From NCBI GenBank assembly GCA_014284505.1, contig JAAFYY010000001.1, positions 3,224,001 to 3,288,000 of the forward strand: a DNA stretch of 64,000 bases, written 5' to 3'. Every line of letters starts with the position of its first letter. Position 1 is the stretch's first letter. The DNA comes from Streptacidiphilus sp. 4-A2. Lineage in GTDB: Bacteria; Actinomycetota; Actinomycetes; Streptomycetales; Streptomycetaceae. The position numbers were made by a program, and so were the translations under genes. Shown here piece after piece: positions 1 through 64,000 of the stretch. A model generated the notes under the pieces. The model was not told the DNA's origin. It saw nothing but the letters and a program-made list of their open reading frames with translations, and made no database searches.

Positions 1-2290
1 CAGCCGCAGCCGCGGCGGCAGCCGGTCGGCGCGGGCCCCCGGCGGGCGGGCGCTGCCCGGCGCCCAGGCCGGCGGCCAGGGCGCCGCGGGGCCCTGGTAC
101 TGCTGCTCGGCGGCGGCGTGCAGGGTCCACAGGGGATCGTGCAGCTGGGCCCGGCCGAGCGCGCACAGGTCCGCCCGCCCGGCCAGCAGGATGGAGTTGA
201 CGTCGTCATGGGAGGAGATGGCACCCACCGCGATCACCGGCACGCCGGTGGCGCTGCGGACCAGGTCGGCGTAGGGGGTCTGGTAGCTGCGCCCGTACCG
301 GGGACGCTGGTCGGAAACCACCTCGCCGGTGGACACGTCCACGGCGTCGGCGCCGCCCTCGGCCAGGGCCCGGCAGATCTCCACCGTCTCGGCCTCGGTG
401 GTTCCGCCCTCGGCCCAGTCGGTCGCCGAGATCCGCACCACCAGCGGCTTGTGCGCGGGCCACACCTCCCTTACCGCGGCCAGGACTTCGAGCGGGAAGC
501 GCAGCCGGTTCGCCGCCGGACCGCCGTAGCCGTCGGTGCGCCGGTTGGTCAGCGGGGAGAGGAATCCGGACAGCAACTGGCCGTGGCCGTACTGGAGTTC
601 CAGCACATCGAAGCCGGCCCGGTCGGCCCGCGCCGCGGCGGCGGCGAAGTCGGCGGCCACGGTGGCCAGTTCGGCGCGGGTGGCCGCGCGCGGGACGGCG
701 CTGCCGGCGTCCCAGGGCAGGGCGGAGGCGGCCAGCCGGCCAGCCGTCAGCCGCGCCCAGCGGGGGCCGGCGATCTCGTCCGCTCGCGGGGGCACGGTGG
801 CGGCGCGGCGTCCGGCATGGGTGAGCTGGATGCCCAACGGGGTGTCCGAGACCCGGCGGACGGCCTCGACGATCCGGCGCCACGCGGCCTCCTGCACATC
901 GGTGTACAGGCCCGGGCAGGCGGGGTGGCCCTGCCCTGCGGCGCCACCGCGGTCATCCCGGTGAACACCAGCCCGGCCCGCCCAGGGCGTGGGTGGTGAG
1001 ATGGAGTTGCTCGAACGCGCCGGGCAGGCCGTCGGCCGCACCGTAGACCGCCATCGGCGGGACCACCACCCGGTTGCGCAGCGGCAGCCCGCCCAGCCGG
1101 TAGGGGCGGAACATCGGCGGCACCCCGGGCGCGCCGGGCGCGAATCCGGCGTCGGTACGGTCGGTGAACTCCCGGTCCCGCAGCCGCAGGCTGTCGTAGC
1201 CGACCCGGCGGCTGCGGGTGAGCAGGTTGAACGCGAACTGCTCGGGCGGCTGCCCGGTGCTCCGGCCGATGGTCTCGAACCACTCCAGGCTGGCCTGGGC
1301 CGCGCGCTGGGTGGAGCGCACCACCGGCCGCCGCTCGCTCTCGTACCCGGCCAGCGCCTCGGCCGCGGTCGGGTGCTCGTGCAGCGCGGCGGCCAGGGCG
1401 AGGGCGTCCTCCATCGCCAGTTTGGTGCCGGAGCCGATGGAGAAGTGCGCGGTGTGCGCGGCGTCGCCGAGCAGCACCACATTGCCGTGCCGCCAGCGGG
1501 CGTTGGCGACCGTGGTGAACCGGAGCCACCTGGGGTTGTCGGCGATCAGCCGGTGCCCGTCCAGATGACCGCCCAGCAGTTGCCCGCACAGCCGGACGCT
1601 GTCCTGGTCGCCGGTGTCCCGGGGGTGGTCGCGGGCGGCGAGCTTCTCGAACCCGGCCCGCCGCCAGGCGTCCTCCGCCAGCTCCACGATGAAAGTGCTG
1701 CGGGTGGCGTCGTAGGGGTAGGCGTGCACCTGCACCGTGCCGAAGTCGTGCCGGTCGACGATGAAGGTGAACGCCTCGAAGACCTTGTCGGTCGCCAGCC
1801 ACATGTAGCGGCAGCCGCGGACGTCCAGCTGCGGGCGGAAGCTGTCGGCGTACTGCTCGCGGACCGTCGAGTGCACCCCGTCGGCCGCCACCACGAGGTC
1901 GTAGTTCGCGGCCAGCTCCGCCACCGGCGGCGCCTGGGCCCGGTGCCGCAGGTCGACGCCGAGCGCGGCGCAGCGCTGCTGGAGGATCCGCAGCAGCCGT
2001 TTGCGGCCCATCGCGGCGAAGCCGTGGCCGCCGGAGGTCACCGTGCGGCCGCCGTAGCGGATGTCGATGTCGCTCCAGCGGGCGAACTCGGCCGACATCG
2101 CCGCGAAGACCTCGGGGTCGGCGTCGGCGATGCCCTCCAGGGTCTCGTCGGAGAAGACCACCCCGTAGCCGAAGGTGTCGTCGGGTGCGTTGCGCTCCCA
2201 GAGGGTGATCTCCCACTGCGGGGAGAGCCGTTTGGCCAGGGCGGCGAAGTAGAGCCCGGCGGGCCCTCCGCCGATGACTGCGACATGCAC
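1..2290 (-). CDS. Two-domain aryl-CoA monooxygenase flavoprotein (2-aminobenzoyl-CoA / salicylyl-CoA type), 3' end outside window
   Basis: The N-terminal part is a FAD monooxygenase: GGGPAG near residue 8, a central DGVHS, and the GDAAH motif. The C-terminal part is an old-yellow-enzyme barrel that can be read in pieces (GMTAVAPQGR; LGRAQLHDPLWTLHAA near the left edge). This arrangement is known from 2-aminobenzoyl-CoA monooxygenase/reductase and salicylyl-CoA 5-hydroxylase, which hydroxylate (and in the first case also reduce) the aromatic CoA thioester. The GTG start at 2290 has GGAGGA a few bases upstream. No stop is seen, so the gene runs off the edge; about 765 codons are present, close to the family length. 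The frame breaks near 965-985 and 905-920. It lies downstream of a ligase and thioesterase on the same strand. The substrate (anthranilate or salicylate) is not settled by sequence alone. Confidence 0.85.
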
Positions 2291-2395
2291 GGGTCCTCCA
2301 CGGGGTCGGCACCACGGCTGTTCCACACGCCTGCTGCTCAACGGGCTTTCATTGCAGTGCACTGACCGGCCTGCCGGACGTCCCGGTGCGCCGGT

Positions 2396-2817
2396 TCAGC
2401 GCTGTCCCTGCTGCTGGGCGTAGCACTCGGGGGCCTGCGGGCCGGCGCCCAGCAGTGTCTGCCGTATCTGCGGCGGCCAGGGGGTCGAGCCGCGGGCCTC
2501 GGCGGCGGAGTGCACCACCGACATCCGGCCGGTGGCGGCCACCGTGTCGTCCTCGCCGCGCATGGTGAAGGCGTAGTGCAGCGAGCTGGCGCCCACCCGT
2601 TCCACCCGCAGCTCGGTGCGCACGGCCTGGCCGAACCACAGCCGTTCCTTGTAGTCGGCCTCGAAGTGGACCCTGGGATGCTGCCGAACAGGCTGTCCAG
2701 GCCGAGCCGGCGCAGCAGCACCGCCTCCGCGGCCTCGGCCCAGCGCTGCACGGAGGAGAAGTGGTAGTGCCCGGCCGCGTCGGTGTCGCCCCACTCCACC
2801 CGCCGCTCCACCACCAC
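2396..2817 (-). CDS. Hot-dog acyl-CoA thioesterase, joined in frame to the upstream ligase
   Basis: The reading VEWGDTDAAGHYHF followed by HFEADYKERLWFGQ is typical of 4-hydroxybenzoyl-CoA-type thioesterases (Asp after Gly-Asp-Thr, His-Tyr-His). It would hydrolyse aryl- or acyl-CoA, perhaps as a release valve for the neighbouring pathway. The frame breaks near 2670-2680. No stop codon separates it from the ligase. The GTG at 2817 (followed by two more GTGs) could start a separate protein, or the two activities could form one polypeptide. The stop is TGA at 2396-2398. About 105 nt separate it from the flavoprotein start. Confidence 0.7.
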
Positions 2818-4448
2818 GCTGGGCAGCCCGCGTCCGGCAGCCCGGGCCCGCAGTTCCTGACGCTGGAGTTTGCCGGTGCCGGTGCGTGGCAGCGAGGCGG
2901 TGAACTCCACCGCGCGCGGTACTTGTAGGGGGCGATGGTCTGCTTGACGTGGTCCTGGAGGGCTTTGGCGGTCGCGTCGTCCGCGGCCACGCCGGGGCGC
3001 AGCACCACATACGCCTTGACCACCGCTCCGCGCCGTTCGTCGGGGGCGCCGACCACTCCGCACTCCAGCACGTCGGGGTGGGTCAGCAGCGCCTCCTCGA
3101 CCTCGGGCCCGGCGATGTTGTAGCCGGAGGAGATGATCATGTCGTCGCTGCGGGCCTGGTACCAGAAGTAGCCGTCCTGATCCCTGATGTAGGTGTCACC
3201 GGTGATGTTCCAGCCGTCCCGCACATAGCCCAGCTGCCGGTCGTCGGCCAGATACCGGCATCCGGTCGGCCCCTGGACCGCGAGCAGCCCCGGACTGCCG
3301 TCCGGGACCGGTCTGCCGTCGGCGTCCACCACCGCGGCCCGGTAGCCAGGGACCGGCCTGCCGGTCGCCCCGGGGCGGATGTCCTCGTCCGCGGCGGAGA
3401 TGAACACATGCAGCATCTCGGTCGCCCCGATGCCGTCGATCAGCCGCAGCCCGGTGGCCGCCCGGAAGCGCTCCCACACGGCCGCGGGCAGCGCCTCCCC
3501 GGCGGAGACCGCGCGCCGCAGTCCGCGCAGCCGGTCGGCCCGGCCCGCCGCCAGGATCGCCCGGTAGGCGGTGGGCGCGGTGAACAGCACGGTCGCGCCG
3601 TGGGCCGCGACCGCCTCGGCCAGCTGCTCCGGCGCGGCGGACTCCAGCAGCAGACTGGCGGCCCCGGCGTACAGCGGGAAGACCACCAGGCCGCCCAGGC
3701 CGAAGGTGAAGGCGAGCGGCGGGGTACCGGTGAACAGGTCGTCCGGGCTCGGCCGCAGGATGTGGCGGGCGAAGGTGTCGGCGTTGGCCAGCACGTCCCG
3801 GTGGAAGTGCAGCGTCGCCTTGGGCGGCCCGGTGGTGCCCGAGGTGAACGCCAGCAGCGCCACATCGTCGGCGGCGGTGTCCACCGCGGCGAACCGGCCC
3901 TCCTTGGCCGCCCCACGAACCACCAGGTCAGCCGGGTCGTCGTCGCGGCCGTACGGGATCAGCGCCAGCCCGGGGACGGCCGCCGCGGTCAGTTCGCCCA
4001 GCAGCCGGTGATCGCAGAGGGCGACCACCGGCCGGGCGATCCCGGCCAGCACCGCCAGTTCCCCGGCCCGCAGCAGCGGCATGGTGGTCACCGCGACCGC
4101 GCCGGCCTTCAGTACCGCCAGCCAACCCACCACCAGCCAGGGGGTGTTGGGCCCGTGCAGCAGCACCCGGTTGCCCGGGACCACCCCCAGGTCCTCGGTC
4201 AGCAGCCGGGCGGTCTGGTCGACCCGCCGCTGGAGCTCGCCGTAGCTCCACTCCTCCTCGGTGGTCAGCAGGCAGCGCCGGTCCGGGCCGAGCCGCGCCA
4301 CCGTGTCGTCCAGCAGTGCCCTGGCGCAGTTGAGCCGATCCGGGTAACGCAGCTCGGGAAGATCGAACCGCAGCTCGGGCCACTGCTCGACGGGGGGAAG
4401 GTGGTCACGACAGAAGGTATCGGCATGCGCGGACGGAGAAAGCTCCAT
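2812..4448 (-). CDS. Aryl-CoA ligase, 2-aminobenzoate-CoA ligase type
   Basis: ANL-superfamily adenylate-forming enzyme of about 545 residues. Visible motifs are the P-loop-like LAFTSGTTGPPKATLHF, IGATEMLH, the GWNITGDTY core, and SSGYNIAGPEVEEALL. It activates an aromatic acid with ATP and CoA. The overall sequence, especially ATLHFHRD and EMLHVFISA, resembles 2-aminobenzoate-CoA and benzoate-CoA ligases. ATG at 4448 follows GAGGTG. The frame breaks near 2915, just before the C-terminal catalytic segment TGTGKLQRQEL, whose lysine is present in the shifted frame. There is no stop before the thioesterase domain. It is the first gene of the operon, and the downstream monooxygenase would use its product. 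Confidence 0.85.
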
Positions 4449-4493
4449 AGCGGCACCTCGTCTGGATGTCGGGGCGGCACGGGTCCTGCGTTC

Positions 4494-4521
4494 AGTATCT
4501 CCTTTGTTTTGCCATCGTCAA
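4494..4521 (-). promoter_or_regulatory. Putative promoter of the aryl-CoA operon
   Basis: On the minus strand a -35 TTGACG (4516-4521) and a -10 GATACT (4494-4499) are separated by 16 nt, in a locally AT-rich stretch about 45 nt before the ligase ATG. This is a sequence match only; no start site is known. Confidence 0.5.
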
Positions 4522-4535
4522 TGATGCACTACATT
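4520..4535. promoter_or_regulatory. Imperfect 16-bp palindrome overlapping the -35 box
   Basis: AATGATGCACTACATT has symmetric AATG...CATT ends plus an inner G/C pair, and its edge overlaps the -35 hexamer of the ligase promoter. The position fits an operator for a MarR-, GntR- or TetR-type repressor. No such regulator gene is inside the window. Confidence 0.4.
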
Positions 4536-4595
4536 TTTGATTCCGGCCCCGCCCGTGCCGCCCTCCGGGGCTGCCCGCCCCGCGACCGGACCGGC

Positions 4596-5791
4596 TCAGC
4601 CGGGCCCGTCGGCACGGAACCCGCGGAAGAACCCGCGGATGTCCCCGACCAGCGCCGCGGGCTGCTCCATCGCGGCGAAGTGGCCGCCGCGCTCGAACTC
4701 GGTCCACCGCACGATGGTGTTGGTGCGCTCGGCGATGTGCCGCAGCGGGATGAAGTTCTCCTGCGGGAAGGCCGCCAGGGCGGTCGGCGCGGCCGAGGGC
4801 TCGGGCGGCGCACCCCAGTAGTCGGCGTGGGCACGCTCGTAGTAGATCCGGGCGGACGATCCGGCCGTCCCGGTGAGCCAGTAGAGCATCACGTTGGTGA
4901 GCAGGTGGTCCCGGTCGATCACGTCCCCGTCACCGGAGTCCGTCCACTCCCTGAACTTCTCCGCGATCCAGGCGAGTTGGCCCACCGGCGAGTCGGTCAG
5001 CGCATAGGCCAGGGTCTGCGGCCGGGTGGACTGGATGTCCGCGTAGCCCTGCCGTTCGCGGGTCCACTCCCGGGTCCGCTCCCAGGAGGCGAGGGTGCGC
5101 TCGCGCTCACGCGGGTCGAGCGCGGCCAGCTCCTGCGGGCTCGGCTCGGCGGCGGCCGCGCTGCCGGGGATCAGGTTCAGATGGACGCCGATCACCTCCC
5201 CGGGGCGGATCCGGCCGAGCTCCCTGGAGACGGCCGACCCCCAGTCGCCGCCCTGCGCGCCGTAGCGCCGGTAGCCCAGCCGTCGCATCAGCTCGGCGAA
5301 GGCGGCCGCGGTCCGCCGGTACTCCCAGCCGGTCTCCCGGGTCGGCCCGGAGAAGCCGAAGCCGGGGATGCTCGGCAGCACCAGGTGGAACGCGTCGGCC
5401 GGGTCCCCGCCGTGCGCCCGCGGATCCACGAGCGGGCCGGCGATCTCGGTGAACTCCGCGAACGAACCCGGCCAGCCGTGCGTGATCACCAGCGGCACCG
5501 CCCCGGCTCCGGGGAGCGGATGTGCGCGAAGTGGACGGTGGCCCCGTCGATCTCAGTGGTGAACTGCGGCCACCGGTTCAGCCGGGCCTCGGCCGCACGC
5601 CAGTCGTACTCGTGCCGCCAGTAGTGCGCGAGCTCCCGCAGATACTCCCGGGGGACGCCGTACGCCCAGCCCACGCCCGGCAGTTCGTCCGGCCAGCGGG
5701 TCCGGTCCAGCCGCCGGCGCAGATCCTCCAGCTCGCTCTCGGGGATGGCGATGCGGAACGCCCTGATGTCCTCGCTGCTCGGTGTCGTCAT
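4596..5791 (-). CDS. Epoxide hydrolase, alpha/beta fold with N-terminal EH domain
   Basis: The N-terminal segment (FRIAIPESELEDLRRRL, then LNRWPQFTTEIDG) is the epoxide-hydrolase N domain. The body has the oxyanion motif HGWPGS and the nucleophile GGDWGS. The C-terminal GGHFAAMEQP supplies the catalytic histidine. It is expected to open epoxides by water addition, in the cytoplasm. Length is about 398 codons, normal for the family. ATG at 5791. The frame breaks near 5500-5515. It is on the same strand as the aryl-CoA operon, but about 150 nt and a promoter-like sequence lie between them, so it is probably a separate unit. Confidence 0.85.
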
Positions 5792-5864
5792 GGCAGCACA
5801 TGCTAGGAGTGTCCGGCCGGCCGCCGTGACCGCCGCAAGCCCGGGCCGGCGGGCAGCGGCCGGA

Positions 5865-7321
5865 TCAGACCGGGAGCAGCCGGGCCACCAGGTCGCCCAG
5901 CTGGCGCACATTGCGGCAGGGCAGCATCCGTACCACCCGGGCGTACTCGCCCGCCGCGGAGTCACCGGTGGACCACGCGCTCACCGGCTCGGGGTTCAGC
6001 CAGTACACCCGCCGGGCGCGGGCGGCGACGGCCGCCAGCGCGGCCGGGTTCGGGTCGCGGCCGTTGTTCCGGGCGTCGCCGAGGACCAGCACCGAGGTAC
6101 GCGGGCCCACCGCGTCCAGGTAGCGCTCGACGAACTGGCCCAGCGCCGTGCCGTAGTCGCTGCTGCCGTCCCAGCCGGTGACCGCGGCCTCGGCCAGGAT
6201 CCGGGCGCCCAGGCCGGCCGGATCCGCCTGCCCGGCGCTGACCAGCGCGGTCACCTCGTCGGTGCGGTTGACGAAGGCGAACACCCGCACCTTGCTGAAC
6301 TGCTCCCGCAGCGCCTGGACCAGCAGCATGGTGAAGTTGGCGAATCCGGCGACCGAGCCGGAGACGTCGCACAGCAGGACCAGCTCCGGGCGCGCCGGGC
6401 GACGGCGGCGGTACGCCGGGCGCAGCGGCACCCCGCCGGTGGACAGTGAGCGGCGCAGCGTCCGGCGCAGGTCGATCCGGCCGCGCTCGGCCCGGCGTCG
6501 GCGGGCGGCCAGCCGGGTCGCCAGCTTGCGGGACAGCGGCTGCACGGTCCGCCGCAGCTCGGCGAGCTGTTCCCGGCCGGCCACCAGGAAGTCGATCTGG
6601 TCGGGGGTGGCCGCGAGGGCGCGCCGGGCGATGAGATCGGTGCCGCGCAGCTCGGCCACCCGGCGCCTGGCCTCGCCGGCGACCAGCCCGCGAAAGCGCT
6701 GGATCCGGCCGCGGATCTCGTCGGCCTCGATCCGCTCGGTGAAACCGCCGTCACCACCGCCGCTACCCCCGCCGCCGCCACTACCGCCCGAACCGGCCCC
6801 GCCCGCTGTGCCGGGCGCTCCGGAGCGGGCGGCGCGGGTGCGGGCAGTACCCGGACCAGCAGGGTCTGCGGCTGCAACCGGTCCAGCGCCTGGTGCGCGG
6901 ACCAGCCCTCGGAGCCGCCGCCGGGCAGGCCGTACCGGCCCAGGGCCTCCACCGTCTCGGCGGCGAGCCGGGCCAGCGCCACCGGGTCGTCCGCGGCCAG
7001 GGCATCGGCCAGGCGTTCCCGCAGTTCGGCCAGGCGGCCGGGGAACGGGTCCGCGGCCGCCTCCAGGACACTCTGCGGGGTGCCGACCGCCAGCGGGAAG
7101 TACAGGTCGAAGGCCGCGTCGAAGACCGCCCGCTGTCCCTCGCGCCGCAGCAGCGCCGCCGCCAGCCCGGCGCGCATCCGCTCCCGGTCCGTCATCCCGA
7201 GCACTTCCAGCACCGCCCCGGCGTCGATGCTCTCGCCCGGGCCGATCGGCATGCCATGGGCCCGCAGCGCCTGGACAAAGGCGGTGAGCCGCTCGGCCAC
7301 ACCGGCCGGCTGCTCGCTCAC
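5865..7321 (-). CDS. VWA-domain protein of the CoxE-like type
   Basis: The C-terminal half carries a von Willebrand A domain with a clear MIDAS motif (CDVSGSVAGF), a second acidic loop around GWDGSSDYG and a GDARNNGRD motif. The N-terminal half is helical, followed by a glycine-serine-rich linker (about 6720-6800). The GTG start at 7321 overlaps the MoxR stop codon by four bases (GTGA), so translation is coupled. MoxR/VWA pairs act as AAA+ chaperones with a metal-dependent adaptor, for example in cofactor insertion into CO/xanthine dehydrogenase-type enzymes; no client enzyme is visible here. The frame breaks near 6790-6830. Confidence 0.8.
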
Positions 7322-8216
7322 GACGCGGCCACCACGCCGTCGAGCCGCAGTTTGCGGCCCGCCTTCAGCACGTCGTCCTGGTGCTTGAGGATCACCCGAG
7401 GGTGTCCCGGACCACCGCCTCGTCCAGGCTTTCCGCGCCCAGCGCGCAGGGTCCGGGCCCAGTCCACGGACTCGGCCACCGACGGTGCCTTGCGCAGCTC
7501 CATCGCCCGCAGCGCGCCGACCACCCGCACCAGCGACTCGGCCAGCGCCGCGTCCAGGCCGGGCACCTTCAGCCGGACGATCCGCTGCTCCAGCTCCTGG
7601 TCGGGGAAGTCGATGTGCAGGAAGAGGCAGCGGCGGCGCAGCGCCTCGGACAGCTCCCGGGTGGCATTGGAGGTGAGCAGCACGAACGGGCGCCGGGTGG
7701 CGGTGATCGTGCCCAGCTCGGGCACGGTGACCTGGAAGTCGCTGAGCACCTCCAGCAGCAGGCCCTCCACCTCCACATCGGCCTTGTCGGTCTCGTCGAT
7801 CAGCAGCACCGTGGGCTGGTCGCCGCGGATGGCGGTCAGCAGCGGCGCGGGAGCAGGAACTCCTCGCTGAAGATGTCGGTGCGGGCCTGGTCCCAGGTCT
7901 CCTCCCGACCGGCGGTGATCCGCAGCAGCTGCTTGGCGTGGTTCCACTCGTACAGCGCGCGGGACTCGTCCACCCCCTCGTAGCACTGCAGGCGCACCAG
8001 CCTGGCCCGGCCGATCGTGGCGATGGCCTTGGCCAGCTCGGTCTTGCCGACCCCGGCCGGGCCCTCGACCAGCAGCGGCTTGCCGAGCCGGTCGGCCAGG
8101 AACACGGTGGTGGCGACGGCGGTCGACGCCAGGTATCCGGCCTCGGCGAGCCTTGCGGAGACGTCGTCCACCGAGGTGAAGAAGCCGGTGCCGGTCACGT
8201 GGTCCAGGGCAGCCAT
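7318..8216 (-). CDS. MoxR-family AAA+ ATPase
   Basis: The Walker A motif is EGPAGVGKTELAKAIA and Walker B is VLLIDETDKAD. Sensor 1 is LLTSNATRELSEAL, and the arginine-finger region is RRRCLFLHIDFP. MoxR ATPases remodel partner proteins together with a VWA protein, which here is the next gene (GTGA overlap). ATG at 8216 follows GAGGGAG. The frame breaks near 7860 and 7395-7440. Length is about 299 codons, usual for the family. Confidence 0.88.
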
Positions 8217-8464
8217 AGCGCCAACTCCCTCTCGGAGTACCTTGATCAGTACCTGAGTGTCCGGGCGCCCCGACGGGGGTACCCGGTGCAGGACCCTACC
8301 CGGCGGCCGGGCGGTCCGCGCCCCCGCCTCCCCGCCTCCCCGTCGGGAGGCCGTTCCCGTGACCCGGCCAGGAGGCGGTAACGAGTCGGGACGCGGACAG
8401 GAACGCCCTCCAGCAGTATCGAACCCACCAGAAAACGGAACACCACACCACAAGGGGCAGAACC

Positions 8465-8697
8465 ATGGGACGCAAGCTCGCCGCACTGACCGGGGTCCTC
8501 GCGCGGCTCTCGTCTTCGGCCTGTCGACCACGGCCGACGCGAGCCACGCCCAGAGCCGGCAGCACAGCGTCCAGCAGGCACTGGCCGACGGCCAGAGCCC
8601 GAACGGCGACGGACAGAGCCCCAACGGTGACGGTCAGAGCCCGAACGGCGGCGGCAACGGCAGCACCCCGACCCCCGCGCCGACCACCGGCCACTGA
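8465..8697 (+). CDS. Small secreted peptide with tandem GQSPNGD repeats
   Basis: The protein starts MGRKLAALTGVLA and, after one missing base near 8502, continues ALVFGLSTTADASHA. Together these form a signal peptide with an AxA cleavage site. The mature part is about 50 residues: a short amphipathic start, three GQSPNG(D/G) repeats, then a Gly/Pro/Thr tail. It has no recognisable family. The signal peptide and low-complexity tail suggest an exported, disordered protein. The 261 nt between its stop and the next gene hold nothing I can name. Confidence 0.55.
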
Positions 8698-8958
8698 CCC
8701 GGTTCACTGCCCCGCCGTCGCGAACTCCAGCCGCAACGACCCCACTTGTCGCGACCCCGCCGTCGCCCGCCGTCCGCCGCGCCGCACCCGCCAACGGGGC
8801 GGCGCGGCGCTGTTGCACCGGCGCCGGCCGCCGCCACCTCCCACGCCGACCGGTGCGACGCCAACGCCGCAACCGCAACCGCCGCATCCGCCGCCCTCAC
8901 CGCCGCAACGCGACGAACCCGACTCCATCCATTGGCCCTATGACCCGGAGAACAAACA

Positions 8959-10315
8959 ATGGACCCTGCCGCCGCGCCCACCCCTCTGCACATTCTGCTG
9001 CGCAAAGCCCGGCGGCGGGCCGGACTGACCCAGCAGCAGCTCGCCGGACTGTCCACGGTCAGTATCCGCACCATCCGCGATCTGGAGCGCGCCCGGGTGC
9101 GGCATCCGCGCCAGAGCACCCTGGACCTGCTGGCCAACGCCATGCGGCTGAGCCATGCCCACCGGACCGAGCTGCGGCTGGCCGCACGCCAGGCACCGGC
9201 CGAGGCGATCATCCGAGCGGTGTTCGGCCCCGACTGCGCCGTGCCGCCGCGTCCGCCGCAGCAACTGGTCGGCCGCCGCAGCGAACTGCGCACCCTGGAC
9301 ACCCTGATCAGCCACAGCCCGGAACGGCTGCTCGCCACCGTCGGGCTGCCCGCGTCGGCAAAACCGGACTCGCACAGGAGCTGGCCGGTCTGCTGCACGC
9401 CCGCGACCGGCTGCCCGTGCTCTGGATCCCGCCGGAGAACCCCGAAAGACCCGAGGCCGACCCCACCGAGTCTCCCGATCCGCAGGCCAACCTGGTGCGC
9501 TGGGTCCGTGAACTGCTGGCCGGCGGCGAGCGCGGCGAGCAACTCGCCACCGCCATCGGCGCCACGCCGGCGCTGCTGGTGCTCGACGGCTGTCAGCCCA
9601 CCGCCGCGGCCGGAGCCGCCCTGCTGCGGCTGCTGCAGGGCTGTCCCGGGCTGAAGATCCTGTTCACCGCCTGCGGACCGGTGCAACTGGCCGGCTGCCG
9701 ACAACTGCCGCTGGCCCCACTGCCGCTGCCCGGCACCGACCTCGCCCCGGATCCGCCGTCGGACGACGCCCTGACCGCCGGGCACCCCGCCCTGGAACTC
9801 ATGCTTCGCTGCGCCGCCCGGACCCGCCCCGACCTGCTGCCCACCGACGCCCTGATCGCCCACCTCGCCAGGGTCTGCCGCGCGCTGGACGGCATCCCCG
9901 CGGCCATCGAGGCCGCCGCGTCCTGGCTGCTGCTCTACAGCCCACAGCACCTGGGCGACATTGCCGAACACACCCCGCTGGAACTGCTGGACCCGATCAC
10001 CCCGGTCCCCGGCCAGATCCCGCTCAGCGTCCGGCTGACCGAGGCGCACGGCGCACTGGACCCTTACTTCGTCCGGCTGTTGGGGATCCTCGGCAAGCTC
10101 GACCAGCCCTGGACCGTGGAGCTGGCGGCCGACAGCACCGCCCTTCCCCGCACCCGGATCGCCCGCGACCTGCACATCCTGTTGCAGCACGGCCTGATCC
10201 AGCAGCAGCCGGTCCGGGCCGACGGCCTGAGCGCCTTCCTCACCCTGCGGCTCTCCCTCATCTCACCTCCACCGCCGTGCCACCGCCGCTGGAGCGCCGA
10301 GTCCCGGCGGCATAG
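8959..10315 (+). CDS. XRE-family regulator with a STAND/NB-ARC-like ATPase domain
   Basis: Residues 10-70 form an XRE helix-turn-helix (LTQQQLAGLSTVSIRTIRDLE). The P-loop VGLP(G)VGKTGLAQELA is split by a lost base near 9350. Walker B-like ALLVLDGC and a NB-ARC-style LDGIPAAIEAAASWL follow. Such proteins are ATP-gated transcription regulators of specialised metabolism or development. ATG at 8959 follows GGAGA. The end is uncertain: shifting frame near 10255 gives a TAG at 10313-10315, while the unshifted frame runs on past a strong terminator hairpin. A degenerate adenylation-domain gene follows after the terminator. Confidence 0.75.
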
Positions 10316-10346
10316 CCGGCGGCAGCAGGACAGCACCGTTCATCCC

Positions 10347-10398
10347 GTGCCGAGAAGGCGGTGGGAGCCCGTCCGGGCTTCCACCGCCTCCTCGGCAC
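10347..10398 (+). terminator. Long hairpin after the XRE-ATPase gene
   Basis: GTGCCGAG...CTCGGCAC arms, with further pairing through GGCGGTGG / CCACCGCC inside, form a stem of over 20 bp with few mismatches around a 3-nt loop. This placement supports the regulator ending near 10315. Confidence 0.75.
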
Positions 10399-10559
10399 TC
10401 ACATGGTCCGGAACGCCCCGGGAGCGCCAACTGCCGCCCGGCTGCCGCCGGGGACGCCGATCCGCAACCGGCCACCCGCCTACGCTCGAACGGCGAAGCC
10501 CGGCGGTTCCCTCCCCCGGCCGACACCATCCCCGGCCATCCTGATCTGGACGAAGCCCT

Positions 10560-11191
10560 ATGAAGCCTGCGGAGCGACCGGACGGCGACCGGCCGGGCGG
10601 CCACGGACCGGGCCTGGAGCGGCTGTTCGCCCGGCAGGCGGCCCGCACCCCGGCCTCGGTGGCGCTGGTGTACCAGGAGCAGCGGATCACCTATGCGCAA
10701 CTGGACGGCTGGTCCAACCGGTTGGCCCGGCATCTGCGTGCACGCGGGGTGGCGCCGGGCGGCACGGTCACCATTCTGCTGGAGCGCTCGCCGCAACTGG
10801 TCTCGGCGCTGCTGGCGGTGCTGAAGGCCGGGTCCGGGTACACCCTGCTGGCCCCGGGCCGCCCGGTCGGACTGCCGGCACCGACGCCGGCACCGACCGG
10901 GGCCGTTCCCCGGCGCTGGTCACCCAGAGCCATCTGGCCGCGCCGTGGACCCCGGCCACGGTGGTGGACCTGACCGCCGAGGTGCTCGCGATCGGCTCCC
11001 GTTCGGCGGCCCCGATGGAGACCTGGCTCCAGAGTGCGCCAGTCTCCCGGAACACCTTCGCGCTTGAGGTGCTCGGTCCGCTGCTGCACGGTGGCGCCTG
11101 TGTGCTCCGGTCCGGCCGGCCGCACCCCGACCCGCGGCAGACCACCGCGTGGGCCGCACCGGGCCCGCTGCCGGGATCTCTCCCGGGCTGA
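10560..11191 (+). CDS. Short degenerate NRPS-type adenylation domain, probably inactive
   Basis: The first 90 residues match the start of an amino-acid adenylation domain: LERLFARQAARTPASVALVY, ITYAQLDGWSNRLARHL, LLAVLKAGSGYTLL. After a frame break near 10850-10900 the protein reads SPALVTQSHLAAPW and then NTFALEVLGPLLHGGACVL, which correspond to the end of A3 and to A4. The signature SGSTG-x-PKG loop is absent, and everything after A4 (A5 to A10, including the catalytic lysine) is missing. At about 210 residues it is less than half a domain. It is a remnant or a repurposed binding protein. No NRPS genes are nearby. Confidence 0.6.
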
Positions 11192-11249
11192 GAACCACGG
11201 CCTCGGTCAGACGCTGTCCACCTGGGGGCGGCCGACCTAGAGTCGAGGC

Positions 11250-11603
11250 ATGAGCGAACGACCTGGCACAAACCTGTTGCTGGCGGCGGTCGGCGCACTG
11301 GCCGGTGCCGCGCTGGCGAAGGAGCTCGGGCGGTCTCCCGAGGAGCGCAGCTGGCACGGACGCATCCTCGGGCTGCCCTACGACTTCCGCCCGCCCACGG
11401 TGGAGCGGCTGCGGAGGTCCTACTGGGATCCTTCGAGCGACGCCCTGCTGACCCCGCACGCCTTCGGCATCGGCTACTCGGTGAACCTGGCCCGGGTGGC
11501 CCGCCCGGCGCGGGCGGTCTGGGCCCGACTGGCCGACGCGGAGCCGGACTTGGGCCGGGGCTGGGATCCGGACCGGGACCCGGACGACCTCGGCCGGCCG
11601 TGA
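11250..11603 (+). CDS. DUF5808-type small protein
   Basis: 117 residues, intact. An N-terminal hydrophobic helix (LLLAAVGALAGAALA) precedes a conserved-looking LGLPYDFRPPTVERLRRSYWD and TPHAFGIGYSVNLARVARP. The LPYDFRPPT...W(D/N)P...GxGxxxN pattern is the DUF5808 signature as I recall it. Function is unknown; it is likely membrane-associated. ATG at 11250. It converges with the small membrane protein downstream. Confidence 0.7.
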   Translation: MSERPGTNLLLAAVGALAGAALAKELGRSPEERSWHGRILGLPYDFRPPTVERLRRSYWDPSSDALLTPHAFGIGYSVNLARVARPARAVWARLADAEPDLGRGWDPDRDPDDLGRP

Positions 11604-11636
11604 CCGGCGACGGGGTGGGCACCGCGGACCCGACCG

Positions 11637-11843
11637 TCAACCGACGCCGGACACCTGCGCGATGCGCAGCAGCAGATAGAAGGTACCGACCAGGGCACTG
11701 CCGGAGACGGCCAGCGCCTTGATCCGGACCAGCTGGTCGTACCGGGCGAGCCGGTACACGGACATGGCGACGATCACGGCGAGCAGCAGCGTCACGGTCA
11801 GGGCGTAGTCGGCCGTGGGCACGGCGACGGCGGAAGTGTGCAC
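11637..11843 (-). CDS. Small membrane protein, 68 residues
   Basis: It has two hydrophobic stretches: ALTVTLLLAVIVAMSVYRLA, and ALVGTFYLLLRIAQVSGVG after a short basic loop. A two-helix inner-membrane protein is likely. The GTG start at 11843 follows AAGGA. Family not recognised. It lies about 100 nt downstream of the sigma-factor operon on the same strand. Confidence 0.55.
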   Translation of the reverse strand: MHTSAVAVPTADYALTVTLLLAVIVAMSVYRLARYDQLVRIKALAVSGSALVGTFYLLLRIAQVSGVG

Positions 11844-11943
11844 GAGGGTGTCCTTGCGTGGAGGCGCGCTCGGGCGCGCGGGTGACAGGGTGGGCGGGGT
11901 GACGAGGCGAAGGGGTGCACCCGGGCTGCACCAGCCCGGGGCG

Positions 11944-12690
11944 TCAGCTGGGCTGGGCGAGTTCGCGCAGCCGGTCGACCAGGCACAGGCCCGGCGCGTT
12001 GACGATCCCGTCGGCTCCGGCCGCGGGCAGGTCGTGCACGTCCAGCCGGTCGACCTCGGCGGCCAGTCGAACCTCGGCGGCCAGTCCGGCCTCGGCGAGC
12101 AGGCCCGGGTCGGCCGCGGTGGCGGAGTCGAAGCAGCGCTGGAGCAGGTCGCCGGGCATGGTGGGCAGCGAGGGCGCGGGAACCTCCCGGGCGGGCCGGC
12201 CCTCGCCGCGGGCCGCGTGCGCGAACCAGACCCGGGCGCTCTGCGTCTCGCCGCGCTGGCGGTGCTGGAAGTACAGGCAGTAGGCGGAGAGGCGGTCCCC
12301 GGCGCTTCCGGCGATCTCCCACCAGAAGCGGGCGCTCTGCGGGTGGCCGGTCAGGTACAGCAGGCAGCCGAAGACCCGCATGCCCTCGATCCGGCCGTCC
12401 AGGGCGCGATCCTCCTCACCCCGGTCCGGTGCGGACGGCAGCCACTGGTCCAGCCGGGCGATCCGGGCGGCGGCGGTGCGCGCGCTGATCACCGAGCGGG
12501 CCAGTACCTCCAGTCCGTCACGGGCCTGGGTGGTCTGCACCGCCCAGGGCGGCGCGGGGTCGGCCCCGGAGCGGCGCCGGGCCACTCCGGCGGACAGCTG
12601 CCGCAGGCTCGCCGCCGTGTCGGGAGGCCGGGGACGGCCGCCCCCGGGGAAGGCGGCGGTGACAAGGGTGTCGATCTCGTTCCGGTCCAT
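11944..12690 (-). CDS. Helical-repeat protein co-transcribed with a sigma factor
   Basis: 248 residues, intact. The middle section (VFGCLLYLTGHPQSARFWWE, SAYCLYFQHRQRGE, SARVWFAHAA) looks like TPR/Sel1-like alpha-helical repeats. The C-terminus is acidic and ends in VDRLRELAQPS. It starts 8 nt after the stop of the sigma-factor gene. The context suggests a partner or modulator of that sigma factor (for example an anti-sigma or scaffold role), but this is inference from position. Family not recognised by name. Confidence 0.65.
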   Translation of the reverse strand: MDRNEIDTLVTAAFPGGGRPRPPDTAASLRQLSAGVARRRSGADPAPPWAVQTTQARDGLEVLARSVISARTAAARIARLDQWLPSAPDRGEEDRALDGRIEGMRVFGCLLYLTGHPQSARFWWEIAGSAGDRLSAYCLYFQHRQRGETQSARVWFAHAARGEGRPAREVPAPSLPTMPGDLLQRCFDSATAADPGLLAEAGLAAEVRLAAEVDRLDVHDLPAAGADGIVNAPGLCLVDRLRELAQPS

Positions 12691-12698
12691 GGGGGCCG

Positions 12699-13334
12699 CT
12701 ACGCTCCTTCCGCAGGTATGGCGTCGCCGGAGCGCAGCACCCGCAGCGGCAGCAGTGCCGCCTCCAGCCGGCCGCGGGCCTGTTTGAGGGTGCGGTCCAC
12801 GGTGGACAGGTGGACGCCGAGGATCCACGCGGTGTCCCGGGCGTCGTAGCCCATCACCTGGCGCAGGATCAGCACATCGACCTGGCGTTCGGTCATCTCG
12901 GCCAGGGCCTGGTAGAGGCCGATGGTGCTCTGCATGGTCGCGAAGGACTCGCGGATGCCGGTGAGGGTGGCCAGGGCCACCGCCAGCTTCGCCTCCAGCG
13001 GGTCCTGGGCCTGGCCGCGGTAGTAGTCGACGGCGGAGCGCAGGATCTGCCAGGTGCGCTCCTGGAGGTTGGGCGCGCGCAGGATCTGCTCCCACTCGAC
13101 GCCGATGTGCACGAACACCTCGCGGACCAGGCGCTCGGCGGTCGCGCCGCGGCCGAGCCGGGCACAGGCGTACTGGTAGTAGTAGCTGTGGCGGCTGAGG
13201 TAGAAGGCCTCCATGTCCAGCGGCAGATCCACCGGCTCGTGCAGGGCGGCGCCCGCCGGGCCCGGGGCGTTCCGGGGCGCCGAGTCCGGTTCCGGGGCGG
13301 TGCCGGGATCGGCCGCCGACAGGTCGTCGCTCAC
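12699..13334 (-). CDS. Sigma-70 family (ECF-like) sigma factor
   Basis: The N-terminal 50 residues are low complexity. The region-2-like helix is YYYQYACARLGRGATAERLV, and the region-4 helix-turn-helix is MTERQVDVLILRQVMGYDARDTAWILGVHLSTVDRTLKQ, a standard DNA-binding recognition module. The GTG start at 13334 has GGGGAGG 7 nt upstream and overlaps the stop of a microprotein gene (GTGA). The region-2 motifs are divergent, so promoter melting ability is uncertain. The protein probably redirects RNA polymerase together with the downstream repeat protein. Confidence 0.75.
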   Translation of the reverse strand: MSDDLSAADPGTAPEPDSAPRNAPGPAGAALHEPVDLPLDMEAFYLSRHSYYYQYACARLGRGATAERLVREVFVHIGVEWEQILRAPNLQERTWQILRSAVDYYRGQAQDPLEAKLAVALATLTGIRESFATMQSTIGLYQALAEMTERQVDVLILRQVMGYDARDTAWILGVHLSTVDRTLKQARGRLEAALLPLRVLRSGDAIPAEGA

Positions 13335-13492
13335 CGTGTCGCCTCCCCGGTCGGGGTGCACGGATGCGCATGGCCGGCGCCGATGCGCCGCACCGGCCGG
13401 GTGGCGCCGACGACGATCCGGTCGGCGGGCGACCGGAACTGGTCGTTCTGGCTGCGCCAGTTGCTCTGCCAGCGGCTCTTCCTGTCGGACAC
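13331..13492 (-). CDS. Basic microprotein coupled to the sigma factor
   Basis: 53 residues from the GTG at 13492 (an ATG at 13522 would add ten, mostly arginines). It contains SDRKSRWQSNWRSQNDQFRS and RIVVGATRPVRRIGAGHAHP. It is strongly basic with three tryptophan/phenylalanine positions. It overlaps the sigma gene start by GTGA, so its translation would feed the sigma factor. A leader peptide or a small RNA-polymerase-binding partner are both possible. No family recognised. Confidence 0.45.
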   Translation of the reverse strand: MSDRKSRWQSNWRSQNDQFRSPADRIVVGATRPVRRIGAGHAHPCTPTGEATR

Positions 13493-13927
13493 GGTGTCAC
13501 TTTCCCTTCGTCGGCGCCTCACTGGTGCCTGCTCATAGCTAAACGGCTGACCCCCCGGTTTTCCGCACGCCGACCCGGGGAACTTACGCCGACACCCCTG
13601 GATGACTACTCAGGGTGAGTAAATCCGCGACCGTTCCCCCTGCTCCGCGCAAAGCCGCACGCCGAGGCGGTCCGCCGGGACTGCCCGGCTTGGCCGGAGC
13701 CACTGACTCCGGGCACGCACGGTCACCAGAAGTGGCGCAGATCACAGATCACCTCGATGGTGATGTTGTGACAGATATCGACCGGAGCGACCGCAGGTGA
13801 CCCGCGCGGCGTCCGGGAGTCGTCCGTACCCCGGCGCGGGGCTGGGCCAGCCGGGGGAACCACCGTGCCGGCAACCGCCGGGCTGGGTACGGCGTGGGAG
13901 GCGGCGCTCCCGGTCGAGAGGGAACTG
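13493..13927. promoter_or_regulatory. Divergent intergenic region with a TACTC-n5-GAGTA inverted repeat
   Basis: 435 nt between the microprotein/sigma operon (minus) and the phosphodiester glycosidase (plus). At 13607-13621 there is a perfect TACTC AGGGT GAGTA inverted repeat, a plausible operator. A plus-strand reading frame of 61 codons starts at GTG 13615, but it has no ribosome site and I do not call it. Both flanking units probably start here. Confidence 0.35.
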
Positions 13928-15136
13928 ATGGGATTCAACGAACAGGACAGCCACGAGTCGGCGGAGGTGTCGACGAGCGCGGGCGGCACCGGCAGGCGGA
14001 CCGGGGACAGCGCGGGCGACCGGCGACGGAGGCTGCTCAACTGGTCGGCGGTCACCGCGTCGGTGCTGGCCCTGGCCCTGGCGGTGTACTGCGTCCATGA
14101 CGCGCTGGCGACCCGGGCCGGCAGGGGGCGACCGTCAAGCTGGCCCACTGGGGCCGCTGCCACCATCTGGTGCTGGTCGCGGACCTGATCGACGGCCGGG
14201 CCCGCAGCGCGTCGGCGGCCGACTGCTCGGCCACGGACTTCAGCGTGCTGCGCCCGGTGCACTCGGCGGTCGTGGCGGTCAGGCCGCGCCCGGCGGTCGC
14301 GGTGGTGCCGCTGCACCCGCCGGTGGTCCCGCTGGTCTCCCCGGCCATGCCGGGCGAGGGCGTGTTCTCCCCGCTGGTGGAGGTCCACGGGCAGCCGGTG
14401 GTGCAGCGGGCGCTGATGCGGCCGGACGGCTACGACGCCACCTTCCCGGTCGGCGTGGTGTGGCTGCGGCACTCGGCGCTGCGCTTCGAGTTGCACCCGG
14501 GCGCGGCCGAGCCCGGCGGCGACTGGCCGGTCCCGCCCACCGTGCCACCGGGGCACCGCGCCGGCCTGGTCGCCACCTACAACGGCGGCTTCAAGCTTTC
14601 CAACGGCGACTCGCACGGCGGCTTCTACCTCGACGGCCAGGTCGGCGCCCCGCTGGTCGACGGGGCCGCCACCGAGGTGTTCCACCGCGACGGCTCGCTC
14701 ACCGTCGGCGTGTGGAACCAGGACGTCAGGATGGCCCCGGACGTGGTCGGGGTGCGCCAGTGCCTGGTGCCGCTGGTCTCCGGGGGCGAGGTGACCGCGG
14801 CCGTCCACGACGGCGGCACCGAGGTGTGGGGGCTGACCGACGGCGGCAACTCGTTCGTGGCCCGCTCCGGAGTGGGCGTCGACCGGCACGGCGACATCAT
14901 CTACGTCGGCGGGCGGCTGATGTCCGTGGAGACCCTGGCGACCGTGCTTCAGCGCGCGGGAGCGGTGACCGCGATGACTGGACATCAATCTGAGCTGGCC
15001 GTCGTTCATCTCGTACGACGGCACCCGGCAGCCGGCCGACCCGGTGCCGCACAACCTGGTGAACTTCGTCCGCGCACCCACCCGCTACTACGAGGAGTCC
15101 AGCCGCGACTTCGTCGCCGTGTACGCACGCGGCTGA
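13928..15136 (+). CDS. Membrane-anchored phosphodiester glycosidase (NAGPA/DUF2233-like)
   Basis: An N-terminal acidic segment is followed by one transmembrane helix (WSAVTASVLALALAVYCVHD). The extracytoplasmic domain shows ATYNGGFKLSNGDSHGGFY, TDGGNSFVARSG, GDIIYVGGRLMS and the closing INLSWPSFISYDG, which are typical phosphodiester-glycosidase motifs. The family cleaves GlcNAc from phosphodiesters or acts on cell-surface glycans. ATG at 13928 follows GAGAGGGAACTG. The frame breaks near 14120 and 14975, the second inside the conserved ME-LDINLSW motif. Length is about 402 codons. It converges with the BP74-like gene across a palindromic terminator. Confidence 0.82.
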
Positions 15137-15149
15137 CCCTCCCGACGCC

Positions 15150-15183
15150 GGCGCGGCGCGGTCCCCGGGGACCGCGCCGCGCC
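15150..15183. terminator. Perfect 17-bp palindrome, bidirectional terminator
   Basis: Two 17-nt arms meet with no unpaired loop bases (GGCGCGGCGCGGTCCCC and its complement) between the convergent glycosidase and BP74-like genes. On folding, the central bases would open as a loop. This is a typical loop-type actinomycete terminator with no U-tract. Confidence 0.75.
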
Positions 15184-15195
15184 CGTTTCCACGAC

Positions 15196-15672
15196 TCAGC
15201 CCTGGTCGGGCCCGGGGATCTCGCCGACCAGCCGGGAGCTCCACGGGCACCACACATTGCCGGGCAGGAAGGCGCCGCCCGCCTCGTCCAGGTGCTCCTC
15301 CACAAATGCCGTGGAGGCGTCGCAGACCTCGACGGCAGCGTCGAAGAAGCGCACCGAGCCGGGCTCGAAGTGGAAGCTCCAGCGGGAGTTGTAAGGCGCG
15401 GGGTAGTGCCTGATCCGGCCGATGAGGTGCGGGCGGTCGGTGCCGCCGCGCAGCAGCTCGCGTGCGTGCCGGATGTCCTGCCCACCGGTCAGCTCGACCA
15501 CGAATTCGGTGGTCCGGGGACCGTGGCCGTCAGCCATCACAAAGTAGGCGGGGCCCTCGACGGCCCGACTGACCTGGGCCGCCGGCCACTCGGCCTGAGC
15601 GGGCTGGGACAGCGAGACCGGCAGCATCGCAACTGCCGCGATGCTCAGGATCCTGGTGAACATGCGTCGCAT
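15196..15672 (-). CDS. Secreted BP74-like (calmodulin-binding-protein-like) protein
   Basis: Intact, 158 residues from the ATG at 15672 (AGGAG 7 nt upstream). The signal peptide MFTRILSIAAVAMLPVSL ends in AQA. The mature domain (YFVMADGHGPRTTEFVVELT, HLIGRIRHYPAPYNSRWSFH, FFDAAVEVCDASTAFVEEHL, WCPWSSRLVGEI) matches the domain annotated in actinomycetes as calmodulin-binding protein / BP74 N-terminal. Two cysteines probably form a disulfide. Its bacterial role is not established. The similarity is recalled, not searched. Confidence 0.65.
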   Translation of the reverse strand: MRRMFTRILSIAAVAMLPVSLSQPAQAEWPAAQVSRAVEGPAYFVMADGHGPRTTEFVVELTGGQDIRHARELLRGGTDRPHLIGRIRHYPAPYNSRWSFHFEPGSVRFFDAAVEVCDASTAFVEEHLDEAGGAFLPGNVWCPWSSRLVGEIPGPDQG

Positions 15673-16312
15673 GAAAGCGCTCCTGTGGTGTGCTGAGGCG
15701 GTCGCCACTGCGACCACTCATGACGCAATGTAGCCAGGCAACGACACAGCGTGTGCAAAGTAACGGCGCGCGCGAACATCCGCCGGAGCCCGGGGTGTTG
15801 GCGTCCAGCGAAAGCGGGCCCGAATCCAACGCGCCGGCAACATGACCGGGCGTCAGATTCGAACAGACATTCCCATACTGATTCCCGGCGGAGCCGAATT
15901 GACCGGCCTTCGACGGCCACGGTCCAGGGCGGTCCGGCGACCCACGCAACCCGACGGATCCATGTCAAGCAACTGCCCTGCCCCGAAACCGGCCTGGTGA
16001 CACATCGCACATCGCCCGGAAGCCGTCGAAATCCCCCCGCAGGCCGGCCAGCCGCCCCACGGGCGGCCGACGTTGCAACTGATGAGACGTCAATCAGTCT
16101 TTTCCACAGAGCTGTTGGCTGCAATTCTGGAATCCGGCAGCTGCTTCCGCTGCCACCGGCCGAGGGCGCGCGGGCTGCTTCCGCAACACCCCGGCACCGA
16201 CAACGAAGCACCTCGACCGGATGAAATTCCTGCCCCCCGAACGAAACTCTCATCAGTTGTGTCTACCATCACGGGAACAACACTCAACTTTTCAACGACA
16301 GGTAAGGCACTC
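15673..16312. other. 640-nt intergenic region without a gene I can support
   Basis: GC content drops in parts (for example about 16080-16300) compared with the neighbours, as expected for promoters of the divergent flanking genes. Reading frames on both strands here lack ribosome sites and codon bias. AAGG sits shortly before the ATG at 16313. I see no convincing -10/-35 pair. Confidence 0.4.
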
Positions 16313-17650
16313 ATGGCAGATGAATCAGTCACCAAGCTCGAATCCGTCATCGCCGGGATCCGCAGCTACATCGGCGACCAGCTGAGCGAACTGGAGGCCG
16401 AACTGGGCTCCGCGCGGGGCACGGTGTCCTCGCTCGGCGAGCAACTCGCGGCCCAGCGGGCGTCGATCGAGACCCTGGAGGCCAGCCGCGAACTGCTGGT
16501 CGCCAAGCTCGGCGAACTCGCCGGCGCGGAGGCGGACACCAAGGCGTTCTCCCAGGCCCGGGAGTCGCGGAAGGCCGCGGCCGGGTCCGTGTCCGACCAG
16601 ATCGTGTCCGCGGTCAGCGGTGACGCCGTGGACGGCGCCCTGCCGGTCGCCGCTGCCAAGCGCGCCAAGCCCGCCACTCGCGCCGCGGCCAAGCCCGCCA
16701 CCCGCGCAGCGGCCAAGCTGACCCCCGGCCAGCTCGGTGTGCTCAGCTTCCTGGAGGCCACCGCGGGCGTGCACAAGGTCTCCGAGATCGCCGTCGGCGT
16801 GCACGGGGCCGACCCCGACAACGCCGCGCTCCAGGGCATCCGCCGGGCCCTGGCCGGGCTGATCGACTCCGGGCGTGCGGTCAAGTCCACCCAGTCGGGC
16901 ACCGCGTTCTACTCCGCCGGCACCGAGGCCGAAGCGGCGCCCGCCGCCCCGGCCGAGGCTCCGCAGGCAGAGCAGGCTCCGGCGGCCGAGGCCGCACCGG
17001 CCCCGGCCAAGAAGACGGTCGCCAAGAAGGCCGCTGCCAAGAAGGCCACCACGAAGAAGGCCGTCGCCAAGAAGGCCCCGGCGAAGAGCAGCCCGGCCAA
17101 GACCGCCACCAAGGGCGGTACCGCGAAGAGCACCGCCGCGAAGGCCCCGGTGGCCAAGAGCACCACGGCGAAGAGCGCCACCGCCAAGAAGAGCGCCGCC
17201 AAGCAGGTTGCCGCCAAGCAGGCGAAGAAGACGGCCACCCGCACCCCGGCCGAGGCCCCGGCCGGCGCTGCCGAGGCCGCCGCTCCCGCGGCGTCGACGC
17301 GCACCCGCACCTCCTCGGTGAAGTCCACCGCCAAGCGCACCGTGCGCAAGGCGGCGGCGAAGAAGGCCGCGACGGCCTCCGTGGACACCACGGCCAAGAC
17401 CGAGCAGGGCGCCCCCGCCGCCGAGAAGAGCGTGCGCGCGGACCGTACGAAGATCGTGGCCACGCTGCTGTCCGCGTCCGAGCCGCAGTCGGCCGGCGAG
17501 GTCTCCCGCACGGTCATGGGCGCCGAGTGGCGTTCCTCGGACGCGACCAACTTCCGCAACGTGCTGAAGAGCATGGTTACCGAGGGCGTCGTCGCCGAGC
17601 ACCCGGGCGAGAACAACCGCACCCGCTACACGGTCGCCGCCAGCAACTGA
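16313..17650 (+). CDS. Histone-H1-like protein with two winged-helix modules and a Lys/Ala-rich linker
   Basis: Intact, 445 residues. Residues 1-75 form a coiled coil (LESVIAGIRSYIGDQLSELE and on). A first winged-helix-like module lies around 140-205 (LTPGQLGVLSFLEATAGVHK...RRALAGLIDSG). A long KKAAAKKAT/AKS repeat tract of the histone H1 type covers about 220-380. A second winged-helix-like module closes the protein (IVATLLSASEPQSAGEVSRT...NVLKSMVTEG). The basic tail implies DNA binding and compaction, with the coiled coil giving oligomers. It differs from HupS, which joins an HU domain to such a tail. It is monocistronic, followed by a terminator. Confidence 0.75.
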   Translation: MADESVTKLESVIAGIRSYIGDQLSELEAELGSARGTVSSLGEQLAAQRASIETLEASRELLVAKLGELAGAEADTKAFSQARESRKAAAGSVSDQIVSAVSGDAVDGALPVAAAKRAKPATRAAAKPATRAAAKLTPGQLGVLSFLEATAGVHKVSEIAVGVHGADPDNAALQGIRRALAGLIDSGRAVKSTQSGTAFYSAGTEAEAAPAAPAEAPQAEQAPAAEAAPAPAKKTVAKKAAAKKATTKKAVAKKAPAKSSPAKTATKGGTAKSTAAKAPVAKSTTAKSATAKKSAAKQVAAKQAKKTATRTPAEAPAGAAEAAAPAASTRTRTSSVKSTAKRTVRKAAAKKAATASVDTTAKTEQGAPAAEKSVRADRTKIVATLLSASEPQSAGEVSRTVMGAEWRSSDATNFRNVLKSMVTEGVVAEHPGENNRTRYTVAASN

Positions 17651-17699
17651 CGGCACGGCCGCGCCGGGCCCCGGCAGCACAGGGCCCCGGCACACAGGA

Positions 17700-17730
17700 A
17701 CGGTCCCGCCTCCCGGTGAGGCGGGACCGT
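17700..17730 (+). terminator. Perfect hairpin after the histone-like gene
   Basis: ACGGTCCCGCCT pairs with AGGCGGGACCGT around a 7-nt loop, 50 nt after the stop codon. The minus-strand genes beyond it point towards the hairpin, so it can serve both sides. Confidence 0.85.
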
Positions 17731-17846
17731 GGGCCTGCCGTACAACGCCTTCAGCACAGCACTTTCAGCACAGCGCTTTCAGCAACAGCACCTTCAGCAG
17801 AACTGGCGGAACGTCTGTCGAGGACCGCCCGCGGCGGTCCGGCGGG

Positions 17847-18072
17847 CTATTCCAGGGAGTTGACGTCGAGGATCCGCTGCACCTCCGCCGAGCAGCGGAC
17901 GTGGTCCTTGAGGATGCCGAAGCGCTCTCTGAGCCACTCCACGTCCGCATTGGTGCGGACCCGCTCGGCCTCGCCCCACGCGGTTCTGGTAGGCATCGAG
18001 CACCTGGGCCATCAGGATGTCGCCTTGGGTGATCTGCACGTCGAGGATCACGCCTGTGAGTGCACTGTCCAT
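17847..18072 (-). CDS. Small acidic protein of unknown function, about 75 residues
   Basis: The reading MDSALTGVILDVQITQGDIL, AQVLDAYQNRVG, then after a break near 17975 AERVRTNADVEWLRERFGIL and AEVQRILDVNSLE, ends in TAG at 17847-17849. It is predominantly helical. Starts are possible at ATG 18072 or at a later internal ATG behind AAGG. Family not recognised. It is the last gene of a short minus-strand run before the terminator. Confidence 0.5.
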
Positions 18073-18314
18073 GATTCCAGCATCGGGGCAGTCGCCGAGG
18101 ACGGCATCCCGGCGGCGACCCGGGAGTTGTCCTCGTACCGGGCCCGGCGGACGGCCCGGCGGCGGCGTACGCGGGCGCACGGGCGCGAAAGCGGTCGGCC
18201 CCGGCGCACTTCGGGCACTGCTCCGGTCGGGTTGCCCACCCGCATCCGCCCGCACGGCAACGGCAACGGCAACGGCAACCGCGACGGCGGCACTTGTGGC
18301 AACGGCGCGCGGCG
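18048..18314 (-). other. Cysteine-rich stretch, possible zinc-ribbon miniprotein
   Basis: One frame reads CHKCRRRGCRCRCRCRAGGC then GWATRPEQCPKCAGADRF. The CGW-x4-PEQCPKC part resembles a rubredoxin-like zinc ribbon. The repeated Cys-Arg comes from four tandem copies of a GGCAAC-type hexamer (about 18257-18280). After a frame change the line could end in EDNSRVAAGMPSSATAP with TGA at 18048-18050. No convincing start codon was found and frames are disturbed here, so this is a suggestion only. Confidence 0.3.
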
Positions 18315-18759
18315 CTACGCCTGTCCGCGGTGCCAGCCGCGCTCGGTGCGGTCGGCGCAGTGGATGTCGCCCACGTACTCGTGCGCTCGTCCGGCCAGGA
18401 GACCACCAGGGTGAAGCGGTGCTCGTAGCTGGGCTCGCCGTCGGCGTCGTCGAGCCCGGGAATGCGGGCCCAACCGGTGGAGTGCACCTGCGCGTTGCAG
18501 GCCCGGTGCGGCACCAGTCGGCCGCGGCCTGGAGCGCGCCGCCCTGAGTGGAGGCGGCGAAGGTCACCGAGGTGCGGGTGGAGATGGTGATGTCGCTGTC
18601 CTCGTCCTCCGGCATGGAGGCAACGGCACCAGCGGCGCTGCTGATGTCACGCGTGAGGTCGTCGATGACATGCTGCGGGGCGGTCAGGATGCCGGGCAGC
18701 ACCAGGGAACCGGTCGGCGCGGCTGGGGCGATCTCGTTGCGGACAGCGGGTGCGCTCAT
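18315..18759 (-). CDS. Unknown cytoplasmic protein, about 148 residues
   Basis: ATG at 18759 follows GAGGAAC. It begins [60 protein letters not shown]; after a break near 18510 it continues [20 protein letters not shown] and [16 protein letters not shown] second break near 18385 leads to [20 protein letters not shown] and TAG. There is no signal peptide or membrane helix. Family not recognised. Confidence 0.5.
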
Positions 18760-18833
18760 GGTGTTCCTCGCCTGTTTTCGGTGGTACTCCACCCGACATG
18801 CTGCCCTGCTGACGGGCCCCTGTCACCAGGAAC

Positions 18834-18853
18834 CTGACAGTGAACGCTGTCAG
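18834..18853. promoter_or_regulatory. CTGACAG-n6-CTGTCAG inverted repeat
   Basis: Perfect 7-bp arms around TGAACG, about 75 nt upstream of the ATG at 18759. The spacing and symmetry fit an operator for the unknown-protein unit. It is close to, but distinct from, the glpK terminator. Confidence 0.4.
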
Positions 18854-18881
18854 CGAGGGAAGTGGTATATGCCATCAGCAG

Positions 18882-18926
18882 GTTGACCCCGGCGCTGCGG
18901 CATAACCGCAGGCTGCCGGGGTCAAC
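18882..18926 (-). terminator. glp operon terminator
   Basis: GTTGACCCCGGC pairs perfectly with GCCGGGGTCAAC, with a nested CTGCGG/CCGCAG stem inside, 17 nt after the glpK stop. Confidence 0.85.
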
Positions 18927-18943
18927 TCGGGAAAGGGGTGGTG

Positions 18944-20426
<1,483 letters not shown>

Positions 20427-20485
20427 GACTGATCCTCCAGTGGTGGTGACGTTTGCTCGGACCTGCTGTTGGTGACGGCCGTCGG

Positions 20486-21321
20486 CTACTCCTCGTCGAC
20501 GACCACGCGCCCGGGCTCGCCCTCCTGGAAGGGCAGGAAGCGGGCGATCAGGAACTGGTAGATGGCCGCGCCGAGCGGGGCGCCGAGCAGCGGTCCGACG
20601 ATGGGGACCCAGAAGTAGAGGTCGCCGTACTGGTCGCGCCAGGCGTGCCGGTAGCCGGTGATGAAACTGGCCAGCCGGGGGCCGAAGTCACGGGCCGGGT
20701 TGATCGCGTAGCCGGCGTCGGCGCCGAAGGCCATGCCGATGGCGACCACCAGCAGGCCGGTGATCAGCGCGCCCAGGTTGGCCTTGGGCGGGGCGTTGCG
20801 CAGGTCCGTCAGTGCCATGATGACCAGCATCAGGATGGCCGTGCCGATGATCTGGTCGCGCAGCGCGCCCCACTGGCTGATCGGGAAGGTGCCGTTGCCG
20901 GGCAGGGTGGAGAAGATGAACTGGGACTTGATGGTGTGCCCCGGTCGAGCTTGGCCAGGAGTTCGGTGTAGTTCCAGCGGACCAGCAGCGCGGCCACGAA
21001 GGCCCCGAGCACCTGCGCCAGCGCGTAGGGCGCGACCTTCTTCCAGGCGAAGCCCCGGAAGATGGCGAGCGAGAGGGTCACCGCCGGGTTGAGGTGGCCG
21101 CCGGACAGCCGGGCGGCGACATAGACACCGAGCATCACGCCGAAGCCCCAGGCCCAGGCGATGCTGTCGTGGTTGCCGAGCCCGGCCGCCACGACCTGGG
21201 CGACCACGCCCACGCCGAACAGGATGAGGATCATGGTGCCGACGAACTCGGAGAGCATTTCGCCGATGAGTTCCCTGGTGGGACTGGGCGCGGGGCGGGC
21301 CGCGAGGGTGGCCGAGGCCAT
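20486..21321 (-). CDS. glpF: Glycerol uptake facilitator (MIP family)
   Basis: Six-helix aquaporin-type channel with both NPA boxes: [10 protein letters not shown] and [13 protein letters not shown]. The Asp after NPAR is characteristic of glycerol facilitators rather than water channels. It admits glycerol to feed glpK, which lies 60 nt downstream. ATG at 21321 follows GAAGGGA. One frame break near 20940, in the loop between the halves. About 278 codons. Confidence 0.92.
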
Positions 21322-21455
21322 GGTGGGTGATCCCTTCTCGGGTCGGATCGCAGCGTCGGTTCGCCACGGCGGTTCTCGACCGCCGTTCGCAACCGCGCAG
21401 TTGGGCGTGGGCCTCAGGGCTTGAGGCTCAGGACATGAGGAGGCCGGGGGTGGGG

Positions 21456-23170
21456 TCAGCTGAGCGGCAGGATGTCGGGGGCGCCGAGCCGCGCGGCGTC
21501 GGCGGTCTGGTCGTCGGGCTGCTGCTGGGCGTCGCGTTCGGCCGCGACCCGCTTGCGGTAGTGCTCGACCTCGTCCCTGATCTGCTCCTCGCTCCAGCCG
21601 AGCGGACCGGCCATCAGCCGGGCCGCCCGGTCAGCGGCGGCCAGGCCCCGGTCCCAGGACTCGATCGAGGCGCGGGTACGCCGGGTCAGCACGTCGTCCA
21701 GGTGGCGGGCGCCCTCGTGGGTGGTCGCGTAGACCACCTCGGCCTCCAGGTAGTCGTCCGCGCCCGCCAGCGGCGCGCTCAGCGACGGGTCCGCCCGCAG
21801 GATCTCCAGCACCTCGGTGATCAGCGAGCCGTAGCGGTTCAGCAGGTGCTCGATGCGCACCACGTGCAGCCCGGCCTCCGCGGCCAGGCTCTGCCTGCGG
21901 TTCCACAGCGCGCGGTAGCCGTCCGCGCCGACCAGCGGCACATCCTCGGTGACCGAGGGCGCCGCCGCCCCGCCGTCCAGGGTGCGCACGGCCTCGTCGA
22001 CGGCGTCCTTGGCCATCACCCGGTAGGTGGTGTACTTGCCGCCGGCGACCACCACCAGGCCGGGCACCGGGTGGCCGACCAGGTGCTCGCGGGAGAGCTT
22101 GCTGGTGTCCGCCGCGTCGCCGGACAGCAGCGGCCGCAGGCCCGCGTAGACACCTTCGACGTCGTCCCGGGTGAGCGGGGTCTCCAGCACCCCGTTGACG
22201 TGCTCCAGCAGGTAGTCGATGTCCCGGGAGCTGACGGCGGGGTGCTGCTTGTCCAGATCCCAGTCGGTGTCGGTGGTACCGATCAGCCAGTGCCGGCCCC
22301 AGGGGATGACGAACAGCACGCTCTTCTCGGTCCGCAGGATCAGCCCGGACTGGGAGTTCACCCGGTCCCGGGGACCAGGATGTGCACGCCCTTGGAGGCC
22401 CGGACATGGAACTGGCCGCGGGTGTCGGCCAGCGCCTGGGTGTCGTCGGTCCACACCCCGGTCGCGTTGATCACCTGCTTGGCGTGGACCTCGAACTCGC
22501 GTCCGGTCTCCAGGTCGGTCACCAAGGCCCCGGTCACCCGCTCGCCCTGGCGCAGGAACCCGGTCACCCGGGTCCGGTTGGCCACCAGCGCGCCGTAGGA
22601 GGCGGCGGTCCTGGTGATGGTCATGGTGTGCCGGGCGTCGTCCACCTGGGCGTCCCAGTACTGGACCGCCCCCACCAGCGAGTCGGCCTTGAGCGCGGGC
22701 ACCTCGCGCAGCGCCCCGCGGTGGCTCAGGTGCCGGTGGAACGGCAGCCCGCGGGAGTTGCCGGAGCCCAGGCCCATGGTGTCGTACAGCAGTACGCCGG
22801 CGCCGACGTAGGGCCGCTCCCAGAACCGGTGCTTGAGCGGGTAGAGGAACTTCACCGGGTGCACCAGGTGCGGCGCGAGCCGCTGGATCAGCAGGCCGCG
22901 CTCCTTCAACGCCTCCTGCACCAGCCGGAAGTCGAGCATCTCCAGGTAGCGCAGACCGCCGTGGATCAGCTTGCTGGAGCGGCTGGAGGTACCGCTGGCC
23001 CAGTCCCTGGCCTCGACCAGCCCCACGCTCAGGCCCCTGGTCACGGCGTCCAGCGCACAGCCGGCGCCGACCACGCCGCCGCCCACCACCAGGATGTCCA
23101 GTTCCCGGCCCGAGGCCAGGGCGTCCAAGGCTTCCTCACGGGACTGCGGCGACAGGGCGACCGGCTTCAT
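21456..23170 (-). CDS. glpD: Aerobic glycerol-3-phosphate dehydrogenase
   Basis: FAD-binding ILVVGGGVVGAGCALDAVTRG, then SSKLIHGGLRYLEMLDFRLV, INATGVWTDDTQ, FVIPWGRHWLIGTTDTDWD and VVVAGGKYTTYRVMAKDAVD: a full-length GlpD of about 571 codons. It oxidises glycerol-3-phosphate to dihydroxyacetone phosphate at the membrane and passes electrons to quinone. ATG at 23170 follows AGGAGCAGGCTG. One frame break near 22370. It is the first gene of the cluster glpD-glpF-glpK. This order differs from the glpF-glpK-glpD (gyl) order I know from Streptomyces coelicolor. Confidence 0.93.
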
Positions 23171-23768
23171 CAGCCTGCTCCTTAGTGCGGTGGGCGGGTT
23201 GCCTCCCGCGGGTCGCGGCCCGCGAAGGCGCCGACGGTGGCGTCGGCACTCCAGCCATCGCAGCAACTCCCGGCCCCGGCCGCACCCGCTGCGCCCCGGC
23301 ACACGGCCGAACGGGTGCCGCCACGCCGACAGGGGCGTTCCACGGGCGCTGCGGCCGGGCCTGTCTGACGGTGCTTCGGCCCGGCTCCACCACGCCGACC
23401 CGGGGGCCGCCGTCCACGTGGTCGGCGGCCACCCGGAGGTCGTCCCCGCCGAGGCCGGGGACGACGGCGACGGGCCGCGTGGGGTACGGCCGCACACCGG
23501 GCCCGGCGACCATGTGCCGGCGCCGCCGTTCGTGCCGACCGCGGGGAGAACCCGGATCCCGGGCAGGAGGCGGTGGCGGTGACCGCCCGCGGCACCCAGG
23601 GGGCGGTGGTGGACAGCCTCCCGGGCCGGTATCCGCTGGTCACCGGGAGAGCGGAGTTGACCGGGGCGGTTTCGAGGCAGAACCTGGTAGGTGACCCGCA
23701 CACCGCCGAGCGGGCCCGGGCGAGCGGGGCCCGCGCCGCGGCGGTACCGGGGCCAACCGGAGGCAGCC
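23171..23768. promoter_or_regulatory. Upstream region of glpD with a near-perfect 26-bp palindrome
   Basis: 598 nt between glpD (minus) and the DUF6479 gene (plus). At 23405-23430 the arms GGCCGCCG and CGGCGGCC flank a CCACGTGG core, with one T/T mismatch on each side; the whole element is symmetric. I found no gene here. Frames on both strands are proline/arginine-rich and lack ribosome sites. The glp promoter is expected in this stretch. Confidence 0.45.
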
Positions 23769-24011
23769 ATGCTTGACCTGGCAGCAGCAGGGATCAACAG
23801 CACAGCCGCGGCCATCGTCGGAGGCGCGCTCGGCGTGATCATCGTGGCGGTGCTGATCGGCGCGTTCGTCCTGGGTTCGTGGCGCAAGGAGCGGGAGCCG
23901 GCGCCGGATCTGGAGCCGCACGAGCCCGAGCGGGACTCCTGGGCGACCCCGCCCAGCACTCCCGGACGTCACCCGCACGGCGACCCGACCCGGCTGGTCC
24001 ACCACACCTGA
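23769..24011 (+). CDS. Small single-pass membrane protein, DUF6479-like
   Basis: 80 residues, intact. A short periplasmic N-terminus, one transmembrane helix (AAIVGGALGVIIVAVLIGAF), then a charged tail (WRKEREPAPDLEPHEPERDS). The layout of a helix followed by RRxEPxP and an acidic/histidine tail is what I know of DUF6479 proteins. ATG at 23769 follows GGAGG. Function unknown. Confidence 0.6.
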   Translation: MLDLAAAGINSTAAAIVGGALGVIIVAVLIGAFVLGSWRKEREPAPDLEPHEPERDSWATPPSTPGRHPHGDPTRLVHHT

Positions 24012-24042
24012 GCCGTCTCACACACACCTGAGCCGTCTCACA
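24003..24042. repeat. 20-bp tandem duplication spanning two convergent stops
   Basis: Two exact 20-nt copies (ACACCTGAGCCGTCTCACAC). Each copy contains a TGA on the plus strand and a TCA (TGA on the minus strand). The DUF6479 stop is in the first copy and the DeoR stop in the second. Confidence 0.8.
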
Positions 24043-24842
24043 CCCGGAGGAACTCGACCCCCTGCTCCTGGAACTGCGCGGCCACCTCGTCCGGCGCGGC
24101 GGAGTCGGTGATGACCGTGTGGATCTCCCGGATGTGGCAGATCCGGGCGAAGACGCTCTTGTTCAGCTTGGAGCTGTCGGCCAGCACCACGACCCGCTGG
24201 GCGCGGCTGGCCATCAGCCGGTTGGTGCTGGCCTCGACCTCGTGGTGGGCGGTGGCGCCGAGGGGGGTGGAGTGCGTCCACGCCCAGGAACATCACGTCC
24301 AGGGTGACCTCTTCGAGGATGTGCCCGGCCAGCGGGCCGATCAGCTCGTAGGACTTCTCCGGGCGACGCCGCCGGTCACCACCACCCGGATCCGCGGGCG
24401 GACGGTGAGCTCGGAGGCGATGTTGAGGGCATTGGTGACCACGGTCGCCGTCCAGCCTCGCCCGGCCCTCGACCGGCTCCTCGCCGGGGCCCACCGCGTC
24501 GCCGCGCAGGGCGATCGCCCGCGCGGCCTCGGTGGTGGTGGTCCCGCCGTTCAGGCCGACCACCATGCCGGAGCGCACCAGCCGGGCGGCGGCCTGGCCG
24601 ATCCGGCCCTTCTCCTCGGCGTGCCGCGCGGTCTTGTAGCGCAGCGGCAGGTCGTAGCTGACATTCCCGGCGACCGCGCCGCCATGGGTGCGGACCAGCA
24701 GCTGCTGCTGGGCCAGATGGTCCATGTCCCGGCGCACCGTCGCTGTCGACACGCCCAGCCGCTCGGCGGCGTCCTCCACCGCGAGACTCTCACGCTCGGC
24801 GAGGAGTTCGAGCAGCATGGTGAGGCGTTCGTGACGATTCAC
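24037..24842 (-). CDS. DeoR-family transcriptional regulator
   Basis: The N-terminal winged helix (RLTMLLELLAERESLAVEDA, AERLGVSTATVRRDMDHL) has the DeoR recognition helix. The effector domain has VVGLNGGTTTTEAARA and IGPLAGHILEEVTLDVMFLG, the sugar-phosphate-binding DeoR C-terminal fold. About 268 codons, ending FQEQGVEFLRV. Breaks near 24470, 24360 and 24270. It is divergent from the alpha-galactosidase gene and upstream of the glp genes on the same strand, so it could control either. DeoR members typically sense phosphorylated sugars or glycerol-3-phosphate. Confidence 0.85.
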
Positions 24843-25169
24843 CGCAGACCCCCCTCTGGCTCTCTGTCCGGCTCTGTGACGGGCTCCGGCGCCCTGATGT
24901 GCGGGTTCACCGATGCCCTGCGTGAGCGCAGCATAGCTGCGCGCGCCCCGCTCAGTCGCATGCGCACCGGAAACCCGGGAGGCACCGGGCGGCAGACGGT
25001 CCGTCAGCCGCAGGGCTGCGCACTACTGCTCGTTATCTGCATGATTTTTTTCGTTTCACCCATACTCTTGTCAGATACGCGCAAAGCAGCGTAGAAAACT
25101 CACAGCAGTTCGCATCACCCGCTCCTTCCGAGGCCCGGACCTGAGACCGACCGACCTGTGAGGCTGCCC
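24843..25169. promoter_or_regulatory. Divergent deoR / alpha-galactosidase control region
   Basis: A perfect GCGCAGC-ATA-GCTGCGC inverted repeat lies at 24926-24942, 84 nt before the deoR start. Nearer the galactosidase (about 25025-25075) the sequence turns AT-rich (GCATGATTTTTTTCGTTTCA), the likely promoter. Both are candidate DeoR operator areas. Confidence 0.5.
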
Positions 25170-27380
25170 GTGACTCCCCCACCTGCCCGAACGCCCGCCC
25201 GCACCCGCTCCCGGCGCTACCGCGCGACACTCGCCGCTGCTGCGCCCTGGCCACCGCGTCCACCGGCCTGCTGCTCACCGCCGGCCCCGCCCGGGGCCGC
25301 CGCTCCGCAGCCGCGGACCGCCGCCGCCACGCCCGCCCAGTACCCCGATCTGGCCCCGACCCCGCCCATGGGCTGGAACGACTGGTCCTACTACCAGTGC
25401 GGCGAGAACGAGCAGATCGTGCTCGCCAACGCCCGCGCCCTGGTCAGCAGTGGCCTGGCGGCCAAGGGCTACCGCACGGTGACCATCGACGACTGCTGGA
25501 TGGCCCCCAGCCGCGACGCCGCCGGCAACCTGGTCGCCGACCCGGCCAAGTTCCCCGACGGAATGGCCTATGTCGGCGCGCAACTGCACAAGATGGGGCT
25601 GAAGTTCGGCATTTACGAGGACGCCGGCACGCAGACCTGCGGCGGCTTCCCCGGCTCCATGGACCACTGGCAGCAGGACGCCGACCTGTTCGCCAAGTGG
25701 GGTGTGGACTACGTCAAGCTCGACGGCTGCAACGTGCCGACGCCCAGCGGCGAGACCGACGAACAGGCGTACTACGCCACCTACTCCGCGATGAGCCAGG
25801 CGCTGCTGCACAGCGGCCGCAAGATGGTCTTCTCGATCTCCGCGCCCGCCTACTTCGAGGGCGAGCCGGCCTGGGACTCCGTCATCACGTGGTCCGCGCA
25901 GCTGGGCAATCTGTGGCGGGAAGGCGACGACATCGCGCTCGGCCAGGAGAGCGGCGACGCCAAGTGGAGCTCCATCCTCGACAACTACGGCTACAACGTC
26001 GGCCTGGCCGGGCTCCAGCGCCCCGGCCGCTGGAACGACCCGGACTTCCTGCTGGCCGGTGACTCCGGGCTGACCCAGGACGAGCTCCAGAGCCAGGTCT
26101 CGCTGTGGGCGATGATGGCCGCACCGATGATCTCCAGCACCGACCTGACCAAGCTCTCCCCCGGCGCACTGGCCGCGCTCGGCAACAAGGACATCATCGC
26201 GGTCGACCAGGACCGGCTCGGCGTACAGGGCCGGATCGTCCAGCAGGGCAGCGGCTACGCCGTGCTGTCCAAGCCGCTGGCCGGAGGCGACCGGGCGGTG
26301 GCGCTGTTCAACTCCTCCGACTCGGCGCAGACCGTCACCACCACGGCCCGCAAGGCCGGGTTCGCCAAGGGCACCTCGTTCCGGCTGGAGAACCTGGTCA
26401 GCAAGGCGGTCACGCAGACCACCGGCACCATCGCGGCCGACGTCCCGCCGCACGCGACGGTGATCTACCGGGTCAGCGCGGACGGCAGCGTCCGCGGGCT
26501 CCAGCCCGCCACCGCTCTCAGCTGGCAGAACATCAGCACCGCCGCCCAGCCCGACCGCTACCTGGTCGCGCTGAGCGACCACGGCTCGACCGGGATCACC
26601 GGCGTGCGGCTCTCGGTGGCCGCCCCCAAGGGCTGGAAGGTGACCCCGGCGAGCACCCGGCTGGCCGACCTGCGCCCCGGGGCGACCGGCTACGCGGTGG
26701 TCTCGCTGGAGGCGCCCAAGGCCGTGCCGGGCACCACCGTCACCGCGATCACCGCCACCGCCGGCTACCGGACGGCCTCGGCCGGGGCCGGACGGGTCAG
26801 CGGGCAGCAGACCATCACCAGCGTCGTCCCCTACCCGACGCTGGCAGCGGCCTTCAACAATGTCGGCGTGACCTCCGAGAGCGCCCCGGCCCGGGCAACT
26901 TCGACTCGACCGGCGACAGCTACTCGGCCCAGGCCCTGGCCACCGCCGGGGTCACCCCCGGCTCCGAGGTCAGCGCCAACGGCCTCAGCTTCAGCTGGCC
27001 CACCGCCGCCGCGGGCACCGCGGACAATGTCGCCGCCTCCGGTGAGGGGATCACCCTCAGCGGCAGCGGCAGCCGTCTGGCGTTCCTCGGCGCGGAGACC
27101 GGCGCCGTCTCCGCCCCGGTCGTGGTGACCTACACCGACGGCAGCACCAGCACCGGCCAGCTCGGCTTCCCCAACTGGTGCTGCCCCGCCCACCGCCTAC
27201 GGCGCGCAGGTGGCGATCACCACCGGCCACCGGGACACCCCGACCGGCCCGGCCAACTTCGGCATCGACTACCAGGTGTTCAGCAACACCGTCCCGCTGA
27301 CCCCGGGCAAGACGGTACGCAGCGTCACCCTGCCGGACCAGCCCGCGATCCACCTGTTCGCCCTGTCCATCGCGCCCTGA
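25170..27380 (+). CDS. Secreted alpha-galactosidase, GH27, with NEW3 and carbohydrate-binding-like domains
   Basis: The signal region is recoverable by frame correction (ATASTGLLLTAGPARGA); two compensating breaks near 25245 and 25295 hide it. The GH27 barrel has PTPPMGWNDWSYYQCG, the nucleophile DYVKLDGC and the acid/base RWNDPDFLLAGD. An Ig-like NEW3 domain follows (VRLSVAAPKGWKVTPAST), then a beta-sandwich like NPCBM (FNNVGVTSES, then LGFPNWCC). The enzyme removes terminal alpha-galactose from plant oligosaccharides outside the cell. Further breaks near 26890 and 27190. GTG 25170 has GAGG 6 nt upstream; GTG 25158 is an alternative. Control by the divergent DeoR protein is likely. Confidence 0.9.
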
Positions 27381-27407
27381 GCGCCCCCTGAGCCGTTCCG
27401 CTCCCGT

Positions 27408-27438
27408 GCGCTCCCCCGGTTTCCGGCCGGGGGAGCGC
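27408..27438 (+). terminator. Perfect 12-bp hairpin after the alpha-galactosidase
   Basis: GCGCTCCCCCGG pairs with CCGGGGGAGCGC around a 7-nt loop, 27 nt after the stop, followed by a short AT-containing stretch. Confidence 0.88.
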
Positions 27439-27468
27439 ATTCATGTGCACCGGGGCTACGTTGGAGGT

Positions 27469-27968
27469 ATGAGAGGCACGAGCAGCACCCTGCCACCGTC
27501 CATCGGCCCCGGTGTGGAGCTGGTGCGCACCGCCTACCTGGAGGAGCTCGGCCCCAAGGAACGCGCGGCACTGCTGTCGTGGGCGGGATTCGCCACGACC
27601 TTCGCCGCGGTGCGCGGGATCACGTACAGCATCCGCGACAACAAGGGGCCGTTCCACAATCTCAGCGTCGGCGGCGCGCACCTGCACCACTACATGTGGG
27701 GAATCGGCCTGCTCAGCGGGTGGGCGCGGTCGCCGTGCACGGCTCGGACGAGTCCCGCAGGCATCCGGCCACCGCCCTGACCTACGGGGTCGCGCTGGCG
27801 CTGATCGTGGACGAGTTCGCGCTGCTGCTGGACCTCAAGGACGTCTACTGGGCCAAGCAGGGCCGGGTCTCCATCGACCTCGGCATCGGGCTGGTCGCCG
27901 TCGGCGGCACCGCGTTCGCGGCCCTGCCCATGCTCCAGCGGCTGGCCCGGGGCCGCCGACCCGGCTGA
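27469..27968 (+). CDS. Integral membrane protein of unknown function
   Basis: About 166 residues. Helical segments are ALLSWAGFATTFAAVRGITY, GGAHLHHYMWGIGLLSG, ALTYGVALALIVDEFALLLD and LGIGLVAVGGTAFAALPML. The intramembrane HLHHY histidine cluster and the DEFALLLDLKDVYW motif stand out and might bind metal. ATG at 27469 directly follows GGAGGT. One break near 27720. Family not named. Confidence 0.6.
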
Positions 27969-27996
27969 CCGGCCCGGCGGCCCCCGACCCGGCCGG

Positions 27997-28218
27997 TCAG
28001 GGCCATACGGCCGGCCCGCCGTCGCACCACTGCACGATCGTGGGATCCAGTTGCACCCACTCGGTCAGTCCCGCCATCTTCAGCAGTTGCTCGACGTCCG
28101 CGTACGACTCGGCGATGGCGATCACGTTCCTGCCGATCTGCACGCGGCGGCCGGTGCCGTCGGGGCCGTTCTCCACGCCCCAGACGATCACCAGAGGTTC
28201 GAGGGTGTCGTCGTTCAT
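27997..28218 (-). CDS. 73-residue acidic protein, type A
   Basis: Intact. PLVIVWGVENGPDGTGRRVQ, then VEQLLKMAGLTEWVQLDPT, closing IVQWCDGGPAVWP. Cytoplasmic, no family recognised. Its length and C-terminus (DPTxVxW...P..WP) match the protein at 47049-47270. ATG at 28218; weak ribosome site. Confidence 0.6.
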   Translation of the reverse strand: MNDDTLEPLVIVWGVENGPDGTGRRVQIGRNVIAIAESYADVEQLLKMAGLTEWVQLDPTIVQWCDGGPAVWP

Positions 28219-28284
28219 GGACCCAGCTTGGGGTGCTCAGCGGCGGCGCGCACCCCGGAGCACCCACCCGCTGTCATGCGCCGC

Positions 28285-30890
28285 TCAGCCACGCGGGTTC
28301 AGCCGCCGGGTCGGCTCGGCCGTGGCCGGGTCCTGCGGCCAGGGGTGGCGCGGGTAGCGGCCGCGCAGTTCGGCGCGCACCGCCTGGTAGCCCTCGCGCC
28401 AGAAGGAGGCCAGATCGCCGGTCACCGCGGCCGGGCGGCCGCCGGCGAGAGCAGGTGCACGGTCACCGGCACCAGACCCCCGGCCAGCGCGGGGCCTGGG
28501 CCCAGCCGAACAGCTCCTGGAGCTTGACCGCGAGGACCGGGCGGTCGCCCGAGTAGTCGACCAGGATCCGCGATCCGGAGGGGACGGTGATCCGTTCCGG
28601 GGCGAGCTCGTCGAGCCGGCCCGCCGTACCGCCAGCCCAGGGCAGCAGCCGGGTCAGCGCCGAGGCGGTGTCCAGCCGCTCCAGATCCGCCCGGCGGCGG
28701 GCCCGGGAGAGCTCGGGCTCCAGCCAGCTGTCGGCGGCGGCCAGCAGCGCCTGATCGCTGACGTCCGGCCAGGGCGCGCCCAGGACCCGGTACAGGAACG
28801 CCAGCCGCTCGCGCAGCCCGGCGGCCCGGGGCGGCCAGGTCAGCAGGGCGCTCACGCCCTCCGCAGCAGCCCCTCGCCCAGCGCGGCACGCAGCAGCGCC
28901 GGATCGGGGCCGGTCAGCGGCCTGGCGGTCAGCTCGATCGCGCCGAGCGCCTCGACCCGCCGGGCGGCCACGTCGCCGCGGCGGCTGCCGGGCGGCACCG
29001 CCCAGCGGACCTCCTCCCGGCTGGTGAGCAGCTCGGCCCCGGCCCGGCGGGCGTCCGGCTCGTCGAGCACGGCGGCGGAGAGCACCCGGGCCGCGGGCGA
29101 GCCGGCCGGGCGGTCGGCGATCGCCACCGCCAGCCAGGCCGCCCCGGCCAGCCCGGAGCCGGGGGCGGTGGCGGCCTCGGTACCGGAGGCCATCACAAAG
29201 GCGGCGCGGCTGCCCTGGCCGTCCGGGACCCCGCCCCTGCTCCGGGCGATCCGCTCGGGGAAGGCGAGCGCGACCAGCAGCCCGGCGGCGGTCCGGTCGT
29301 CCGGCCCGGACCGGCCGCTGTCCCGCCCGCCACCGTCGCTGTCCCGCCCGCCGCCGTCCGTGTCCCGCCCGCCGCCGTCGGTGTGCCGCCGCAGCCGGCG
29401 GACCTCGTCGCGCCAGCGTCCGGCGTAGGGGTCCCGGTTGTCGCGGACCGCCCGCCAGACCGCCGCCAGGTCGTCGCCCAGCGCCCGCGGCGGCTCCTCG
29501 GAGAGCAGCGCGACCAGCTCGGCCGCCCGTCGGCCGCCCACCAGCGGGGCGCCGTCCAGCAGCGCCCGGGCGAGCCGGGGGTGCAACCCGGTGCGGGCGA
29601 AGCGCTGCCCGCGCCCGGTCGCCCGGCCGTCGGCGCCGACCGCGCCCAGCTGCCGCAGCAGGGCCCGCGCCGCGGCCAGCGCGCCGGACGGCGGCGGGTC
29701 GGGCAGGGCCAGGCCGCGGGCGTCCGGGTCGCCCCAGCAGGCGGCCTGGAGGGCGAAGGCGGCCAGATCGGCCAGGGCGATCTCCGGGGTGGGCATCCGC
29801 TGGGCGCGGGCGTCGGCGGCCTCTTCCCAGCAGCGGTAGACCGTCCCGGGGGCCTCACGTCCGGCGCGTCCGGCCCGCTGCCGGGCGGTGGCCAGCGAGG
29901 CCCGCACGGTCACCAGGCTGGACAGGCCGCGCGCATGGTCGGTGCGCGGCTCGCGGGCCAGGCCGCAGTCGACCACGCTGCGGACTCCGGGCACGGTCAG
30001 CGAGGACTCGGCGACCGAGGTGGCCAGCACCACCCGGCGCCGCTCCCCGGCGCCAGCGCCGCGTCCTGGATCCGCTGCTCGGCCCGGCCGTGCAGTTGCA
30101 GCACCTCGCCGACGCCGGCCAGCATCCCGGCGACCCGGCCGATCTCACCCGCGCCGGGCAGGAAGCACAGCACGTCGCCGTCCCGCTCGGCCAGCGCCCG
30201 GCGGACGGTCGCGGCGACGTGGTCCAGCAGCGCCGGGTCGGTACGGGTGCCCTGGGGCGGGCGCACGGCGCGGGGCGGGGGTGCCCAGACGGTCTCCACC
30301 GGGTAGGAGACCCCGTGTGCCTCGACCACCGGCGCGGGACCGTCCGGACCGCCCAGCAGCGCGGACCAGGCGGCGGTGTCCGAGGTGGGCGGAGGCGCAG
30401 ACCAGGCCCAGCTCGGGCGGAGCGTGGCCCGGACGTCCAGCAGGAAGGCCAGGGCGGTGTCGGCGTCCAGATGGCGCTCGTGGCACTCGTCGAGCATGAC
30501 CAGGTCCACCCCGGGCAGCTCCGGGTCGCGTTGCAGCCGTTGCAGCAGCACCCCGGTGGTGACCACCTCGACCACCGTGTCCGGGCCGGTCCGGCGCTCA
30601 CCGCGCATGGTGTGGCCGATCCGGGCCGCGGGCCCGTCCGGCGCCTCCTCCAGCAGCCAGGACATCCGGTGGGCGGCGGCGCGCACGGCCAGCCGGCGCG
30701 GCTCGGCCAGCAGCACCCGGCGGGGCGGTCCGGGGGCGTCGTCCAGCAGACCGGCCAGGGCCAGCGGCACCAGCGTGGTCTTGCCGGTGCCGGGCGGCGC
30801 CGCGAGCACGGCGGTGCCGCGCTCGGCGAGGGCGTGCTGGAGTGGGGGCAGTACGTCACGGACAGGCAGCCGGCGCCAGGCGGGATTCAC
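28285..30890 (-). CDS. hrpB: ATP-dependent helicase HrpB
   Basis: DEAH-box RNA/DNA helicase. Motif I is [15 protein letters not shown], motif II is [11 protein letters not shown], motif III is near SATPD (disturbed), and motif VI is [16 protein letters not shown]. The C-terminal HrpB-specific region ends with LSPAG...TRRLNPRG. About 868 codons, typical. Breaks near 30390, 30055, 28860 and 28440. The GTG at 30890 gives an N-terminus like other HrpB proteins ([13 protein letters not shown]); GTG 30944 is possible. An unusual 21-nt repeat lies inside. Role is RNA metabolism, poorly defined in actinomycetes. Divergent from paaI. Confidence 0.9.
29318..29380 (-). repeat. Three 21-nt in-frame repeats inside hrpB
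   Basis: The repeat encodes DGGGRD(S/T) three times, a flexible acidic-basic loop after LRRHTDG. The unit is a multiple of three, so copy number can vary without frame loss. Confidence 0.8.
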
Positions 30891-31013
30891 CTGGTAAGTC
30901 TCGCCGACGGCGGCGCGGCGCCCGAGCCCGGCCCCGGACGACACGGCCTGACCTGCGCCGCCCCCCTTGACAGGCGGTTTCGATGCTGGATTACTTGACC
31001 TCGCCGAAACACA

Positions 31014-31027
31014 ACCGAATGTTCGGT
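31014..31027 (+). promoter_or_regulatory. TetR-type operator before paaI-paaK
   Basis: ACCGAATGTTCGGT is a perfect 14-bp palindrome 32 nt before the paaI ATG. TetR-family regulators of phenylacetate genes (PaaR) bind ACCGANC-G-NTCGGT-like sites, and this matches that form. A possible -35 TTGACA at 30967-30972 lies upstream. No tetR gene is in the window. Confidence 0.6.
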
Positions 31028-31058
31028 CGGGTATCGGCCGGTCTGGAGGCGGTACAGC

Positions 31059-31537
31059 ATGGCAGGGACCGAACCGGCGGTCGCCGGGCCGACGCAGGCG
31101 ATGTTCGCGGCCGATCTGGCCTCCCGGAGCCTGGGCATCGAGGTGCTGGAGGCGGACCGGGCCGCGCGCTGTTGCGGATGACGGTGACCGCGGCGATGGT
31201 CAACGGGCACGGGACAGCGCACGGCGGCTACCTCTTCCTCTTCGCCGACAGCGCCTTCGCCTGCGCCTGCAACAGCCACGGCCCGGTGACCGTGGCCGCC
31301 GGAGCCGACATCGACTTCATCGCCCCGGCACACGAGGGCGATGTGCTCATCGCGGAGGCGGCCGAGCGGGTGAGTTTCGGCCGCAGCGGCATCTACGACG
31401 TGAGCGTCCGGCGCGGCGACGAGGTGGTCGCCGAGTTCCGCGGCCGCAGCCGGGTGCTGCGCGGGCAGGACCGGCAGGCCCGGGAGCACAACGAAACAGA
31501 CGGCAGCGACACCCAGCAGCAGGAGGCCAGGCGATGA
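31059..31537 (+). CDS. paaI: PaaI-type hydroxyphenylacetyl-CoA thioesterase
   Basis: Hot-dog fold with the family motif VNGHGTAHGGYLFLFADSAF (HGG turn), then VTVAAGADIDFIAPAHEGD. It removes CoA from dead-end phenylacetyl-CoA derivatives. ATG at 31059 follows GGAGG. One break near 31168. The stop overlaps the paaK start (ATGA). The long Asp/Gln-rich C-terminal tail is not conserved in the family. Confidence 0.87.
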
Positions 31538-32885
31538 GCAGCGACCGGACGGACCCGGCAGACCCGCGGCCGCACCTGGGGGAACCGCTTCCCGAGGCGC
31601 TGCTGGACGCCGGCGAGCGGCTGGACGCCGAGGAGCTCCGGCAGCTCCAGCTCACCCGGCTGCGGCAGACCCTGCGCCACGCCTACGACCAGGTCGAGCT
31701 CTACCGGAAGAAGTTCGACGAAGCCGGGGTGTCCCCGAGGACTGCCGCACCCTGGCGGATCTGGCCCGGTTCCCCTTCACCAGCAAGGCCGACCTGCGCG
31801 ACAACTACCCCTTCGGCATGTTCGCCGTCCCCATGTCCGAGGTCCGCCGGATCCACGCCTCCAGCGGCACCACCGGGCGCCCGACCGTGGTCGGGTACAC
31901 CGAGCGGGACCTGTCGATGTGGGCGGACATGGTGGCCCGCTCGATCCGGGCGGCCGGTGGCCGGCCCGGCCACAAGGTGCACATCTCCTACGGCTACGGA
32001 CTGTTCACCGGCGGCCTGGGCGCGCACTACGGCGCGGAGCGGGCCGGTTGCACGGTGATCCCCGCCTCCGGCGGGATGACCGCGCGCCAGGTCCAGATCA
32101 TCCAGGACTTCCAGCCCGAGATCATCATGGTCACCCCCTCCTACATGCTGACCCTGCTGGACGAGTTCGAGCGCCAGGGCATCGACCCGCGCGCCAGCTC
32201 GCTGCGGGTGGGGATCTTCGGCGCGGAGCCGTGGACCGAGGAGATGCGGCGCGAGATCGAGCAGCGGCTCGACCTGCACGCGGTGGACATCTACGGCCTG
32301 TCCGAGGTGATCGGCCCCGGCGTGGCAAGCGAATGCGTGGAGACCAAGGACGGACTGCACATCTGGGAGGACCAGTTCTACCCGGAGGTGGTGGACCCGC
32401 TCACCCACGAGGTGCTGCCCGAGGGGGAGCACGGCGAACTGGTCTTCACCACGCTGACCAAGGAGGCCATGCCGGTCATCCGCTACCGCACCCGCGACCT
32501 GACCCGGCTGCTGCCCGGCACCGCCCGCCCGGCCTTCCGCCGGATGGAGAAGGTGAGCGGCCGCAGCGACGACATGATCATCCTGCGCGGGGTGAACGTC
32601 TTCCCCAGCCAGATCGAGGAGGTCGTGCTGCGCACCGCGCAGGTGGCCCCGCACTTCCAGCTGCGGCTGACCAGGCAGGGCCGGATGGACGAGCTGACCG
32701 TCCGCGCCGAGGCCCGCCCGGGAGCGACCCCGGAGCAGCGCGCCGCGGCCGCGGCCGCCATCGCCGCCGGGGTCAAGGAGGGCGTGGGGGTCACCGTGCG
32801 GGTCGAGATCCTCGACCCGCAGACCCTGGTCCGGTCGATCGGCAAGATCACCCGCCTGGTCGACGACCGCCCCGCCGCCGGCTGA
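31534..32885 (+). CDS. paaK: Phenylacetate-CoA ligase
   Basis: ANL-family enzyme: FPFTSKADLRDNYPFGMFAV, HASSGTTGRPTVVGYT (ATP loop), YGYGLFTGGLGAHYG, PASGGMTARQ, IYGLSEVIGPGVA, SGRSDDMIILRGVNVFPSQI and the terminal GKITRLVDD lysine. It activates phenylacetate to the CoA thioester, the first step of the paa route. One break near 31738; otherwise full length (about 450 codons). Coupled to paaI. The epoxidase genes paaABCDE are not in the window. Confidence 0.93.
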
Positions 32886-32995
32886 TCCCCGGCCCCGGCA
32901 CGACCCGGACACCAGGCCCGTCCGCAGCGGACCCCGAGCCGGAGAGGGGCGCGAACGGGCCGGCCGGATCGGGCGGCGCCGGGGCGGGCGGACGG

Positions 32996-33391
32996 CTACT
33001 TGCCCTTGCCGTCATCCTTGCCGCCGTCCTTGCGCCACACCTTGTCCGCCATGGCCCGCCCTGAGGTCGTGGCGACCGGTGTGGCGGCCGCGATCTCGGT
33101 GGCGAAAGCGGTCCGCAGGTGGTCGAGCACCGCGTTGCGGTGCGCCAGGGTGACCACGTCCTGGAGCGGCGTACCGCTGTCGTCGACGTCGCGGAGGTAG
33201 GCGCTGCCCAGGACCGGCCCGCCGGCGTAGGGGTGGATGTGCACAATCAGGGTCGCGGTGCCGACCTGGACCCTGACGCGTTTGGTGGTGCTGGGGCCGC
33301 CCTCCCAGGTCCAGACGTAACCGCTCGGGCCCGCCGCGACGGTACTGAACGCGGTGGCGGTCTGCGCTGTCGGGTCTACCGGTGCTGCCAT
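32996..33391 (-). CDS. Hypothetical protein, 131 residues
   Basis: Intact, from the ATG at 33391 with AGGA upstream. It contains SGYVWTWEGGPSTTKRVRVQ, VGTATLIVHIHPYAGGPVLG and VTLAHRNAVLDHLRTAF, and a lysine/glycine-rich tail (WRKDGGKDDGKGK). It is probably a soluble beta-rich domain. Family not recognised. It converges with paaK. Confidence 0.55.
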   Translation of the reverse strand: MAAPVDPTAQTATAFSTVAAGPSGYVWTWEGGPSTTKRVRVQVGTATLIVHIHPYAGGPVLGSAYLRDVDDSGTPLQDVVTLAHRNAVLDHLRTAFATEIAAATPVATTSGRAMADKVWRKDGGKDDGKGK

Positions 33392-33532
33392 GGCCAGTCC
33401 TCTCGGATCCGCCTGCGATGCCGACGGCCAGTGTGCGGCCGCAGGCGTTTTGATCGCCATGGGCACGACCGAAGGATCATCCGGGAACCCCGGAATATGG
33501 TCCAGGTCACCGGCGGGCGTCGTGGAGCTTGA

Positions 33533-34669
<1,137 letters not shown>

Positions 34670-34710
34670 CCACAACCAAGGGCCCACCGGCCGACCCACG
34701 CACCACCCAC

Positions 34711-34742
34711 GGCGCGGCACCCCACACCAGGGGCGCCGCGCC
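34711..34742 (+). terminator. Hairpin after the Rpf-like gene
   Basis: GGCGCGGC/GCCGCGCC plus CCCC/GGGG with one mismatch and a 6-nt loop, about 40 nt after the stop. The remaining 200 nt before the VOC gene hold nothing I recognise. Confidence 0.65.
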
Positions 34743-34947
34743 GCAGCCGTACCCGACACCGGCGAGCAGCAGTCCCCGGGGACAACTTCCGGGGCTGGAG
34801 AAAACCTTGTGGCCACTGCGGGGCGCCGGCCAGGGTCGATCCAGGAGACCGATCCGGCGCCTTGGCCAGCGGGCCCGCCGCGCCCGTCCTGAGGCCGCGC
34901 CCTCCGGAAGCCGCTGTCATGGGCGCCTGCCCGGTGCGGGCGCCCGC

Positions 34948-35751
34948 TCAGTGCCGCGCGGACACCAGCGAGAACGGGGCACCCTCCGGATCGTGCAGCT
35001 CCGCCGTCTCGCCGTACGGCGTCGCGGCGGGGGCACTGACCAGTCCGGCTCCGGTGCGCAGCGCCTGGACGACGGCGCGGTGCAGGTCGTCCACGGCGAA
35101 GGAGAGATGCCAGTGCGGGCGGACCGGCAGCGAGGCCGTGTAGTCGTCGGCGGTGCGCAGGGCGGCCACGCCGCGGCCCTCGACCCGCAGCACCACCCGC
35201 TCGTGCTCCCAGGCCATGTCCAGGTGCCCGGGGTCGTGCGCCGCCCAGTCGAGCACGTCTCCGTAGAACATGGCGGCGGCGAACGCGTCGGTGGACAGTT
35301 CGACCCAGGTCGGCGCGCCCGGCAGCGGGAGTCGGCGGGCCGGGCCGCCCGTGCCCTGCCACAGGCCGAAGACGGCGCCGTCCGGGTCGGTGGCCAGGGC
35401 CACCCGCCCGGCCCAGGCGTCCAGCGGGCCGACCCCGACGGTGCCCATCCGCTCGCGCACCCGCCGCAGCGCGGCGTCCACGTCGGCGACGCCGAAGAAG
35501 GTGGTCCAGGTCGCGGGGAAGCGCTCGTGCGGGGGCAGCCTGCCTATCCCGGCCACCTGCACCCCCTGGGCCTCGGCGACCACGAAGCCCGGCGGCTGCT
35601 CGCGCGGCGGTTCGAAGGACCAGTCGAGCAGCGGCCCGTAGAACTCCTGGGCCGCCATCGGGTCGCGGGCCAGCAGGCTGACCCAACTGGGTGCGCCCGG
35701 CAGGCAGGGCACATCCAGGGTGCTGCCGCTGATGCTGGAGCCGAGGTCCAC
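34948..35751 (-). CDS. Protein with two VOC (glyoxalase/bleomycin-resistance) domains
   Basis: Intact, 267 residues. Two halves each begin with GAPxWVxL (GAPSWVSLLARDPMAAQEFY; GAPTWVELSTDAFAAAMFYG) and end with a DPDGAVFGLWQ / DPEGAPFSLVSA strand. This duplicated layout is common in streptomycetes; substrates are unknown. The GTG start at 35751 follows GGAGGCAGC. It is divergent from the PRC-barrel gene. Confidence 0.85.
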   Translation of the reverse strand: MDLGSSISGSTLDVPCLPGAPSWVSLLARDPMAAQEFYGPLLDWSFEPPREQPPGFVVAEAQGVQVAGIGRLPPHERFPATWTTFFGVADVDAALRRVRERMGTVGVGPLDAWAGRVALATDPDGAVFGLWQGTGGPARRLPLPGAPTWVELSTDAFAAAMFYGDVLDWAAHDPGHLDMAWEHERVVLRVEGRGVAALRTADDYTASLPVRPHWHLSFAVDDLHRAVVQALRTGAGLVSAPAATPYGETAELHDPEGAPFSLVSARH

Positions 35752-35834
35752 CGCTGCCTCCGATCCGGGCTGTGATCCCCCTGCCGGCCTCTTCCCACGC
35801 GGTTTGCTTCTTCTGGCAGTCTGCACGAGAAACG

Positions 35835-35849
35835 CGGTAATTGTTACCG
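35835..35849. promoter_or_regulatory. CGGTAA-ttg-TTACCG palindrome
   Basis: Perfect 6-bp arms with a 3-nt spacer, in the divergent region between the VOC gene (84 nt) and the PRC-barrel gene (157 nt). Operator candidate. Confidence 0.5.
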
Positions 35850-36005
35850 GACGACTGTCACCGCCCGGGAAACCCGCGCGGCTCTCGGGCTGCCGGGTTG
35901 CGGGAGAGGTGGTATCGGCGCAACGTCGAAGAGTGGCGTTCCTTTGGACGCTCTGTCTGGAATCCGGCTTGGGCGCCACTTCCCCTCACCTCGCAGGAGG
36001 TAACC

Positions 36006-37076
36006 ATGGGTACGGCGATTGACCCGCGCCAAGTGATCGGCCACAAGGTGGTCGACCCCGAGGGCCACAAGATCGGGCAGGCGGAGGAGGTCTATCTGGA
36101 CGACAGCACCGGTCTGCCGCAGTGGGTGACCGTGAAGGGCGGCTTGTTCGGCGGCAAGGAGCACTTCGCGCCGCTGGAGGGCGCGAGTCTGATCGCCGAC
36201 GAGGTGAAACTGGGCTACTCCAAGGCGATGGTCGACGACGCCCCGGATCTGGAGACCGGCCGCCACCTGTCGGTGGAGGAGGAGCGCACTCTCTACCAGC
36301 ACTACGGCCTGAGCGGGCAGGGGATGACCGGGAAGATGTCGTCCGGGGCCGACGCGGCGGGCAGCGGCGCGGCGATGAGCGGCACCGGCGCAGGCACGGG
36401 CACAGGCACCGGCACAGGCACCGGCACCGGCACGGCCGGCGGCACGGGTACCGGCGGCGCGGGCGGCGCGGCCATGGGGCCGCGGGCGCGGCGGGCGCGG
36501 CGGGGACGGCGGCGCGGCGTCCGATGCCCGTCCCCGACAAGGCCGCGGCGACCGGCGGGAAGGCCCGCGCCGAGGGCATGCGCGGGGCGGCCCAGTGGGT
36601 GATGACGCGGTTCGAGGACGGCTGCACTTCGGGACCGAACGGGTGGAGACCGGCCATGCCCGGCTGCGCAAGCAGGTGGTCACCGAGCAGGTCCAGCGGA
36701 CCATCCCGCTGACCACCAGGAAGGTCCGCATCGAGCGGGAGATGATCCGCCCCGAGGACGCGACGGCCGCCGACGTGGCGGAGCCGCTGTCGGAGGCCGA
36801 GACCGAGGTCACGCTCTACGAGGAGCAGACCGTGGTCACCCGGGAGAAGATCCGGTGGAGCGGGTGCGGATGCGGGTCGAGGACATCACCGAGGAAGTGG
36901 TGGTGACCGAGGAGGTGCAGAACGAGCGCATCGACCTGGAGAGCGACCAGAACCCCGGATGGACGGCGGCGGCAAGGGACGGATGGGCGACCGGCCGCGC
37001 GGGTAGCGGCAACCCCGGTGCGGGCACGGCGACCCGGGTCCCCGCCTCCCGTGTCCGCACCGGTCCACAGTTCTGA
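36006..37076 (+). CDS. PRC-barrel / DUF2382 (YsnF-like) stress protein
   Basis: N-terminal PRC barrel (VIGHKVVDPEGHKIGQAEEV, GLPQWVTVKGGLFGGKEHFA). A Gly-Thr repeat linker (about residues 125-150, encoded by GGCACAGGCACC-like hexamers) follows, then the DUF2382 domain (LRKQVVTEQVQRTIPLTTRK, MIRPEDATAADVAEPLSEAE, ITEEVVVTEEVQNERIDLE). Such proteins are linked to oxidative and osmotic stress in actinomycetes. The ribosome site AGGAGGTAACC is near ideal. Breaks near 36478, 36595 and 36855. Confidence 0.85.
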
Positions 37077-37115
37077 CGAACCGTCAACTCCCTTGCTAGA
37101 ACTTCCGCTTCACCC

Positions 37116-37139
37116 GTTTGCGAGGGCAGAACCGGTATA
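37116..37139 (+). promoter_or_regulatory. Putative sigma-B-type promoter of the peptide operon
   Basis: GTTTG (37116-37120), 13 nt, then GGTATA (37134-37139) resembles the GTTT-n14-GGGTAT form of the Streptomyces sigma-B group. It lies about 90 nt before the small-peptide start. A GCATG-ACGGA-CATGC inverted repeat follows around 37149-37163. Confidence 0.4.
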
Positions 37140-37227
37140 AGTGGTGCATGACGGACATGCGGCATAGTGTCTCGGTTGGGGGGCGTCACCGAATCCGGCG
37201 ACGACGAAGCTCCTATGAGGAGGCACC

Positions 37228-37416
37228 ATGCTTGCTCACGAACTGGCCCGCACCACCGACACCGTCCAGCTGGCCCCCGAGGACTTCTCGGCGGTCGTCT
37301 CGTTGATGGCCGAGGAAGAAGCCCCCGTCAGCGACGCCCCGCTGTACACCCCGGAAGCCGGCGGCGTCCTGCTCCTGCTGGCGCTGCTGTCGCCCAAGAC
37401 GCCGAAGGACCGGTGA
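37228..37416 (+). CDS. 62-residue leader-like peptide
   Basis: ATG at 37228 follows a strong GAGGAGG. The first 40 residues are acidic (TVQLAPEDFSAVVSLMAEEE). They are followed by APLYTPEAGG, a hydrophobic run VLLLLALLS and a PKTPKDR end. An acidic leader, a Gly-Gly and a distinct C-terminal core are the general form of ribosomally made peptide precursors, though the core has no Cys and only one Ser and one Thr. It heads a tightly packed operon of three further genes. Precursor status is inference; it may instead be a one-helix membrane peptide. Confidence 0.6.
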   Translation: MLAHELARTTDTVQLAPEDFSAVVSLMAEEEAPVSDAPLYTPEAGGVLLLLALLSPKTPKDR

Positions 37417-37460
37417 ACGGTTCTGTGGCCCGGAACGCGTCCATGCGAGTCCAGGGCTGA

Positions 37461-38200
37461 GTGACCACAATGCCCTTCGCTGATGCGACACCGCACGAGG
37501 AGTTCTCGCTGGCGGTGGAGCGGATGGCGGTCCGCGCCCTCGACGTGCTCAATGCCGTCGGGGGCGCGGACGCCGGTCCGGCTCCGGCAACCGTCCTGGC
37601 CGCCTCGACCGCCGATCTCGCGGCGGTCCGAGTACTCGGCACCGACCTGCTCGCCCCCTACCTGCTCGGCCGGGCACCGCTGCACCCCGAACTCGCGTGG
37701 CCATGGCCGAGGCTTTCCGCGCTTCCCGCCCGAACAGCTGACCGCCCGCGCGCCCGTCGGCAGCACCGCCGACAGCACGGTGGGCTGGCGCGACTGGGCC
37801 GCCGCCGAGGTGCTCAGCCGCTGCGGGCTGCCCGCACTGCTTCCCGCCCCCCACCGGGACCGCCCCGGACGCCGCTGAACTGCCCTGGCAGGAATGGTCG
37901 TTGTGGATGGCGAAACTTTCCCCGCTGGCGGTTCCCGGGCTGGACAGCCCGGTGCACGAGGCGGCCCTGCGCGACCTGCGCGCGCTGGGCCGCGGCACCG
38001 TGCGGGCGATGCTGCGGCGCGACTACCGCACCGCCGCGCGGATCGCCCGCTGGCTGGCCCTGGGCCAGGCCCGCGGTCTGGAGCCGCCGCTGCGGCTCGC
38101 CCCCCTGTTCCGGCAGATCCGGCTCTTCGGCGGCCCCGGCGCCCGCACCGCCCTGGACGTCCGGATCGGCGAGCGACTGGCCGTGGAGGCTGAGCGGTGA
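37461..38200 (+). CDS. Unknown protein A of the peptide operon, about 246 residues
   Basis: The GTG start at 37461 lies 45 nt after the peptide gene. Readable parts are FSLAVERMAVRALDVLNAVG, PPEQLTARAPVGSTADSTVG, WRDWAAAEVLSRCGLPALLP, GLDSPVHEAALRDLRALGRG and RIARWLALGQARGLEPPLR. It is mostly helical, with no membrane segment or known motif. Breaks near 37705 and 37850. Its stop overlaps the next start (GTGA). Family not recognised. Confidence 0.6.
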
Positions 38201-39122
38201 ACCCGAGGTACTGAAGACCGCCCACAGTGTCGGCTCCCGGGCCCTGGCCTGGCTGCACGGCAGCAGCAGGCAGTTCGGCTCGCTGGCACCGGGCACCGAT
38301 TTCGAGTTCACCGACCCGGACAACATCTACAAGCCGCTGGGCGAGACCGCCCTGGCGGCCTCGATGGTGCTGCGTGAAGGCGTCGCCGGGCCCGGCGAAC
38401 TGCTGGCCGCACAGGAGTTGCTCGACTTCGCCTGGGGGCAGCTCCGGGCCGGGGACTCCCTGTTCGACCGCCAGGTCCGGCACCCGATGCTGACCGACCC
38501 GGTGGAGCTCTACGCGCACTTCGCCCGGGGCGGGTACCGTCACCGCCAGCTGGACGAGCTGGCCGCGCATCTGGGCAGCCTGGACTCGTTCCGGGCGATC
38601 GAGATGATGCAGAACCGGCGGTTGGCGGTCGCCAACGCCCAGCGGGTGATCGACCCCGGCTACCGGTGCGACTGGGCGGCCCTGGCCGCCGACACCTGGC
38701 TCGGCGCGACCCCCGAGCCCTGGATGATCAACTGGATGACCGGCTACAACGTGACCCACACGGTCTTCCACCTCACCGACTGGGGCTCGCGCCCGGACGG
38801 CCTGCCGGAGCCCCTGGCCGACTACCTCGCCACCTGGCTGCCGGTATGGGCGGACATCTGGCAGGAGGTCGGCCAGTGGGACCTGCTGGGCGAGCTGCTG
38901 ATCGTGGACGCCTGCCTGCGGCAGCCGGTCTGCGACCCGGGGAGCTGGCAGCAGCTGGCCCGGGTGCAGCACGAGGACGGGCTGATGCCCCGCGACTCGG
39001 AGCCGGTCTCGCCGGACCCGCACCAGGCGTTCAAGGACAACGAGCACACGGCGGTGGTGGCCGTGGTCGCGGGCACGGTCACCCTGTCCCGCTCGCTGGG
39101 CGTCGCCCGGGCCACCGTATGA
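38197..39122 (+). CDS. Unknown protein B of the peptide operon (DUF6895-like)
   Basis: Starts at GTG 38197; one missing base near 38203 restores NPEVLKTAHSVGSRALAWLH. The rest is intact: FEFTDPDNIYKPLGETALAA, ELYAHFARGGYRHRQLDELA, WMINWMTGYNVTHTVFHLTD, WGSRPDGLPEPLADYLATWL and ending HQAFKDNEHTAVVAVVAGTV. The helical, (alpha/alpha)-like pattern and these motifs recall the actinobacterial DUF6895 family; this is from memory. Overlaps genes A and C by 4 bp (GTGA, ATGA). Confidence 0.6.
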
Positions 39123-40171
39123 GCGCCGCGGCCGTCCTGACCGCCTCGCCGGCCGTGGACACCCTGGCCGCCCGGGTGGCGCCGCTGCTGGACAGCGCGC
39201 CGCAGGCCAGCGCGATGGCCGTGGTGGCGGTCCGCGGGGACGAGCGGCTGCTGCTGTGCGGCGGCTCCACCGCCCGCGTGGACGGACGCCAGGTGGACGC
39301 CGGGACCCGGTTCGAGGTCGGCTCCATCAGCAAGACCTACACCGCGCTGCTGCTGGCCGAGGCGGTGGCCAGGGGCGAGGCGGACTACGACGACCCGATC
39401 GCCGGGTACCTGCCGCCGGGGACCGTGCCCAGGCACCGCAGCGGAACCCCGATCACCCTGCTGCACCTGGCCACCCACACCGCCGGACTGCCCCGGCTTC
39501 CGGTCGGAATGCTGGCGACGGGCGTGCCGGTCTGGCTGTCCAACCCCTACGAGCGCTACAGCCAGGAGCGGCTGCTGCGCTCCCTCGCGGCGACCCCGGT
39601 CCGCAGCCGGCCCGGCAGCCGGGTCTGCTACTCCAACCTGGGGTCGGCCTGCTGGGCCAGTTGCTCGCCCGGGCCGCCGGGACGGACTATCCGACCCTGC
39701 TGGAACAGCGGATCTGCGAGCCGCTCGGCTGACCCGCACCGACTGCGACTCCGGCCGGGGCATGCCACCGGCTACTGGCACGGCCGCCCCCGGCCGCCGT
39801 GGCGGATCCCGGCGCTGCCCGGCGCGGGGGCGGTGCGCTCCAGCGCGGCCGATCTGCTGCGGTACCTGGAGGCACTGCTCGATCCGGGCCGGGCCGGGGC
39901 GCTGGGCCCGGCCCTGGCCGAGGTGCAGCGGCTGCGGCTGGTGCTGCCGCGCACCGGGGACGGGCTGTGCCTGGTCTGGAACCACCGCCGCCGGCCCGGC
40001 CACGAGCTGCTGTTCCACTCCGGCGGGACCCGCGGCTTCAGCACCTTCGTCGGCTACAGCCCGGCCACCCGGACCGCGCTGGCCGTGCTCGCCAACTGCA
40101 CGCCCGGCCTGGGCAGCAACCTGATCCAGACCGCCTACTCCGGCTTCCGGGCGCTGGCCGAGGCAGGCTGA
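39119..40171 (+). CDS. Serine hydrolase, beta-lactamase/peptidase S12 family
   Basis: Class C beta-lactamase fold with EVGSISKTYTALLLAEA (SxxK), VCYSNLG (YxN) and LLFHSGGTRGFSTFVGYSP (HxG). No signal peptide is seen, so it may act in the cytoplasm. It is translationally coupled to gene B. In this context it could be a peptidase or esterase acting on the product of the operon, but only the fold is certain. Breaks near 39650 and 39730-39765. Its 3' end overlaps the convergent monooxygenase by 37 nt. Confidence 0.82.
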   Translation: MSAAAVLTASPAVDTLAARVAPLLDSAPQASAMAVVAVRGDERLLLCGGSTARVDGRQVDAGTRFEVGSISKTYTALLLAEAVARGEADYDDPIAGYLPPGTVPRHRSGTPITLLHLATHTAGLPRLPVGMLATGVPVWLSNPYERYSQERLLRSLAATPVRSRPGSRVCYSNLGSACWASCSPGPPGRTIRPCWNSGSASRSADPHRLRLRPGHATGYWHGRPRPPWRIPALPGAGAVRSSAADLLRYLEALLDPGRAGALGPALAEVQRLRLVLPRTGDGLCLVWNHRRRPGHELLFHSGGTRGFSTFVGYSPATRTALAVLANCTPGLGSNLIQTAYSGFRALAEAG

Positions 40172-41786
40172 CCGCCGGGGCGCGGACCGCCCTCGTCCCC
40201 GGCCGGGCCGCACCAGCGGGCCAGGGCCTGCCGGGCGCGGCCGATCCTGGCGGGCGGCTCGTAGGAGTCGTCCGCCCAGGCCAGATAGCCGTCCGGGCGG
40301 ATCAGCAGGGTGCTGATCGAGACATAGCCCTCCAGCGGTCCGATCGCGGAGACCGCACGCACCCGGTCGCCCCAGCCGCGCTCGGCCGCGGTGGCGGCTA
40401 TCCCCTGGTGGCCGAAGTCCAGCAGCAGGAAGCGGCCGTCGGTGAGCAGGTCGGGCGCACGCAGCGGCGGCCCCTGGCGCATCCGCACCAGCAGCTCGGG
40501 CAGCCGCTGGCCGGTGTGCAACGGCAGTCGCGAGGCCCGGAAGGAACCGGCCGGGTAGCCGCCGGACCGCCCGGCGACACCGGTGGCGGCGGCCTGCCGC
40601 AGCGGGGCCGTGCCCAGCAGCCCGGCGAGTACCGTCCGGCGCAGCGCCACGGCGGCGGCCGAGGTCCCGGCCAGGCCCCGGGCGGCGCGGTCGGCGCGGC
40701 GCAGCGCCCTGGCCGCCAGTGGCCGCCGCTCCTCCTGGTAGCTGTCGAGCAGGTCCCCCGGGCGCCGGCCCCCGAGCACCGCCGCCAGCTTCCAGCCCAG
40801 GTTGACGGCGTCCTGAAGCCCCAGGTTGAGTTCCTGCCCGGTGAGCGGCAGCAGCCGGTGCGCGGCCTGGCCGAGCAGCAGTACCCGGCCGGAGCGGTAC
40901 CGCGCGGCCAGCCGCTGCGGCCCGACGGCCCGGTCCAGTCCGCGGACGCGCTCCACGCCCAGGTCGAAGCCGAGTACCCGGCCGAGGGCCGCGGCCAGCC
41001 GTGCCTCGACGGACTGCGGCCGGCCGTGGTCGGGCCGGTCGGCGGCCAGCGCGACCCGGAACCAGCCCTCCCCGAGCGGCGCGGTGATCAGCAGCCCCGC
41101 CCGGTTGGCCAGCACCAGCAGTTCCTCCGGGGGCGACTGCCGCAGCCTGACGTCCGCCAGCAGCGGCTCCAGCGGCGCCGCACGGCCCGGCAGGGCGCGG
41201 GCCTGGAACGGGATCCCGGCCAGGTCGCGCAGACAGGACGGGCCGCTGTCGCTGCCGACCGCGTAGCCGGCGGTCAGCACCTCGCTGCGGAGCCCCTCGG
41301 GGCCATCGGCACGCAGCAGCAGCCGGACCCCTTCGGCGTCCTGGGTCAGCCCCTCCACCCGGGCACCGTGGCGCACCCGCGCCCCGAGTTCGGTCGCGCG
41401 CTGCTCCAGCAGCTGCTCCAGCAGGTGTCCGGGCAGTGCGTGCAGGCCGGGAAAGCGGCCCTGCACCCCGGTGAGATCCAGCGTCGCTCCGCCCAGGCCG
41501 AGCCGGATCCGCGGCACCGGCTGGGCCCGCGCCAGCAGCGGCCCGGCGTGGCCGCGCAGTGCCAGGGCCTCCAGTGTGGGGCTGTCCAGCAGGACGGCCG
41601 GGGTGGACGGCGCGGCATCCCCGGCGGCGGGGCGAGGACGGTGCAGGCCACCCCGGCGGCGGCCAGCTCGCAGGCCAGGGCCAGCCCGGCGGCGCCGGCA
41701 CCGGCGATCACCACCGAACGGTCCACCGGAACTCCCCTGGGCGACGGTGCCGGCAGTTCCCCTGCGCGGCGTACGGCAACAGTCAC
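40135..41786 (-). CDS. FAD-dependent aromatic-ring hydroxylase-like protein with altered FAD motifs
   Basis: The N-terminal Rossmann motif VVIAGAGAAGLALACELAAA is intact (after a break near 41640). The body (LLEQRATELGARVRHGARVE, WFRVALAADRP, GLQDAVNLGWKLAAVLGGRR) and the thioredoxin-like C-terminal domain (LLTDGRFLLLDF, VLIRPDGYLAWADD-like) match the MhpA/rifampicin-monooxygenase group. The usual GD-AAH motif reads GQAAHRLLPLTGQELN, and the DG motif reads GSDSGPSCLR. Cofactor handling may therefore differ. GTG at 41786 follows AAGGGA. Convergent with the serine hydrolase, so not in the peptide operon. Confidence 0.75.
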
Positions 41787-42116
41787 GTGCCCGTCCCTTC
41801 CAGCGATACCCGAACCAACCCGCCGTTTCCTTCCCCAACGCCCGTCGCGCATGCCCCGATTCCGCAAGCTCCAACCAGGCTCACGCCGGTCTCCGAAAGT
41901 CTCATGCCGGAACGGTCCCGCCCTCACCCGTTCGGCCCCACCCCGGCCCGGACCTGCCGGACGCGTCCGCCCGCCCGGTCGCGGACCCGCCGCACCGGTG
42001 TTTGGCTGCCAGAGCGGGGACCTCACACACCCGTGCGGCCACGGGACGAACCCGCACGGCCGCGAGCGCGCATGGCACGAGTCCCAGTTGCCACGAGTCC
42101 AAGGAGAGTGCGTGCC

Positions 42117-42530
42117 ATGGCCGAGGAGAAGCAGAACGCAGCGGTGGGCGGCCGGACGACCATCGCCGACGGCGTGGTCGCCACCACCGCCGGGCTGGCC
42201 GCCCGGGAGGTCGAGGGAGTGGCGGACTGGGCGGCGGCGCCTCACGGGCCTTCGGCGCGGTCAGGGACCGGTCTCCGGCTCCACCGACCCCAGCCGCGGG
42301 GTCAAGGTCGAGGTCGGCGAGCGGCAGGCGGCGATCGACCTGGACGTGGTGGTCGACTACGGCGTGCGGATCGCCCGGACCGCCGCGGAGCTGCGCACCC
42401 ATGTGGCCCGGGCGGTCACCGGAGACCACCGGTCTCGAGTGGTGGAGGTGAACATCGCCGTCAACGAGATCCGGCTGCCGGCTCTTCCGACGAGGACGAG
42501 GACAGCGGGAAGCCGGAGCGCGTACGGTAG
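42117..42530 (+). CDS. Asp23/Gls24-family envelope stress protein
   Basis: TTIADGVVATTAGLAAREVEG, GVKVEVGERQAAIDLDVVVD, YGVRIARTAAELRTHV and VVEVNIAVNEIRL correspond to the Asp23 domain. These proteins bind the membrane or cell-wall region and respond to alkaline or envelope stress. ATG at 42117 with AAGGAGA upstream. Breaks near 42247 and 42430. About 137 codons plus an acidic tail. Confidence 0.8.
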   Translation: MAEEKQNAAVGGRTTIADGVVATTAGLAAREVEGVADWAAAPHGPSARSGTGLRLHRPQPRGQGRGRRAAGGDRPGRGGRLRRADRPDRRGAAHPCGPGGHRRPPVSSGGGEHRRQRDPAAGSSDEDEDSGKPERVR

Positions 42531-42596
42531 GGCCGGTCCGGCGTTGCCCGGTGACCGGCGTGATCCGCCAGGTGATCCGCCAGGAGGAGGCTGCAG

Positions 42597-43113
42597 ATGA
42601 CAAGCACGACTGCCGGGTTGCTGATCGACGCCTTCGGCCGGATCCGCGAGGAGGTGCACGAGGTCCTCAGCGGTCTGAGCCCGGAGGACCTGGCGGTGCG
42701 GCTGGAGGGCGACAGCAACTCGATCGGCTGGCTGGTCTGGCACCTGACCCGGATCCAGGACGACCATGTCGCCGATGCCGCCGGGGCCGAGCAGCAGTGG
42801 ACCTCGGGCGGCTGGAGCAGCGCCTGGGCCTGCCGTACGCACCCGGTGCGACCGGTTACAGCCACTCCGACGCGGAGGTCGGGGCGTTCAAGGGGTCCCG
42901 GCGGAGGCGCTGGCGGAGTACCACGACGCCGTGCACGGGCGCACGGTCGAGTATCTGCGCGGCGTGACCGACCGGGACTGGGAGCGGATCGTGGACGAGG
43001 GCTGGGATCCGCCGGTGACCCTGGCGGTACGGCTGGTCAGTGTGGTCTCCGACGACCTCCAGCATGTGGGGCAGGCGGCCCTGGTCCGCGGCATCCTCCA
43101 GCGCCGGGGCTGA
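42597..43113 (+). CDS. DinB-fold protein, mycothiol-transferase-like (DUF664 type)
   Basis: Four-helix-bundle enzyme: LLIDAFGRIREEVHEVLSGL, NSIGWLVWHLTRIQDDHVAD (metal-binding H), YHDAVHGRTVEYLRGVTDRD, RLVSVVSDDLQHVGQAALVR (second metal-binding H). Actinobacterial members transfer mycothiol or bacillithiol-like thiols or act in detoxification. ATG at 42597 follows GGAGGCTGCAG. Breaks near 42820 and 42890. It is 66 nt after the Asp23 gene and probably co-transcribed. Confidence 0.82.
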
Positions 43114-43135
43114 CCGCCCGGCCGCAGTGCGTACC

Positions 43136-43173
43136 CGTCGGCCCGCCGCGTGACTGCACGCGGCGGGCCGACG
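43136..43173. terminator. Perfect 17-bp bidirectional terminator
   Basis: CGTCGGCCCGCCGCGTG pairs with CACGCGGCGGGCCGACG around ACTG, exactly between the convergent DinB and RlmG genes. Confidence 0.9.
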
Positions 43174-43197
43174 CGGTTGTGGCAGGGGGTTACCCCG

Positions 43198-44436
43198 TCA
43201 GCGGCGGTCCGTGGCGCGGCGCGGACCGCGCGCAGCACCACGAACTTGGGCTCGGCGGCGGCCACCTCGCAGTTGCCGAACAGCCGCTTCAGCTTCAGGT
43301 GGTAGCCGAGGTGCCGGTTGCCGACCACCCACAGCTCACCGCCGGGGCGCAGCGCGGCGCGGGCGCCGGTGAACATCCGCCAGGCGGTGGCGTCGGTGGA
43401 CGCCTGATAGCTGTGGAACGGCGGGTTGTTGAGCACCAGGTCGACCGATCCGGACGCGATCCCGGCCATCCCGTCGCCGACCTGGAACCGGGCGGGCGGC
43501 CCGCTTCCGTATTGGCGGTGAAGGTCTCCCGCGCCGAGGCGACCGCCTGGTAGGACTCGTCGACGAAGGTGAGTTCGGCCCCGGGTCGGCCAGCGCGGCG
43601 GCGGTGCCCACCACTCCGTTGCCGCAGCCCAGGTCCACGATCCGGCGCGGGTCCGAGCCGGCGGCCGGGCCGGTGGCGCTGCCGTCGCGCGGGCTCCCCG
43701 GCAGGTGTTGCAGGAAGAACCGGGTACCGATGTCCAGGCGCTCCGCGCAGAAGACACCGGCGTGGTTGGTGACGGTGCGGCCGGAGAGCGGGCCGATGCC
43801 GTCCGGCAGCGGGTAGCGGTGCGGCCACGGATTGGCCGGCCGAACCATTCCTGCCTCCGGAGTGGCATGGATCAATCGGGCCTTGCGAACCGCCAGTGAC
43901 GTCCTGGTCGTCCCAATCAACTGCTCGAACAGCATCAGTGTGGAGGTGTGGACCTCAGCGACCATCCCAGCCGCCAGCACGACCGTGCCGGGGTGGATGA
44001 CCGGCGCGAACCGGTGCAGTTGGTCCTCCAGCAGCGCCAGGCTCTTCGGCACCCGGATCAGCAGCACGTCCACCCGCTCCGGCAGCGGGTCCCGGGTGGA
44101 CAGCAGGCGTACCGCCCGCGGGTCGAGCCCGTTGCGCTCCAGGTTCGCCAGTGTCGCCTGCTGGGCCAGCCAGGAGTCGCCGACCTGCACCGGGGCCCGG
44201 CCCGCCTGGACCAGGGCGGTGGTCAGGGCGCCCCAGCGGTCGCCGACCACGACCACCGCGCCGGGCAGGCCGGAGAGCTCGGTGGGTTCCGGGGCGGTGC
44301 CGTCCGGCCCGGGGGCGCCGTCCAGGTGCCGCAGCAGGTACTCGTCGGCGGCGTCCCAGGCACGCAGGGTCTCGCGCGGGTGTTCCGGGAATCGGGCGAG
44401 GTCGAGGCCGCCGTGCGCTGTCGTCATTCGGTTCAT
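43198..44436 (-). CDS. RlmG-like 23S rRNA guanine-N2 methyltransferase
   Basis: The N-terminal duplicated domain (GAVVVVGDRWGALTTALVQA, RVDVLLIRVPKSLALLEDQL) precedes the catalytic domain with RIVDLGCGNGVVGTAAALAD (SAM binding), FVDESYQAVASARETF and DLVLNNPPFHSYQ (NPPF catalytic motif), ending HLGYHLKLKRLFGNCEVAAA and KFVVLRA. This is the RlmG/RsmC layout. Breaks near 43580 and 43505; a further shift near the end gives a stop at 43198, just before the terminator. ATG at 44436 (44424 possible). Confidence 0.87.
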
Positions 44437-44725
44437 CGTGGTGACAACCTATCCCGGCCGGGCGCCGCGCCCGTCCACCCGCGCCCACGTGGGCAGCCTG
44501 CGCCCATGCCCGGCACCGCCCCGCGGAGGCCGGGAAAGGACGCGGGTGACTGCCCGCCCGCCCGGTGACGCTCCGTCCGGTAACCGGGTCGCAGTGTCCC
44601 TGACATTCTCCGTCTGTTCACCGTCTGCGTCCGGCAAACCGCGCTGATCTTGCGCCAAAGTCTTCCTCGGCCGGCGAGGCCGCACCCGATGATTCTCGTG
44701 AGACGTGACCCAGAGGGAGAAACGC

Positions 44726-46150
44726 ATGTCCGGAATGACCCGACGCAGGCTGCTGGGCTCGACGGCCGGGGTGGCCGGCGGGGCGGCGGCGATGTCACTG
44801 CTCCCGCCGAGCGTGCAGCAGGCGGTGGCTGCCGGGGTCCCGCGCCGCGGATCACTGCGCGACGTCGAACACGTGGTGATGCTGATGCAGGAGAACCGCT
44901 CCTTCGACCACTACTTCGGCACCCTCTCCGGCGTGCGCGGCTTCGACGACCCGCGGGCGCTGCGGCTGGACACCGGCCGCTCGGTCTTCTACCAGCCGGA
45001 CGCGGTCAACCCGGACGGCTACACGCTGCCCTTCCACCTGGACACCCGCACCACCAGTGCCCAGGCGATCCCCTCCACCAGCCACGCCTGGGCGGTCCAG
45101 CACCAGGCCTGGAACGGCGGCAAGATGGACCAGTGGCTGCCCGCGCACCGGGCCGCCGACGGCGCCAACGGCCCCTATGTGATGGGCTACTACACCCGCG
45201 AGGACATCCCCTTCCAGTTCGCCCTCGCCGAGAACTTCACCATCTGCGACAACTACTTCTGCTCGCTCCAGGGCCCGACCTGGCCCAACCGGCTGTACTG
45301 GATGACCGGCCAGGTCGACCCGGCCGGCACCCACGGCGGCCCGATCATCCAGAACTCCGCCCCCACGCCACTGACCTGGACCACCTACGCCGAGCGGCTG
45401 GAGGCGGCCGGGGTCAGCTGGAAGGTCTACCAGGAGACCGACAACTACGGCACCGACGTGCTGTCGCTGTTCGAGAACTTCCAGAACGCCAAGCCGGGCG
45501 ACCCGCTGTACGACAAGGGAATGACCGCGCAGCCGGTCGGGACCTTCGAGGACGACGCCCGCAACGACCGGCTCCCGGCGGTTTCCTGGATCCTGCCGAC
45601 GAGCTACCAGTCCGAGCACCCGGACTACCTGCCGGCCGCGGGCGCGGACTTCGTCGCCTCCAAGATCGAGGCGATCGCCGCCAACCCGGAGGTCTGGGCC
45701 AAGACCGTCTTCATCCTCAACTACGACGAGAACGACGGGCTGTTCGACCACGTGGTCCCGCCGACCCCGGAGGCGGGCACGCCGAACGAGTTCATCGGCG
45801 GCCTGCCGATCGGCGGCGGCTTCCGGGTCCCGTGCATCATCGTCTCGCCGTGGACGGTCGGCGGCTGGGTGGCCACCGAGCAGTTCGACCACACCTCGGT
45901 GCTCCAGTTCCTGGAGCGCTTCACCGGGGTGACCGAGAGTAACATCACCGACTGGCGCCGCCACAGCTTCGGCGACCTCACCTCGGCGTTCCAGTTCGGC
46001 CGCCGCGGCCAGCAGGCGCCCCCGCTGCCGCCGACCGCCGCCCAGCTGGCGCTGGCCGAGCAGGAGGTGGCCACGCTTCCCGCGCCGACCCTGCCGGGCG
46101 CCGACCAGCGGTTCCCGCAGCAGGAGCGCGGTCACCGCAAGCACATCTGA
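44726..46150 (+). CDS. TAT-exported phospholipase C / phosphoesterase
   Basis: Intact, 474 residues. Twin-arginine signal MSGMTRRRLLGSTAGVAGGA. Catalytic motifs are HVVMLMQENRSFDHYFGTLS, FTICDNYFCSLQGPTWPNRL, VFILNYDENDGLFDHVVPP and FDHTSVLQFLERFTGV. It lacks the two DUF756 domains of full-length bacterial PlcH proteins, so it is the short form. It would hydrolyse phospholipids or other phosphate esters outside the cell, in a folded, metal-bound form. ATG at 44726 follows GGGAGAAACGC. A single PHO-like half-site upstream is not enough to claim phosphate control. Confidence 0.9.
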   Translation: MSGMTRRRLLGSTAGVAGGAAAMSLLPPSVQQAVAAGVPRRGSLRDVEHVVMLMQENRSFDHYFGTLSGVRGFDDPRALRLDTGRSVFYQPDAVNPDGYTLPFHLDTRTTSAQAIPSTSHAWAVQHQAWNGGKMDQWLPAHRAADGANGPYVMGYYTREDIPFQFALAENFTICDNYFCSLQGPTWPNRLYWMTGQVDPAGTHGGPIIQNSAPTPLTWTTYAERLEAAGVSWKVYQETDNYGTDVLSLFENFQNAKPGDPLYDKGMTAQPVGTFEDDARNDRLPAVSWILPTSYQSEHPDYLPAAGADFVASKIEAIAANPEVWAKTVFILNYDENDGLFDHVVPPTPEAGTPNEFIGGLPIGGGFRVPCIIVSPWTVGGWVATEQFDHTSVLQFLERFTGVTESNITDWRRHSFGDLTSAFQFGRRGQQAPPLPPTAAQLALAEQEVATLPAPTLPGADQRFPQQERGHRKHI

Positions 46151-46162
46151 CCGGGCGCGGAC

Positions 46163-46200
46163 GGTGCGTGGCGGTCGGCCCGGGCCACCCGCCACGCACC
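46163..46200 (+). terminator. Hairpin after the phospholipase gene
   Basis: GGTGCGTGGCGG pairs perfectly with CCGCCACGCACC, with a self-complementary GGCCCGGGCC in the loop, 12 nt after the stop. Confidence 0.85.
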
Positions 46201-46272
46201 GCGTTCGTCGCGGTCACTCGACCGGTCACTCGATCGGCGGCTCGACCGGTGGCTCGCCGGCGGCTCGGCCGG

Positions 46273-46713
46273 TCACTCGTTCTGGGCGCGGCCCTGGACG
46301 TCCGAGTGGGCCGCGCACACCAGCGCGTAGTGCGCGCCGATCTGCTGGACAGGGCGAACTCCGAGCCCGGCACCTCGGCGCAGCGGCGCTGGTCGGTACC
46401 GGCCGGGAAGACCTGGATGACGGTGTAGCTCGCCTGGGTGCTGTTGCAGTCCACCGGCCGCACCACCTGCCCGGCCGCGGGCACCGCCGCCCTCCGGCCT
46501 GGTCGGCCGGGGGACCGGAGGGCGACGCAGTCCCCGGGGCGAGCACCGCGGGCAGCGGGTGGTCGCGCGGGTGGAGGACAGATGGGCCGCGCCGTAGGCC
46601 ACCGCCGCCAGCGCGAGGATGGCGAGCAGCACCAGGGCGATGACCCGGGACGGGCTCCAGCTGGGCCCGGGCGCGGGCGGCCGGCCCGGGGACGAGGGCT
46701 GCGGCGTGGTCAT
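46273..46713 (-). CDS. Single-pass membrane protein with an LppU/SCO3897-like domain
   Basis: Pro/Ser-rich cytoplasmic N-terminus, one helix (RVIALVLLAILALAAVAYGA), then an outer domain with VDCNSTQASYTVIQVFPAGT, DQRRCAEVPGSEFALS and IGAHYALVCAAHSD. Three cysteines and the DC...Y.V.....TD..C pattern resemble LppU-type proteins as I remember them. Breaks near 46500 and 46355. ATG at 46713; no clear ribosome site. Function unknown. Confidence 0.55.
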   Translation of the reverse strand: MTTPQPSSPGRPPAPGPSWSPSRVIALVLLAILALAAVAYGAAHLSSTRATTRCPRCSPRGLRRPPVPRPTRPEGGGARGRAGGAAGGLQQHPGELHRHPGLPGRYRPAPLRRGAGLGVRPVQQIGAHYALVCAAHSDVQGRAQNE

Positions 46714-46761
46714 CGTGGGCACCGCCGATCGGAGGGGTGATCACCACCAGTCTGCGCCGAG

Positions 46762-46829
46762 CCGGGCCCGAAGGCGCGCCGGGCCCGAAGGCGCGCCGGG
46801 CCCGAAGGCGCGCCGGGCCCGAAGGCGCG
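46762..46829. repeat. Four tandem copies of a 17-bp unit
   Basis: The unit CCGGGCCCGAAGGCGCG is repeated four times exactly, with a partial copy on each side. Each unit holds the palindrome CGGGCCCG. Seventeen is not a multiple of three, so it is not coding. It lies in a 335-nt gap upstream of the LppU-like gene (minus), a stretch in which I see no gene. Confidence 0.9.
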
Positions 46830-47048
46830 CCGGGAACGGCAGCGCGGGCGGCGCGGGGCCGCGGCGGGGCGCAGGGGTGCGCGTGCCCCGGCTCCGGGCA
46901 GACCGGGGGCCCCGCCACTTCCCAGAGTGTGGCGGGCATCCGTCCCAGTCAGCGGGTTGCGACCGACGCCGAGGGCCGTGGCCATGATGTCATGTACACG
47001 TTGTTGCACGCCAGGGATCTCGCCGCCGAATCCCCGGGAACAGCCCGG

Positions 47049-47270
47049 TCACCTGGGCCACTCCCCCGGCCGGTCCTCCCAGTGGACCTGCGTCGGATCG
47101 TGCAGATCGATGTCGGGAAAGACCAGTCGTACCCGGGCCTCGAACTCGGCTTCCCCCATCGGCTCCCATCCGACACCCATCAGCCGGACCAGCCGGTAGC
47201 GGGTGTCCGAGTTGAACACCGCGACCTCGACCAGGTAGTGCTGCGAATCGGGCTCCGTACTGTCGCTCAT
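47049..47270 (-). CDS. 73-residue acidic protein, type B
   Basis: Intact. YLVEVAVFNSDTRYRLVRLM, GVGWEPMGEAEFEARVRLVF, then HDPTQVHWEDRPGEWPR. Same length and same C-terminal pattern as the protein at 27997-28218. Soluble, no family recognised. ATG at 47270 with a weak ribosome site; 90 nt downstream of the photolyase gene on the same strand. Confidence 0.6.
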   Translation of the reverse strand: MSDSTEPDSQHYLVEVAVFNSDTRYRLVRLMGVGWEPMGEAEFEARVRLVFPDIDLHDPTQVHWEDRPGEWPR

Positions 47271-47360
47271 GCCGCCATTGTGCGACTGTCGCCGCGCCCG
47301 CGCCCGCCGGACGCCGACAACCGGCCAGGTGGCGGCAGCCGATCCGGGCCACGGCACCTG

Positions 47361-48737
47361 TCACAGGCCCCTGGCCTGGCGGAAGCGCGCCAGCGACTCG
47401 TCCAGGGCGACCAGCGGCTCCGGGTAGTCGAGGCGGGCACGCTCGGCGGCGGGCAGGGTCCACGGCCGGTGCACGGCCGCCCCGGGCACGGACTCCAGCT
47501 CGGGCACCCAGCGACGCACATAGTCGCCCTCGGTGTCGAAGCGCTCCGCCTGGCGGAGCGGGTTCAGCACCCGGTTGGGCCGGGTGTCGCTGCCCGTCCC
47601 GGCCACCCACTGCCAGTTGAGCTGGTTGTTGGCGATGTCGCCGTCGACCAGGTGCCGCAGGAAGTGCTCGGCCCCGGCCCGCCAGTCCAGATAGAGCGTC
47701 TTGGCGAGGAAACTCGCAGTGACCATCCGGGTCCGGTTGTGCATCCAGCCCTCGTGCAGCAGCTGCCGCATGCCCGCGTCCACCAGCGGATAGCCGGTGC
47801 GGCCGGTGCGCCAGGCGTCGAGTTCGGCCGGATCCTCGCGCCAGTGGTCGCCCCGGGTCCGGTAGTCGGCATGGGCGCACTCCGGACGGGCGGCCAGCAG
47901 CTGGTGGTGGAAGTCGCGCCAGGCGAGCTGCCGCAGAAACGCCTCCGCCCCCGGCGAGCTCTGCCGTGTGGCCAGCTGGGCGGCCTCGGTCGCGGACAGG
48001 CAGCCGAAATGCAGATAGGGCGAGAGCCGGGAGGTGCCGTCCGCCCCGAGGTCGTCCTGGAGCGACTGGTAGTCGGCGACCGCGCCGCCGCCCAGCCAGC
48101 CGCGCATCCGCCGCCGCCCTTCCACCTCCCCGCCCGCCATCAGCCCCGGCGCGGGCTTTCCGGCCCGCGCCAGGATCCTCCGGACCCCCGGCATTTCCAG
48201 GCCCTGGAAGGAAAATTGAGGAAGCGTCAATTTCCTTGGCGCAGGCAGCGGACGACGCCGCTCGGCCGACAGCCAACGGCGGTAGTAGGCGCCGAAGACG
48301 GCGTAGTGATCGCGCCCGGCGGGCAGCAGCGACCCGGGCGCGACCGTGGTGCACACGGATTGATGCACCGTCAGACCGGATCCCAGGGCGGCCCGCAGCC
48401 GTTCCTCCCGGCGCTGGGCGAAGCCGCTGACCCCCTCGGCCACATGCACCCTGGCGCCACCGAGCCGCGCGGCCAGGCGCGCGGTCAACGCCACCGGGTC
48501 ACCGCGCAGCACCAGCAGCGATCCCCCGCGTTCCCGCAGCGAGCGGTCCAGATCCTCCAGGCAGTCGGCGAGGAAGGCCGTGCGGTTGGCCGTGGCGAAG
48601 CCGGCCCGGCGGACGGCGTCGTCCAGGACGAACAGCGGCACGGTTGCGCCGCCGTCCCTGGTGGCGGCATGCAGCACCGGGCTGTCGTGCAGCCGCAGAT
48701 CGCAGGTGAGCAGGGCGATGGAGACGCCTTCGGGCAC
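47361..48737 (-). CDS. phr: Deoxyribodipyrimidine photolyase (class I CPD type)
   Basis: Intact, 458 residues. The N-terminal antenna domain (ALLTCDLRLHDSPVLHAATR) reads DLRLHD as in photolyases. The FAD/DNA domain has TSRLSPYLHFGCLS, WRDFHHQLLAARPE, GYPLVDAGMRQLLHEGWMHN, RTRMVTASFLAKTLYLDWR, GDIANNQLNWQWVAGTGSD and RVLNPLRQAERFD. The N-to-Asn stretch NNQLNWQW fits CPD photolyase rather than cryptochrome. It repairs UV pyrimidine dimers using light. GTG at 48737. A 10-bp direct-repeat array fills the leader region. Confidence 0.93.
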   Translation of the reverse strand: MPEGVSIALLTCDLRLHDSPVLHAATRDGGATVPLFVLDDAVRRAGFATANRTAFLADCLEDLDRSLRERGGSLLVLRGDPVALTARLAARLGGARVHVAEGVSGFAQRREERLRAALGSGLTVHQSVCTTVAPGSLLPAGRDHYAVFGAYYRRWLSAERRRPLPAPRKLTLPQFSFQGLEMPGVRRILARAGKPAPGLMAGGEVEGRRRMRGWLGGGAVADYQSLQDDLGADGTSRLSPYLHFGCLSATEAAQLATRQSSPGAEAFLRQLAWRDFHHQLLAARPECAHADYRTRGDHWREDPAELDAWRTGRTGYPLVDAGMRQLLHEGWMHNRTRMVTASFLAKTLYLDWRAGAEHFLRHLVDGDIANNQLNWQWVAGTGSDTRPNRVLNPLRQAERFDTEGDYVRRWVPELESVPGAAVHRPWTLPAAERARLDYPEPLVALDESLARFRQARGL

Positions 48738-48760
48738 AGTGCTTCAGTCCTCGGTTCGGT

Positions 48761-48810
48761 GCGGTGCAGTTCGGTGCAGTTTGGTGCAGTTCGGTGCAGT
48801 TCGGTGCGGT
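48761..48810 (-). repeat. Five helically phased 10-bp direct repeats before phr
   Basis: Minus-strand unit ACTGCACCGA, repeated with 0-1 changes per copy, plus partial copies outside. It ends about 24 nt before the phr GTG and fills most of the 94-nt gap to the upstream gene. The 10-bp period places each copy on the same DNA face. Confidence 0.85.
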
Positions 48811-48831
48811 GCGGCGCGGGTGCGGTACGGG

Positions 48832-49651
48832 TCAGGATCGCGGCCGGGCGCGGCGGCGTGGCGGCAGTGGCAGGAAGCCGCTGGTGCGCGCCGCGTACTC
48901 GGCATAGCCGGGCTTGGCCGACCGCAACTGGCGTTCCAGCATCGGCTTGCCGCTTCCGGCCACGAGCAGGTAGGTCATCAGCAACGGAGCCGGTACTGCC
49001 GCCCAGCCGAGCGGTGTGTCGGCCGCGCACAGGAACAGCCCCACCAGACGCAGGCGTCGCCGAAGTAGTTGGGGTGCCTGGTCCAGCCCCACAGGCCGCG
49101 GTCCAGGACCGTGCCCCGGTTCGCCGGGTCGGCCCGGAAGCGGCTCAGCTGCCGGTCGCCGACCGCCTCGAAGAACAGGCCGACGGACCACAGCGCGGTG
49201 CCCGCCCAGCACAGCGCGCCGGGCGGGCGGGGCACGAACAGCGCCACCTGTACCGGCAGCGAGACGAACCAGACGAGCACGGCCTGCAACCCGTACACCG
49301 TGCGCAGCGCGTACCAGGTGCGGCGCGGCGGCGGGACCCGCTCCAGCAGCCGGCGGTAGCGCGGGTCCTCCGGGGCGCCCCGGCCGCGCCACCAGATGTG
49401 ACCGGCCAGCCGCAGGCCCCAGACCAGTACCAGCAGCAGCACCAGCAGTCGGCGGCCCGGATCGCCGTGGCCCGCGGACAGGCCGTAGCCGGTGAGCGCC
49501 ACCGCGCAGAAGGCGAGCCCCCAGGCCACGTCGACGTGCCGGTGCACCCCGTGGCGACGCCCACGGCGGCGGCCGCCGCCAGTACCGCCGCCGCCGCGCC
49601 CAGGGTCGCGGCCAGGCAGACCAGCAGCGCCGCGCCGTCGACGCCGCTCAT
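48832..49651 (-). CDS. DUF1295 membrane reductase-like protein
   Basis: Polytopic protein with a steroid 5-alpha-reductase-like C-terminal: HVDVAWGLAFCAVALTGYG, WGLRLAGHIWWRGRGAPEDP, then LDRGLWGWTRHPNYFGDACV and LVAGSGKPMLERQL. The family reduces double bonds of lipid substrates with NAD(P)H. ATG at 49651 overlaps the stop of the preceding synthase gene (ATGA). One break near 49550. It is the last gene of the five-gene lipid operon. Confidence 0.87.
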
Positions 49652-50885
49652 GGCGCGGGACGGACCGCGAGGATCTGGTCCACGCCCATCCGCCCTTCCC
49701 GGAACGCGAGTGACGAGCCGACCAGGTAGAGCCGCCACACCCGGGCGGTCTGCGCCCCGACCAGGGCGGTGAACTCCTCCCAGCGGCGCTCCAGGTGGTG
49801 TGCCAGGCGTCGATGGTGCGCACGTAGTGCTCGCGCATCGCCTCCACCTCGCGGACCTCCAGCCCGGCATCCTCCAGCAGCGCGACAGTGTCGCCGACCG
49901 GGCGCATGTGCATGTCCGGGGCGATGTACGCCTCGATGAAGGCGCCGCCGCCGGGTGCCCGCTCCCGCCGGGACATCTGCTGGACCAGCAGCCGGCCGCC
50001 GGGGCGCAGGTGGTCGTGCAGCATTCCGGCGAAGGCCGGGTAGGTGCCCCGGCCGACGTGCTCACCCATCTCCACGCAGCTGACCGCGTCGTAGCCGCCC
50101 AGCGCGGGGAGGTCCCGGTAGTCGCGCAGCTGCACGTCGACCCGCCCGGTCAGGCCGAGGTCGGCGACCCGGGCGCTGACCCGGGCGTGCTGCTGCGCGG
50201 ACAGGGTCAGCGCGGTGACCCTGGCGCCGTAGGCACGTGCGGCATGCAGGGTGAGCGAGCCCCAGCCGCAGCCGAGGTCCAGCAGCCGGTCGTCCCGGGC
50301 CAGGCCCAGCCGGCGGCAGATCCGGTCGAGCTTGTCGCGCTGGGCGTCGGCGAGGGTGTACTCGCTGTCGTCGGAGGTCCAGTAGGCGCAGGAGTACGCC
50401 ATCGAGGGGTCGAGCAGCAGCTCGTAGAACTCGTTGGACAGGTCGTAGTGGTGGGCGATCACCGCGCGGTCCCGGGCCCGGCTGTGCAGCGCTCCGTGCG
50501 GGTCGGCCCGGCCGTCCGGGGGCGCGGGGCGCGGGCCGACCGCGCCCAGGGACACCGCCAGTGCGGCGCCGCGGATCCGGTCGCGCAGGCCCGGTGAACC
50601 GGCCGCGGCCCGGCGGACCCGTTCCAGTCCCTCGCCGAGGTCCCCCTCCAGCTCGATCTCCCCGGCGACATAGGCGTCGGCCAGGCCGAGCTCGCCCGGG
50701 TTCCAGAGCAGCCGCCGCAGCGCGGCCGGGGAGCGCAGCCGTACGCCGGGGGCGTCGGGCGGGCCGGTGCTGCTGCCGTCCCAGGCGGTGAGCCTGATCG
50801 GCAGCGGGTCGCCGAGCAGCGGGCGCAGCAGCCCGGCCAGCCGGTCGGCGGCGCCGGTCGGCGCGGGGCGGATGGTGGTGGTCAT
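49648..50885 (-). CDS. Second cyclopropane/methyl-fatty-acid synthase (SAM-dependent)
   Basis: The N-terminal lipid-binding region (SPAALRRLLWNPGELGLADA, YVAGEIELEGDLGEGLERV) precedes the SAM domain with HHYDLSNEFYELLLDPSMAY, LLDLGCGWGSLTLHAARAYG and CVEMGEHVGRGTYPAFAG. It adds a methyl or methylene group to unsaturated acyl chains. ATG at 50885 overlaps the previous stop (ATGA). One break near 49800. It shares the fold with the upstream synthase but differs clearly in sequence, so the two probably have different products or positions. Confidence 0.88.
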
Positions 50886-52182
50886 CGACAGTCCTCCGGA
50901 CGGGTGAGCAGCAGTTGCCGGACGTCGAGGTAGCCGCTGCGGAAGCCCGCCTCGCAGTAGGCCAGGTAGAAGGTCCACATCCGTTGGAACACCCGGTCGA
51001 AGCCGAGCCGCTCCACCTCGTGGGCCCGCTCGCCGAAGCGTTCGCGCCACAGCCGCAGGGTCTCCGCGTAGTGCGCCCCCAGCGGCCGGTCGCCGGTGAG
51101 TCGCAGGGCGGTGTGGTCGGCCAGCGCCTGCTCGATCGCCTCGACCGACGGCAGCAGGCCGCCGGGGAAGATGTACTTCTGGATCCAGGTGAAGGTCTCC
51201 CGGCTGGCGAGCATCCGGTCGTGCGGCATGGTGATGGCCTGGAGCGCGACCCGGCCGCCGGGGGCGAGCACCCGGTCCAGCACGCCGAAGTAGGCGGGCC
51301 AGTGGTGGTAGCCGACGGCCTCGATCATCTCCACGCTGACCGCCGCGTCGTACTGCCCGGTGGCGTCGCGGTAGTCGCAGAGCCTGACCTCGACCCGGTC
51401 GGTGTGCCCGGCCGCGGCGATCCGCGCCCGGGCCAGGGCCTGCTGTTCGGCGGAGAGGGTGAGGCTGACCACCCGTGCGCCGCGGTCCGCCGCCCGCAGC
51501 GCGAGCTCGCCCCAGCCGGTGCCGATCTCCAGCACCCGGCTGCCCCGGCCGACCCGGGCCAGGTCGAGCAGCTGGTCGATCTTGCGCCGCTGGGCGGCCT
51601 CCAGCAGCGTCCCGGCGGCGACCGGACGGCCGGCTCCGTCGACCTCGAACAGCGCCGACGAGTAGGTCATGGTGGGGTCGAGGAACAGCGCGAACAGGTC
51701 GTTGGACAGGTCGTAGTGGGCGGAGATGTTGCGGCGGGCGTTGTCGCGGCTGCCCTCCTGCGCCTCGGGGCGGCGGGCGGTGAACCAGCGGCGCAGCGAC
51801 TGGAGCGGGGCGGGGACCAGCGAGGGCATGGACCCGGCCAGTACCGTCAGCGCCGCGACCAGGTCCGGGCTGTCCCATTCGCCCGCCTGGTAGGACTCGC
51901 CGAAGCCGATCAGTCCGGAGTCACCCGCTGCCAGAACGCCTCCGGATCCCGCAGCCGCAGCGCGGGGGCTCCGGCCGGGGCGGGCGCCAGCAGGCTGCCG
52001 TCGGGGAGTTCGACCCGCATTCCCAGCCGCCCGGCGGCCCGGCGCAGCAGCAGCCGCACGCCGAGCGCGCGGGCCGGGGCCCGGGGCACGGTGACCAGGT
52101 CCGGCCAGCGTTGCAGTTCGCCGCCGCCGGTGGCGGTCGTGGCGGTCGTGCCGGGACGCGGTCCGGTGGTGGGCGTGGTCAT
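50882..52182 (-). CDS. First cyclopropane/methyl-fatty-acid synthase (SAM-dependent)
   Basis: N-terminal part LGMRVELPDGSLLAPAPAG and LIGFGESYQAGEWDSPDLV; SAM domain ISAHYDLSNDLFALFLDPTM, VLEIGTGWGELALRAADRGA and VSVEMIEAVGYHHWPAYFGV; C-terminal FGFDRVFQRMWTFYLAYCEA-like end typical of Cfa proteins. Full length, about 433 codons. One break near 51915 at the domain boundary. ATG at 52182 overlaps the DUF1365 stop (ATGA). Confidence 0.9.
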
Positions 52183-53030
52183 CGGCGGGTGGCTCCGTCC
52201 TGTCGGTGGCGGGTGGGTCGACCGTGCTGGGCCGCCCAGCCGCACCCGGGCCCCGGGGCCTGCCCGGGCCGGGGCTGTACCGGGAGCCCCCGGGCCAGCA
52301 GCCGCAGGCCCTGGAACCGGATGTGCGCGGAGACGGCGAGGGTGGACAGCGGGTGGCGCACGACCGCGCGCAGCAGGCCGAGCGGGCCGGCCGGGCGGCG
52401 GGTGCCGTGCACGGTGGCGGTGAAGGCGCGGACGCCGTCGCGGTCGAGCCGCACGCTGAGCCGCAGCCGCTTGCCGGGCAGCGGCAGCAGCATCAGGTAG
52501 CGGCCGTCGACCGGGAAGAACGGCGAGACATAGAAGTCCTTGGCGGCCTCGGCGCGGCCGTCCCGGTCGGGGCGCAGCAGATAGCGGTGGCGCTCGCCGT
52601 AGGTGTTGTGGACCTCGGCGACCGTGCAGACCGGTGTGCCCGCGGGGTCGTGGCACCAGTAGACCGTGATCGGGTTGAAGACATGGCCGAACGACCGGGC
52701 GTGGGCGAGCATCAGCACCCGCCCGCCGTGCAGGTCGACACCCTGTTCGGCGAGGTAGCCGTCGAGGTTGCGGCGCGGGGTGTCGGCCGGGTCGCCGAGG
52801 TGGTCGCCGCTCCGGAACCGGGCCAGCGGGCGCAGCGGCGCGGGCAGTCGCGGCAGCCGGTCGAGGTCCACCAGCCACAGGTAGGTGCGGTGCTCGAAGG
52901 CGTGCCGCAGCGGGTCGGTGCGGACGTGGGTGATCCGGCAGTCGTACAGGGCCGCGCCCCACGGGCCGGGCAGCACCGGCGGGCCCGGCGGGGCGGTCGG
53001 CGCGGTCGCGGCGGCGGCCCGGGCGTTCAT
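52179..53030 (-). CDS. DUF1365 protein
   Basis: Intact, 283 residues. ALYDCRITHVRTDPLRHAFE, HRTYLWLVDLDRLPRLPAPL, RVLMLAHARSFGHVFNPITV, EVHNTYGERHRYLL and KDFYVSPFFPVDGRYLML are characteristic DUF1365 motifs. The family almost always sits next to a FAD oxidoreductase and Cfa genes, as here, and is thought to help modify membrane acyl chains. Overlaps both neighbours by ATGA. Confidence 0.9.
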   Translation of the reverse strand: MNARAAAATAPTAPPGPPVLPGPWGAALYDCRITHVRTDPLRHAFEHRTYLWLVDLDRLPRLPAPLRPLARFRSGDHLGDPADTPRRNLDGYLAEQGVDLHGGRVLMLAHARSFGHVFNPITVYWCHDPAGTPVCTVAEVHNTYGERHRYLLRPDRDGRAEAAKDFYVSPFFPVDGRYLMLLPLPGKRLRLSVRLDRDGVRAFTATVHGTRRPAGPLGLLRAVVRHPLSTLAVSAHIRFQGLRLLARGLPVQPRPGQAPGPGCGWAAQHGRPTRHRQDGATRR

Positions 53031-54375
53031 GCGAGCACCGCCGCGCGCAGCGCCCGGGCGGCCTCGACGCCGGAGCGGCAGCCGTCCTCGTGGAAGCCCC
53101 AGCCGTGGTAGGCCCCGGCGAAGGCGGTACGGCCGCGGTTGAGCCGGGGCAGCTCCTGTTGGGCGGCCAGCGACTCGCGGGTGTACTGGGGGTGCCGGTA
53201 GACGGTGCGGGAGACCACCTGGGCCGGGTCGACCGGCTCGGCCGGGTCCTCGTTGAGGGTCACCAGGTAGTCCTCCTCGGCGTCCAGCCGCAGCAGCCGG
53301 TTCAGGTGGTACGAGACCTGGACCTGGTCGGCCTGGTCGGTGCAGGACCGCATCAGGTAGTTCCAGGAGGCCCGGGCGTGCCGGGCCCGGGGCAGTACGC
53401 CCGGGTCGCGGTGCAGCACGGTGGGGTTGTTCGAATACTCGAACGCGCCGAGCAGCCGTCGCTCCTCCGGCTCCGGATCGGCCAGCGCGCGCAGCGCCTG
53501 GTCGGGGTGGGTGGCCAGGACAACGCCCTGGAAGTGGTCGATGCCGCCGTCGGCGGTGGCCACGGTGACCCCGTCGCTGCGGCGGCGGACGCGGGTGACC
53601 GGGCTGCCGGTCCGCACGGCGTGCAGCCGTGCGGCGATGCGCTCGACATAGTCGCGCGACCCGCCGACCACGGTGCGCCACTGCGGGGAGCCGGTGACCG
53701 AGAGCATTCCGTGGTTGTCCATGAAGGAGAACAGGTAGCGGGCCGGGTAGTCCAGGGCCAGGCCGGGGCGCAGGACCAGACGGCGGCGACCAGCGGGGTG
53801 ATGAAGTGGCCGGTGAAGTAGGGCGAGAAGCGGCCGTGGCGGAGGAACTCCCGCAGGGTGACCGGGCCCGCACCGTCCGGTTCGGGGGTGTCCAGCAGCC
53901 GCTGGGCCAGGCGGTGGAACCGGGGCACCTCGGCCAGCATCCGCAGGTAGCGCCCGCGCAGCAGATTGCCCGGCCGGGCGAACAGCCCGGCGGGGCCGCG
54001 CGCCCCGGCGTACTCCAGGCCGCAGCCCCGGCAGCGCACGGACATGCTCATCTCCGAGTCCTGGGTGGCGACCCCGAGTTCGGCGAAGAGCCGCAGCAAC
54101 TGCGGGTAGGTGCGCTGGTTGTGGACCAGGAAGGCGGTGTCCAGGGCCAGCGCCGGCCCGTGGGCGGGGCGCACGTCCTGGGTGTGCGCGTGGCCGCCGA
54201 GCCGGTCGTCGGCCTCGAACAGGGTGACCGCGGCGCCGGCCCGGGTGAGCTCGTAGGCGGCGGTCAGTCCGGCCACGCCGCTGCCGACCACGGCGACGCT
54301 GCGGCCCCGGTCGCTGCCGTGGTCCGGGTCCTGGCCCGGTACCCGCCCCGCTACGGCGGTCACGCTCTCCGGCAT
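53027..54375 (-). CDS. FAD-dependent oxidoreductase (amine-oxidase-like) of the lipid operon
   Basis: Dinucleotide motif VAVVGSGVAGLTAAYELTRA, then FEADDRLGGHAHTQDV, AFLVHNQRTYPQLLRLFAEL, LDYPARYLFSFMDNHGMLSV, QWRTVVGGSRDYVERIA, FEYSNNPTVLHRDPGVLPRA and FAGAYHGWGFHEDGCRSGVE. It is the usual first gene of the FAD oxidoreductase-DUF1365-Cfa cluster, and probably desaturates or oxidises acyl chains. ATG at 54375 has GAGGGAGG. One break near 53770. About 449 codons. Confidence 0.88.
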
Positions 54376-54490
54376 CCGGCTCACCCTCCCTCGGGGCCGC
54401 CCGCGCGGCCCGCTCTCCGTCCCCGTACACGGGTGATTCGGTGCCGGGGGCGTTCCGGATTGGCGGCCGACACGGGAGTCCTGCCGGGGG

Positions 54491-55387
54491 TCACTCCGTC
54501 CGGGCGACGGCCTGGTTGTAGAGGGCCTGCACATCGGCGTCGAAGTAGGGGCTGTAGGAGACGTCGGCGGTGTCGCCGCCCTGCTGGTAGCCGCCGATGA
54601 CGCCGATGACGGTGCCGGTGCCCTTGCTGCGGTCGAAGGTGGCCAGCCAGGGGCTGCCGCTGGTGCCGCCGGGGAAGCCGGTGCAGGCGATCCGCATCTG
54701 GTACTGGCTCTGCTGGGTGGTCCGGTTGAAGCAGGAGACCGGGGAGCTCGCGGTGGAGGGGTAGCCGGTGATCCGGACCACCTTGCCGAAGCCCTGGTCG
54801 ACGGCGAGGGTGTTGGCGCCGAGGACGTCCTCGATGTCCTTGCCGCCGACCTGCCCGACGGTCACGAAGGCGACGTCCAGGTCGGGGTCGGAGGAGTTGG
54901 TCCAGCGCTGGTCGACGAAGATGTGGGTGACCGGCCACTGCCCCTGGGGGGCGTCGCCGTCGCGGTAGGCGGGCACGAACACCAGGTCGCTCGCGTAACT
55001 GCCGCCCCGGCCGCCCTGTACGCAGTGGGCGGCGGTGAGCAGCAGGTCCTTGCCGCTGCTGTGGACCACGCTGGCGGTGCAGAAGTGGTCGCCGTCGGCG
55101 CTCTGCGAGAACAGCGCGCCGACCCGGGAGTTCGTGGTGTCCGCCCTGGCGGTGTGGGAGCTGCCGCCGTGGGTGGACAGGGCCTGCTCCAGCCGCTGCT
55201 TGGACCAGGCCCGCGGGCTGGCGCTGACCGCGACCCCGACCACGCCGCCGGACGCCGAGCCGGAGGCGGCGGCCCTGCTCCCGCCGGAGCCGCCGCAGCC
55301 GCTGAGTGCGCAGCCCAGTGCCAGCGCGGCGGCCGCCCAGCGGGCCGCCCTGTTCCGGCCGCGCCACCGGTTGTGCCGTTCCGCCAT
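54491..55387 (-). CDS. Trypsin-like serine peptidase lipoprotein
   Basis: Intact, 298 residues. The lipoprotein signal LALGCALSGCGGSGGS has a lipobox. The catalytic triad is visible: LLTAAHCVQGG (His), SDPDLDVAFVTV (Asp) and FPGGTSGSPWLATF (Ser). A V8/trypsin-type fold is expected, anchored outside the cell. ATG at 55387. It is on the same strand as the mod and lipid operons but has its own 115-150 nt gaps on both sides. Confidence 0.88.
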   Translation of the reverse strand: MAERHNRWRGRNRAARWAAAALALGCALSGCGGSGGSRAAASGSASGGVVGVAVSASPRAWSKQRLEQALSTHGGSSHTARADTTNSRVGALFSQSADGDHFCTASVVHSSGKDLLLTAAHCVQGGRGGSYASDLVFVPAYRDGDAPQGQWPVTHIFVDQRWTNSSDPDLDVAFVTVGQVGGKDIEDVLGANTLAVDQGFGKVVRITGYPSTASSPVSCFNRTTQQSQYQMRIACTGFPGGTSGSPWLATFDRSKGTGTVIGVIGGYQQGGDTADVSYSPYFDADVQALYNQAVARTE

Positions 55388-55536
55388 CAGCCCTGTCCTC
55401 CCGCCGCCCGCTTGGCTCCGCGCAACGAGTGTGCCGTCCGGGCGGGGTCACCGCACCTGCTGCTCACCCTCCCGGGCGACGCCCGGACGGGTGAGCGGCG
55501 GTGGATCGAACATAGGAGCGAGGAGGCCGGGGATGG

Positions 55537-56633
55537 TCAGGCGGGGTAGGAGTGGGCCTGGGTGGCCTTGACCGCCGCCCAGACCTGGCTGCCCTCGGCC
55601 AGGCCGAGTTCGGCGACGGCGGCGGGGTGACGTCGGCGGTTATCGGCACTGCCCCGGCGAGGTCGAGCCGGACCTGGTCGCCGTGCAGTTCCATGCCGCG
55701 CACCGTCACCGGCCACAGGTTCCGGGCGCTGCCCTCGGGCTGCGCGCGGTGCAGGGTGACCGCGGACGGCGGGAAGGCCGCGAAGGCCGGGCCCTGGTGG
55801 CTCTCGGCGGTCGCCAGCGCCACCTCCGTGCCCTCGATCCGCAGTTCGTGGCCGTCCGCCGTGCCCCGGTACAGGTTGAGGCCGACCAGCCGGGCGACAT
55901 AGTCGCTGCGCGGGTGCCGGGCGATGTCGGCGGGGGTGCCGTGCTGGACCACCCGGCCGCCCTCGATCACGGTGAGCCGGTCGGCGAGCACCATCGCGTC
56001 CAGCGGGTCATGGGTGACCAGCACCGCGACCGCGTCGAAGTCCGCGAGGTGGCGGCGCAGATGGGAGCGGACGTCCAGGCGGGTGCGGGCGTCCAGGGCC
56101 GCCATCGGCTCGTCCAGCAGCAGCAGCCGCGGCCGGGGCGCCAGGGCCCGGGCCAGCGCGACCCGCTGGGCCTGGCCGCCGGACAGCGCCCGCGGCCGGG
56201 AGGCGGCGTGGTCGGCCAGGCCGACCCGCTCCAGCCACTGCGCGGCCTCGGCCCGCGCGGCGGCGCGGCGCAGCCCGCGGGTGCGCAGCCCGAAGGCGAC
56301 GTTGTCGAGCGCGGACAGGTGCGGAAAGAGCAGGTAGTCCTGGAAGACCACGCCGACCGGGCGGTTCTCGGTGGGGACCCGGCGCCGGGCGTCCGGCTCC
56401 TCCAGTACCTCGCCGTCCAGCACCAGCCTGCCGCCGCTCAGCGGGGTCAGTCCGGCCAGGGCGCGCAGGGCGGTGGTCTTCCCGGCGCCGTTGGGCCCGA
56501 GCAGCGCCAGCACCTCGCCGGGACGGGCGGTGAGCTCGACGTCCAGGCTGAACCCGCCCCGGTCCACCACCAGCCGGGCCTCGACACCGGCGGCGTCCGC
56601 CGGGGGCGCGGGGATGGCGGTCTCGGTACTCAT
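55537..56633 (-). CDS. modC: Molybdate ABC transporter ATP-binding protein
   Basis: Walker A LLGPNGAGKTTALRAL, Q-loop VVFQDYLLFPHLSALDNVAF, signature RALSGGQAQRVALARALAPR, Walker B LLLLDEPMAALDARTRLDV and H-loop VLVTHDPLDAM. The C-terminal TOBE/Mop-like domain reads WPVTVRGMELHGDQVRLDLA and, after a break near 55625, AELGLAEGSQVWAAVKATQ. ATG overlaps the modB stop (ATGA). Confidence 0.92.
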
Positions 56634-57498
56634 GCGGCGCTCCCGGTCGTCCAGCGGCCGCGCAGCCCGGCCAGCACCAGCACGGAGACCACCAGCAGCA
56701 CCACGCTGAGCGCGATCGCGGCGTCCGGGTCGTTCTCCAGCGCCAGGTAGACGGCCAGCGGCATGGTCTGGGTGGTGCCGGGGAAGTCCCCGGCGAAGGT
56801 GATGGTGGCGCCGAACTCACCGAGCGCGCGGGCCCAGGCCAGCACCGCGCCGGCGCCGATGCCGGGGGCGACCAGCGGCAGGGTGACCCGGCGGAAGGCG
56901 GTGAAGCGGGAGGCCCCGAGGGTGGCCGCGGCCTCCTCGTAGCGGGAGTCCGAGCCGCGCAGCGCGCCTTCGACGCTGAGCACCAGGAACGGCATGGCCA
57001 CAAATGCCTCGGCGACCACCACACCCGCGGTGTGAACGGCAGGGTGATGCCGAAGGCGTCGTTGAGCCACTCGCCGACCAGTCCGTTGCGGCCCAGCACC
57101 AGCAGCAGCGCGACGCCGCCGACCACCGGCGGCAGCACCAGCGGCAGGGTGACCAGGGTGCGCACGAAGGAGCGTCCGGGGAAGTCGGTGCGCGCCAGCA
57201 GCCAGGCCAGGGGGACGCCGAACACCAGCGACACCGCCGTGGCCGCGGTCGCGGTCTCCAGCGAGAGCCGCAGCGCGGGCCAGACGGTGTCGCTGTCCAG
57301 CTGGCTGGACATGGTGCTCCAGGGCGCCTTGACCAGCAGCCCGACCAGCGGCAGCAGCAGGAACGCCAGTCCGAGCAGGGCCGGGACCAGCAGCACCAGT
57401 GGTACCCCGGTGCCGCGGTTGCGGCGGCGGGCCCGGGCCGGGCCGGGGAGGGCCCGGTCGGACTCCTCCCCGGCCGGCACGGCGGTGTCCTGGGTCAC
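56630..57498 (-). CDS. modB: Molybdate ABC transporter permease
   Basis: Five to six membrane helices (VPLVLLVPALLGLAFLLLPL, FVRTLVTLPLVLPPVVGGVA, AGVVVAEAFVAMPFLVLSVE) with the EAA loop YEEAAATLGASRFTAFRRVT and FGATITFAGDFPGTTQTMPL as in ModB. GTG at 57498 overlaps the modA stop (GTGA). One break near 57040. Confidence 0.92.
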
Positions 57499-58336
57499 GG
57501 GTTCTCGAACCCGGCGGCGGTCAGCACCTGCTGTCCCTGGCTGGACAGCACGAAGTTGACGAACGCCTGCGCGCCGGCGCTGTTGGGGGCGTCCTTGAGG
57601 ACCGCGATCGGGTAGTCGGTGATGGCCCTTGGCGCGGTCGGGAAGTCCACACCGGTGATCTTGCCGCCGGAGCCGAGCACATTGGTGCGGTAGACCAGCG
57701 AGGCGTCGACCTCGCCGAGCTGCACGACGTTCTGGCGCTGGTACGTCCTGCTCGAAGGTGACCGGCTTGAGCTTGACCCCGGCGTCGGCGAGCGGCGGTG
57801 ACGGCGGCGGCGCCGCACGGCTCGGTGGCGGCGCACAGCGCGACCTTGATCCCGGGCTTGGTGAGGTCGGCCAGGCTGGTGATGTGCTTGGGGTTGCCCG
57901 GCGCGACCGCGATCTCCAGGATGTTCTTGGTGAAGGTGACCGGGGCGGCCGCGGTGTCGTCGGCCTTGGTGACGGTCGCCATGGTCGCGTCGCTGGCGGC
58001 GGCGAAGACGTCGGCGGGCGCGCCCGAGGTGATGCTGGCGGCGAGGGTGCCGCTGCCGCCGAAGTTGAAGCTGACCTTGGCGCCCGGGTGGGCGGTCTGG
58101 AACTCCTTGCCGAGGGTGGTGAACACCTGCTGCAGCGAGGCCGCCGCAAAGACGGTGATCTTTCCGGTCACCGCGGGCGAGCTCGCGGCGGAGCTGGACG
58201 AGGCAGAAGAGGCCGAGGGCGCGGCGCCGGCAGACGACTTACTGCTGGATCCACAGGCGCTCAGGGCCAGCAGCGCGACCACGGCCGTGGCGGCGGCTGC
58301 GGTGCGGGTGGTGCGGCGTGAGAGTGCGACAGTCAT
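57495..58336 (-). CDS. modA: Molybdate-binding lipoprotein
   Basis: Lipobox ALLALSACGSS, a Ser/Ala linker, then ITVFAAASLQQVFTTLGKEF, VSFNFGGSGTLAASITSGAP, ADVFAAASDATMATV and VVQLGEVDASLVYRTNVL. These are the classic ModA anion-binding segments (Ser/Ala after FAAAS and SGT). It captures molybdate outside the membrane for ModBC. Breaks near 57800, 57745 and 57625. ATG at 58336. Confidence 0.93.
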
Positions 58337-58375
58337 GGCGGGATGCCCCAGTAATGGTCGGATTTTCAGAAAGTG

Positions 58376-58792
58376 TCAGGTACGTTCGACGACCACATTG
58401 GTCGACTTGATCACAGCGGTGGCCGGGGTGCCCGGCTCCAGGCCCAGTTCCTCGGCGGATGCCCGGCTGATGAGGGACACCACCCGGTGCGGTCCGGCCT
58501 GGATCTCGACCTGGGCCATCACGTCCCCGAGAATCACCTCGGTGACGATGCCGCGGAACCGGTTCCTGGCCGAGGAGGGCAGGCCCTCCTCCGCTGCGGT
58601 CTCAGGCCTGGCCAGTTCCCGGGCGAAGGCGGCGAGTTCGGCGCCGGGGATGATCCGGTGTCCGTGCTCGTCGCGCTCGGCGTCCACGCGGCCTGCGTCG
58701 ACCCAACGGCGCATGGTGTCCGCACTGACGCCGAGCAGGGTTGCCGCTTCGCCGATCCGGTAGCTGTTCACATGCCGTACATCTTGTCGCAT
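58376..58792 (-). CDS. HTH-Mop molybdate-binding protein
   Basis: Intact, 138 residues. A MerR-like helix-turn-helix (YRIGEAATLLGVSADTMRRW) followed by one Mop/TOBE domain (RNRFRGIVTEVILGDVMAQV, VVSLISRASAEELGLEPGTP, AVIKSTNVVVE). The combination suggests a small molybdate-sensing regulator, simpler than two-Mop ModE. It lies 40 nt upstream of modA on the same strand, so it probably controls the mod genes and itself. ATG at 58792 follows AGGAG. Confidence 0.88.
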   Translation of the reverse strand: MRQDVRHVNSYRIGEAATLLGVSADTMRRWVDAGRVDAERDEHGHRIIPGAELAAFARELARPETAAEEGLPSSARNRFRGIVTEVILGDVMAQVEIQAGPHRVVSLISRASAEELGLEPGTPATAVIKSTNVVVERT

Positions 58793-59037
58793 CTGCCATC
58801 TCCTAGTCATTGGTAGCATTGCACAAGCGAGGGTGACGGCTCCACTGACCTCGCATGTGCGACACGCCAGCCCCGCCCTGGCCGGAAATCGACCCGATTG
58901 CCCCGCGAGGAGGGCCCGCGGAGGCCCCCTTTCCCGCCGCCTCGCGGACGGTCCGTCCACGCAGCGTCTCCGCAGGCCGCGCCGATGAGCCGATAGAGTC
59001 ACCCTCTTGATCCATCCTGCCGCAGGGGGTTCCGGCC

Positions 59038-60276
59038 ATGAGTGAAGCCGACATACGCCGCGCCCGGCGTTCGGTGGCTGCGGTCTTCGCCGTCCACGGG
59101 GCGGTCTCCGGGAGCTTCGCCACCCGGATCCCCTGGATCAAGGGCCAGCTGCACCTGAGCGCCGGGGAGTTGGGCATCGCGCTGATGGCCCCGGCGATCG
59201 GCTCCTCGCTGGCGATGCCGCTGGCGGGCCGGCTGGTGCACGCGCGCGGCCACCGCTCCGCCGTCCGACTGCTGCTCTCGCTGTACTGCCTGGCCCTGGC
59301 GCTGCCCGCGCTGGCTCCCGATCTGCCGGTGCTGGTGCTCGCCCTGCTGATCTCCGGTGCCTGCGCCGGGACCGCCGACGTGGCGATGAACGCCCAGGGC
59401 GTGGAGGTGGAGCAGCGCTACGGCCGTTCCATCATGTCCGGGCTGCACGGTATGTGGAGCGTCGGCGGGCTGCTGGCCTCGGCCGTGGGCGTGCTCGCGG
59501 CGAGCCTGGGCTGGGACGCCCGGATCCATCTGGCGGCCATGGCCGCCATCCTGCTCTGCGTGGGGGCGGTGGCCTGCCGGGGCCTGCTGGACGTCCGCTC
59601 CGAACCGCAGGCCCCGCCGCCGCCCCGGTTCGCGCTGCCACCGCGCAGCGCCTGGGCGATCGGCCTGGTCGGCTTCTGCGCGGTGTTCGCGGAGGGCGCG
59701 AGCGGCGACTGGAGCGGGGTGTACCTGCGCGGCACCGCGGGCGCCTCGGCCGGGGTGGCCGCCGCCAGCTACACCGCGTTCGCCTGCATGATGGCGGTCA
59801 GCCGGCTCAGTGGCGACGCGGTGGTGCGGTGGCTGGGGCCGGTCCGCGCGGTCCGCGCCGGCGGGGTGGTCGCCGCCCTGGGCGGGACGCTGGTGGTGCT
59901 CTCCCGGAGCCCGCTCCCGGCGATCGCCGGCTTCGCCCTGCTCGGCATCGGCATCGCGGTGGTCGTCCCACTGTGCTTCGCGGCGGCCGGGCACAGCGGC
60001 GACAACCCCAGCCGGTCCATAGCGGGGGTGGCCACCGTCACCTACACCTCCGGCCTGCTCGCCCCGGCGGCCATCGGCTGGGTGGCGCAGGCCAGTTCGC
60101 TGTCGGTCTCGTTCGCCGTGGTGACCCTGCTCACGCTCGGCCTGGTGCTGGGCGCACCGGTGCTGGCCCCGAGCAGGGCGGGCGCCGGCCCGGCGGAGCC
60201 CCTCGGGACCGGTGCCGCTGGGGCGTCCGGGACCGCTGCGGCACCGGTGGCGCATACGCCCGCTGACGGACAGTGA
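59038..60276 (+). CDS. MFS transporter
   Basis: Intact, 412 residues, about 12 helices. AVFAVHGAVSGSFATRIPWI, MAPAIGSSLAMPLAGRLVHA, GACAGTADVAMNAQGVEVEQ, GLHGMWSVGGLLASAVGVLA and FAEGASGDWSGVYLRG resemble the FucP/YbjJ-type MFS group common in streptomycetes. Substrate unknown. It is divergent from the HTH-Mop gene across about 245 nt. Confidence 0.85.
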   Translation: MSEADIRRARRSVAAVFAVHGAVSGSFATRIPWIKGQLHLSAGELGIALMAPAIGSSLAMPLAGRLVHARGHRSAVRLLLSLYCLALALPALAPDLPVLVLALLISGACAGTADVAMNAQGVEVEQRYGRSIMSGLHGMWSVGGLLASAVGVLAASLGWDARIHLAAMAAILLCVGAVACRGLLDVRSEPQAPPPPRFALPPRSAWAIGLVGFCAVFAEGASGDWSGVYLRGTAGASAGVAAASYTAFACMMAVSRLSGDAVVRWLGPVRAVRAGGVVAALGGTLVVLSRSPLPAIAGFALLGIGIAVVVPLCFAAAGHSGDNPSRSIAGVATVTYTSGLLAPAAIGWVAQASSLSVSFAVVTLLTLGLVLGAPVLAPSRAGAGPAEPLGTGAAGASGTAAAPVAHTPADGQ

Positions 60277-60693
60277 ACATGGGTTTGATTAGCTAATCCA
60301 CTGGTCCTCGATTGACGCAGCCGCAATGATGGGGCGTCAGAGAGCAGGCGGTGAAAAGCCGCTGCAATCAGTGGTCCGCTCAACCCTGCCCTCACGCGTC
60401 CGGACGAAACCGGTCCTCTTCCGGTCTCAGCATAATCAGCGATGTGCTAATCGAACGAGCGTGCGAATCGAACGGATTGACTCGTACGCGGGTATGAACA
60501 GCACGTCATATCGGTTGACACGAACGGCGCGGCGGCGCATCCGGACGGGTGCCTTGTCGGTGATCAATGCGATACTCAGACAGCACAGTGGGACAGAACG
60601 AAAACACGCGGCGCGAAATCACCGCGCAGAGCGCAACCGCACGCCGTACCGCGTGCGTATTACGGGGCAGCAGCACAGATGGGGAGGCACGGC
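60277..60693. promoter_or_regulatory. Leader region of the SepF-like gene with palindrome and repeats
   Basis: 417 nt without a supported gene and with lower GC than its surroundings. GATTAGCTAATC at 60287-60298 is a perfect 12-bp palindrome 10 nt after the MFS stop. AATCGAACG occurs twice near 60452-60480. TTGACT (about 60477) and TTGACA (about 60517) are possible -35 boxes, without convincing -10 partners. Confidence 0.45.
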
Positions 60694-61087
60694 ATGGGAG
60701 CAGCACTGCGTGACGACTACCGCGGGTGGCTGGCGCCCTCCGGGAGTTATCCGGTAGCGGTCCCGGACTACGAGGAGCCCTGGGACTCCCCGAGTTCGCA
60801 CCGGCCCCACAGGCCCCGCAGATCACCTCGGTCCGGCCGACCGGTTTCGAGTCAGCGCGGGTGATCGGCGAGCACGTCCGCGTCGGCACTCCGGTGATCA
60901 TGGACCTGACCGAGATGACCGACGCCGACGCCAAGCGCCTGGTGGACTTCGCCTCGGGCCTCATCTTCGGCACCCGGGGCAGCCTTGAGCGGATCGCCAA
61001 GCGGGTGTTCCTGCTCGCGCCGCGCGAGGTCGAGGTGCTGGTGATCGACAACCCCGCGACGACAACGGGTTCTACAACCAGAGCTAG
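60694..61087 (+). CDS. SepF-like cell-division protein
   Basis: After a short variable N-terminus the SepF core reads ITSVRPTGFESARVIGEHVR, VGTPVIMDLTEMTDADAKRL, VDFASGLIFGTRGSLERIAK and RVFLLAPREVEVLVIDNP, ending GFYNQS. SepF anchors FtsZ to the membrane. Streptomyces carry additional SepF-like proteins (SflA, SflB) outside the division cluster; this isolated copy fits that class because no ftsZ, ylmD or sepF-cluster neighbours are present. ATG at 60694 follows GGGAGG. Breaks near 60790 and 61055. Confidence 0.85.
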
Positions 61088-61101
61088 AGCTGGATCCAGT
61101 T

Positions 61102-61133
61102 GGAGCTGGAACCGTCCGGAGCTGGAACCGTCC
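61102..61133 (+). repeat. 16-bp tandem repeat after the SepF-like gene
   Basis: GGAGCTGGAACCGTCC occurs twice back to back, followed by a further GGAGC. No obvious function. Confidence 0.7.
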
Positions 61134-61145
61134 GGAGCGACGGCA

Positions 61146-62555
61146 TCACAGCCGGCCGAACGCCGCTGCCCCGACCGGGATCCGGTCGGGGCAGCGGCCT
61201 TTCGGTACCTGCTCAGCTGTGGTTGCCCGGCGGCGGCTGAACCACAGCACACCGGCCCCGGCCAGCAGCACGGCCGGCGGCAGCACCGCGAGCAGCGCCG
61301 AGGAATCCGTGCCGGTGTTGGCCAGCTCACTGGAGGAGGACGGCTCCGGGCTGCGGCTGTGACTGTGGCTCGGCGACACCGACTCGCTCGGGCTCGGCGC
61401 ATGCGAGTGGCTGGGGCTCGCCGAGGGCGTGGGCGAATGGCTGACGCTCGGCGAAGGTGTGGGCGAGTGGCTCGGCTCCGGCTCGGTGCACAGCGGCAGT
61501 TCCCCGGTGAAGTCGTAGGCGTGCAGTTCGTAGCCGCCGCTCCCCTCCTGGATCAGGTCGCCCGCGACATAGACCCGGCCGTTGTTGCCGGGGCTGGAGA
61601 GGATCACCTCCCCCTCCGGGTTCCCGGCCAGCACCGAGCCCTGGAACTGGGCGCCGCCGGTGATGACCGCCCTGGTGGCGGTCGGGAAGTTCCACATCAG
61701 CTTCGGCCGCAGCTCGGTGACCTGGTCCCCGGGGCCGGTGCCGGTGTAGGTGTTGATGTACGGATGCTCCGAAAGGAAGTTCACCAGCACCGTGGCCCCG
61801 GCCGGGATCCTGCTGAAGACCAGCCCGATCTGGTGCCCGGCCGCACCCAGGTCGCCGGGGACGTCGAACACCTGGAGCCTGCTGGTGCCGTCACCGGTGA
61901 AGGTGGCCTCGCTGGAGGTGATCACGACCGTTCCGGTCGCCCTGGCCTCGGCGGCGCAGTGCGAGCGCCCCTCGACGACCTTGCGCAGATGCCGGTAGGG
62001 CCCGGCGGCGTCCGGGTCGTGCACCGTCCTTCCGGGCGGGGCGACCATGAAGGTCCCGGTCAGCGCCCCGCCGTGGACCAGATTGCCGTAGGCCGTGGTG
62101 GTGGAGTCCGAGCCGCCCACATAGACGGTGTTGCCCGGCTCGGCCGTGGCCGTGCGGCCGACCACCACGAAGTCGCTGCCGTCCGGCGGGGGCACCCGGG
62201 AGCCCACGCCGACCACGCCCATGTTGAACGCTCCGCCGCCGGTCTTGGCCACGGTGAAGTCCCGCAGGGTCACCACCTTGCCCTCGACCTCGGCCGCCCG
62301 GCCCCGGACCGAGTAGTCCTTGCCGACGAAGACGTTGATCGAGGCGTCCCGCCCGGTGAAGTCACCGTTGTCAGGTGGCGGGTAGGTGCCGGGGCAGGCA
62401 GGCCCGGAGCAGGCCCCGAGCGGCGGCTCCAGCGGCCCCGTGCCGGTGACCGCGCCGTCGGCCGGAGCGGTGACGGCCAGGGCGGCGGCGATCGAGAAGC
62501 CGAGGGCCACGGTCATTGCGGCGAAGGCCGGATTGCCACGGGCAAGGGTGCGCAC
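61146..62555 (-). CDS. Sortase-anchored choice-of-anchor-A surface protein
   Basis: Signal region FAAMTVALGFSIAAALAVTA. Choice-of-anchor-A domain with INVFVGKDYSVRGRAAEVEG, FNMGVVGVGSRVPPPDGSDF, LVHGGALTGTFMVAPP, WNFPTATRAVITGGAQFQGS and VYVAGDLIQEGSGGYELHAY. A Ser/Pro/His-rich stalk follows, then LANTG, one helix (SALLAVLPPAVLLAGAGVLW) and SRRR. LANTG is an LPXTG-type sortase signal. GTG at 62555 follows GGAAG. As read, the frame runs to 61146 through a terminator hairpin. A one-base shift would stop at 61213-61215 after RRRGNHS-like residues, which is more plausible. Confidence 0.82.
   Translation of the reverse strand: MRTLARGNPAFAAMTVALGFSIAAALAVTAPADGAVTGTGPLEPPLGACSGPACPGTYPPPDNGDFTGRDASINVFVGKDYSVRGRAAEVEGKVVTLRDFTVAKTGGGAFNMGVVGVGSRVPPPDGSDFVVVGRTATAEPGNTVYVGGSDSTTTAYGNLVHGGALTGTFMVAPPGRTVHDPDAAGPYRHLRKVVEGRSHCAAEARATGTVVITSSEATFTGDGTSRLQVFDVPGDLGAAGHQIGLVFSRIPAGATVLVNFLSEHPYINTYTGTGPGDQVTELRPKLMWNFPTATRAVITGGAQFQGSVLAGNPEGEVILSSPGNNGRVYVAGDLIQEGSGGYELHAYDFTGELPLCTEPEPSHSPTPSPSVSHSPTPSASPSHSHAPSPSESVSPSHSHSRSPEPSSSSELANTGTDSSALLAVLPPAVLLAGAGVLWFSRRRATTAEQVPKGRCPDRIPVGAAAFGRL
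61162..61198. terminator. Perfect 17-bp bidirectional terminator
   Basis: GCCGCTGCCCCGACCGG pairs with CCGGTCGGGGCAGCGGC around GAT, followed by CTTTC. It sits between the convergent SepF-like and surface-protein genes. Confidence 0.88.
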
Positions 62556-62778
62556 AGAGCTGCTTCCAATCCAGTAGGGGAAAGGGTTCTCCTCCAGCAG
62601 ACGGCCACCGCCCGCCCGGCCCGGCGCACCACGCCCGGACGGACCGCCACGATCCGCCGACCGGCGCAGTGCCCCCGGGGACAGCCGACGGCAGCCGCTG
62701 TCAGTGGCGCTCCGTAGGGTGGTGAGTGACCCGGGCATCCGCCCGGACCAGCCGAAGGACCCGGGGAGCACGCTGACC

Positions 62779-64000
62779 GTGACCGAACCGCCCCTGACCG
62801 AGCAGACGCCGGCCGAGCCGACGCCGGCCGGTCTGTCCGTGGACCAGCCGCCCGCGACCGGGCCGGCCGGCCTGCCGCGCGCCGTGGGCCGGCGGCCGTG
62901 ATCGTCCTGCACGGCCTGTGGCGGGCCGATCAGCGGCTCGCGCTGTGGGCGGAGGACGGTTCGGCGCAGGGCTGCGACCCGGCGACGCTGCGTGCCCTGC
63001 TGGGCTCGGTCGGCCCGGGTCTGGAGTGGCTCGCCGGGCGCGCCGAGGAGGGCGTGGCCGCACTGCTGCTGCCGACCCTGGACGGGGTGGCTCTGCCCTC
63101 CCCCGAGCTGGCGCCCGCGCCCGCCGACGCCGCCCGGGCCCGGCTGGCCCCGCACCGGCTGTCCGCGCTGCTGTTCCCGGCGGCGGAGGCGGCGCAGCTG
63201 CTGGGCGAGCTGTACGACCCGCACCGCTCGGTGCTCCAGCCGGAGCTGCCGGGGTGGGCCGGATCGAGGCCCCCTACGGCGCGTCGCTGCGCTGGCTGGC
63301 GGCCGTGCACGACCTGGCCTGGCGGCTCGCGGGCCGGGGCCGGGTGCTGCCGGCCCTGGAACTGCCCGACCGCCCCGCCCCGGAGCCCTCCTCCGCGCTC
63401 TCCTCCAGGCCCTCCCCCCGCGCCCTCCTCCGCCGGGGCGGACGAGTCGGCGGGGCGGACGGCGCGGGCCCGGTGGATCCCGGCCCCGATCCGGCGCGCG
63501 CCGGGAGCTGGCGGCGCTGGCCGCCGACTGCCCGCCGGTCTGCCGGGCGCAGGCCGGGCCGGACGGCGTCGCGACGGCGCCCACCGCCGCCGCGCTGGTG
63601 ACCCAGCTGGTCGCGGCCCTGACCGACTACGAGACCAGGGCGGTGCTCGCGGACGGAGCTCCGCTGCTGCGGGCGGGCCGCTCCCGGCCCGCGGCCACCG
63701 CGGCCGAGCACTGGCTGACCGCCCTGGGCTCGCTGGATCCGGAGCTGCCTCCGGCCGAACCCGGCCAGGAGGAGTTCACCGGGCAGGAACTGCGGCGGCT
63801 GCGGAACCGGCTGGAGTCCTGGCACCGCTCGGCGACCGCCGTGTCCGGACCGCTGCGGCTCGGCCTGCGGCTGACCGAACCGCTCGGCACCGAGCTGGAG
63901 GAGGGCAGTCCGGAGCTGGACCGCTGGCGGCTGGAGTTCACCCTCCAGGCCGTGGACGACCCCTCGGTGCTGGTGGACGCCGAGGAGCTGTGGCGCGGCG
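62779..64000 (+). CDS. SNF2-family helicase, N-terminal part (3' end outside window)
   Basis: Readable blocks are VIVLHGLWRADQRLALWAED, HRLSALLFPAAEAAQLLGEL, IEAPYGASLRWLAAVHDLAW, WHRSATAVSGPLRLGLRLTE and WRLEFTLQAVDDPSVLVDAE. They match the long N-terminal region that precedes the DEAD/SNF2 ATPase in actinobacterial SNF2 helicases. The ATPase motifs would lie beyond the right edge. GTG 62779 has GGGGAG upstream and needs one base near 62885 to join the main frame; GTG 62898 is the alternative. More breaks near 63252 and 63490. Confidence 0.75.

Follow-up and report, generated by a model that had tools for sequence, protein, structure and literature searches.

A recurrent cassette of a short peptide, a DUF6895 protein and a serine hydrolase in Streptomycetaceae: a candidate RiPP system

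The genome of Streptacidiphilus sp. 4-A2 carries, within the 64,000-nucleotide stretch analysed here (the window), a short peptide gene (P) followed by genes for a helical protein (A), a DUF6895 protein (B) and a serine hydrolase (S). This P-A-B-S array exemplifies a cassette that is widespread, being present in roughly half of the sampled Streptomycetaceae species. There is good support for the cassette and for its resemblance to RiPP systems, and we infer its chemistry and product. P is probably a modified or processed RiPP-type precursor, and we lean slightly towards B being an epimerase that acts on it.

Results

The cassette in the window

The source genome (9.05 Mb) belongs to the Streptomycetaceae, with Streptomyces and Kitasatospora as named relatives. 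The window spans positions 3,224,001 to 3,288,000 of contig JAAFYY010000001.1 and has a GC content of 73.5%. The features of the cassette are collected in Table 1. An earlier note on this DNA had described a 62-residue peptide ORF followed by a DUF6895-like protein and an S12 hydrolase, with 4-nt overlaps between genes, and these elements were all recovered. The peptide ORF lies behind the ribosome site GAGGAGG, B matches PF21836 with 267 bits against a gathering cut-off of 23.8 (E 2.3e-79), and the gene 3′ of B matches PF00144. The overlaps GTGA (38197–38200) and ATGA (39119–39122) are present in the sequence and recur among relatives; a fixed stoichiometry of the cassette proteins might be expected, solely from these gene overlaps.

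Table 1. Features of the P-A-B-S cassette in the window, with the evidence for each.
Feature	Position	Strand	Evidence
Shine-Dalgarno-like GAGGAGG, 5′ of the peptide	37217..37223	+	kept in 5/5 same-genus loci
P, 62-aa precursor-like peptide MLAHELARTTDTVQLAPEDFSAVVSLMAEEEAPVSDAPLYTPEAGGVLLLLALLSPKTPKDR	37228..37416	+	profile specificity, dN<dS, annotated CDS at homologous position
A, ~245 aa, all-helical, without Pfam family	37471..38200	+	tblastn of intact relatives, two frames
B, DUF6895 (PF21836), proposed peptide epimerase	38197..39122	+	PF21836 match, barrel model, conserved residues
S, S12/class-C-beta-lactamase-type serine hydrolase	39119..40171	+	PF00144 on two fragments

Two further details had to be revised. 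The spacing between P and A had been given as 45 nt; by homology, A starts at ATG 37471 rather than at GTG 37461 (44 nt from P), leaving a gap of 54 nt. The proposed sigma-B-like promoter was rejected, as it proved to be a relaxed match 112 nt upstream, lacking the exact consensus and not kept in the genus alignment, where GAGGAGG is retained in contrast to the remaining DNA upstream of P.

The window copy is interrupted by frameshifts, approximately three in A, one close to the start of B and approximately three in S, and tblastn with intact relatives covered A in two frames. When the region was set against its syntenic counterpart in two relatives, other genes at ~28–45 kb also proved to be split into two or three frames. 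Since many neighbouring genes are split likewise and the assembly is 76.5% complete, the frameshifts are most likely assembly errors, and a reading of the window copy as a pseudogene was rejected on the same grounds. The cassette is intact in 4 of 13 same-genus genomes, the remaining 9 being without a B homologue.

Conservation and frequency of the cassette

Loci were collected as ~8 kb either side of B homologues in ~40 further genomes, and a scan of genome contigs gave one further locus (L011). Across 44 related loci, which were picked by similarity to B and so describe that DUF6895 branch, not the whole family, a recurrent gene order and strand was found, either P-A-B-S or P-A-B1-B2-S. A was present in 42 of the 44 and S lay directly 3′ of B in 40, with 4-nt overlaps at 33 of the 41 A-B junctions measured and at 28 of 40 B-S junctions. 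A and B thus seldom occur without the hydrolase, and the peptide, sought by profile or by eye, recurs 5′ of the A/B homologues in ~40 of the 42 loci containing A; on both points the association proposed in the earlier note was upheld. Two loci (L083 and L105) keep A and B without S, suggesting that S is dispensable at times or is supplied from elsewhere, and both A and S are absent from two others (L101 and L107).

The flanking genes vary between loci, except among the closest relatives, so neither a transporter nor a regulator belongs to the conserved unit. None of the class-defining RiPP enzymes sought (LanB/LanC/LanM, radical SAM, lasso peptidase/cyclase) was found among the conserved genes of the ~44 loci, with flanks read from gene lists. 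With only P, A, B and S conserved, the earlier suggestion of a system matching no peptide class that its reader could name stands.

Among the 298 family genomes sampled, DUF6895 was detected in 163 and A (profile A1) in 150. The two occur together in 146 genomes, with A alone in 4 and DUF6895 alone in 17; these figures are plain counts, and kinship would inflate any test on them. In a phylum-wide draw of 396 genomes, DUF6895 exceeded the family cut-off in only six, all of them Streptomycetaceae.

DUF6895 proteins in other RiPP contexts

DUF6895 is a RiPP-associated family. In five loci (L128–L131 and L133; example L129:6677-14887), the DUF6895 gene immediately follows those for LanB, LanC and an ABC transporter, and a gallidermin-like precursor is encoded with them. 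These class I lanthipeptide clusters resemble P-A-B-S in that a ribosomal precursor adjoins DUF6895 in the same bacterial family, and differ in having LanB, LanC, an ABC transporter and a Cys-rich precursor, without A or an S12 hydrolase. The lanthipeptide precursor core in these loci reads ITS(I/V)S(Y/W/F)CTPGCTS(D/E)GGGSGCSHCC.

In a second set (L116, L118 and L120–L122), DUF6895 has as neighbours a radical SAM enzyme akin to RiPP maturases, an MFS exporter, a glycosyltransferase-like protein and, in several loci, a protease of family S8 or S9. Short acidic peptides are encoded there (e.g. ...DDSICIINNSAAL), one of which matches an aroma-sacti domain. Like the cassette, these clusters have one or two DUF6895 copies beside short peptides, several with a serine protease; unlike it, they include the radical SAM enzyme, the glycosyltransferase-like protein and the exporter, and lack A and S12.

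A further link comes from the literature, in which a DUF6895 protein is titled a lasso-peptide epimerase (Shi et al., ACS Catal. 2026, 16, 1757; ref 371 in PMC13352647). As far as that title goes, the protein shares the Pfam family name of B and a RiPP substrate is implied. P-A-B-S is unlike a lasso system, its conserved genes including A and an S12 hydrolase in place of a lasso peptidase/cyclase, and no DUF6895-lasso cluster was recognised among the loci collected. MslH, the epimerase of the lasso peptide MS-271, is like the proposed B in being a dedicated peptide epimerase beside its precursor that uses acid/base chemistry. Its fold is calcineurin-like and metal-dependent (PMC10406935), whereas B is all-helical in our model.

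Outside the Actinomycetota, a distant DUF6895 relative preceded by two short ORFs was noted on a Cupriavidus oxalaticus plasmid (L136:9066-10861; NZ_CP038636.1). Separately, a phage or defence origin of the cassette was considered and rejected, as P, A, B and S gave no match to PADLOC models, PHROG gave none either, and no phage record with B was found.

Structure and conserved residues of protein B

The AlphaFold model of B (49 relatives; mean pLDDT 92.8) was identified by structure comparison as an (alpha/alpha)6 barrel. It aligned over ~250 residues with drimenyl diphosphate synthase, squalene-hopene cyclase and GH88/GH105 proteins (VIA Z ~17), with cellobiose 2-epimerase at VIA Z 16.5 and an N-acetylglucosamine 2-epimerase family protein at 14.7. 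Foldseek alone gave weak matches, the best with E 0.017. This fold is common to terpene cyclases, glycosidases and epimerases and does not tell the reaction.

Nine residues (E49, R59, G112, Y183, T186, H187, D228, E232 and H283) recur in almost all DUF6895 proteins, whatever the context. The second DUF6895 copies of two radical SAM clusters (L121 and L122) carry Y183C, E232K and H283K or Q, as would be expected of a non-catalytic partner. Single ORFs of ~520–600 aa that contain DUF6895, with the Tyr/His/Asp/Glu/His set kept, were also observed in four loci (L117, L119, L124 and L126), without peptide, A or S12 neighbours.

The assignment of B as an epimerase takes its lead from the article title cited above. 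The cassette might instead be a RiPP system in which DUF6895 catalyses another reaction, such as dehydration or cross-linking, with S acting as leader peptidase or cyclase. The barrel is found in dehydratases as well as in terpene cyclases and glycosidases, and neighbouring RiPP machinery elsewhere does not say which step DUF6895 performs. Against this stand the title naming one family member as a lasso-peptide epimerase and the putative catalytic residues shared across contexts, and we regard a reaction other than epimerisation as unlikely.

The peptide P

Purifying selection acts on P within the genus: among five same-genus copies, dN was lower than dS in 10 of 10 pairs. A profile was made from 20 peptides and searched against 17,445 six-frame segments, taken from all collected loci; its matches, down to E = 1, all sit directly 5′ of A and nowhere else, and its weak end links other peptide types into one family. 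The gene has also been annotated in plasmid records of Kitasatospora fiedleri and Streptomyces fungicidicus, as the small CDS WP_100834351.1 and WP_040905375.1, respectively, and in both records A and B are hypothetical proteins and S is a serine hydrolase.

Three main types of P were distinguished. Loci with one B gene mostly have type 1 (SDAPxYxPE...GLLLLxLLLSPKxPK), loci with two DUF6895 copies have type 2 (FRD(S/T)xECxx...LLxSPPTPRP), and a further single-B group has type 3 (LLLxAxLLSxxPxKxEPxEDAxxGxVQxLxxxxAF). Peptide type and the tail of P hence vary with the gene set, one versus two DUF6895 copies. In four loci of one genus (L081, L094, L099 and L114), a short conserved ORF-like stretch, MPAVAPVIKAVVM, was seen upstream of the peptide, ~460–650 nt before A; it could represent either a leader ORF or regulatory DNA that has been conserved.

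Two readings of the peptide had been offered in the earlier note: a peptide that is processed or modified and has partners dedicated to it, which gains from the recurrence of peptide and hydrolase with A/B, and a membrane micropeptide, which fared poorly. P could act unmodified, as a structural or regulatory micropeptide subunit of an A-B-S complex or as a membrane-tethering peptide, and translational coupling, a sequence highly conserved from end to end and the hydrophobic segment would all agree with such a role. That segment is short, however, with a best 19-residue Kyte-Doolittle mean of 1.06–1.74, mostly under the usual transmembrane threshold. Moreover, DUF6895 accompanies RiPP precursors in other contexts, and the tail of P changes along with the gene set. 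An unmodified P is thus improbable in our judgement.

Protein A

No match to A was found among Pfam families or PDB sequences. Its model (pLDDT 91) is all helical, with ~11 helices and no strands, and in this it differs from the RiPP recognition element, a PqqD-like winged helix with beta strands. Eleven residues are invariant (P129, W147, L160, R182, R186, R190, D192, A196, R201, W202 and R233), and the arginines among them could bind the leader of P. Compared over the full length with (alpha/alpha) toroids, the A model reached a VIA Z of 8.7 at most, a likeness that may reflect an arrangement common among helical proteins. A common origin of A and B was considered at the sequence level and is not supported (profile comparison probability 1.8%).

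The hydrolase S

The SxxK, YSN and HxG motifs are kept in S of the relatives. The S12 family counts DD-peptidases and D-specific aminopeptidases among its members, which makes cutting by S beside a D residue an attractive proposal. S is closest to class C beta-lactamases and AmpH, sharing with these S12 members the fold and the SxxK, YxN and HxG motifs. It scores far under their curated cut-offs (131 against 266 for AmpH; 107 against 415 for class C) and, unlike them, has no signal peptide and sits in a peptide cassette. No signal-like stretch was seen at the N-termini of S in relatives, suggesting that the enzyme is cytoplasmic, where, judging from sequence, it probably works.

S might alternatively be a macrocyclase, like the PBP-type thioesterases of nonribosomal peptides, which are known peptide cyclases (PMC11735501) and share its PBP/beta-lactamase fold superfamily, yielding a D-containing peptide cyclised head to tail or through a side chain; those enzymes are defined by a second, C-terminal lipocalin-like domain (PMC11735501), for which S has no room, its alignment to the hydrolase domain ending at residue 328 of 357 with ~30 residues remaining, and P offers no thioester, making this highly improbable.

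Discussion

Proposed mechanism

On balance, we somewhat favour a scheme in which P is a RiPP precursor whose core is epimerised by B, with help from A, and S then cuts or cyclises the peptide. The analysis shows the cassette itself, its conservation, the predicted fold of B and the RiPP genes that accompany DUF6895; from these we infer that P is modified and that epimerisation is the type of modification, and likewise what A does and what S acts on. P would be a ribosomal precursor with its leader in the N-terminal half, which has acidic patches and the motif LMxEEEAxVSDAPxYxPE, and its core would be the short hydrophobic stretch GLLLLxLLLSPK. A and B would bind P, and B would turn at least one residue of the core from the L to the D form, with the Tyr/His/Asp/Glu/His set serving in acid/base catalysis. 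A, with its several invariant arginines, would present the acidic leader or complete B. As a cytoplasmic serine hydrolase of the class-C/DD-peptidase type, S would cut next to the D residue and free the product, or in the last step might instead transfer the acyl group and so cyclise it. Cleavage of P by S at a D residue is put forward tentatively, as a possibility short of an even chance. Several observations weigh against the scheme: the cassette has no dedicated transporter or regulator, the conservation of P is higher than is usual for the core of an antibiotic RiPP, the fold of B serves many chemistries, and two loci keep A and B without S.

Novelty and significance

The cassette seems to be previously undescribed. 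No earlier description of it or of its peptide motifs was found in the open-licence literature, and DUF6895 was mentioned there once, within a reference list. By defining enzyme, the cassette fits no named RiPP class and may be a candidate new one. In its fullest form, with backbone epimerisation as the main modification, DUF6895 and its helper A making D residues in a leucine-rich core and the S12 hydrolase cutting there, the idea of a new class is attractive and still rather doubtful. If it is true, cutting by S at a newly made D residue would make release of the product a check on its modification.

At least three gene contexts connect the poorly known DUF6895 family with RiPP chemistry. 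If these proteins are epimerases, the lanthipeptide clusters described above would make lanthipeptides containing D residues. In the cassette, a compact four-gene unit that should be easily expressed elsewhere, a possible link between epimerisation and a DD-peptidase-type serine hydrolase can also be put to the test. The presence of the cassette in about half of the sampled Streptomycetaceae species and the conservation of the core raise the possibility that its product is a signal or developmental factor shared by many of them, rather than an antibiotic.
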